45,256 nucleotides of DNA, taken from an uncultured Oscillospiraceae bacterium (GTDB lineage Bacteria > Bacillota > Clostridia > Oscillospirales > Oscillospiraceae). The stretch lies in NCBI GenBank assembly GCA_905236515.1, contig CAJOQP010000152.1:1-45256 (forward strand), given 5' to 3'. Positions within the stretch are counted from its first letter, which is position 1. Every line of letters begins with the position of its first letter. Shown here piece after piece: positions 1 to 45,256 of the stretch. A program made the translations under genes and the position numbers. The notes under the pieces were generated by a model. It searched no databases. It was not told the origin of the DNA and saw nothing but the letters and a program-made list of their open reading frames with translations.

Positions 1-47
1 ACCAGTTGGATTGGTGTATAATCCGTTTTAGTGATAGGTTTATTCAT
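1..47 (-). CDS. N-terminal fragment of a CDS running off the left edge (MNKPITKTDYTPIQL...); possibly a transposase, identity unresolved
   Basis: ATG on the minus strand at 47..45, open to the window edge; TATAAT-like box at 58-63 (minus). Only 15 codons visible. Confidence 0.25.
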   Translation of the reverse strand, partial: MNKPITKTDYTPIQL

Positions 48-129
48 GGTAGTTTAAATTATATCACTTTTTAGGCCGTTTTTCTACTGAAAAGCGGCCT
101 ATTATATTATTTTTAATAACTTTTTAGGC

Positions 130-170
130 GTAAAAATGCCAAGACCTGTTGAAAGTCTTGGCGTTTTTAC
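130..170 (-). terminator. Rho-independent terminator downstream of the DJ-1 gene
   Basis: Inverted repeat gtaaaaatgccaagac / gtcttggcgtttttac, T-rich on the exit side in both directions; about 35 nt after the DJ-1 stop. Confidence 0.8.
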
Positions 171-203
171 ATTTTAGGGACTTTTCTTACAGCTCCTTTT
201 TAC

Positions 204-755
204 TTAATGATTATAACCGATTGCTTTCCGGATTCGATCCGATTCCTGAGGACCGCAGCATCGCTCAACGATAGCCAAACCAAAGGGGATCGCTGCTCCA
301 AGCCCCCATGCAGTAATGACATTTCCGTCCGAAACAACTTCCTGGCTGACGTATTCCGCAGATACAAGTTCCTCCGTAAAATTATGATGGACGGTAGCCT
401 TTTTTCCGGAGAGAATTCCTGCAGTTTCCAGAACTACAGGTGCCGCACAGATTGCTGCGACCAGTTTTCCTTTTCGATAAAAATCAGAAATGACAGAAAT
501 CACACGGGGATCCTGCTGAAGATTTCGAGTACCTGGCATTCCACCTGGAAGAACAATAACATCATACTCGGTTAAGTCCGTTCCATCAAACGCCCTGTCC
601 CCTCTCACTGTAACATGGTGGGAACTGATAATCTCTTCGCTGCCATCCAGTGAAATGATATCCGTATCGATCTTTGCACGCCGGAGAAGGTCCACTACAA
701 TCAGGCCTTCACATTCTTCCAATCCCTGTGCAAAGAGAACAGCTGCACGACTCAT
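204..755 (-). CDS. DJ-1/PfpI family protein
   Basis: MSRAAVLFAQGLEECEGL...VIVLPGGMPGTRNL...AAICAAPVVLE: DJ-1 fold with nucleophile-elbow Cys. Start trimmed to ATG at 755, which has SD aggagga; the ORF-track start at 890 overlaps the upstream gene. Confidence 0.88.
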   Translation of the reverse strand: MSRAAVLFAQGLEECEGLIVVDLLRRAKIDTDIISLDGSEEIISSHHVTVRGDRAFDGTDLTEYDVIVLPGGMPGTRNLQQDPRVISVISDFYRKGKLVAAICAAPVVLETAGILSGKKATVHHNFTEELVSAEYVSQEVVSDGNVITAWGLGAAIPFGLAIVERCCGPQESDRIRKAIGYNH

Positions 756-774
756 AGCTCTCCTCCTGGATCCG

Positions 775-1455
775 TCAGATCTGTTTATTGGCGATCCGTT
801 TGGGAACAACAGTCCTTTCGTTCTTATAAATGCTGTTTTCCGGGATAACACCTCGAACCGAAGATGTGGGGTAGATATTCGTATGTGCACCTATCACCGT
901 GCCGGGGTTTAAAACGCTGTTGCATCCTACTTCAACAAAATCACCCAATACAGCTCCGAATTTCTTGCGTTTCGTGGGAATCTCTTCGTTGCCTTTTACG
1001 ACAACAAGGGACTTGTCACTTTTCACGTTGGATGTGATCGACCCGGCCCCCATGTGGGATTTGTATCCCAGAATGGAGTCACCAACATAGTTATAATGCG
1101 GAGTCTGAACATTATCGAACAGAACTACATTTTTCAGTTCAACAGAATTTCCGACCACACAGTTTTTTCCGACGATGGCACTTCCACGAATAAACGCACA
1201 GTGCCGAACTTCCGCATTGTGATCGATAATACAGGGTGCTCCGATATAAGCAGATTCGAATACTTCCGCATCTTTTGCAATCCAAACATTTTCCTTTGGA
1301 CTGTAAAACTCATCTTCCGGAAGCGTCGGACCAAGTTTCAGGATAAAGTCAGAGATATCATCCAGGACTTCCCAGGGATACTGGACACCCTCAAATAATT
1401 CTTTCGCAATAGTTCGATTCAGATCCAGCAGATCTTTTACTTCTATATTCATCAT
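775..1455 (-). CDS. Stand-alone left-handed beta-helix acyltransferase, related to the C-terminal glucosamine-1-phosphate acetyltransferase domain of GlmU
   Basis: Hexapeptide repeats; VGNSVELKNVVLFDNVQTPHYNYVGDSILG...MGAGSITSN parallels GlmU VGNFVEMKKARL...AGHLTYLGD...IGAGTITCN. Start overlaps the glmM stop (ATGA). Confidence 0.8.
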   Translation of the reverse strand: MMNIEVKDLLDLNRTIAKELFEGVQYPWEVLDDISDFILKLGPTLPEDEFYSPKENVWIAKDAEVFESAYIGAPCIIDHNAEVRHCAFIRGSAIVGKNCVVGNSVELKNVVLFDNVQTPHYNYVGDSILGYKSHMGAGSITSNVKSDKSLVVVKGNEEIPTKRKKFGAVLGDFVEVGCNSVLNPGTVIGAHTNIYPTSSVRGVIPENSIYKNERTVVPKRIANKQI

Positions 1456-2798
1456 CGTACTTTCACCAGTTTTCCTGCTGTTCTCATAGCATCAATAATC
1501 AAATCCACATACTGAGAACACAATTCTTCTGTCTGGGCTTCCACCATCACGCGAAGTACAGGTTCGGTTCCGCTTTTTCGCAGAAGAACTCTGCCACGGT
1601 CACCAAGTTCCTTTTCCGCCTGAATGACCGCATTTTTAACTTCCTCGCATTCCATGGTGGAATCCTTATCATCCACTTCAACATTAGTCAGCTGCTGAGG
1701 ATAAATGACTACCGGAGCTGAAAGTGTGCTGAGCGGCTGTTTGGTTTCCGTCATTGCCTCCATCAGCTTAATCGCAGTGAGAAGTCCGTCTCCAGTATTG
1801 GCAAGATTACCGAAAATAATGTGTCCGGACTGTTCTCCTCCGAGGAGATGGCCGTTCTGCCGCATATTTTCAGCAACATATTTATCTCCAACATCGGTTT
1901 TTTCATAACCGATATTCAATTCATCCAGGGCCTTGTACAGTCCCATATTGGACATGACCGTAGTGACCACTTTAGAATCACCAAACTTACCTTTTTCCTT
2001 CATATATTTGGAACAGATATAAAGGATGTGATCCCCGGTAATGATGTTACCCTTTTCATCCACCGCAAGGCATCGATCTGCATCTCCGTCAAATGCGAAT
2101 CCTGCATCAAGATGATTCTCCAGAACATATTTCTGAAGATGCTCCATGTGTGTAGAGCCGCAATCAATATTGATATTTAATCCATCAGGATTATTGCCAA
2201 TCACATAAGTATCGGCCCCTAACGCATCAAAGATGCTTTTAGCCATCTGCCAGGTGGAACCGTTGGCGCAATCAAGACCAATCTTTTTCCCCTTGTAGGA
2301 ACGAGTAGCAAGAGAGATCAGATAACCGATATAGCGGTTTCGGCCGGATGCATAATCGACGGTACGTCCGATGTTTTCTCTGACCGCATAAGGAATATCA
2401 TCGGTGGAATCAAGATATTCCTCAATCCCCTCCAGAACAGACTCTTCCATCTTTTCCCCGGCACCGTTTAAAAGTTTGATGCCGTTGTCAAAATACGGGT
2501 TATGACTGGCTGAAATCATAATGCCGCAGTCAAAATCGTCGGAACGGGCAATATAGGACACGCTGGGGGTCGTAGTAACATGCATCATATATGCATCCGC
2601 CCCGGAAGAAGTCAGTCCAGCACACAGAGCATATTCAAACATATAACTGGAACGTCTGGTATCTTTTCCAATAACTACCTGAGCCTTATGATCTTTTCCA
2701 TAATACCATCCGAGGTATCGTCCAATGCGAAAAGCATGTTCCACTGTCAGGACTTTATTTGCCTCTCCCCGGAATCCGTCAGTACCAAAATACTTCAT
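1452..2798 (-). CDS. glmM: Phosphoglucosamine mutase
   Basis: MKYFGTDGFRGEAN..., SASHNPYFDNGIKL active-site loop, FDGDADRC metal loop, RKSGTEPVLRVMVE phosphate loop. Confidence 0.93.
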   Translation of the reverse strand: MKYFGTDGFRGEANKVLTVEHAFRIGRYLGWYYGKDHKAQVVIGKDTRRSSYMFEYALCAGLTSSGADAYMMHVTTTPSVSYIARSDDFDCGIMISASHNPYFDNGIKLLNGAGEKMEESVLEGIEEYLDSTDDIPYAVRENIGRTVDYASGRNRYIGYLISLATRSYKGKKIGLDCANGSTWQMAKSIFDALGADTYVIGNNPDGLNINIDCGSTHMEHLQKYVLENHLDAGFAFDGDADRCLAVDEKGNIITGDHILYICSKYMKEKGKFGDSKVVTTVMSNMGLYKALDELNIGYEKTDVGDKYVAENMRQNGHLLGGEQSGHIIFGNLANTGDGLLTAIKLMEAMTETKQPLSTLSAPVVIYPQQLTNVEVDDKDSTMECEEVKNAVIQAEKELGDRGRVLLRKSGTEPVLRVMVEAQTEELCSQYVDLIIDAMRTAGKLVKVR

Positions 2799-2825
2799 AA
2801 ATGATAATAGTCCTCCGATTATTTA

Positions 2826-3545
2826 TTAAATATCAGATGCAGCTGCGCTGTCCACATAGAGATTCAGGTTCATATGAATCTGAAGCATGGACGCTGGAAC
2901 AAAGGGGATAGTTTTTCCATACACAATTTTATGTACTGCATCAGCTTTTTCTTCACCAGCGGCAATAAGATCGATATTCCGAGCGCTTACAATAGTCTTG
3001 ATTCCCATTGTAACCCCTTTTTCCGGAACATTCTCAGCTCCTCCGAAATCCTCAGCAACAAGGTTCTTCGTCTTATCCGTCAAAAGCTGAACATGGGTAT
3101 AAGATTCAAAGGGCGTTGCAGGCTCGTTGAATCCAATACTGCCGTTAACACCAATACCAAGAATCATCAGATCGATTCCGCCTGCAGCAGAAATCTGCTC
3201 ATCGTATTCCTTAAGTTTTTCTTCATCCTCTGAACAAAGACATGGATAGAAAATGTTGGCATCCGAGAATCCAGCACCTTCAAACAGATTTGCGTTCATG
3301 AACGAATGAATGCTTCCTGCATGATTCTTGTCCAACTCACGGTACTCACAACATACAAACACTCGGACATCACCAAAAGACAACTCCCCCGCCTGTCCAA
3401 GTTCTTTTAACTTCTGATATACAGGAATCAGATCTTTCCCAAAGGACAGTCCAAGGACAGCATTGGGTTTGTCATCCAGCAATTCCTTAACCTGGTCAGC
3501 GATCTGATCCGCGGATACACTGATATCGTTGGTAATGATTTTCAT
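2826..3545 (-). CDS. NagB-family (glucosamine-6-phosphate deaminase/isomerase-like) protein with substituted catalytic residues
   Basis: NagB-like layout (ISAAGGIDLMILGIGVNGSIGFNEP; GEEKADAVHKIVYGKTIPFVPASMLQIH), but VCCEY replaces the MDEY motif and VNGS replaces NDGH. Confidence 0.85.
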   Translation of the reverse strand: MKIITNDISVSADQIADQVKELLDDKPNAVLGLSFGKDLIPVYQKLKELGQAGELSFGDVRVFVCCEYRELDKNHAGSIHSFMNANLFEGAGFSDANIFYPCLCSEDEEKLKEYDEQISAAGGIDLMILGIGVNGSIGFNEPATPFESYTHVQLLTDKTKNLVAEDFGGAENVPEKGVTMGIKTIVSARNIDLIAAGEEKADAVHKIVYGKTIPFVPASMLQIHMNLNLYVDSAAASDI

Positions 3546-3579
3546 TTCCTGCCTCCATGATTTTCAAATACAAATGGTT

Positions 3580-4035
3580 TTATTTCTCCGACAGAATCTT
3601 GGAGAGTTCCTCCATAAAGGTATTGATATCTTTGAAACTGCGATAAACAGAAGCGAATCGCACATAAGCGACCTCATCCACATCCTTCAGACGGCTCATG
3701 ACCATCTCGCCGATCTCCTGAGTGGCGATCTCACGTTCCAGAGAGCCCTGAAGCTCCTGTTCGATCTCATCGGCAATATGCTCAATCTGTGCCATCGTTA
3801 CAGGTCGTTTCTCACAGGCCCGTACCATACCATTGATCACCTTCGATTTATCGAAAGACTGTCTGCTTCCATCCCGCTTGACAACAATCAGAGGAACGCG
3901 CTCAACGATCTCATATGTAGTAAACCGCTTCTGGCAGGAAAGACACTCTCTGCGTCTTCGTATCGATGTTCCCTCTTCGGCCGGTCTCGAATCGATAACT
4001 TTACTTTCCAGATAGCTGCAATATGGACATTTCAT
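3580..4035 (-). CDS. nrdR: Transcriptional repressor NrdR
   Basis: [42 protein letters not shown] zinc ribbon and ATP-cone. Confidence 0.96.
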
Positions 4036-4094
4036 GTATGTACTCCTTCCGGACTGAATAATCTCATAGTTATTTCATTGTAATATTATGTCAA

Positions 4095-4103
4095 ATTATA
4101 GCA
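4095..4103 (-). promoter_or_regulatory. Extended -10 element for the nrdR transcript
   Basis: Minus strand TGCTATAAT upstream of nrdR in the only sizeable gap; -35 is weak or unclear. Confidence 0.45.
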
Positions 4104-4169
4104 TAAGAGAATTGGCAATGCTCAAAAGAAACAAAAGTTAACATAATATTTTATAAGAAAAGGATGAAC

Positions 4170-4763
4170 TCAGTTTTCAAGTTCATCCAGTATTTGTTCA
4201 AGATCCGATCGGGATATCGTTCGGTTCAAATATTCCAGCAATGAATTAGAAGAAAGATTGGTTGGAATACCCAGCCTGGCCTGAAGTTTTTTCCTCTTAT
4301 TCCCGCTTTCCGGTCTGCCGGCCAATCCCCAAAAGAACAGATCGGTCTTTGTGAACGAAGCGGACTGTATGGAAGGTGCTTCTTCCACAAATGTCGCTCC
4401 GGCCTTCCGGAGACAATCTTCGAGGATCTGCGGTGACATGCCTTCCACGCCAAGCAGCCCCTCCTTGGATGGGGAGTTTTTTCTTCTCTCTTTTCCTGGG
4501 ATCTCAGGTATATATGCATTTTTAATCTTTTCCGGCGGTATAAAGCTCTTCAGGTAATTGCGAATCACCAGCCCTGCTCCATCAGAATCCGTCAGTATGA
4601 CGACTCCGTTTTTTTCGGCCAGAGCACGGATCATGTTTCTTTTTTCCTCATCATGAAAAACGCCGAAACCTGAAGTCTCCACGATCATAGCATCAACGAC
4701 CTGACTGAGAGCATTTTTATCATATCGTCCTTCTACGACGATCACTTCCTGCAGCCTGATCAT
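4170..4763 (-). CDS. rnmV: Ribonuclease M5 (TOPRIM)
   Basis: VIVVEGRYDKNALSQVVDAMIVETSGFGVF...VVILTDSDGAGLVIRNYLKS...AYIPEIPGKERRK. Confidence 0.9.
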   Translation of the reverse strand: MIRLQEVIVVEGRYDKNALSQVVDAMIVETSGFGVFHDEEKRNMIRALAEKNGVVILTDSDGAGLVIRNYLKSFIPPEKIKNAYIPEIPGKERRKNSPSKEGLLGVEGMSPQILEDCLRKAGATFVEEAPSIQSASFTKTDLFFWGLAGRPESGNKRKKLQARLGIPTNLSSNSLLEYLNRTISRSDLEQILDELEN

Positions 4764-5800
4764 GCGATTTCACCGGAACAGATCTGCATCAGAAGCTCAA
4801 TGAGGATCTCACTGTCATCGACAGAAGAACTCTTCATCTTATAGTCCGCCTCTGCACACAATGAAACATAATGGCGCAGGGTGTCAAGCCGGAAGCGAGC
4901 TGCCGATTTTGTAAGCCTCTCCGCAAGCCATCCTTTTGCGCCGCATACTTCTTCCACATAAGAACGTCCCAGCCGGTTTTCAGAAGCGAGTTTTGCTCCG
5001 TAAAGCCGTCTCATCTGATTTCCGATCAGAGCAAGAAGCGCAATGGGCTCGTTTTCTTTATTGGATAGCAGATCCGAAAGAACTGCGGCTGCCTCATTCT
5101 TCTTTTTTTCAGAAATATAATCTGTGATCAGAAATACCGATGCCTCAGGGATCCGTGTAACAACTGCGTCGATATCCTTGTTCGTTATTTCCTTTTGCGA
5201 TGAATAGGCAGCGACTTTTTCGATCTCCGGCAGAAGCCGGTTCATAAGATCCCCGCTGTTAAAGATAAGATACTCTGCCGTCTTGCTGCTGATTGTCTTT
5301 TCGTGAGCCTGAAAATGGCGCTGGATCCATTTGATAAGCATCTCGTGACCGGATGCGGAAAACTGGATCTCCTCTCCGTATTTTTTAATAGTCTTGATCG
5401 TTTTCAGCCTTTTATCCAGAGTGTAGTCCGGTCGTTGAGTAAAGATCAGAGTGCAGTATTCTGGCAGATCACTGAGAACACTGTTGAGCTGTTCATATTC
5501 TCCTTCCTTGATGCTGTTGAGATCCGCATCTCGAACCATCACCACTGAATGATCCGACATGAAAGGCATAGCATCCACAGCACTGGCTACTGCATCAATA
5601 TCCAGTTCTTTCCCGCTGTCGATCAGATGAAAATTAAACTCCCGGTCACCATCCGGAAAGGCCATTTTCATGATAGTTTCAATAAACTGCTCTTTCAGAT
5701 AGTCCTCTTCACCCCAAAGAAGATAGAGTTTTCCGAGTCCGTTCTCTTTCAGTTTCTTTTCAACATCACTGTATTTAAACGGTGCATTGTCCTTGGCCAT
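4760..5800 (-). CDS. holA: DNA polymerase III subunit delta
   Basis: LYLLWGEEDYLKEQFIETI... HolA architecture; start taken at the MAKDNAPF ATG. Confidence 0.88.
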   Translation of the reverse strand: MAKDNAPFKYSDVEKKLKENGLGKLYLLWGEEDYLKEQFIETIMKMAFPDGDREFNFHLIDSGKELDIDAVASAVDAMPFMSDHSVVMVRDADLNSIKEGEYEQLNSVLSDLPEYCTLIFTQRPDYTLDKRLKTIKTIKKYGEEIQFSASGHEMLIKWIQRHFQAHEKTISSKTAEYLIFNSGDLMNRLLPEIEKVAAYSSQKEITNKDIDAVVTRIPEASVFLITDYISEKKKNEAAAVLSDLLSNKENEPIALLALIGNQMRRLYGAKLASENRLGRSYVEEVCGAKGWLAERLTKSAARFRLDTLRHYVSLCAEADYKMKSSSVDDSEILIELLMQICSGEIA

Positions 5801-5852
5801 GAAATAAACCTCAATCAATTGATATAGACACAGTTTATCATTATTTCCGCAT

Positions 5853-5887
5853 GAAAAAAAGCCCGCTGAACAAAGTCAGCGGACTTC
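5853..5887 (-). terminator. Rho-independent terminator after the HIT gene
   Basis: Minus strand aagtccgctgactttgttcagcgggctttttttc. Confidence 0.85.
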
Positions 5888-5893
5888 CGTTAT

Positions 5894-8907
<3,014 letters not shown>

Positions 8908-8928
8908 CATAACCTCCAAAAAATAAAA

Positions 8929-9150
8929 ACTCCGCCCCCGAACAGGGGCGAAGTATAATCTACTCGCGGTACCACCCTGATTGTTCCCGAAAGAACATCT
9001 CCAGTGCCTTTTAACGGTGGCAGACCGTCATCTGCTGAATGAAGCTCAGGAGTGGCCAAAAATGTTTCCGATGGAAGCTCTCACCGTTCTTCCTCGCTGT
9101 GATCTTTCACATTTCTTTGTTCCGTCACTGCTTTTACAAATATAGTGAGA
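8929..9150 (-). ncRNA. T-box leader (tRNA-sensing) of alaS, including the terminator hairpin
   Basis: Minus strand GGGTGGTACCGCG (8965-8977) is the T-box/antiterminator core; competing terminator acttcgcccctgttcgggggcggagtttttatttttt lies immediately before alaS. A GCU triplet in cactcctgaGCTtc (about 9043-9045) is a candidate Ala specifier, not proven. Confidence 0.93.
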
Positions 9151-9178
9151 TTTTAGCATAAAATCATTGTTTGTCAAT
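9151..9178 (-). promoter_or_regulatory. Promoter of the T-box/alaS transcript
   Basis: Minus strand TTGACA, about 16 bp, then TGC-TAAAAT. Coordinates within 1-2 nt. Confidence 0.7.
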
Positions 9179-9179
9179 A

Positions 9180-10382
9180 TTACTTCATCTTGCGAAGAAG
9201 TGAAAGAGGTTCGCAGCAAAAAGGCAGTTTCATGCGCACAGTCATAGTCGCATGAGGAGCACTCTCGATGGCATTTCCTTCTTCGTCTTCCATATGATCA
9301 ACGATGAAAGAATACGGTTCACGATCTCTGGTAAGAAGGTCTACCTGATCTCCAAGCGAGAATTTGTTCCTCTGTGAAAGGATGGCATTCCCTTCCTTGT
9401 CGCATTCCTGAACCACTGCACAGACATCAGCATCCGAAAAATAGGATGCCTCTTCATAATGCTGACCGGGATCACCATAATAAAAACCGGTACTGTATGG
9501 ACGATGACTGATCATCTCCATTTCACGGATCCAGCATGATGCAGGTTTTTTTCCATCTTTCACACTGTCCAGGGCATGACGATAGGCATTGGTCACTGCT
9601 GCGGCATAGTAAGCGGATTTCATACGTCCCTCGATCTTGAAACTGGTTATACCCGCGTCTATCAGGTCATCCAGATGTTCAATCATGCACATATCATGTG
9701 AATTCATGATATGTGTTCCGCCGTCTTCTGTGATCTCAAAGTATTCTCCGGGCCTCTGTTCCTCCACAAGATGGTATTTCCATCGGCAAGGCTGTGCACA
9801 GGCTCCACGGTTGGCATCCCGTCCCGTAAGATAATTGGACAAAAGACAACGTCCCGAGAAAGAAACGCACATAGCTCCATGCACAAATGCCTCTATTTCC
9901 AGATCATCAGGAACATTTCTTCGGATCTTGCGGATCTCTTCCATAGAAGTTTCCCGGGCAAGGACAACACGTTTTGCCCCCATATCATAAAGGACTTTGG
10001 CGGTTTCACTGTTTAGGACGCCAAGCTGAGTACTGACATGAAGATCCACATCCGGAGCATGTTTTTTTGCAAGAGCCATGACACCGAGATCGGCAACGAT
10101 CAGTGCATCCACTCCGCATTCCTGGAGAAAGGACAGATAAGACGGAAGTCCCGTCACTTCCCCTTCATGTGGAATGGTATTAACTGTCACATGAACATCC
10201 GCATGTTTGTCATGTGCCATTTTAACTGCTTTCGGAAGCTCTTCGGAGTCGAAGTTCCCTGCAGCTGCGCGCATGCCGAACTTCTCTCCTGCCAAATAGA
10301 CAGCATCTGCTCCATAATGCAGAACCATTTCCAAACGCTCCATGTTTCCTGCAGGAGCAAGTAATTCCAGTTGATGAGACAT
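9180..10382 (-). CDS. Peptidase U32 family protein (TrhP/YrrO-like)
   Basis: LELLAPAGNMERLEMVLHYGADAVYLAGEKFGMRAAAGNF...GRDANRGACAQPCRWKYHL...SFKIEGRMKSAYYAA. Confidence 0.92.
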   Translation of the reverse strand: MSHQLELLAPAGNMERLEMVLHYGADAVYLAGEKFGMRAAAGNFDSEELPKAVKMAHDKHADVHVTVNTIPHEGEVTGLPSYLSFLQECGVDALIVADLGVMALAKKHAPDVDLHVSTQLGVLNSETAKVLYDMGAKRVVLARETSMEEIRKIRRNVPDDLEIEAFVHGAMCVSFSGRCLLSNYLTGRDANRGACAQPCRWKYHLVEEQRPGEYFEITEDGGTHIMNSHDMCMIEHLDDLIDAGITSFKIEGRMKSAYYAAAVTNAYRHALDSVKDGKKPASCWIREMEMISHRPYSTGFYYGDPGQHYEEASYFSDADVCAVVQECDKEGNAILSQRNKFSLGDQVDLLTRDREPYSFIVDHMEDEEGNAIESAPHATMTVRMKLPFCCEPLSLLRKMK

Positions 10383-10407
10383 AGAAACTCACTTTCTGTC
10401 ATAGCGT

Positions 10408-10438
10408 GAAAAAGCCGGGGGTCTCCCCGGCTCTTTCT
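10408..10438 (-). terminator. Rho-independent terminator after mltG
   Basis: Minus strand agagccggggagacccccggctttttc. Confidence 0.85.
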
Positions 10439-10449
10439 GTTGTTTTAAA

Positions 10450-11664
10450 TCAATACTGCTGTGTTGCAACAAATGCATTGAATTCGCTTGCTGTAGTGAA
10501 GAAGCGATGTGTACCGGTCTCGGTATCCAATGCGTAGAAATAGTAATCTGTATCCGACGGATTGAGAGCCGCACGAATGGACGCCATACCGGGATTACAG
10601 ATTGCCGTCGGAGGTAATCCGGTCTTAAGACGTGTATTGTACGGGCTGTCGGAATCCAGCATGTCCTGAGTCGGTGCACCTTCGTGATCCTGATACAGAT
10701 ATAGGATCGAAGAGTCGATCTGAAGCGGCATGCCGGCATTGAGACGGTTGTAGATGACCGATGCAATAATGGCACGTTCATTATCATTTGCCGCTTCTTT
10801 TTCAATCATAGAAGCAACTTTAATGATTCCAGCCAGAGCATAACCGCTCTCATCCGCTTTCTGAAGGATCTCGGCCGTCATACGTTCACGGAAATTGGAA
10901 AGGAATACATCCACTGCACTGGCAGGTTCCATTCCGGTATAGAACTGGTAGGTATCCGGGAAAAGATAGCCTTCCAAACGGGTTGGATCGCCCTTCTTGT
11001 TGGGATCTACAAAATCATACTGGAAATCAACGTTCGCCGCTGCATCCATAAGGGAATCGTAATCGCAGACATCATTTTCTTCCAGCGTCTTAAAGATCTG
11101 AGCCATGGTGTAGCCTTCCGGAATCGTCACTTCCGTTGTGAGCATGGCATTGGAACCGGTCTGCATCTTTTTAACGATGGCGCGGTAGTCGTATGTTGTC
11201 TTCATCTCATAAGAACCGGGATCCAGTTTGGTAGCTGCATGGGAAAAACTGCAGAACAGTTTAAACAGTCCCTTGTACTCAATGATACCCTCGTTTTTCA
11301 GTTCTTTGGCAACATAATTGATGTCGCATTTGGAAACGGTGTTTCCTTCTTCATCCTTGGTCTCCTCAAAGATATCCGTCGGAAGAGTAACTACCGCAGT
11401 GGTATCATCCTTATTCAGAGCCAGGACATCCGAGGCTGCCATCCATGTCAGACAGGCAATGATCACGCTGATGCTGACAACAAAAAGAAAATACATGATG
11501 CCGCCCATACAGCCGGTGCGTCCCTGACGGTTCTGCCGGATGGGACGATAATCCCGTTCAGAATCTTCCTGATAATCTGTGAAGTCCTGATCCACTTGTT
11601 CCGAAACGTTATTCTTCTCTTCTTTTTTGGAAAAAGAATGGAACGTAAACTTCTCTTCTGCCAT
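10450..11664 (-). CDS. mltG: Endolytic transglycosylase MltG
   Basis: N-terminal TM segment; VTIPEGYTMAQIFKTL...ASMIEKEAANDNERAIIASVIYNRLNAGMPLQIDSSILY...YNTRLKTGLPPTAICNPGMASIRAALNP. Confidence 0.95.
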   Translation of the reverse strand: MAEEKFTFHSFSKKEEKNNVSEQVDQDFTDYQEDSERDYRPIRQNRQGRTGCMGGIMYFLFVVSISVIIACLTWMAASDVLALNKDDTTAVVTLPTDIFEETKDEEGNTVSKCDINYVAKELKNEGIIEYKGLFKLFCSFSHAATKLDPGSYEMKTTYDYRAIVKKMQTGSNAMLTTEVTIPEGYTMAQIFKTLEENDVCDYDSLMDAAANVDFQYDFVDPNKKGDPTRLEGYLFPDTYQFYTGMEPASAVDVFLSNFRERMTAEILQKADESGYALAGIIKVASMIEKEAANDNERAIIASVIYNRLNAGMPLQIDSSILYLYQDHEGAPTQDMLDSDSPYNTRLKTGLPPTAICNPGMASIRAALNPSDTDYYFYALDTETGTHRFFTTASEFNAFVATQQY

Positions 11665-11677
11665 ACTGTTCTCCTAA

Positions 11678-12349
11678 TTAAATGATTTCTCGGACAATAC
11701 GATAGATGTCCTCATGGATCTCCTGGATCGTCCTTTCCCGTCCATCGGTATCTCTGCACGGGATTCTGGTCCATCCGAAATGCTCACAGGCGATCTGCGC
11801 GGTCTCAAGACAGCGTTTTAAGTAATCGATATCCTTCTCATGAATATCGGCATTGGTATTTGTCTGCGCCTCACGTTTTCTCATGCGGGACAGAGACATT
11901 TCGATGTCCACGTCCAGATAAAGCACGAGATCCGGTCTCGGCAGCTTCATTTTATCAAATTCAAGGTCATAGAGCCAGTCGAAATACTCGGACAGCTCAT
12001 TTTTGTCCATCTTAGCACCCTGATGAACTGCGTTGGAAGTGGTATACCGGTCAGCCATAATCAGAGCACCCTGTTCATACAGTTCTCCCCAATCGCTCTT
12101 ATAGGAGGCAAATCGGTCAACCGAAAAAAATGTAGAAGCAGTATACGCATTTACATCATCCGGTCTTGAGCCGAACTCTCCGTTCAGATACATACGGATC
12201 AGAGCGGAGCTGTCCTGATCATATCGGGGAAAAACGATACTGTGGTAATCCACGCCGTTCTTCGCAAGCCTTTCACAGAGCAGTTTATAATTGGTGCTCT
12301 TACCGCTGCCATCAATACCTTCCAGTACAATCAGCTTTCCTCTATTCAT
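11678..12349 (-). CDS. tmk: Thymidylate kinase
   Basis: KLIVLEGIDGSGKSTNYKLL P-loop, SVDRFASYKSDW, ADRYTTSNAVHQGAK. Confidence 0.93.
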   Translation of the reverse strand: MNRGKLIVLEGIDGSGKSTNYKLLCERLAKNGVDYHSIVFPRYDQDSSALIRMYLNGEFGSRPDDVNAYTASTFFSVDRFASYKSDWGELYEQGALIMADRYTTSNAVHQGAKMDKNELSEYFDWLYDLEFDKMKLPRPDLVLYLDVDIEMSLSRMRKREAQTNTNADIHEKDIDYLKRCLETAQIACEHFGWTRIPCRDTDGRERTIQEIHEDIYRIVREII

Positions 12350-13082
12350 CCTTTGATCCTTTCAGGCGCCGGCCGGCAGACTTGAACAAAACCTTTGGAA
12401 GTTTTGCCATTCTGCGGAAACGAGACGGTTCCTTGTACAGACGATAGAGCCATTCGAGACCTGCTTTCTGGAATGCATCCGGAGCACGTTCCACCTCGCC
12501 GGAGAACACATCCAGACAGCCGCCGAGGCCTGCCATGATCCCAACATCCAGTCGGGATGTATTCTCATGCATAAAGATCTCCTGTTTCGGAAATCCGAGA
12601 CAGACAAACAGAAAATCCGGTTTTACCGCGTTGATCTCCTCAATTACGGGATCTTCCTCTTTGAAATACCCGTCATGAGTACCGACAACACGAAGACCGG
12701 GAAACATTTCCTTCATGTTTTCTCCGGCTTTTTCCGCGACACCGGGCTTGGCACCAAGGAGAAAAACACTGCCGTTTCTCTTTGCCAGCTCTTCAAGCAT
12801 ACGAGTGGCAAAATCGATTCCGGTCACTCTGCCTTCCAGAGGTGTGCCAAGAATCTTGGCACTGTAGATCACCCCGATCCCGTCCGGAAGGACAAGGCTG
12901 GCTGCACCGAGCGCATACTGAAGATCTTTATTATGTTCCGCTTCCAGAACTATCTCCGGATTTGGTGTGACAACATAGGACGCATTGTGCTGTTCCACCA
13001 GGGCAAGTCCCTGCTGTACGGCCTTTTCCAGTGAAGTGCTGTCAAACTTCACACCAAGAACGTCTATTCTCTGAGTACTCAA
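12342..13082 (-). CDS. WecG/TagA/CpsF family glycosyltransferase
   Basis: VVTPNPEIVLEAEHNKDLQYALGAASLVLPDGIGVIYSAKILG...GRVTGIDF...FVCLGFPKQEIFM. Confidence 0.94.
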   Translation of the reverse strand: MSTQRIDVLGVKFDSTSLEKAVQQGLALVEQHNASYVVTPNPEIVLEAEHNKDLQYALGAASLVLPDGIGVIYSAKILGTPLEGRVTGIDFATRMLEELAKRNGSVFLLGAKPGVAEKAGENMKEMFPGLRVVGTHDGYFKEEDPVIEEINAVKPDFLFVCLGFPKQEIFMHENTSRLDVGIMAGLGGCLDVFSGEVERAPDAFQKAGLEWLYRLYKEPSRFRRMAKLPKVLFKSAGRRLKGSKDE

Positions 13083-13795
13083 ATCTGCCCAAAGACCTCC
13101 CCGATTTTTTCATGAATCACCAGATTGGCATACTGGTCATACGGTGTTTCCGAAAGATTCACCAGCACCAGTTTATTTCCGTTATAATAGTTGATCAAAC
13201 CCGCAGCCGGGTACACATTCAGCGAAGTTCCTCCGATGATCAGTATATCCGCATCCCGGATATACTGTATGGCACTGGTCATGATCCCGTCATTCAACGG
13301 TTCCTCATACAGGACGATATCCGGCCGGATCACACCGCCGCAGGAACACTTGGGCACATCCGTTCCGTAGTTCATCATGTCTGCGGGATACTTTCTTCCA
13401 CAGCGGGAACAGTAAGCACGAAGAATGCTGCCATGAAGTTCGAGCACGTTCTTGCTGCCGGCGGCCTGATGAAGTCCGTCGATATTCTGTGTAATCACAG
13501 CGCGAAGTTTTCCCTCTTCCTCCAATTCAGCCAAACGAATGTGAGCCCGGTTCGGCTGGACCCCTTCGATTACAAGCTTTTCCCGATGAAACCGGTAATA
13601 CTCATCCGGATAACGGTTAAAGAAGGAATGACTGAGGATCGTCTCAGGCGGATAGTCCCACTTCTGGTTATAAAGGCCGTCTACACTGCGAAAGTCCGGA
13701 ATCCCGCTTTCTGTGGATACACCGGCACCGCCAAAGAAAACGATATTATCACTTTCCTGGACCCATTCTTTCAATTTCTGGATATTTTCATTCAT
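13079..13795 (-). CDS. cobB: Sir2-family NAD-dependent protein deacylase
   Basis: IVFFGGAGVSTESGIPDFRSVDGLY...ITQNIDGLHQAAGSKNVLELHGS, four-Cys zinc site, GTSLNVYPAAGL. Start chosen at the second ATG for SD spacing. Confidence 0.94.
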   Translation of the reverse strand: MNENIQKLKEWVQESDNIVFFGGAGVSTESGIPDFRSVDGLYNQKWDYPPETILSHSFFNRYPDEYYRFHREKLVIEGVQPNRAHIRLAELEEEGKLRAVITQNIDGLHQAAGSKNVLELHGSILRAYCSRCGRKYPADMMNYGTDVPKCSCGGVIRPDIVLYEEPLNDGIMTSAIQYIRDADILIIGGTSLNVYPAAGLINYYNGNKLVLVNLSETPYDQYANLVIHEKIGEVFGQI

Positions 13796-13821
13796 GATCA
13801 TCCCTCCAAAAACTGCTAAAT

Positions 13822-13850
13822 ATTATACTTCAATCCGCATATTATGACAA
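13822..13850 (-). promoter_or_regulatory. Sigma-A-type promoter for the Sir2-wecG-tmk-mltG cluster
   Basis: Minus strand TTGTCA - 17 bp - TATAAT. Confidence 0.75.
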
Positions 13851-13879
13851 GCACTGACCTCGAAAGGATGTAATTCCGA

Positions 13880-14698
13880 TCACAACAGATACTGTTCGAT
13901 TGCCACCGCGACTCCATCCTCATCATTGGATGGAACGACCTCATCCGCAATATCCAGTACAGCCTTTTGAGAATTGGCAACCGCAAGCCCCAGTCCGGAT
14001 GACCGTATCATTTCCATATCATTCTGTGCATCACCAATAGCGATGCACTCCGACATGGAGACCCCAAGATGACTGCACAGAAGTTTTAACCCTCTTGCTT
14101 TGCTAACACCATTGGCATTGATCTCAAGAGAATAATCCGTAATAGATGTGAAACTGACCGGAAGATTCTGGATCTCTCCATACACCATATCCTTTTCCAT
14201 GGAGTTGGTAAAAAGAAGAAGGATCTTCTCAACCGGCTGCGGGTTTTCCATGAAAACAGGAAATGGATTATCTACCGGATCCAGATATTTCCGATAAGAC
14301 TCTGCATATTTCCCCACATGAAACTCGGAAGCACGATCGGCGATCCAGGAAGGACAAAGGACATTTTTCCCGATGAATATGAGAGGGAGCATATCATACC
14401 CGGCAGAAGCCGCCAGGATCCATTTAATGGTCTCCTCATCGATATCATGGCGGAACAGAGTTTTCCCTTCCATAAGATCCATGCCGGTAGCACCGGTTCC
14501 GATCAGTGCGTAACGCATTCCATTCACCTGATCGATATAGGGTTTTGTCAGTCGATAGCTCCTGCCGGTAGTAAATACTACGTGTTTTCCGGCAGAAAGC
14601 GCTTTTTCCATTGCCTCTATAGTTTGCTCTGTGAGTCGGAGATCACTGGTCAGTGCTGTTTCATCCATATCACAGGCGATCAATTTATATTCCTGCAT
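13880..14698 (-). CDS. Cof-type HAD-IIB family hydrolase
   Basis: KLIACDMDETALTSDLRLTEQTIEAMEKALSAGKHVVFTTGR...VSKARGLKLLCSHLGVSMSECIAIGDAQNDMEMI. Confidence 0.93.
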   Translation of the reverse strand: MQEYKLIACDMDETALTSDLRLTEQTIEAMEKALSAGKHVVFTTGRSYRLTKPYIDQVNGMRYALIGTGATGMDLMEGKTLFRHDIDEETIKWILAASAGYDMLPLIFIGKNVLCPSWIADRASEFHVGKYAESYRKYLDPVDNPFPVFMENPQPVEKILLLFTNSMEKDMVYGEIQNLPVSFTSITDYSLEINANGVSKARGLKLLCSHLGVSMSECIAIGDAQNDMEMIRSSGLGLAVANSQKAVLDIADEVVPSNDEDGVAVAIEQYLL

Positions 14699-14706
14699 TT
14701 TTCCTC

Positions 14707-14740
14707 CAAAAAAAGGGCTGCAATTGCAGCCCTTAAAATA
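14707..14740 (-). terminator. Rho-independent terminator after guaB
   Basis: Minus strand aagggctgcaattgcagcccttttttt. Confidence 0.85.
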
Positions 14741-14745
14741 CCATA

Positions 14746-16248
<1,503 letters not shown>

Positions 16249-16278
16249 TTATATGTTTGGTCAGATATAATTAGAAAT

Positions 16279-16306
16279 ATTTTAACAGAATAAGGGATGA
16301 AGTCAA
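16279..16306 (-). promoter_or_regulatory. guaB promoter
   Basis: Minus strand TTGACT - 16 bp - TAAAAT. Confidence 0.65.
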
Positions 16307-16465
16307 CTAAGGAAAACAACTAAAAATTGATGTTTGAATTCAAATAATCATAGGCTAATTGTACGTCAGCAGCAGAGAATCCGAATTATTCCATATCATT
16401 CCAATAAATTGAAGGCGTAAGTAAGGAAAAATCAGAGCAACTGCGGCATTATTATTTTCATACAC

Positions 16466-16494
16466 TTGAATAAAACTGAGAAAAATGACATAAT
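16466..16494 (+). promoter_or_regulatory. Promoter for the ProX-like gene
   Basis: TTGAAT - 17 bp - CATAAT. Confidence 0.6.
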
Positions 16495-16536
16495 TCTAAG
16501 CATTATGAATACATGAAAGACAAGGTGTACCAAACT

Positions 16537-17094
16537 ATGGAATTTGAGCTATACGACCATCGTCCTGATCCGACCTCGGTATCTGATGTGGAAAACCGCT
16601 GCTATGATTGTCTGGAGCAGCTTAATGTCCCCTTTCTAAGGATCGACCATGAGCCGGCAGACACCATTGAGATCTGCCATCCCATTGAAAGGAATCTGGG
16701 CGCTAAGATCTGCAAAAATCTCTTTCTTGCCAATCGACAGCAAACTGTTTTTTACCTGCTGCTGATTCCCGGAGACAAACCTTTCAAAACGAAGTATCTT
16801 TCCAAACAGATCAACTCTTCCCGCCTGTCATTCGGTTCCGCAGAGAAAATGATGGAGCTGTTGAACATCGCGCCTGGATCGGTAAGTGTTTTCGGACTGA
16901 TGAACGACAAAGAAAAAGCCGTAAATCTTCTGATCGATGAAGATCTGAAGAACGATGAGTATATCGGTTTTCATCCGTGTAAAAACACCTCTACCCTGAA
17001 GATCCGCTACGATGATTTATTGGAGCGTTTTCTTCCCGGTATTAACAGGACATTTCAATACGTTGAACTTCCCTGGACTTTTGATGAAGAATAA
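16537..17094 (+). CDS. YbaK/ProX-type aminoacyl-tRNA deacylase (prolyl-tRNA editing domain-like)
   Basis: VPFLRIDHEPADTIEICHPIERNLGAKICKNLFLANRQQTVFYLLLIPGDKPFKTKYLSKQINSSRLSFGSAEKMMELL. Start moved to ATG 16537, preceded by AAGGTG; ATG 16513 has no SD and sits near the predicted TSS. Confidence 0.88.
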   Translation: MEFELYDHRPDPTSVSDVENRCYDCLEQLNVPFLRIDHEPADTIEICHPIERNLGAKICKNLFLANRQQTVFYLLLIPGDKPFKTKYLSKQINSSRLSFGSAEKMMELLNIAPGSVSVFGLMNDKEKAVNLLIDEDLKNDEYIGFHPCKNTSTLKIRYDDLLERFLPGINRTFQYVELPWTFDEE

Positions 17095-17127
17095 AAAATG
17101 CACTCGATCGAATCGAGTGCATTTTTT
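17093..17127. terminator. Bidirectional terminator between convergent ProX-like gene and rpsU
   Basis: aaaaaatgcactcgatcgaatcgagtgcatttttt, near-perfect palindrome with A/T tracts. Confidence 0.9.
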
Positions 17128-17132
17128 ATTGA

Positions 17133-17318
17133 TTAGTAATAACGTTTGTTTTTGTTCTTACGGGCTGCTTCAGATTTCTTGCGTCTTTTAACGCTCGGGC
17201 TCTGATAATACTCACGTTTACGCAAGTCAGCCATAACACCGTCCTTTGCACAGCTGCGTTTAAATCTCTTCAGTGCGCTATCCAAAGACTCATTCTCTTT
17301 GACGTAAATCTCAGACAT
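17133..17318 (-). CDS. rpsU: 30S ribosomal protein S21
   Basis: [54 protein letters not shown]. Confidence 0.97.
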
Positions 17319-17388
17319 CTATATCCCTCCCTCCAAATGCGCTTTCACGCTTAAAGGGCCAAAAACTAATTGGCTTTTTAGCATTAAT

Positions 17389-17417
17389 AGTATAATGGCT
17401 CAGTAGCACAAAGTCAA
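17389..17417 (-). promoter_or_regulatory. rpsU promoter
   Basis: Minus strand TTGACT - 17 bp - TATACT. Confidence 0.7.
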
Positions 17418-17422
17418 TAAAT

Positions 17423-19846
17423 TTATTGAGGCTTCACGATAACATTCATCAGACGGTTCTTGATATAAATCCGTTTGATGATGTTCATTCCGTCTGTCGC
17501 CTTCTGAATCTTCTCATCTGCCATAACAGCTTCGTAGACGGAATCTTCATCCGCATCCATGGGAATGGTAAGCTTGCTCTTTACCTTGCCATTGATCTGT
17601 ACGGCGATCTCGACACTGGAATCCACGGTCTTTTCTTCGTCATATTCCGGCCAAGACTGCTGGCACGCCATCTTCTCGTCAAACTGCTGGATCTCCCAGA
17701 GTTCCTCCACGATATGCGGAGCAAAGGGGCTGAGCAGTTCAAGAAGAGCTTTGAGATCACCGCGGCTGGGTTTGTTCTGATTGAACTGATTGACCAGCGT
17801 CATCAACTGCGCGATGGCGGTGTTGAATTTCATCTTATCGATATCCTCGCTGACCTTCTTGATGGTCTTGTGGATCTCTTTCTCATTTACCGCAGAATAG
17901 CTGAGATCACCATCCAGCTTTTCACAACCCAGTTTCCACACACGATCCAGGAACTTTTTGCATCCCTTCACTGCGGTGGGATTCCAGGGAGCCGCCTTTT
18001 CGAAATCACCGATAAACATGATGTAGAGTCGAAGTGTGTCTGCGCCGAATTCATTGACAACATCATTGGGATTGACGACATTTCCGCGGGACTTGGACAT
18101 CTTTTCCCCGCCTTCGCCCAGGATCATGCCGTGACTTGTTCTCTTGGCATAGGGCTCTTTGGTAGGAACAACACCAATATCATAAAGGAACTTATGCCAG
18201 AAACGGGAGTACAGAAGATGAAGCGTCGTGTGCTCCATACCACCGTTATACCAGTCGATCTGATTCCAGTATTCCACAGCCTCTTTTCCGACAAGAGCTT
18301 CATCGTTGTCCGGATCCATGTAACGCAGGAAATACCAGCTGGAACCTGCCCAGTTGGGCATGGTATCGGTCTCACGCTGTGCAGGAGCTCCGCACTGCGG
18401 GCAGGTGGTATTAACCCAGTCCGTCATCTTGGCGATGGGAGACTCACCGTTATCGGTGGGTTCATAGTCTTCCACATCCGGGAGAAGAAGCGGAAGCTCA
18501 TTTTCCGGAACCGGAACCCAGCCGCATTTGTCACAATGGACCATGGGGATGGGCTCACCCCAATATCTCTGTCTGGAAAATACCCAGTCACGAAGCTTGT
18601 AGTTTACCTGTTTGGTGCCAACGTCATGTTCCTCCAGCCATTTGATCATGGCAGGGATCGCATCTTTGGCTGTCATACCATTCAGGAAATCGGAATTAAT
18701 CATGATACCGGAATCATCTTTCACGGTAAATGCTTCCTCTTCCACATTGCCGCCTTCTACGACTTCAATGATCTCAAGATCAAATTTCTTAGCAAACTCC
18801 CAGTCGCGTGTATCATGAGCAGGAACAGCCATGATAGCACCGGTACCGTATGTCGCAAGAACGTAATCGGAAATAAAGATGGGGATCTTCTTTCCGTTAA
18901 CCGGATTGATTGCTTCCACACCGGCAAGTTTTACACCGGTCTTCTCTTTTGCAAGCTCCGTACGTTCAAAATCAGATTTCTTTCCGGCTTCCACCTGATA
19001 CTGGCGAACTTCATCCATATTGGAGATGATGTCTGCCCATTTTTCAAGATAAGCATGTTCCGGACTCATAACCATATAGGTCGCGCCAAACAGTGTGTCG
19101 GGGCGCGTGGTAAATACCATCAGATCATCGCCTGCCGTAGTCGCAAATTTCACATTTGCACCGGTAGAACGTCCGATCCAGTTTTTCTGCTGGATCTTAA
19201 CGCGCTCAATAAAATCGAGATCATCCAGATCATCGATCAGACGATCGGCATATTCCGTGATCTTCAGCATCCACTGGCTCTTCTCCTTGCGGATGACCGG
19301 TGCGCCGCAGCGTTCGCAGACGCCGTCCACCACTTCTTCGTTGGCCAGGACGACTTTGCAGGAAGTACACCAGTTGACCGGCATACTTGCCTTGTATGCA
19401 AGACCGTGCTTATACATCTGAAGGAAGATCCACTGGGTCCACTTATAGTAATTCGGATCTGTCGTATCCACTGCGCGGTCCCAGTCAAAGCTATAGCCCA
19501 GCATCTGAAGCTGGCTTGTAAACGTAGCGATATTCTGTTTGGTTACCTCACGGGGATGAATATGGGTCTTAATGGCGTAGTTTTCGGTGGGAAGGCCGAA
19601 TGCATCAAATCCGATGGGGAAAAGTACATTATAGCCCTGCATTCTCTTCTTTCTGGCGATGATGTCCATGGCCGTATAGGGTCTGGGATGACCAACATGC
19701 AGTCCCTGTCCGGAAGGATAAGGGAACTCGACCAGAGCATAGAATTTTTCTCTGGTGGTATCACCGGTCACCGCCGCATAGGTCTTCTCATCCAGCCAGC
19801 GTTTCTGCCATTTCTTTTCAATTCGGTTAAACTCATAATCCGCCAT
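17423..19846 (-). CDS. leuS: Leucine--tRNA ligase
   Basis: [25 protein letters not shown]...[22 protein letters not shown]...[14 protein letters not shown] ggagg before ATG 19846. Confidence 0.97.
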
Positions 19847-19875
19847 ATTGTATTCCTCCAAACCAATCTTATATC

Positions 19876-20244
19876 TCAAGCATGATCTTCCGTTAAAAAC
19901 TGACCCAGATCAATCTCTTCCGAATCGCTCCACAGACGTTCCAGATCATAGAATTCTCTTGCTTCTTCCGTGAAAATATGGACGATAACTGCTGCAAAAT
20001 CAAGCAGAACCCAGGTACCGGAACGATGTCCTTCTCTCCGAAGAGGAGGCTCACCTGCCTGAGACAGAATCTCATCCACGGTCTCTGTCAATGCTTTGAT
20101 ATGCGTAGAAGAAGTACCATTGCAGATTACAAAATAATCCGCCAGCACCGTCTGTTTATCTGTTTTCAACACCTTTATATTTCGGGCTTTCTTATCATCC
20201 AAAGCCTTTACTGCCAATTGAGCCAGTTCAAAAGGTTCCATCAT
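19876..20244 (-). CDS. rsfS: Ribosome silencing factor
   Basis: [41 protein letters not shown]...[30 protein letters not shown]. Confidence 0.95.
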
Positions 20245-20258
20245 AATAACATGCTCCT

Positions 20259-21464
20259 TTATTCATTCAGAGAATCCAGAACGAGATCCTCGGTTTTTTC
20301 ATCTCTATTATTTGCGGATGGAATAATATCATTCTCACCCGGGCTAGCATCTTCCTCATCTTTGACGGTCAGATCCGACTCCGCATCCTCGGAAGGCACG
20401 ACCTCAATCCCGCGGCTCTCAGCGCTGATGATATCCAGATCGGAAAGCGCGATATTTGTCTTATAGGGATTCAGCTTGTCGTTGACCATTTTGAGCCATT
20501 CTTCTTCATTGATGAATACATAGCTCAGTTCATCCACCATAGACGGAGTATTCGGCATCATCTGAAAATGAACGGATTCCGAATCCATAAGAAGGAACTG
20601 CTGAAGATAGAAATAAAGATTGTTCTTCGTCAGATTCGTTTCCACGTATTTGTCATAGATATTCAGAAGCTCATCAATATTTTTGATGTTGCCCGCAGAC
20701 AGAAGTTTGTCCGATAACGCAGACAGCAGATCCTGCTGGACCTTGATCCGGTCGAGATCTCCCTGCTGATACGTATTGCGGAAACGCATGACCTTGACGA
20801 AATCCTCACCGTCCAGATGCTGCATTCCTTTGTCGATATCAATATGCAGATCCTGCCCGGGATCGTCATAGTGCATATTTACAGGAACATCAAAATCTAC
20901 TCCGCCGACGGTATCCACGATCTTGGCAGCAGCAACGATATCTATAAACGCATAACTGTCAATGGGAAAACCGACCAGTTTCTCAATTCCCCGGCGAAGA
21001 TTCTTGACACCGTTTTCTCCCTTTGTCACTGCATAGGGGTAAATACTGTTGATCTTCTTGATCTTGGTACGGACATTTACATAGGTATCACGAGGGATAT
21101 TCACGATCTCTACGGAATGATTGATCGTATCCATCCTGCCGACCATGATGGTATCCGTATTGTAAGCCACTTTATCCATCCCGATGATCATAAAGGTATA
21201 CACACCGTCTTTACGTTTGGAATTGGATGCCAGAGGCTTGGATGATGTTTTCGGACTGTCTGCTTCCACCGTTTGCGTCTCAACAATCTCAGGAGGACGA
21301 AACAGCGCATTCTGCGCAACGATCGCGCCTAAAATAAGAAACAGCAGAATCAGCAGAACAACAGGAAATTTGCTTTTTTTCTTTTTGACCGGAATCTCAT
21401 CCGTCATCTCCATGTAGAGATCCTGCTGATCATCATACATAGTTTGCCGTGTTTTTTTACGCAT
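20259..21464 (-). CDS. LytR-CpsA-Psr (LCP) family protein
   Basis: TM segment then FMIIGMDKVAYNTDTIMVGRMDTINHSVEIVNIPRDTYVNV...INSIYPYA...VVAAAKIVDTVGGVDFDVP-type LCP motifs. ATG at 21464 overlaps the upstream TAA by 1 nt. Confidence 0.92.
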   Translation of the reverse strand: MRKKTRQTMYDDQQDLYMEMTDEIPVKKKKSKFPVVLLILLFLILGAIVAQNALFRPPEIVETQTVEADSPKTSSKPLASNSKRKDGVYTFMIIGMDKVAYNTDTIMVGRMDTINHSVEIVNIPRDTYVNVRTKIKKINSIYPYAVTKGENGVKNLRRGIEKLVGFPIDSYAFIDIVAAAKIVDTVGGVDFDVPVNMHYDDPGQDLHIDIDKGMQHLDGEDFVKVMRFRNTYQQGDLDRIKVQQDLLSALSDKLLSAGNIKNIDELLNIYDKYVETNLTKNNLYFYLQQFLLMDSESVHFQMMPNTPSMVDELSYVFINEEEWLKMVNDKLNPYKTNIALSDLDIISAESRGIEVVPSEDAESDLTVKDEEDASPGENDIIPSANNRDEKTEDLVLDSLNE

Positions 21465-22633
21465 TAACTGTGACCCTTCCGACGATACCATTCATACGCT
21501 TCTAGTGTTGCAGCATGCAGAACATCCCCACGTTCACGTACTACATTGATGCTCATCTTCAGAGCAATACACATTGCTTTATCTATATCGTCATAACATG
21601 CTGCCCTCAAATCCTCCACGCCGGGATAAGTGCGGTTCGGTTCGATGCAGTCTGCCAGATATATTACCTTTTCCAACATGGTCATCTCCGGTCGTCCCGT
21701 AGTATGCCACCGTATCGCATCGCAGACTTCCTGGGAGACGCCAAATTCTCTTCTTGCATATTCCGATCCGGTTATCGCATGCAAAAGCTTGGGGTTTTCC
21801 CGTTCAGAATCGCTGATAATGATACCATACTTGTCGGCCAATAGCAATTGACCGTCAGTATCCAGTTTCTTTGTCACATCATGAAGCAGGCCTGCTTCTT
21901 CCGCAGTTTGAGGGTCCACTCCCCATCGGTCCGCCAGGCGGGAGGCTTCCTCCCTGACTCCGTAGACATGACGAAGTCTTTTAGGTTTATGGAGCGGAAC
22001 GATCTTCTTTTCCAGCCACGACAGATTGATCTGAGCCGAATACAGCCGCGCACGAATGATATCCGTGTATACGGAATCATTCAGCAGATCATTCCCCTTC
22101 CGTTCCTTCAGGAGAGCACGAATCTGGGAAGAAGACATTGGCATCGGCGGCACATCGATAAAATGAATGACCGCGTTATACTGGTCTTTCAGTGCCTGTG
22201 CCTTCCCGAGAATCTGATCATCGTCATTGTCAAATCTGGAAAGAACAATCAGTTCCAGTTCCTTTAACAAGTACTCGAAGTGATACCATTCCTCAAAGGA
22301 AAGCAGCATATCCGTCCCCATAACGAACATCAGAGTATCCGTCGGATACCGATCCCGCAGTGCCTTGACGGTATCAGCCGTATAGCTTCGTCCTTCCCTC
22401 TGGATCTCCATATCCGAGACCTGAACACCGGGCAATTCGCTGAAGTTATCAATGCACATTCGAAGTCGAGTGGAGGAATCCGGACTGCCTTCCTCCAGTT
22501 CCTTATGGGGAGGCACATTATCCGGAATAATCAGAAACAGATCCGGCCGAATATGTTCCGATACCATCTCCACGACGCTTCTATGGCCCAGATGCGGCGG
22601 ATTAAAACTGCCGCCAAACACTGCGATCTTCAT
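21464..22633 (-). CDS. nadD: Fusion of nicotinate-nucleotide adenylyltransferase (NadD) and HD-domain YqeK-type phosphohydrolase
   Basis: MKIAVFGGSFNPPHLGH...PMSSSQIR (NadD), then LRHVYGVREEASRLADRWGVDPQTAEEAGLLHDVTKKLD...RWHTTGRPEMTMLEKVIYLADCIEPNR (YqeK HD), one continuous frame. Confidence 0.94.
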   Translation of the reverse strand: MKIAVFGGSFNPPHLGHRSVVEMVSEHIRPDLFLIIPDNVPPHKELEEGSPDSSTRLRMCIDNFSELPGVQVSDMEIQREGRSYTADTVKALRDRYPTDTLMFVMGTDMLLSFEEWYHFEYLLKELELIVLSRFDNDDDQILGKAQALKDQYNAVIHFIDVPPMPMSSSQIRALLKERKGNDLLNDSVYTDIIRARLYSAQINLSWLEKKIVPLHKPKRLRHVYGVREEASRLADRWGVDPQTAEEAGLLHDVTKKLDTDGQLLLADKYGIIISDSERENPKLLHAITGSEYARREFGVSQEVCDAIRWHTTGRPEMTMLEKVIYLADCIEPNRTYPGVEDLRAACYDDIDKAMCIALKMSINVVRERGDVLHAATLEAYEWYRRKGHS

Positions 22634-22938
22634 ATTTTTCTTTCTTTCTTAAGATCGATCTTCGGGTTCTGAGGATTTCTCCGAAAGAGAACAAATACAT
22701 TTCCGATCACCTGTACAGCTTCTGCAGAACAGAGTTCACACAGTGTCTCGGATGCTTCACGAGCGGAAAGCAGCGAAGTCTCCAGCACTCTGCCCTTCAC
22801 AAGTTCTCTTGCTTTTAAAGCATTGTTCATTTCGGAAACGGTGTTTTCCGTTATACCGCCTTTTCCAACGGTAACTATCACGTTTTCTTTGGACGCCAGT
22901 CCTCTGAGCATAGCTCGCTGTTTACTGGTCAGCGCCAT
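22630..22938 (-). CDS. YhbY family RNA-binding protein
   Basis: MALTSKQRAMLRGLASKENVIVTVGKGGITENTVSEMNNALKARELVKGRV. Confidence 0.93.
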   Translation of the reverse strand: MALTSKQRAMLRGLASKENVIVTVGKGGITENTVSEMNNALKARELVKGRVLETSLLSAREASETLCELCSAEAVQVIGNVFVLFRRNPQNPKIDLKKERKI

Positions 22939-23521
22939 TAAAGTATTCCTCCAGTTTCGTTTTAAATACAGACAGTGCACGGGCACGATGAGAGATCTGC
23001 TGTTTCACGGCTCCAAGTTCCGCCATGGATTGTTCATATCCTAAAGGCTGAAATACGGGATCATAGCCGAACCCGTCATTCCCTCTCGGAGTTTCGAGGA
23101 TATTCCCCTCACATGTGCCGTCAGCATTGATCTCGGTCCCGTCTTCCAGGATGCAGCAGATCGAACAGACAAATCGTGCGGAACGATCCCGGATCCCTTC
23201 CATCTTTTTCAGAAGATACCGGTATCGATCTTCATCGCTGTCATCGTGATTGCCGGTATATCGGGCAGAAAAGACACCGGGTTCCCCATTGAGTGCATCG
23301 ACCATCAGACCGGAATCATCAGCGATCACAGCACATCCCAAAGCCTTGGATGCTGCAGTGGCCTTTAGCCGCGCATTCTCCATAAATGTTGTACCGGTCT
23401 CGTCGACATCATCGGTAAAACCAGCTTCCCGCTGACTGATGATCTCCACACCGAGATCTGCCAGAAGATCACTCATCTCAGCGATCTTCCCCTTGTTATT
23501 GGACGCAATTACTAGTCTCAT
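22922..23521 (-). CDS. rdgB: XTP/dITP diphosphatase (RdgB/HAM1)
   Basis: MRLVIASNNKGKIAEMSDLL...ADDSGLMVDALNGEPGVFSARYTG...GNDGFGYDPVFQP...SHRARAL. Confidence 0.95.
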   Translation of the reverse strand: MRLVIASNNKGKIAEMSDLLADLGVEIISQREAGFTDDVDETGTTFMENARLKATAASKALGCAVIADDSGLMVDALNGEPGVFSARYTGNHDDSDEDRYRYLLKKMEGIRDRSARFVCSICCILEDGTEINADGTCEGNILETPRGNDGFGYDPVFQPLGYEQSMAELGAVKQQISHRARALSVFKTKLEEYFNGADQ

Positions 23522-23525
23522 ATCA

Positions 23526-24434
23526 TCATTCCTTAAACAGAGCCTGCACATAGGACTGTGCCTCGAATGGAATCAGATCATCAATCTGCTCGCCGACTCC
23601 GACCATCTTCACGGGAATGTTCAGCTCATTTGCGATACCAAACACCACTCCGCCTTTTGCCGTGCCATCCAGCTTCGTAAGGACGATTCCGGTAATACCG
23701 GCAAAGTCCAGAAACTGTTTTGCCTGATTCAACCCGTTTTGCCCGGTAGTGGCATCGAGCACCATCAGGATCTCAACATCAGATTCCGGAAGCTCCCGTT
23801 CCACGATACGGGTCATCTTATTGAGCTCATTCATCAGGTTCTGCTTATTGTGAAGTCTTCCGGCCGTATCGATAATCACGATATCAGTCTGACGGGCACG
23901 CGCGGCATTGATGCCATCAAAAACAACGGATGCAGGATCGCTTCCTTCCTTGTGCTTGATGATGTCCGCACCGGAACGCTCAGCCCAAACGGTAAGCTGC
24001 TCTGCCGCTGCCGCACGGAACGTATCGCCGGCACAGAGAAGCACTTTCTTTCCTTCATTCACATACTGTGCGGCAAGTTTTCCGATGGTAGTGGTCTTGC
24101 CCACCCCGTTAACACCTACCATGAGGATCACGGATGGAACCGTTCCGGTCTTGATCTGTGAATCTCCTACATTCAGCATTTTGGCCAGGATCTCGCAAAG
24201 GCCTTCTTTTGCCTCATAGCCTTTCCGGAAACGTCTCTCCCAGGTCATCTTTTTCATCTCATAAACGACCTTTTCTGCGGTTGCTGCACCGCAGTCGGAC
24301 ATAATCAGGAGTTCTTCCAGATCCTCATAGAATTCATCCGAATCCGGTTTAAACTCCTTGAAGAGCTCTTCCAGTTCTTCCATGTTGTTTCTGGTCTTCG
24401 TCAGACCGGAAAACATTTTATCAAAAATTCCCAT
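23526..24434 (-). CDS. ftsY: Signal recognition particle receptor FtsY
   Basis: VGVNGVGKTTTIGKLAAQYVNEGKKVLLCAGDTFRAAAAEQL...DTAGRLHNKQNLMNEL...LTKLDGTAKGG. Confidence 0.97.
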   Translation of the reverse strand: MGIFDKMFSGLTKTRNNMEELEELFKEFKPDSDEFYEDLEELLIMSDCGAATAEKVVYEMKKMTWERRFRKGYEAKEGLCEILAKMLNVGDSQIKTGTVPSVILMVGVNGVGKTTTIGKLAAQYVNEGKKVLLCAGDTFRAAAAEQLTVWAERSGADIIKHKEGSDPASVVFDGINAARARQTDIVIIDTAGRLHNKQNLMNELNKMTRIVERELPESDVEILMVLDATTGQNGLNQAKQFLDFAGITGIVLTKLDGTAKGGVVFGIANELNIPVKMVGVGEQIDDLIPFEAQSYVQALFKE

Positions 24435-24448
24435 GTATAATCCTCACA

Positions 24449-27400
24449 TTATCGTTTCGCAGCTTTGATTGTTCTTTCCGTCTCTTCCATGCTCAGTGCA
24501 AGGACTTTGGAAACGCCCTTTTCCTGCATCGTAACACCATACAGGAAATCCGTGTTCTCCATCGTACCACGACGGTGAGTAATGACGATGAACTGCGTAT
24601 GCTTTGAATACTTGCGCATATAATCGGCATAACGGAGTACATTGGATTCATCCAGTGCAGCTTCGATCTCGTCCATGACGCAGAAAGGTGTGGGCCGGAC
24701 TTTAATGATTGCAAAATAGAGAGCGATCGCGACAAAGGCCATCTCACCGCCGCTGAGGAGGCTCAGACTGCTCAGCGCTTTTCCCGGCGGCTGCACCTGG
24801 ATCTCGATTCCGCAGTCCAGAACGTGATCTTCATCTTCAAGCACCAGCGCCGCTTTACCGCCGCCGAACAGTTCAAGGAACGTCTCCTGAAACGCTTTAT
24901 TGATCTGATTGAATTTATCAATGAACACCGTTTCCATCTCGGAAGTGATATCACTGATGATCACAAGAAGCTCTTTCTTGGATTTATCGATATCATCACG
25001 CTGAGAGGTAAGGAAATTATACCGCTCACTGACACGCTCGTATTCCTCGATCGCACCAAGGTTCGGCGTACCCAGCGCTCCCAGCTGACGGCGAAGATCC
25101 GCGATCTCCTTGTTGGTTTTCTGCAGGCTTTCCAGTGGCTGCCGAATCTCCTGTGCAGAGGTGTAGCTGAGTTCATAGTTATCCCAGAGTTTATCAAGCA
25201 GCTGCTTTTCTTCCATATCGGCAGCGACTTTTTTCTGTTCCAGTTTCGCCACTGAACGCTCCAGATTCAGGAGCTCTTTGTTGGAATCCTGAACACTGCG
25301 GTCGGTCTGGTTTCTCTTGCCTTCCAGATCCATCTTGGTATCAACGATCTTTTTGATCTCGTCCTTCCAGTGAGAAAGCCGCTGCTGCAGCGTACTGTTT
25401 TTCTTTTCCAGAGATTCCAGTTGCTGCTTCATGCCGGCTACCCGCGTTTCCTCGGTCTCTATGGCATTGCGCCGGGACTCACTGTCCCCGGTAATAGCCA
25501 GCAGCAGTGCTTTCAGCTGGCTGATCGCAGAAGACGTTGCGCTGGATTTGGAAACATTGGATGTGATCAGATTCTGAATACTGATCTGATCTTCCACCGC
25601 CATTGAGCGCTGGTACTGTACAGACTGAAGTTCGGATGTAGCCTCATCCAGCTCCTTCGTATTTTTAAGGATATTGTTCTCTATGACGATCTTATCCTGT
25701 TTCAGCCGCTCCAGCTCATTGGCGCGGGAAAGCATGCCGGCATTTCGAACATAGCTGCCGCCGGTCATGGAGCCTCCGGCATTGATCAGCTGGCCGTCCA
25801 GTGTCACGATGCGGAGTCGGTAACTGTTGTTTTTTGACATGCGGATGGCATCGGCAAGGGTCTGCGCTACAATGGTTCTGCCAAGCAGATTGGCGATGAT
25901 CCCGTCATACTGTTTATCGTAGGAAACCAGATCATAGGCAAGTCCCACGAATCCCTTGTCCTGTGTGGGGAGATCCGTCAGTACATTGCCGCGGATCACG
26001 TCGATAGGAAGGAAAGTGGCACGGCCGGAATCTTCTCTTTTCAGCAGTTCGATCGCGCTTCGCCCATCATTCTGAGTGCTGACAACGATATTCTGCATTG
26101 CGCCGCCCATTGCAGTCTCAATGGCAAGCGCATACTGATCTTCTGCTTTGATCAGACTGGCTACTGGTCCGTGAATACCTTTAAGGACCTTGTGAGAAGC
26201 TTCTTTCATGACTGTACGAACAGCATTGGAATACCCCTGAAACTCCTTTTCCATTGCAGAAAGGAGCTGGATACGGGAATCCATACTGCGGGATTCCACC
26301 TGCAGGGAGGTCTGTTTCTTCTGCAGAGAATCCACCGTTGCCTGACGGGACTGAATCTTCATGTCACAGCCGCGGATTATATTATTCGCGGAATCCAGTT
26401 TTTCCTGGTTTTCAATATTCTCTGCTTCAAGATCTCGGATCAGCTGTTCGTTGGTGTCGATCTGCTCACGGATCTCTGTAGCACGCTGTTCGGAATTGGA
26501 GATATCTCCTTTCATCCGTTCGATGCTGGCAAAAGCATTGCGGATATTCGTTTCGATAACAGCGCGTTCCGCATCATTTGCGGAGATATCATTCTGAACC
26601 TGAGAAAGCTTTTCACGGGCATCGTCCGCTTCCATATCCTTCTGGTGCATACGTTCAAGAAGACTGTCGGAAGAGGCATACAGCGCATCCAGTTCCGCAT
26701 GCGCCTGTGCCAGTTTCTCCTTGGCTTCCTCGTAGCTGCTGTTTACTGCGTCACTGTTATCACGCAGCTTATCCAGAGATGCCATCCATGCCGAGATCTC
26801 CTTGATCCGCAGTACGTCGTGGATCTGAAGGTATTTTTTCGCCACTTCCGACTGCCGTCTCAGTGGTTCCACCTGAAGTTCAAGTTCCTCGATCTTGTCG
26901 TTGACACGAACCAGGTTTTCTTCCGTCTTCTGCAGTTTTCTCTCTGCGTCTTCCTTGCGGTAACGAAACCGGGATATTCCGGCAGCCTCTTCCATGACTT
27001 CACGTCGGTCGGCGGATTTGTTGGAAATGATCTCACTGATCCTTCCCTGTCCGATCACGGAATAACCGTCACGGCCGAGACCGGTATCCATCAGCAGTGA
27101 GTTGATATCCTTTAAACGGACCTGCTCCTTATTGATGTAATATTCGCTATCCCCGCTGCGGTAGTAGCGTCTGGATATAGAGACCTCGGATGTATCCAGA
27201 TCAAACAGATGATCGGTATTATCCATCAGCAGTGTTACCTGGGCATAGCTCAATGGCGTACGTTTCGCTGTGCCTCCAAAAATGACATCTTCCATCTTGG
27301 ATCCACGCAGAGTCTTCGTACGCTGTTCGCCCATTACCCATAATATTGCATCGGAAATATTGGATTTTCCGGAACCGTTTGGTCCGACAATACCGGTAAT

Positions 27401-27475
27401 ATTATTTTCGAATGTCAATGTAGTTTTTTCAGGAAATGATTTGAATCCCTGAATTTCCAACGCTTTCAGATACAA
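24449..27475 (-). CDS. smc: Chromosome segregation protein SMC (shortened arms)
   Basis: LYLKALEIQGFKSFPEKTTL...GPNGSGKSNISDAI, hinge GIHGPVASLIK...GGSMTGGS, LSGGEMAFVAIAL, VMDEIEAALDESNV. Likely TTG start at 27475 with SD gaggag. Confidence 0.95.
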   Translation of the reverse strand: MYLKALEIQGFKSFPEKTTLTFENNITGIVGPNGSGKSNISDAILWVMGEQRTKTLRGSKMEDVIFGGTAKRTPLSYAQVTLLMDNTDHLFDLDTSEVSISRRYYRSGDSEYYINKEQVRLKDINSLLMDTGLGRDGYSVIGQGRISEIISNKSADRREVMEEAAGISRFRYRKEDAERKLQKTEENLVRVNDKIEELELQVEPLRRQSEVAKKYLQIHDVLRIKEISAWMASLDKLRDNSDAVNSSYEEAKEKLAQAHAELDALYASSDSLLERMHQKDMEADDAREKLSQVQNDISANDAERAVIETNIRNAFASIERMKGDISNSEQRATEIREQIDTNEQLIRDLEAENIENQEKLDSANNIIRGCDMKIQSRQATVDSLQKKQTSLQVESRSMDSRIQLLSAMEKEFQGYSNAVRTVMKEASHKVLKGIHGPVASLIKAEDQYALAIETAMGGAMQNIVVSTQNDGRSAIELLKREDSGRATFLPIDVIRGNVLTDLPTQDKGFVGLAYDLVSYDKQYDGIIANLLGRTIVAQTLADAIRMSKNNSYRLRIVTLDGQLINAGGSMTGGSYVRNAGMLSRANELERLKQDKIVIENNILKNTKELDEATSELQSVQYQRSMAVEDQISIQNLITSNVSKSSATSSAISQLKALLLAITGDSESRRNAIETEETRVAGMKQQLESLEKKNSTLQQRLSHWKDEIKKIVDTKMDLEGKRNQTDRSVQDSNKELLNLERSVAKLEQKKVAADMEEKQLLDKLWDNYELSYTSAQEIRQPLESLQKTNKEIADLRRQLGALGTPNLGAIEEYERVSERYNFLTSQRDDIDKSKKELLVIISDITSEMETVFIDKFNQINKAFQETFLELFGGGKAALVLEDEDHVLDCGIEIQVQPPGKALSSLSLLSGGEMAFVAIALYFAIIKVRPTPFCVMDEIEAALDESNVLRYADYMRKYSKHTQFIVITHRRGTMENTDFLYGVTMQEKGVSKVLALSMEETERTIKAAKR

Positions 27476-27509
27476 ATGTAAAAGCTCCTCTAACAATAAA
27501 ATGATAAAA

Positions 27510-28559
27510 CTAATAAATTATACTATTTTTCCAGTCCTTTTGCAATGGAACTGCCACGTCCCAATCCGGTACAGAGTCGTCGGGAATTACTCGAAATTCC
27601 ATATCCGGAAAGATACGGGAAAGATAGTCCAGATTAGATTTTCGGTTCCCGGTCATTTTGGATACAAAGGACGGAGAAACATGCAGTTCCACGAGTCCGG
27701 ACATCTTCCGGCTTTGAAGGATCTGTTCTGCTCGGTTTCGCATGATCCGGGAATAGACCAGTTCCCCGAAAGACGGATGATAGGCTCCCCCTGCCGCAGT
27801 TCCTCCGGAAAGGTCATCGCTGGGGTTTAGGCCAAGCCGGATGACTGGTATCCTGCTTTCCAGAAACATGGGGATGATACGGCTGCATAAACAAACTGCA
27901 TCTTCCACCGTGTGTTCCTCATATTCCCCTTTTTTCCACATATCAAAAAGAGGTGTGTCACGAATGATCACCGTCGGATAGATCCGAACACCATCCGGAT
28001 CCAGTTCTATCAGCTCCCGGGCTGTTTGAAGATCCTTATCCGGATCCGAACCGGGAAGCCCGGTCATCATCTGAAGAATCAGATGAAATCCTTCTTCGCG
28101 AATCAGATGAGAAGCACGAACCACATCTTCTGCCTTGTGTCCTCTGCCGGATTTAATCAGAACATCATCATCCATGGACTGGCAGCCCAGTTCGATCGTC
28201 TCAACTCCATATCTGCAAAGCAGCTGCAGGATATCGGAAGATATCGCATCCGGTCGTGTGGAACAGCGAATGGAGCGCACCCACCCGGCAGCACGATACG
28301 GCTGTACAATGGAAAGAAGTGTTTTCTGCACCTCCTTCGGTATCGCAGTAAAACTTCCTCCGTAAAAAGCTACTTCAAAGGGCGTGGAATCACAGACTTC
28401 ATCTCTGCGGCAGCCCGCCCGCTCCAGTGTTTTATTCACCACTTCCGCCGTAGCGGAATAGTTCTGTCCCGTAATCGCATTCTGGTTGCAGAACACACAG
28501 TGATACGGACATCCAAGATGCGGTATGAAGACGGGAAGGATCCGATTGCGCGGACTCAT
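27510..28559 (-). CDS. Radical SAM protein (Elp3-like)
   Basis: RILPVFIPHLGCPYHCVFCNQNAITGQ (CxxxCxxC), EVAFYGGSFTAIP, IELGCQSMDDDVL. Confidence 0.92.
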   Translation of the reverse strand: MSPRNRILPVFIPHLGCPYHCVFCNQNAITGQNYSATAEVVNKTLERAGCRRDEVCDSTPFEVAFYGGSFTAIPKEVQKTLLSIVQPYRAAGWVRSIRCSTRPDAISSDILQLLCRYGVETIELGCQSMDDDVLIKSGRGHKAEDVVRASHLIREEGFHLILQMMTGLPGSDPDKDLQTARELIELDPDGVRIYPTVIIRDTPLFDMWKKGEYEEHTVEDAVCLCSRIIPMFLESRIPVIRLGLNPSDDLSGGTAAGGAYHPSFGELVYSRIMRNRAEQILQSRKMSGLVELHVSPSFVSKMTGNRKSNLDYLSRIFPDMEFRVIPDDSVPDWDVAVPLQKDWKNSIIY

Positions 28560-29230
28560 GCCTGCAACCTATCCATGGCATCTCTTGCCGCCAGCTGTTC
28601 CGCTTCCTTCTTCGTTCTTCCGGTACCTTCTCCGCAGACATCCCCGTCAATGATCACATTGAATGTAAAACGTTTGTTATGATCCGGTCCGGATTCCGCG
28701 ATCTGACGATATTCAATCGTCTTGCCCGGTGTTTTCTGCACGAACTCCTGAAGAAGAGTCTTCCAGTCACCGGAAGGTGCGGAATAATCGATCTCGCTGG
28801 TGAGAACATATTCGGAAATAAAAGCTTTGGCCGGAGTATATCCGCCATCCAGGTATATTGCAGCAATCACTGCCTCCACTGCGTCGGACAGGATCGACGG
28901 ACGGCTGCGTCCACCGGTGGATTCCTCCCCTTTTCCCAAACGGATGTGGGAACCGAGATCCAGCTTCTTTGCCACTTCGAACAAAGCTGTCTCACAGACC
29001 AGTTCCGACCGAAACTTCGACATATTGCCTTCGGGAATCTCCGGTGTTTTTCTGTACAGATATTCCGCTGTGACCTGTCCGAGAATGGAGTCACCAAGAA
29101 ATTCCAGTCGTTCATTGTCGCCAATTCCCAGTTTTTTATTCTCATTGGCAAAAGAACTGTGCGTCAGAGCGTGTTCCAGCAAATCCTGATCTTGAAACTG
29201 ATATCCAAGACGTTCCTGTAAATCCCGCAT
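28556..29230 (-). CDS. rnc: Ribonuclease III
   Basis: LTHSSFANE...NERLEFLGDSILGQV; C-terminal dsRBD GEGTGRTKKEAEQLAARDAM. Confidence 0.96.
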   Translation of the reverse strand: MRDLQERLGYQFQDQDLLEHALTHSSFANENKKLGIGDNERLEFLGDSILGQVTAEYLYRKTPEIPEGNMSKFRSELVCETALFEVAKKLDLGSHIRLGKGEESTGGRSRPSILSDAVEAVIAAIYLDGGYTPAKAFISEYVLTSEIDYSAPSGDWKTLLQEFVQKTPGKTIEYRQIAESGPDHNKRFTFNVIIDGDVCGEGTGRTKKEAEQLAARDAMDRLQA

Positions 29231-29231
29231 A

Positions 29232-30248
29232 TCAGCCCTCAGCACTGTCGATCTTCAGAAGATCGATGTTTTCTTTAATCTCATCCGTAAATCCGGATTC
29301 CGAAAAAACTTTGGCCTGACGGATCGCAGCAAAAATAGCATTGGCCTTGGAGGAACCGTGTGCCTTGATAACCGGTTTGGATATGCCGAGGAAAGCGGTT
29401 CCGCCGATCTCATCAGCGTCCATAGCTTTCTTCATTTCCTTCAGGCCGTCTTTGACCAACAGTGCACCGATCTTTGTCTTCAGGCTCTTCATCAGGGATT
29501 TCTTAATCATGCCGGACATCATTTTGGCGACACCCTCCGTAGTCTTCAGAAGGATGTTGCCGGTGAAGCCATCCGTAACAACGACATCCACAAGATCCTG
29601 ATATACACCGGATGCTTCCACATTTCCGACAAAATTGATCCGTCCTGCATCTCCAGCTTCTTTCAGCAGCGCAAAGGTCTCATGCCGAAGTGCATCTCCC
29701 TTGGTATCTTCCGTACCGACATTTAACAATCCCACTCGGGGATTGTCGATATGAAGGATCTTCTTTGCATAAAAGCTTCCCATATAGGCAAATTGCAGCA
29801 GATATTCCGGAGTGCATTCTGCGTTTGCCCCGCAATCGATGAGCAGTGTACCATTCTCACCAACGGGTAGGGCCGGAGCCATAGCCGCTCTACGGATACC
29901 GCGGATCCTCTTAACGATCAAAGTCGCACCAGTGAGCAGTGCACCAGTACTTCCAGCAGAGACAACAGCGTCACCTTCACCATCCCGGAGCATATTGAGT
30001 GCGACAGTCATGGAGGCATCTTTCTTTCGGCGGGTCGCAGTACTGGGATCATCTTCCATGGTGATCACATCACGGGCATCAATCACGGTGATATCCGTTG
30101 CTCCCTCATCAGCCAGGCACTTCTGAACTTTTTCCATCTGGCCTACCAGTACAACTTCTACATCCAGTTCTCTGGATGCACGAACAGCACCTTTTACGAT
30201 CTCTTCCGGTGCATTGTCGCCACCCATTGCATCAATAATTACTCGCAT
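29232..30248 (-). CDS. plsX: Phosphate acyltransferase PlsX
   Basis: MRVIIDAMGGDNAPEEIVKGA...VSAGSTGALLTGATLIVKRIRGI...VVVTDGFTGNILLKTTEG. Confidence 0.96.
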   Translation of the reverse strand: MRVIIDAMGGDNAPEEIVKGAVRASRELDVEVVLVGQMEKVQKCLADEGATDITVIDARDVITMEDDPSTATRRKKDASMTVALNMLRDGEGDAVVSAGSTGALLTGATLIVKRIRGIRRAAMAPALPVGENGTLLIDCGANAECTPEYLLQFAYMGSFYAKKILHIDNPRVGLLNVGTEDTKGDALRHETFALLKEAGDAGRINFVGNVEASGVYQDLVDVVVTDGFTGNILLKTTEGVAKMMSGMIKKSLMKSLKTKIGALLVKDGLKEMKKAMDADEIGGTAFLGISKPVIKAHGSSKANAIFAAIRQAKVFSESGFTDEIKENIDLLKIDSAEG

Positions 30249-31561
30249 ATCCGAAAAACCTCCTTATTTTTAATCGTGTCAATCTTTTCCAGTGCGCGTT
30301 TGGATAATTCCAGATTTTTATTTCGTTTCCCCTTCACCCGATAACCGAGGGGATCGATAATTCCAAAGTTGATGTTCATCGGCTGGAACGGACCGATACT
30401 GCCGCCGGAAATATAAGCAGCAAGAGCACCGATCGCGGTGGAAGACGGAAAATCTGCCGGTTCCAGTCCAAGCAGTTCCGCCGCGGTCTCGATTCCAACC
30501 AGCATTCCGGAAGCCGCAGATTCGATATATCCTTCCACACCGGTCATCTGTCCTGCAAACCGGATCCTGGGTTCCGATATCAGCCGGTAATACCGATCCA
30601 GATGCCCCGGAGAGTCCAGATACGTATTGCGGTGCATAACACCGTAACGAATGAATTCTGCATTTTTCAGAGCCGGGATCATGGAGAAGATCCGTTTCTG
30701 CTCCGGCCACGTAAGATGCGTCTGAAATCCGACCAGATTATACAGGGATCCTGACAGATTGTCCTTGCGAAGCTGAACGATCGCATAGGCTTCCTTTCCC
30801 GTGTGGGGATCGATCAGTCCCACCGGTTTCATAGGTCCGTATCGAAGAGTATCTTCCCCTCTCCTTGCCATGACCTCTACCGGCATGCATCCCTCAAAGA
30901 CCTTGCTGTCTTCAAAGCCATGCGTCTCCGCTTCTTTTGCTGCAGTCAGTTCCCGTATGAAATCCTTATATTCCTGTTCATTCATCGGACAGTTGATATA
31001 ATCCGGTGTTCCCTTATCATAACGGGAAGCGAGGAACGCGGAATTCATATCGACAGAATCCGCAGAAACGATAGGCGCCACCGCATCAAAGAAATGCAGA
31101 GAGAACTCAGGACAGGTCTCCTGGATCTTCTCCGCCAGCGGATCGCTGGTAAGAGGGCCGGAGGCAATAATGACATTTCCATCCGGTATCTCGGTCACTT
31201 CACGATGCTCCACCGTGATATATGGGTCGTTCTCCAAATGTTCTGTAATAAAACGGGAAAAACCTTCCCGGTCCACGGCCAGAGCACCGCCGGCAGGGAC
31301 TTTTGTTGCGTCCGCACTCTTCATGATCAGAGAGCCCATCCGACGCATCTCTTCCTTCAGCAAGCCAACTGCATTGCTCAATTCATTGGAGCGAAGAGAA
31401 TTGGAACAGACCAGTTCCGCAAACAGCGGAGACTGATGTGCCTGCGTAAAATGATCCGGCTTCATATCGATCAGTCTGACCGGGATATGTCGGCGGGCAA
31501 GCTGCCAGGCGCATTCCGATCCTGCCAGTCCCGCTCCTACAATAATAATATCATTTATCAT
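30239..31561 (-). CDS. trmFO: Methylenetetrahydrofolate--tRNA-(uracil-5-)-methyltransferase TrmFO
   Basis: IIIVGAGLAGSECAWQLARRHIPVRLIDMKPDHFTQAHQSPLFAELVCSNSLRSNELSNAVGLLKEEMRRMGSLIM; adjacent to topA. Confidence 0.95.
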   Translation of the reverse strand: MINDIIIVGAGLAGSECAWQLARRHIPVRLIDMKPDHFTQAHQSPLFAELVCSNSLRSNELSNAVGLLKEEMRRMGSLIMKSADATKVPAGGALAVDREGFSRFITEHLENDPYITVEHREVTEIPDGNVIIASGPLTSDPLAEKIQETCPEFSLHFFDAVAPIVSADSVDMNSAFLASRYDKGTPDYINCPMNEQEYKDFIRELTAAKEAETHGFEDSKVFEGCMPVEVMARRGEDTLRYGPMKPVGLIDPHTGKEAYAIVQLRKDNLSGSLYNLVGFQTHLTWPEQKRIFSMIPALKNAEFIRYGVMHRNTYLDSPGHLDRYYRLISEPRIRFAGQMTGVEGYIESAASGMLVGIETAAELLGLEPADFPSSTAIGALAAYISGGSIGPFQPMNINFGIIDPLGYRVKGKRNKNLELSKRALEKIDTIKNKEVFRICE

Positions 31562-31591
31562 AGTTCTGAATAGTTCTCCAGAAATGTCCAT

Positions 31592-31613
31592 AGGGCGGCA
31601 TGGCTGCCGCCCT
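31592..31613 (-). other. GC-rich hairpin between topA stop and trmFO start, without a clear T-tract
   Basis: agggcggca tggc tgccgccct, 9-bp perfect stem. Confidence 0.6.
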
Positions 31614-31621
31614 GTAATCTG

Positions 31622-33802
31622 TTACTTGCTTGCCTGTCTGGTTCCTGTGGTACTTTTTTTAGCGTCGGATTTGGCTGATGCCCCGCTGCTTCTTCTTTTG
31701 AAAGTACGGTCTTCCAAAGGAACAAAGCTCGGACAGGCTTCATTTTCGCACATTGGTTTTCTCCGTCCGCGACCGTTTTTCTTAAACAGCGTCTTCCCAC
31801 AATCCGGACATACTTCCGCCGTAGGAACATCCCAGGTCATAAAACCGCATTCCTGACCTCGTTCACAGCCGTAATAGGTATAACCGTTGCGCGACTTCTT
31901 TTTCAGGATACGACTGTCACATTTCGGACATTTTCCCGGAGTCTCCACAACCAGAGGCTTTGTGAAAGTACAGGTGGGATAGTTCGGGCAGGCCAGGAAC
32001 TTGCCGAATTTGCCATTTTTAATGACCAGATTGGCACCGCATACTTCACATTTCTCTTCCGTCACTTCATCAGGAACTTTGATGCGTTCTCCCTGCATGG
32101 CCTCTTCAGCCGATTTCAGTTCACGTTCAAATTCATCATAGAATTCCGTGAGAACTTCATGCCATTCTTTGGTCCCGTTCTCGATCTCGTCCAGATTCTC
32201 TTCCATATGAGCCGTAAATTTCAGATCTACAATATCCGAGAAACGCTCATCCATAAGATCCGTAACCACGACTCCGAGATTCGTCGGTTTCAGATACTTG
32301 CCGTCCTTTTCCACATATTCCTTCGCAGTAATATTGGAAATAATAGGAGCATAGGTGGAAGGTCTTCCAATGCCGTTTTCCTCCAGGGCACGGATCAGGG
32401 ATGCTTCCGTATAACGGGATGGCGGCTGTGTGAACTGCTGTTCCGGGATCATGCGGTCCAGAAACACTTCCTGGCCTTTTGCAAGCTTGGGAAGCGGATT
32501 TTTCGGTGCGTTCTCGTCATCCTCTCTGGAATCTGCGGAAAGCACGGTATATCCGGGAAACTTCAGTTCCGAGTAACTGGATTTGAAAAGATGCCCGGCC
32601 GAAATGATATCCGTTGCAACATTGTCATAAGTCGCATTGGCCATCTGGGAGGCAGTAAAGCGTTCCCAGATCAGACGATAAAGCCGATACTGATCGTTAT
32701 TCAGATCCTTTTTTGCTTCCTCCGGTGTCAGGAAAACATCCGTAGGACGAATGGCCTCATGGGCATCCTGGGCGCCGGCTTTGGTTTTATAGGTTCTGGG
32801 GCCATTATAATAATCATCCCCATACTTCTGATGAATAAAGGCCGCAGCCGCATTCAGTGCATCCTGAGAAAGGCGCAGAGAGTCAGTTCTCATATAAGTG
32901 ATAAGACCGGTGGTTCCCCGACCGCTGATCGTCACACCTTCATACAGCTGCTGCGCGATGGACATGGTACGCCGCGGTGTCATACCCAGTCTGCGTGATG
33001 CTTCCTGCTGCAAAGTAGAGGTGATGAACGGAGGTGCCGGACTTCTTCTCTTTACACTCCGCTTCTGGTTTTCCACCAGGAACGGCTGGCCTTTGATCTC
33101 GGAAAGGACCTGATTGACTTCCTCTTCCGAATGCAGTTCCTTCTTTTTCCCGTTGGAACCATGATATCGTGCCGTGAACGAGGTCTCCGGAGAGCCGCAG
33201 TTGAGTGCAGCATCCAGATTCCAGTATTCCTGCGGGACGAAATCATCGATCTCCTTTTCCCGTTCTACCACCATCTTGGTAGCTACTGACTGAACACGAC
33301 CGGCGGAAAGACCGCGGCGGATAGTCTTCCAGAGAAGCGGAGACACCTTATAACCTACGATGCGGTCCAAGATCCGTCGGGTCTGTTGTGCGTTTACAAG
33401 ATCGATATCGATATCGCGTGGTTTTTCAATACTGTCGGTAACGACTTTCTTCGTAATCTCATTGAATGTGACCCGCTTTGCTTTCTCATCTTCCAGGTTA
33501 AGAAGTTCCTTAAGATGCCATGAAATGGCTTCGCCCTCACGGTCCGGGTCAGTCGCAAGATAAACGATATCCGCATTTTTCGACCGTTTGCGAAGATCTG
33601 AGATCACATCCGCTCTTCCCTTCACGGGAATATAATGCGGTTCGAAGTTATTCTCGATGTCCACACCGAGTTTGCTCTTCGGCAGATCTCGCAGATGGCC
33701 CATGGATGCGACTACCTTATAATCACTTCCCAGATAACGCTCTATAGTTTTTGCTTTTGCTGGTGATTCCACAATAACCAGCTTGCTACCGGCTTTTGCC
33801 AT
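31622..33802 (-). CDS. topA: DNA topoisomerase I
   Basis: KLVIVESPAKAKTIERYLGSDYKVVASMGHLRDLP...ATDPDREGEAISWHL...ITYMRTDSLRLS; C-terminal zinc ribbons. Confidence 0.97.
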   Translation of the reverse strand: MAKAGSKLVIVESPAKAKTIERYLGSDYKVVASMGHLRDLPKSKLGVDIENNFEPHYIPVKGRADVISDLRKRSKNADIVYLATDPDREGEAISWHLKELLNLEDEKAKRVTFNEITKKVVTDSIEKPRDIDIDLVNAQQTRRILDRIVGYKVSPLLWKTIRRGLSAGRVQSVATKMVVEREKEIDDFVPQEYWNLDAALNCGSPETSFTARYHGSNGKKKELHSEEEVNQVLSEIKGQPFLVENQKRSVKRRSPAPPFITSTLQQEASRRLGMTPRRTMSIAQQLYEGVTISGRGTTGLITYMRTDSLRLSQDALNAAAAFIHQKYGDDYYNGPRTYKTKAGAQDAHEAIRPTDVFLTPEEAKKDLNNDQYRLYRLIWERFTASQMANATYDNVATDIISAGHLFKSSYSELKFPGYTVLSADSREDDENAPKNPLPKLAKGQEVFLDRMIPEQQFTQPPSRYTEASLIRALEENGIGRPSTYAPIISNITAKEYVEKDGKYLKPTNLGVVVTDLMDERFSDIVDLKFTAHMEENLDEIENGTKEWHEVLTEFYDEFERELKSAEEAMQGERIKVPDEVTEEKCEVCGANLVIKNGKFGKFLACPNYPTCTFTKPLVVETPGKCPKCDSRILKKKSRNGYTYYGCERGQECGFMTWDVPTAEVCPDCGKTLFKKNGRGRRKPMCENEACPSFVPLEDRTFKRRSSGASAKSDAKKSTTGTRQASK

Positions 33803-33878
33803 GAATGAACCTCTCTTCTGTTATTCAATAAAACAGGCGCCACAAGATATTGGTGCCCATCAGTACTTTCAGTCACAA

Positions 33879-33907
33879 AATATAATTGTTAAGATTTTTG
33901 TTGTCAA
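33879..33907 (-). promoter_or_regulatory. topA promoter
   Basis: Minus strand TTGACA - 17 bp - TATATT. Confidence 0.8.
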
Positions 33908-33939
33908 CTTTTTTTTGCAAAGAAGCTCCATTTCCATAT

Positions 33940-34686
33940 TTATAATATGGAACGTGACATCTCCCACATTAATATAGACGCTGCTGATGCGGCATTCAGA
34001 GATTCCGAATCCGGATTCATGGGAATGATCACTGATTGATCACAGAACTCCAGCATCTGTTCGGAAATGCCGTGTCCCTCACTGCCAATGACGACTGACG
34101 CATTCTCAAGCTCGATCTTACGGATATCTTCGGACTGATCGGTAAGTGCCGCTCCGTAAATCGGTCTCTCCACGACAGCAGCAAGCTCCTCTGTATCTTT
34201 CACTGTGAATATACACTGACGAAACACGGCTCCCATGGTGGCACGTACCGTACGGGGATGATACAGGTCCGCACAATCTCCGCAAAGGATCACCGCGGGA
34301 ATCTTCATGGCATTTGCGCAGCGGATGATCGTACCCACGTTTCCCGGATCCTGAACGTTTTCCAGAATCACCGCACGGGAAACACCATGTTCCGGTACGG
34401 AGGGGATCCTGACGGAAAACAAAGGTCCGGGGCTGTTTTTCAGCGGAGATACATAATCGAACAGATCTGCGGGCAGAACGGTCTGCTCCGGCAGATCCTC
34501 AAACCCATTCATCGGTTGATCCTTCCAGAATACCGATGTCACAGTCTGCCCTGCTTCCAGAGCTTCCTTAAGCAGCTTTATCCCGTCACAAAGAAAGACT
34601 CCCTGCTCTCTGCGGGCGGAAGACTCCCGGGCAAGCAGTCTGAGATTTTGTATGATCGGATTTTTTCGTGAAGTAATATGTTCCAT
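33940..34686 (-). CDS. TrmH/SpoU family RNA 2'-O-methyltransferase
   Basis: MEHITSRKNPIIQNLRLLARESSARREQGVFLCDGIKLLKEAL...LENVQDPGNVGTIIRCANAM...GSEGHGIS...IPMNPDSESLNAASAASILMWE. Confidence 0.93.
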   Translation of the reverse strand: MEHITSRKNPIIQNLRLLARESSARREQGVFLCDGIKLLKEALEAGQTVTSVFWKDQPMNGFEDLPEQTVLPADLFDYVSPLKNSPGPLFSVRIPSVPEHGVSRAVILENVQDPGNVGTIIRCANAMKIPAVILCGDCADLYHPRTVRATMGAVFRQCIFTVKDTEELAAVVERPIYGAALTDQSEDIRKIELENASVVIGSEGHGISEQMLEFCDQSVIIPMNPDSESLNAASAASILMWEMSRSIL

Positions 34687-34791
34687 AACCTACCATCAAA
34701 TTGAACGACGGAACGAAAATGACCCGTCCCGTCGAAGTTCAGCATTCTTTCTGACATTATATAATTATCATTACGTCGAATGCCTGTCAAA

Positions 34792-35220
34792 TTATTTTTC
34801 TTTCTTTTCCGCCTGTGCATCACAATAGACACAACGGTAAATGCCGTTTTCACGATCCGTCAGACGGAACACGTGAGAAATCTCCTGCTCCACAGAAGTG
34901 ATGCAGCGAGGATTGCGGCAGAAGATCACATCGATCAGTGTCTCCGGCAATGCCGGATGCAATTTCTTAACGCGCTGACCATCCTTAATGATGTTTACCG
35001 TGATTCTCGGATCGATGTAGCCGAGGATCTCGTAATTGATCTTGATCTCTTCGTTGACTTTCAGGATGTCCTTTTTACCGCACTTTCCGCTGGGGGCATT
35101 TTTAATAAGCGCCACTTCACACTCAAGACGGTCCAGTTTCATCTTGCTGTACAATTCCATCCCGCGTCCCGCTGGAATATGATCAATCACTACACCGTTT
35201 ACAATGGTACCAATAATCAT
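34792..35220 (-). CDS. pyrI: Aspartate carbamoyltransferase regulatory subunit
   Basis: Zinc site [12 protein letters not shown]...YRCVYCDAQ; downstream of pyrB. Confidence 0.93.
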
Positions 35221-36137
35221 TTTTTCTGCACCTCCAGCAATTTCATGATCAGAGCCATACGAATAAATTTTCCGTAAAGAGTCTGTCGGAAATAAACCGC
35301 ACGGGGATCACTGTCCACGGAAACAGAGATCTCATTAACACGGGGAAGCGGATGAAGAATCTTCATCGTCTTCTTCGCAGGAACAAGTTTCTGCGGTGTC
35401 AGAATATAACGGTTCTTCAGGCGGATATAATCTGCCTCGTTGAAGAATCGCTCTCTCTGAACGCGGGTCATATAGAGGATATCCAGTTCCGGGATCACGG
35501 ATTCAAGATCTTCCGTTTCCTTATACTCGATGTTTTGGGGCTCCAGATACTGATCCTTTACATAGTCCGGCACTTTCAGTTCGTCCGGAGAGATCAATAC
35601 AAACTTTACGTTGTCATAACGGGACAATGCCGCGATCAGCGAATGGACCGTACGTCCGAATTTGAGGTCACCGCACAAACCAACGGTGAGATTATCAAAA
35701 GTACCGCATTCCTTGTAGATCGTCAGCAGATCGGTGAGAGTCTGTGTGGGATGATTATGTCCTCCATCTCCGGCATTGATGACAGGAACCGAAGCTTTCA
35801 TGGAAGCAACGAGGGGTGCCCCTTCCTTCGGATGCCGCATGGCGATGATATCCGCATAGTTGCTGACAATGATCGCTGTATCGGAAACGCTCTCCCCTTT
35901 TGCCGCTGAGGAGCTGTTTGCCTCCGAGAAACCGAGACAGTTTCCTCCCAGCTCATACATAGCTGCTTCAAAAGACAGACGGGTGCGGGTGGATGGTTCA
36001 TAGAACAGAGTTGCCAGTTTCTTTCCCTTGCAGATCTCGCTGTACTGATCTGGATGATCCATAATATCGCAAGCGGTGCTGATCAGGTCATCGATTTCTT
36101 CTCTGGACAGATCAAGAATGTCAATCAAACTTCTCAT
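35217..36137 (-). CDS. pyrB: Aspartate carbamoyltransferase catalytic subunit
   Basis: [39 protein letters not shown]...[18 protein letters not shown]. Confidence 0.97.
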
Positions 36138-36778
36138 TTCAGTTCTCCTATCCAGCTTTCATCGGAAGGATTCGACCGAAATCGAATCAGCGCATCCCGA
36201 TCACTTTCTTCAATGTACCCGGTTTTCACGGCCACGTCGATCACAGTGTCAAAATTTGTGATGCTGATGTTTTTCACGTCCGCTTCTTTCAAACGGTCCA
36301 GGCCTTTCTGCATACCGTAGGTAAATATACTGACGATACCCAAGACCTCCGCGCCTGCTTCTCTCAGAGCATTTACCACATCAATGGCGCTTCCTCCGGT
36401 AGAGATCAGATCTTCCACGACAACGACTTTTGCCCCTTCCGGAAGCCGGCCTTCGATCCGGTTCTGCCGACCGTGATCCTTGTTGCCGGAACGCACATAG
36501 CCCATCGGCATGTGAAGAATATGTCCGGCAATCGCAGCATGGGCGATTCCGGCAGTACTCGTACCCATCAGCACTTCACAGTCCGGGTACTCGCGCTTAA
36601 CAGTATCTGCGATGGCCTGTTCGACCACATCTCTGACTTCGGGGGCTGTCAGGATCAAACGGTTATCGCAGTAGATGGGGCTTTTGATGCCACTGGCCCA
36701 GGTAAACGGATCTTTGGGGCGAAGAAAAACCGCGCCAATGGAAAGAAGGCCCTCCGCTACTTTTTCCGAAACACTCAT
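36134..36778 (-). CDS. pyrE: Orotate phosphoribosyltransferase
   Basis: [32 protein letters not shown]...[21 protein letters not shown]. Confidence 0.95.
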
Positions 36779-36812
36779 TTACATTACCTCCATATATATC
36801 ACGATTTCTTTA

Positions 36813-37514
36813 TTAATCATTCAAAAATTCCGCACAGCATCGATTATAAGCAGCCACAGGATCTTCTGCCTGAGTCACCGGCCGTCCCACTACGATATAA
36901 TCCGAACCAAGCTCTCTGGCCTTTGCAGGCGTCGTCACACGAACCTGGTCCCCTTTTTCACCGTCCGCGAAACGAACGCCAGGGGTCACCGTGATAAATT
37001 CCTTTCCGCAGTGTTCTTTCACAAATCCGGCTTCCAGAGGAGAACACACTACGCCGTCCAGTCCTGCAGTCTTTGCGTTCGCCGCGTAATGCCGGACAAC
37101 ATCCTTCAGCGGTTCCCGGATCAGGAGGTCACGAGTCATGATTTCCTCGCTGGTACTGGTAAGCTGCGTTACTGCGATAAGCAGCGGACGGGTTCCATCC
37201 TCTCTTGTCAGGCCCTTCAGTGCCGCTTCCATCATGGGAACAGTTCCCGCTGCGTGGACGTTGCACATGTCAACATTCAGAGAAGACAGCACTTTCATGG
37301 ATTTCATGACGGTATTCGGGATATCATGCAGTTTGAGATCCAGAAAAACCGGGTGGCCTCTCTCCTTGAGTTTGCGAACCATCTGTGGTCCTTCCGCATA
37401 ATAAAGCTCCATACCGATCTTGACGTACGGTTTCTTCCCTGTGAACTGATCAAGAAATTCAAGACAGGTTCTGCCGTCCGAAAAATCACATGCGATTATT
37501 ACATCTTTAGCCAT
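36813..37514 (-). CDS. pyrF: Orotidine 5'-phosphate decarboxylase
   Basis: MAKDVIIACDFSDGRTCLEFLDQF...VFLDLKLHDIPNTVMKSM...SDYIVVGRPVTQAEDPVAAY. Confidence 0.95.
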   Translation of the reverse strand: MAKDVIIACDFSDGRTCLEFLDQFTGKKPYVKIGMELYYAEGPQMVRKLKERGHPVFLDLKLHDIPNTVMKSMKVLSSLNVDMCNVHAAGTVPMMEAALKGLTREDGTRPLLIAVTQLTSTSEEIMTRDLLIREPLKDVVRHYAANAKTAGLDGVVCSPLEAGFVKEHCGKEFITVTPGVRFADGEKGDQVRVTTPAKARELGSDYIVVGRPVTQAEDPVAAYNRCCAEFLND

Positions 37515-38424
37515 GATGGGCCTCCCCAATAATAGATTGTAGTTCCGTAATTCCATACTGTTGCATCGTCTGCGGAAGATCATTCACTATATCCCGGCAG
37601 GCATACGGCGAAACCAGATTGGCCGCGCCGATCTCCACCGCACTTGCTCCGGCAAGCATCATTTCCAGAACATCTTCCGCTCCGCTGATCCCGCCAACAC
37701 CAATGACAGGGATCTGAACGGCTTCATAAACCTGATACACCATGCGTACAGCAATGGGAAAAACTCCTTTTCCGGAGTATCCACCGGTCTTATTTGCGAG
37801 CAGCGGACTTCTGTTATTCAGATCGATGCGCATGCCCATCAGAGTATTGATCAGCGTCAGCCCGTCTGCACCGGCATCTTCACAGGCTTTTGCCATGAGT
37901 GTGATGTCTGTAATATTAGGAGTCAGTTTGATGAACACCGGTTTTTTCGTCACCTTTTTTACTGACTTCACAACTTCCGCCGCACTCTCGGGATCGGTAC
38001 CGAAGGACATCCCTCCATGTTTCACGTTTGGGCAGCTGATATTGATCTCCAACAGGGAGATATCAGGGACCTGATCCAGCTTTTCACAGCACTCCACGTA
38101 TTCCTCAACGGAAAAACCGCTGACATTGGCAATAATGGGTTTCTCAAAGCACTTGCGGAGTTTTGGTATTTCCTCACCGATAACCTGATCCACACCGGGA
38201 TTCTGTAGTCCGATGGCATTGAGCATGCCCGCCGGGCATTCCGCAATCCGCGGCTGAGGATTACCATAACGCGCCTGACTTGTCAGCCCCTTGATCACGA
38301 TAGCGCCCAGCATGTTGATATCGTAAAAATCAGCAAACTCGTAACCGAAGGCAAAGGTCCCGCTGGCAGGGATTACCGGGTTTTCCAGTTGGATATTTCC
38401 CAGTCTGACACTCGTATCTACCAT
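37507..38424 (-). CDS. pyrD: Dihydroorotate dehydrogenase (class 1B catalytic subunit)
   Basis: VRLGNIQLENPVIPASGTFAFGYEFADF...LEINISCPNVKHGGMSFGTDPE...GVGGISGAEDVLEMMLAGASAVEIG. Confidence 0.96.
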   Translation of the reverse strand: MVDTSVRLGNIQLENPVIPASGTFAFGYEFADFYDINMLGAIVIKGLTSQARYGNPQPRIAECPAGMLNAIGLQNPGVDQVIGEEIPKLRKCFEKPIIANVSGFSVEEYVECCEKLDQVPDISLLEINISCPNVKHGGMSFGTDPESAAEVVKSVKKVTKKPVFIKLTPNITDITLMAKACEDAGADGLTLINTLMGMRIDLNNRSPLLANKTGGYSGKGVFPIAVRMVYQVYEAVQIPVIGVGGISGAEDVLEMMLAGASAVEIGAANLVSPYACRDIVNDLPQTMQQYGITELQSIIGEAHHG

Positions 38425-39152
38425 ACCAGTTCCTCCAATCCGAATACCGGCCCGTCTTTGCAGACTCGTTTTGTTCCATTCCCCGTCGTAATGGAACATC
38501 CCATGCATGCGCCAAAACCGCATCCCATGCGTGCCTCTAAGGAAAACTGTCCGCCTACAGCAATCTTTTCACTTACCGCCCGCATCATGGGGACCGGACC
38601 GCAGCAATACACGAAACTGTATCGGCCCACATCCTCAAGGGCGTCCGTCACCAGTCCTTTCATACCAAGGGATCCGTCTTCTGTTGTAATGATCACACGA
38701 CAGCCCATGGAACGCAGTTCGTTTTCCATCAGCACATTATCGGCTGAGGCAAATCCCATGATGACAGAAGGAATGATCTCCTGTTCCGTCAGATATTTCG
38801 CAAGACAGTAAATGGGTGATACTCCGCTTCCGCCTGCTATAAGCAGTGGATGATCCCCGGCAAGATTCACATCAAATCCGTTACCAAGTCCGGTAAGCAC
38901 GTCAAGAGCATCTCCCTGCTTCAGTCCTGTCATGGCATCCGTTCCGTGTCCGGCGTTCTTATACATAATGCAAAACGATTCCTCAGTCCAAGACATCACG
39001 GAAAAGGGACGTCGCAGAAAGAATCCCGGTAAGGCCACATTAACGAACTGGCCCGGTTTCGTAAATCCGGCGGTATCGCCGGCCAGTGTAAGGACATGAG
39101 TATCCGGCGAGACCTTATGATTGTCGATGACTTTGTAAATATCCTGTACCAT
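38418..39152 (-). CDS. pyrK: Dihydroorotate dehydrogenase electron transfer subunit
   Basis: FVNVALPGFFLRRPFSVMSW...LIAGGSGVSPIYCLAKYL...ARMGCGFGACMGCSITTGNGTKRVCKDGPVF 2Fe-2S site. Confidence 0.95.
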   Translation of the reverse strand: MVQDIYKVIDNHKVSPDTHVLTLAGDTAGFTKPGQFVNVALPGFFLRRPFSVMSWTEESFCIMYKNAGHGTDAMTGLKQGDALDVLTGLGNGFDVNLAGDHPLLIAGGSGVSPIYCLAKYLTEQEIIPSVIMGFASADNVLMENELRSMGCRVIITTEDGSLGMKGLVTDALEDVGRYSFVYCCGPVPMMRAVSEKIAVGGQFSLEARMGCGFGACMGCSITTGNGTKRVCKDGPVFGLEELVW

Positions 39153-39169
39153 TCTTAATCTTCCCTGTA

Positions 39170-40435
39170 TTATTCATCTTCCCAGACGAGATTGCCGCCG
39201 GAAAATGTCAGCTTACACCGACCAAAGACCCTTCGTCCGGCAAACGGTGTGCTGCGTCCTTTGGTCATGAATTCCTGCGGATCCACCACATATTCCTGAT
39301 TCAGATCAAATACCGTAAAATCAGCGGGCTTACCTGCAGCAAAGGTCTTATCGATTCCAAATCGTTTCTGAGGATTGACGGTAAGCGGATTCAGGATCTC
39401 ATCCAGCCGGAAAAGACCAGTCTTTACCAGTTCCGTGTAAAGCACCGGAAACGCAGTCTCCAGCCCCACGACACCCATGGCACTTTTCTCCAGGCCTCTT
39501 GATTTTTCCTCCGCGGAATGAGGTGCATGATCGGTGGCGATCATTTCGATGGTGCCGTCTTTCAGCCCATCACGAAGTGCCTGGCGGTCTTCTGCAGAAC
39601 GGATGGGAGGATTCATTTTGAATCTGCCATCCTCCTGGAGATCATCTTCTGTCAGAACAAGATAATGAGGAGCCGTCTCACAGGAAATGTTAAGTCCCTC
39701 CGCCTTTGCTCTGCGGATCAGTTCCACACTCTCCTTTGTGGAGATATGACAGACGTGATAACCGCACCCGGTCTGCCGGACCAGTTCAATATCTCTTTCG
39801 ATCTGTTTCCATTCGCTCTCGGAACAGATTCCGCGGTGTCCATGTTCCCTGGCATATCTTCCGTCATGGATATACCCGCCGTGGAGTAGCGTATTATCTT
39901 CACAATGTGCGACGATCAGTTTATTCAGTTCGCGGGCTTTTGACATTGCCTGCTTCATCATTCCGTCACTCTGTACGCCATGGCCATCATCGGAAAAAGC
40001 AACAACTCCCGATGCCATGCCATCCAGATCAGCAAGCTGCTCCCCCTTTTCATCCACAGTAATGCTCCCGTAAGGAAGAACCTGGATACAGGCATCCTCA
40101 CGGATGATCTTCCACTGCTCCTCCAGGTGTTCCACGCTGTCCGGAACAGGATTCAGATTCGGCATGGTACATACGGTTGTATAACCGCCTCTCGCCCCGG
40201 ACATGGAACCGGTACGGATCGTCTCCTTATAAGAAAAACCCGGCTCACGAAAGTGTACATGCACATCCGTGAAACCGGGAAACAAAAAACAATCATCCAG
40301 AGAGATAACTCTGGCGTCCATGTGATCTTCCATATTGGCGGAAAGAGAAACAACGATTCCGTCCTCGATAAGAACGTTTGTCTTTTTATGAAAATCGGAT
40401 TCCGGCAAATAAACGCCGGTAATGAGATACTTCAT
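39170..40435 (-). CDS. pyrC: Dihydroorotase
   Basis: LFPGFTDVHVHFREPGFSYKETIRTGSMSGARGGYTTVCTMPNLNPVPDS...ATDHAPHSAEEKS. Confidence 0.96.
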   Translation of the reverse strand: MKYLITGVYLPESDFHKKTNVLIEDGIVVSLSANMEDHMDARVISLDDCFLFPGFTDVHVHFREPGFSYKETIRTGSMSGARGGYTTVCTMPNLNPVPDSVEHLEEQWKIIREDACIQVLPYGSITVDEKGEQLADLDGMASGVVAFSDDGHGVQSDGMMKQAMSKARELNKLIVAHCEDNTLLHGGYIHDGRYAREHGHRGICSESEWKQIERDIELVRQTGCGYHVCHISTKESVELIRRAKAEGLNISCETAPHYLVLTEDDLQEDGRFKMNPPIRSAEDRQALRDGLKDGTIEMIATDHAPHSAEEKSRGLEKSAMGVVGLETAFPVLYTELVKTGLFRLDEILNPLTVNPQKRFGIDKTFAAGKPADFTVFDLNQEYVVDPQEFMTKGRSTPFAGRRVFGRCKLTFSGGNLVWEDE

Positions 40436-40493
40436 CAGCAGTAACCTTTCTTTTGTTGCACAGAAACTCTTTCTGACGTTTTTGATTATTTAT

Positions 40494-40521
40494 ATTATAT
40501 TATACTCAAACCGAATGTAAA
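40494..40521 (-). promoter_or_regulatory. pyr operon promoter
   Basis: Minus strand TTTACA - 16 bp - TATAAT, about 60 nt before pyrC. Confidence 0.6.
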
Positions 40522-40755
40522 TGGAATACACCAACATATCCAAGCTTTCGCAAAGTTTTTTTGTCATTATTTGTCGCTTTAGACTATCCCGTTCCACGAC
40601 ATGATGTTGCCGCATGGAAATATCACCGCAAAATATAGTGGAAACTGCAGACGGATCTTACTCAAAAGACCTGTTGTAACCGGTTTGCCGCTTTAATTGG
40701 GTGAATTATTGAATTATTATACCATGGATTCCCCATTATTTGTCTATAATCCACC

Positions 40756-40784
40756 TTGACCCAGTCCTTATGCGGTGATATCAT
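40756..40784 (+). promoter_or_regulatory. Promoter of the lysine riboswitch/dap operon
   Basis: TTGACC - 17 bp - TATCAT just upstream of the aptamer. Confidence 0.75.
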
Positions 40785-40810
40785 TACAAACAATCAACTG
40801 AATATTGCAA

Positions 40811-41035
40811 TTAAAAGATAGAGGCGCAATTGTCATCAGTAATATGATTGGAAAGCTTTCGCACAGCATTGATCATATGAAAGGGGCCGTTGCCGAAGTG
40901 AAGGAATGCGAATCCTTTGCTGGGCAGTCGGATAAGATCCGGCTGACTGTCGCATTGGCGGAGTGCTATAATTAATTGATAATTCTGTTTTCATGAATTG
41001 TTATGACTTGCCGATGCACCTGCATCGGTTTTTTC
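40811..41035 (+). ncRNA. Lysine riboswitch (L-box) with terminator expression platform
   Basis: L-box landmarks in order: AGAGGCGC (40820), GAAAGGGGCCGTTGCCGAAG, TGCTGGGCAGTC, ACTGTCGCATTGGCGGAGTGCTAT (to about 40969); P1 arms attaaaagatag / ctataattaat; intrinsic terminator follows; drives dapA-dapB-dapH-lysC. Confidence 0.93.
41011..41034 (+). terminator. Riboswitch-controlled intrinsic terminator upstream of dapA
   Basis: ccgatgca cc tgcatcgg tttttt. Confidence 0.9.
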
Positions 41036-41085
41036 ATATCTGTAAATTGCAGTAGTTGAAAATCATTATTTGGAGGAACAACACC

Positions 41086-41976
41086 ATGACATCCAATCCC
41101 ATTTTCCGCGGCGTAGCAACCGCACTGGTCACACCCACCACCGAAAACGGAGTCGATTACGAGGCCCTCGGTCGTCTCATTGACTGGCAGATCGAAGAAG
41201 GAATCAATGCTCTTGTCATTGCCGGCACCACCGGCGAAGGCTCTACCCTCACCGTGGAAGAGCACAAAGAAGTGATCCGTTATTCCGTTCAGCGCGTCAA
41301 TCACCGCATCCCCGTTATCGGAGGAACCGGTTCCAATGACACTTCTACTGCTATCGAACTGACAAAAAGCGCATGTGAAGACGGCGTCGATGCCTGTCTC
41401 GTCGTTACCCCTTATTACAACAAGGCAACACAGAATGGTCTGATTGCCATGTATAAGGCGATTGCGGATGCCTCCACAAAACCCATCATCATGTATAACG
41501 TTCCTTCCCGTACCGGTGTTAATATTGAGCCGTCCACTTATGCCGCTTTGGCAGGATATCCAAATATTGCCGCCATCAAGGAAGCAAACGGCAACATCTC
41601 CAAGATCGTGGAGGCAGCCGGTGCCATCGGCGATCAGCTGGATATGTATTCCGGTAATGACGATCAGGTTGTTCCCATCCTGTCCATGGGCGGCAGCGGC
41701 GTTATCTCTGTTGTCTCTAACGTAGCTCCCCGCCGTACCGTTGAGATGTGCGACCGTTATTTCGCCGGAGACGTTGCCGGCGCCGCCGAGATTCAGTGTG
41801 AACTGCTTCCTCTGATCCGTGCCCTGTTCTGCGAAGTCAATCCGATCCCGGTCAAGGCTGCCATGGCGGCAATGGGATATTGCAAAAACTATCTGCGCAT
41901 GCCTCTGTGCCCCATGTCCGAAGCAAATGAAAGTGCAATGCTTCAGATCATGCGTGACATGGGAATTCTCCAGTGA
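41086..41976 (+). CDS. dapA: 4-hydroxy-tetrahydrodipicolinate synthase
   Basis: MTSNPIFRGVATALVTPTTENG...AGTTGEGSTLTVEEH...MYNVPSRTGVNIEP...AAIKEANG; SD ggagga before ATG 41086. Confidence 0.97.
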   Translation: MTSNPIFRGVATALVTPTTENGVDYEALGRLIDWQIEEGINALVIAGTTGEGSTLTVEEHKEVIRYSVQRVNHRIPVIGGTGSNDTSTAIELTKSACEDGVDACLVVTPYYNKATQNGLIAMYKAIADASTKPIIMYNVPSRTGVNIEPSTYAALAGYPNIAAIKEANGNISKIVEAAGAIGDQLDMYSGNDDQVVPILSMGGSGVISVVSNVAPRRTVEMCDRYFAGDVAGAAEIQCELLPLIRALFCEVNPIPVKAAMAAMGYCKNYLRMPLCPMSEANESAMLQIMRDMGILQ

Positions 41977-42079
41977 TATTATCTTAAAAAGAATCATCTT
42001 TACTGTCCATGCCGGGATTATATGATTCCGGCATGGATTGTTCATAACGTACCTATTCAATGAAAGAGGAGAATAAAAT

Positions 42080-42820
42080 ATGAGACTGATTGTGACCGCC
42101 TGCACCGGGCATATGGGTGCCATTGTCTGTGATCTGATCGAAGAGGGGTTTGAAAACCATACGCTGGCCGCAAAGACAAGCCGCCATTGTGAAGAAAACG
42201 GTGTAGACCGCTGCTACAAGAACATCAACGATTTTGATGGCGAAGCTGACTGCGTTGTGGATTTTTCCCATCACGAAGCAATCGGCGAGATCCTCGATTA
42301 CTGTGTCCGCCGCAATCTTCCGATTGTGATCGGAACTACCGGCTTTACCGAGGAAGAGATGGCTCTGATCCATTCTGCTTCCGAAAAGATCCCCGTGTTC
42401 CAGTCCGCCAACATGTCGGTTGGCATCGCACTTCTTCGCAAGCTTGCCAAACAGACTGCCGTTATGTTCCCCGATGCGGATATCGAGATCGTGGAAAAAC
42501 ATCATCATCGAAAACTGGATGCCCCCAGCGGCACTGCCCTTCTTCTTGCACAGAGTATCGCTGAAGTACGGGAAAATGCCGTTTTTAATGAAGGTCGAAG
42601 CGGTCACGCCAAACGCACCCCGGAAGAGATCGGGATCCATGCGATCCGTATTGGAAACGAAGTGGGCACGCACGAAATACTCATCAGCAACGGAAACGAG
42701 ACCATTACACTGAAACATGAAGCTGAAAACCGGGCCTTGTTTGCTCAGGGAGCACTGAAGGCAGCTTCTTTCATGGAAGGTAAAGAGCCTGGCTTCTACA
42801 ACATGGATAATATGGTTTAA
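42080..42820 (+). CDS. dapB: 4-hydroxy-tetrahydrodipicolinate reductase
   Basis: [16 protein letters not shown]...[12 protein letters not shown]...[21 protein letters not shown]. Confidence 0.96.
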
Positions 42821-42833
42821 AGGAGAACGGATC

Positions 42834-43526
42834 ATGAACGCTCAGGAGATTATAAACATTATTGCAACATCGGAAAAGAAAACTCCTGTCAAATGCTACA
42901 TCAAAGAAAAAGAAGCCATTGATTACGGCTCTTCCAAAGTATTCGGCAGTGAGGACAAAATCGTCTTCGGCGAATGGAATGAACTGAAACCGATCCTGGA
43001 AGCCAACGCTGACAAGATCGAGGACATCGTGATCGAAAACAACTGCCGCAACAGTGCGATCCCCATGCTGGATCTGAAAAATATCAACGCCCGCATCGAG
43101 CCGGGTGCCATCATCCGCGACAACGTAGAGATCGGAAACAATGCCGTTATCATGATGGGGGCCGTGATCAACATCGGTGCAGTCGTTGGTGAAGGCACCA
43201 TGATCGATATGGGCGCACTTCTTGGCGGACGTGCCATCGTAAAGAACCACTGCCACATCGGAGCCAATGCCGTTCTCGCCGGAGTAATCGAACCCGCATC
43301 CGCGACTCCGGTCATTATTGAAGATGACGTAATGGTCGGTGCCAATGCTGTCATCATTGAAGGTGTTCATGTCGGCAAGAATGCAGTGATCGCTGCCGGT
43401 GCAGTCGTACTGGAAGACGTTCCTGACAACGCTGTGGTTGCCGGGTGCCCGGCCAAGATCATCAAGATGAAAGACGAGAAGACCACGCAGAAGACCGCAC
43501 TCATCGACGCTTTGCGCACCCTCTAA
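42834..43526 (+). CDS. dapH: 2,3,4,5-tetrahydropyridine-2,6-dicarboxylate N-acetyltransferase (DapH-type)
   Basis: [89 protein letters not shown]. Confidence 0.94.
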
Positions 43527-43557
43527 TCAATACCAAAGACAAAGGAGCCATCTCAAC

Positions 43558-44877
43558 GTGAGTATACGTGTAACGAAATTCGGCGGCACTTCCCTGGCGT
43601 CCGCAGAACAATTCCGTAAGGTAAAGGAAATCATCATGAGTCATCCGGATCGCCGCTATGTTGTAGCTTCGGCACCGGGCAAACGCTTTTCCGACGACAT
43701 CAAAGTTACGGATCTGCTAAACGAAAGCTATCGTCTGGCTGCCGCCTCGGAAGATTATCATCCGGTTCTTCAGAAGATTCATGACAGGTTTTCCGATATT
43801 CTGACGGAATTGTCAATCCCTGATTTTCCTCTCGATGAGGAAATCGAGATTATTGCGAAACATCTTGGGATATCACCCAATGCCGATTATCTTGCCAGCC
43901 GCGGGGAATACCTGAACTCCAAGATTCTGGCATCTTTTCTTGGATATACATTTGTGGATCCGGCCGGACTGATTCTGTTTGATGACAACGGAAATCTGGA
44001 CAGTGCTGCTACACGTACGAAACTCGGAGAGAGACTCGGCGAAGTGGAACGGGCCGTCGTAGCAGGTTTTTATGGTTCCTATTATGACGGAACGGTAAAG
44101 ACATTCTCCCGTGGAGGATCCGACATCACCGGATCTCTTGTCGCTCAAAGCGTCAAGGCCGATATCTATGAAAACTGGACGGATGTTTCCGGTATGCTGG
44201 CTGCGGACCCTCGGATCGTCGAAAATCCGGTCCCTATCGACTATATCAGCTATCAGGAGTTGAGAGAGCTGTCTTATATGGGAGCTTCCGTTCTTCATGA
44301 AGATGCTGTCTTCCCTGTTCGGGAATCCGGCATTCCGATCAACATTCGAAACACCAATCGTCCGGAAGATCCCGGTACCATGATCATGGCCAAGCTCAAA
44401 CCTGAAATGTCCCGCAATACCGTTACGGGAATCGCAGGAAAAAAGGGATTCAGTATCATTCAGATTGAAAAAGCTCTTATGAATAACGAGGTCGGTTACG
44501 TAGCCAAGCTTCTCGGCATCCTGGCAAAATACGAGATCTCCTTTGACCATGTTCCAACCGGTATCGATACCGTATCCGTTGTGGTGGATACCGATACTCT
44601 TCAGCCGGTAAAACGGGAAGTCGTTCATGAGATCTTTACAGAACTGGAACCGGACACGCTGTTCGTGGAAAACGGCATTTCCCTGATCGCTGTTGTCGGT
44701 CTTGGCATGATCCGCACTAAAGGCGTGGCTGCAAGGACGCTGAAAGCGATCTCCGATGCAGATATCAATATCCGCATGCTGGATCAGGGCTCCAGCGAAC
44801 TGAATATCATCCTCGGCGTTAACGATGATGATTATGAAAAAGCGATTCGAAGCATATACAAGGAACTGTGGTCCTGA
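43558..44877 (+). CDS. lysC: Aspartate kinase
   Basis: MSIRVTKFGGTSLASAEQFRKV (GTG start)...TFSRGGSDITGSLVAQSVKADIYENWTDVSGMLAADPRIV, C-terminal ACT repeats. Confidence 0.96.
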   Translation: MSIRVTKFGGTSLASAEQFRKVKEIIMSHPDRRYVVASAPGKRFSDDIKVTDLLNESYRLAAASEDYHPVLQKIHDRFSDILTELSIPDFPLDEEIEIIAKHLGISPNADYLASRGEYLNSKILASFLGYTFVDPAGLILFDDNGNLDSAATRTKLGERLGEVERAVVAGFYGSYYDGTVKTFSRGGSDITGSLVAQSVKADIYENWTDVSGMLAADPRIVENPVPIDYISYQELRELSYMGASVLHEDAVFPVRESGIPINIRNTNRPEDPGTMIMAKLKPEMSRNTVTGIAGKKGFSIIQIEKALMNNEVGYVAKLLGILAKYEISFDHVPTGIDTVSVVVDTDTLQPVKREVVHEIFTELEPDTLFVENGISLIAVVGLGMIRTKGVAARTLKAISDADINIRMLDQGSSELNIILGVNDDDYEKAIRSIYKELWS

Positions 44878-44953
44878 CACCTGACAAATAAAAAGATCCT
44901 CCGATCGTGAACTGCTACCCGTCAAGCGGACAATGAAATAAAAAAAGATTTTT

Positions 44954-44981
44954 CTAGTACCATTCTTTGTGATGGTACTAG
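44954..44981. terminator. Hairpin terminator at the end of the IS transposase
   Basis: ctagtaccat tctttgtg atggtactag flanked by T/A tracts on both sides. Confidence 0.8.
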
Positions 44982-44985
44982 TTTT

Positions 44986-45255
44986 TTATGCCGCGAGATA
45001 CATCTCGTGTTTTTCCATTGGAGATAGTATTCCAAGATTTCGCTGCAATCTTTCGTTGTTGTAATAGTCAATATAGTCCATAATCATCTGCACCAGAGAA
45101 TCACGATCTCTAAACTTTTTCCCGTAGTATCTTTCTCGTTTTATGATGCCCCAAAACCCTTCCATAGGGCCGTTGTCAATGCACTTGCCAACGCGAGACA
45201 TGCTTTGGATCATTCCGGCGCCCTCCAGCTTTCTGTGAAACGTTCGGTTGGTGTA
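44986..45255 (-). CDS. IS3-family transposase (OrfB, rve integrase), N-terminus cut by the window edge
   Basis: Frame remains open upstream of the ORF-track Met: YTNRTFHRKLEGAGMIQSMSRVGKCIDNGPMEGFWGIIKRERYYGKKF...IDYYNNERLQRNLGILSPMEKHEMYLAA. Confidence 0.92.
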   Translation of the reverse strand, partial: YTNRTFHRKLEGAGMIQSMSRVGKCIDNGPMEGFWGIIKRERYYGKKFRDRDSLVQMIMDYIDYYNNERLQRNLGILSPMEKHEMYLAA

Positions 45256-45256
45256 C

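Follow-up and report, generated by a model that had tools for sequence, protein, structure and literature searches.

The window analysed here, a stretch of 45,256 nucleotides, carries on its minus strand a row of genes in the order alaS, HIT, a holA-like gene, a Toprim/DUF4093 (RnmV-like) gene, nrdR, a NagB-like gene, glmM, a GlmU-C-like gene and DJ-1. The NagB-like gene (2826-3545, minus strand) starts with ATG, encodes a protein of 239 amino acids and has at its 5' side a GGAGG ribosome-binding site, which was read by eye. The glmM gene for phosphoglucosamine mutase (1452-2798, minus strand; TIGR01455, 530.5 bits, over the cut-off) begins 27 nucleotides past the NagB-like stop and is overlapped by a gene (775-1455, minus strand) for a GlmU-C-like left-handed beta-helix protein, corresponding to the acetyltransferase half of GlmU, which scored over the cut-off for Hexapep and below it for TIGR03992 (149.5 bits). 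Upstream, at a distance of 34 nucleotides, lies the conserved neighbour nrdR (3580-4035, minus strand; TIGR00244, 213.4 bits), and a terminator-like hairpin with a T run (4162-4188, minus strand), a consensus match only, separates it from the rnmV-like gene. Shared control of the NagB-like gene by a glmS ribozyme was considered and rejected, none being found at the window. A lysine riboswitch (RF00168, 91.4 bits) is present on the plus strand at 40811-40976.

The product of the NagB-like gene is a genuine NagB-fold protein. It matched PF01182 (Glucosamine_iso) with 63.8 bits against a Pfam gathering cut-off of 27, the domain extending over residues 12-222, and its best PDB match was the Bacillus subtilis NagB 2bkv (E 2.9e-40), which bears out the likeness to NagB along the whole protein claimed in a preliminary description of this DNA. 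No further Pfam domain was found in the 239 residues, and an N-terminal DNA-binding domain of the SorC/DeoR type is absent. The structure prediction which that description had proposed as a check was carried out and gave the NagB fold with good confidence: the AlphaFold model built from the first nine members (mean pLDDT 89.3, pTM 0.90) showed a TM score of 0.94-0.95 to 2bkv. A Foldseek search with this model also returned CggR and LsrR as weak matches. The score for the nagB equivalog model TIGR00502 was 176.7 bits, below the cut-off of 236.9, and eight other proteins of the same degraded type scored 101.8-166.3 bits; the two intact glmM-linked homologues tested, L007 (249.2) and L009 (261.0), passed it. 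For 6-phosphogluconolactonase (TIGR01198) the protein reached 62.4 bits, below the cut-off of 124.45.

Residues are numbered below by alignment to Escherichia coli NagB (MG1655) together with the B. subtilis and Streptococcus mutans enzymes, and all coordinates refer to the minus strand. In the E. coli enzyme we take Asp72 to be the catalytic base, and Thr41, Arg172 and Lys208 presumably form the phosphate site. In the window protein the motif [FV]N[ML]DEY is replaced by FVCCEY (3342-3359), in which Cys66 (codon TGT, 3348-3350) stands for Asp72, and the phosphate-binding loop, canonically GL[PA]TG[GS]TP, is degraded to GLSFGKDL (3429-3452), with Phe35 at the position of Thr41. The segment GIGVNGSIGFNEP (3120-3158) has Ser136 (AGT, 3138-3140) in place of His143 and Asn134 at the position of Asp141, and keeps Glu148 as Glu141. 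Lys208 is likewise retained, by alignment, as Lys200 (2946-2948). The coordinates and the three motif readings of the preliminary description were thus confirmed at the nucleotide level, along with its statements that Asp72 (FNMDEY to FVCCEY) and the phosphate loop (GLPTGGTP to GLSFGKDL) had been lost and that Glu148 and a C-terminal Lys remained. Two changes overlooked there are that of Arg172 to Glu165 (GAG, 3051-3053), by which a charge within the phosphate site is reversed, and that of Tyr85 to Ile79 (alignment). The phosphate-site trio Thr41/Arg172/Lys208 therefore reads Phe35/Glu165/Lys200, with one of the three residues retained.

The loss of Asp141 and His143, given earlier as a joint argument against a deaminase, stands in its second half only. 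The first half was rejected, because Asn is the commonest letter at position 141 (112 of the 172 NagBs compared), is normal in monomeric Gram-positive NagB and is also the residue of B. subtilis and S. mutans NagB; both of these are active, with measured Km values of 0.13 and 0.21 mM (PMC9812318). His143 of E. coli NagB is described as catalytic and interacts with Glu148 (PMC4008608); its replacement by Ser holds for the window protein and is not clade-wide, as described below.

The comparison comprised 172 sequences, 169 from one bacterial family and three reference enzymes. Dead forms, lacking the active-site residues, were found in 17 genomes, one in each, belonging to five genera (g1, g5, g51, g79 and g102) of that family; a first impression that they were limited to two genera was rejected after more loci of the family had been compared. 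Two sequences with unusual NagB-like active sites, L203 (Tyr72) and L237 (FAMDEW and Ala41), lie outside the dead-form clade and were not counted among the 17. Thr41, Asp72 and Tyr85 are conserved at 99-100% and Arg172 at 95% in the 149 canonical homologues, and none of the four occurs in any dead form. At the position of Arg172 an acidic residue is found in 13 of the 17 (Glu in 12, Asp in one), and at position 72 Cys is found in 13, Glu or Thr also occurring. Glu148 is retained in all 172 sequences, Lys208 in 15 of the 17 dead forms and His143 in 12, with Ser or Arg otherwise seen. Pro149, Leu162, Pro182, Gly139, Gly189 and Gly205 are, like Glu148, present in all 17. Because the four residues named first are missing throughout while the structural positions stay, the loss affects, on the alignment, catalysis and phosphate binding. 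In an order-wide profile search the 29 best matches outside the genome of the window were all canonical, so that none of these matches extends the dead-form clade outside the family; weaker-scoring dead forms could be missed by such a search.

From these residues, the window protein is very probably not a deaminase. A residual or altered GlcN6P deaminase or isomerase working without Asp72 would agree with the preserved fold, with Glu148 and Lys208, and with the Asn at 141, which is compatible with activity; it is very unlikely all the same, since Asp72, Thr41 and Arg172, nearly invariant in canonical relatives, are all absent here. The suggestion of the preliminary description that the protein senses amino-sugar phosphates is likewise weakened, even with Lys208 kept in most dead forms: the canonical phosphate site itself is dismantled, which disfavours such a sensor of sugar phosphates. 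A ligand sensor of another kind would use the old pocket for a different metabolite, probably not anchored by a phosphate (an acetylated sugar or a UDP-sugar, for instance), and its ligand state would control a partner, by analogy with the NagB-like effector domains of SorC/DeoR regulators. Such effector domains, binding phosphosugars without catalysis, do exist (PMC11229326), CggR and LsrR are the weak structural matches noted above, and the pocket residues Glu148, Pro149 and Lys208 are retained. With no DNA-binding domain in the protein, and with a phosphate site in which a sugar phosphate is unlikely to sit in the canonical pose, we regard this sensor as a doubtful candidate.

The nearest relative of the window protein is that of genome G131 (88% identity), followed by a group near 45%, and a scan of contigs for relatives gave one only, RUG14779, with an 88% match. 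Sequencing error was rejected as the origin of the altered letters because the same letters recur in G131; the changes are, moreover, conserved across genera. Between the genome of the window and G131 a dN/dS of 0.041 was obtained, with dS near saturation, and between G208 and G154 the value was 0.085 at a dS of 0.37. The dead NagB-like gene is under purifying selection. Taken with the loss of the catalytic residues across the clade, this selection marks the protein, on sequence grounds, as a pseudoenzyme that is being maintained.

These data bear on two further explanations. A decaying former deaminase, released from selection because the lineage stopped breaking down GlcNAc, would account for the lack of NagA over the cut-off in most genomes, for the faster evolution of the NagB-like protein compared to GlmM and for the complete disappearance of the glmM-linked copy in G280 (genus g51). 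This explanation is largely refuted by both dN/dS values and by a reading frame that is open in each of the 17 genomes, whose proteins are in some cases only about 38-50% identical, and has become very improbable. The low dN/dS is compatible, on the other hand, with a neofunctionalised enzyme of different chemistry, in which a new Cys at position 72 (13/17) would act with His143 (12/17), Glu148 (17/17) and Lys208. Such an enzyme would be expected neither from the variation at positions 72 (Glu or Thr) and 143 (Ser or Arg), which leaves no common catalytic set, nor from the window protein, which is itself without His143; it therefore appears improbable.

The cluster of nrdR, the NagB-like gene, glmM and GlmU-C recurs in g102, G175 and g79 (synteny being seen in g1, g102, g5 and g79), and in many such clusters DUF421 and DUF4363 genes are inserted on the opposite strand. 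The dead form adjoins glmM in 13 of the 17 genomes and is apart from it in G041, G004, G289 and G252. In many further genera of the family the gene adjoining glmM is an intact nagB (loci L007, L009, L010, L020 and L023, for example). A third state is seen at L270 (G280), where the glmM/GlmU-C locus has no adjoining NagB gene and the sister genomes carry an intact or a dead copy. A separate NagB-like clade (L105, L108, L110 and L113-L116), located beside glmM and GlmU-C or immediately 3' of them, retains Asp72, His143 and Glu148 and has Gln, Ala or His for Lys208, possibly another functional variant. The glmM gene of G131 (L033:7152-8482) is interrupted by a TAA in frame; as glmM is normally an essential gene, this probably reflects a flaw in the assembly or the sequencing.

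In the genome of the window (1.84 Mb, 94.95% complete) no second PF01182 gene was found, and the dead form is the only NagB-family gene in 13 of the 17 genomes. That another NagB of the same genome compensates for the loss was rejected as a general explanation, a canonical second copy being located elsewhere in only four (G175, G004, G289 and G242); that of G242 adjoins a gene whose protein we judge to be nagA-like. A NagB running in reverse as a substitute for GlmS was also rejected, GlmS being over the cut-off in all 12 genomes tested, that of the window and 11 relatives, including the eight with dead forms. None of the nine dead-form genomes examined for NagA had a match over the cut-off, and of the 20 genomes searched G051 was the only one that did. 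Directly 5' of the canonical nagB, and not of glmS, glmS ribozymes (RF00234, over the gathering score) were found in G175 (L261:1935-2085), G004 (L262:2206-2340) and G289 (L263:800-948). In the last two the operon consists of the ribozyme, nagB, GlmU-C and glmM, and a GlcN6P-sensing ribozyme at the head of an operon for a deaminase and glmM looks unusual. GlmR/YvcK (TIGR01826) gave no match in 12 of the 17 dead-form genomes, among them those of the window, G131, G041 and six of g102, and matched in most relatives with an intact nagB; these absences may be an artefact of the search and were not trusted, because B. subtilis, which has YvcK, was not among the positives either.

The number of losses depends on the tree consulted. 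In the NagB tree all 17 dead forms are placed on one side of one branch (96/89), on which long branches are joined, and this single clade speaks against more than one loss; the argument is weakened by the very long branch of G242 (1.91). In the GlmM tree, a proxy only for the species tree, G242 groups (99) with three g51 genomes in which the corresponding locus holds an intact nagB, and the remaining 11 genomes with dead forms cluster together (SH-aLRT 86). Because G242 nests among intact-nagB genomes, the GlmM tree needs at least two changes between intact and dead nagB. With moderate confidence, then, the NagB active site would have been lost on two separate occasions. Since both losses concern glmM-linked loci, the intact glmM-linked NagB may already have had a second role.

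The reading that we prefer, with a probability of roughly 0.45, is that the glmM-linked NagB relative is a retained pseudoenzyme acting by protein contact at the branch point of GlcN6P, as a regulator or scaffold and not as a catalyst. The protein would have originated as a glmM-linked glucosamine-6-phosphate deaminase and would then have abandoned GlcN6P deamination, which, in genomes without NagA, would shield the GlcN6P made by GlmS from return to fructose-6-phosphate. Contact with an enzyme of the route from GlcN6P to UDP-GlcNAc, the first candidates being GlmM and the GlmU-C acetyltransferase, would tune the flux at this point. That the gene keeps its position, is single and is under selection favours a non-catalytic role close to UDP-GlcNAc synthesis, and the residue losses, the synteny and the selection together strengthen the original opinion that the protein is probably not a deaminase, and instead a pseudoenzyme standing with UDP-GlcNAc synthesis genes. 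The accompanying proposal that it regulates the neighbouring GlmM is plausible from the adjacency of glmM in 13 of 17 genomes; the four genomes in which the two genes lie apart disfavour an obligatory operon partner and leave a dedicated GlmM role unproven. Against a regulator it may be said that Glu148, Lys208 and His143 remain in all or most dead forms, so that some chemistry is conceivable, and that DUF421, DUF4363 and dapF, conserved nearby in some genomes, could equally be the functional context. It is tempting to speculate, as an unlikely but wider extension, that a family of glmM-linked NagB pseudoenzymes, having arisen at least twice, controls the branch point from GlcN6P to UDP-GlcNAc by protein contact and reveals a non-catalytic function of the intact glmM-linked deaminase.

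Databases are likely to label such proteins glucosamine-6-phosphate deaminase, since their best NCBIfam model, though scoring below the cut-off, is a deaminase one. Metabolic reconstructions of these uncultured gut and rumen Clostridia would then draw a reaction from GlcN6P to fructose-6-phosphate that is probably absent. Should the regulatory reading prove true, it would add a control point to the synthesis of bacterial cell-wall precursors, and the intact and dead copies at the same locus of sister genomes would offer a natural comparison by which the catalytic and non-catalytic roles of NagB could be separated.

The freely accessible papers searched contained no report of a free-standing NagB pseudoenzyme next to glmM. 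The closest known proteins are the monomeric Gram-positive NagBs of B. subtilis (2bkv/2bkx) and S. mutans (2ri0/2ri1), which the window protein resembles in whole-length homology, absence of the C-terminal helix, Asn141, Glu148, Lys208 and predicted fold (TM 0.95); those enzymes are active (PMC9812318), whereas the window protein is without Thr41, Asp72, Tyr85, His143 and Arg172. The canonical glmM-linked nagB genes of the same family (the five loci cited above) occupy the same place upstream of glmM and encode proteins of 42-45% identity, in which, unlike the window protein, all active-site residues are intact. The effector domains of the SorC/DeoR repressors (CggR, DeoR, LsrR) share the reuse of a NagB-superfamily fold without catalysis (PMC11229326); they are fused to a DNA-binding domain and bind phosphosugars, whereas the window protein is unfused and it matches them only weakly in structure (TM about 0.4-0.5). 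GlmR (YvcK) of B. subtilis has a proposed role at the GlcN6P branch point (PMC6171935); it belongs to an unrelated family, with no homology implied. The trypanosome prozyme, a dead relative under selection that controls an enzyme (PMC5201418), offers an analogy in the manner of working; the prozyme controls its own active paralogue, whereas in 13 of the 17 genomes described here there is no active NagB paralogue.
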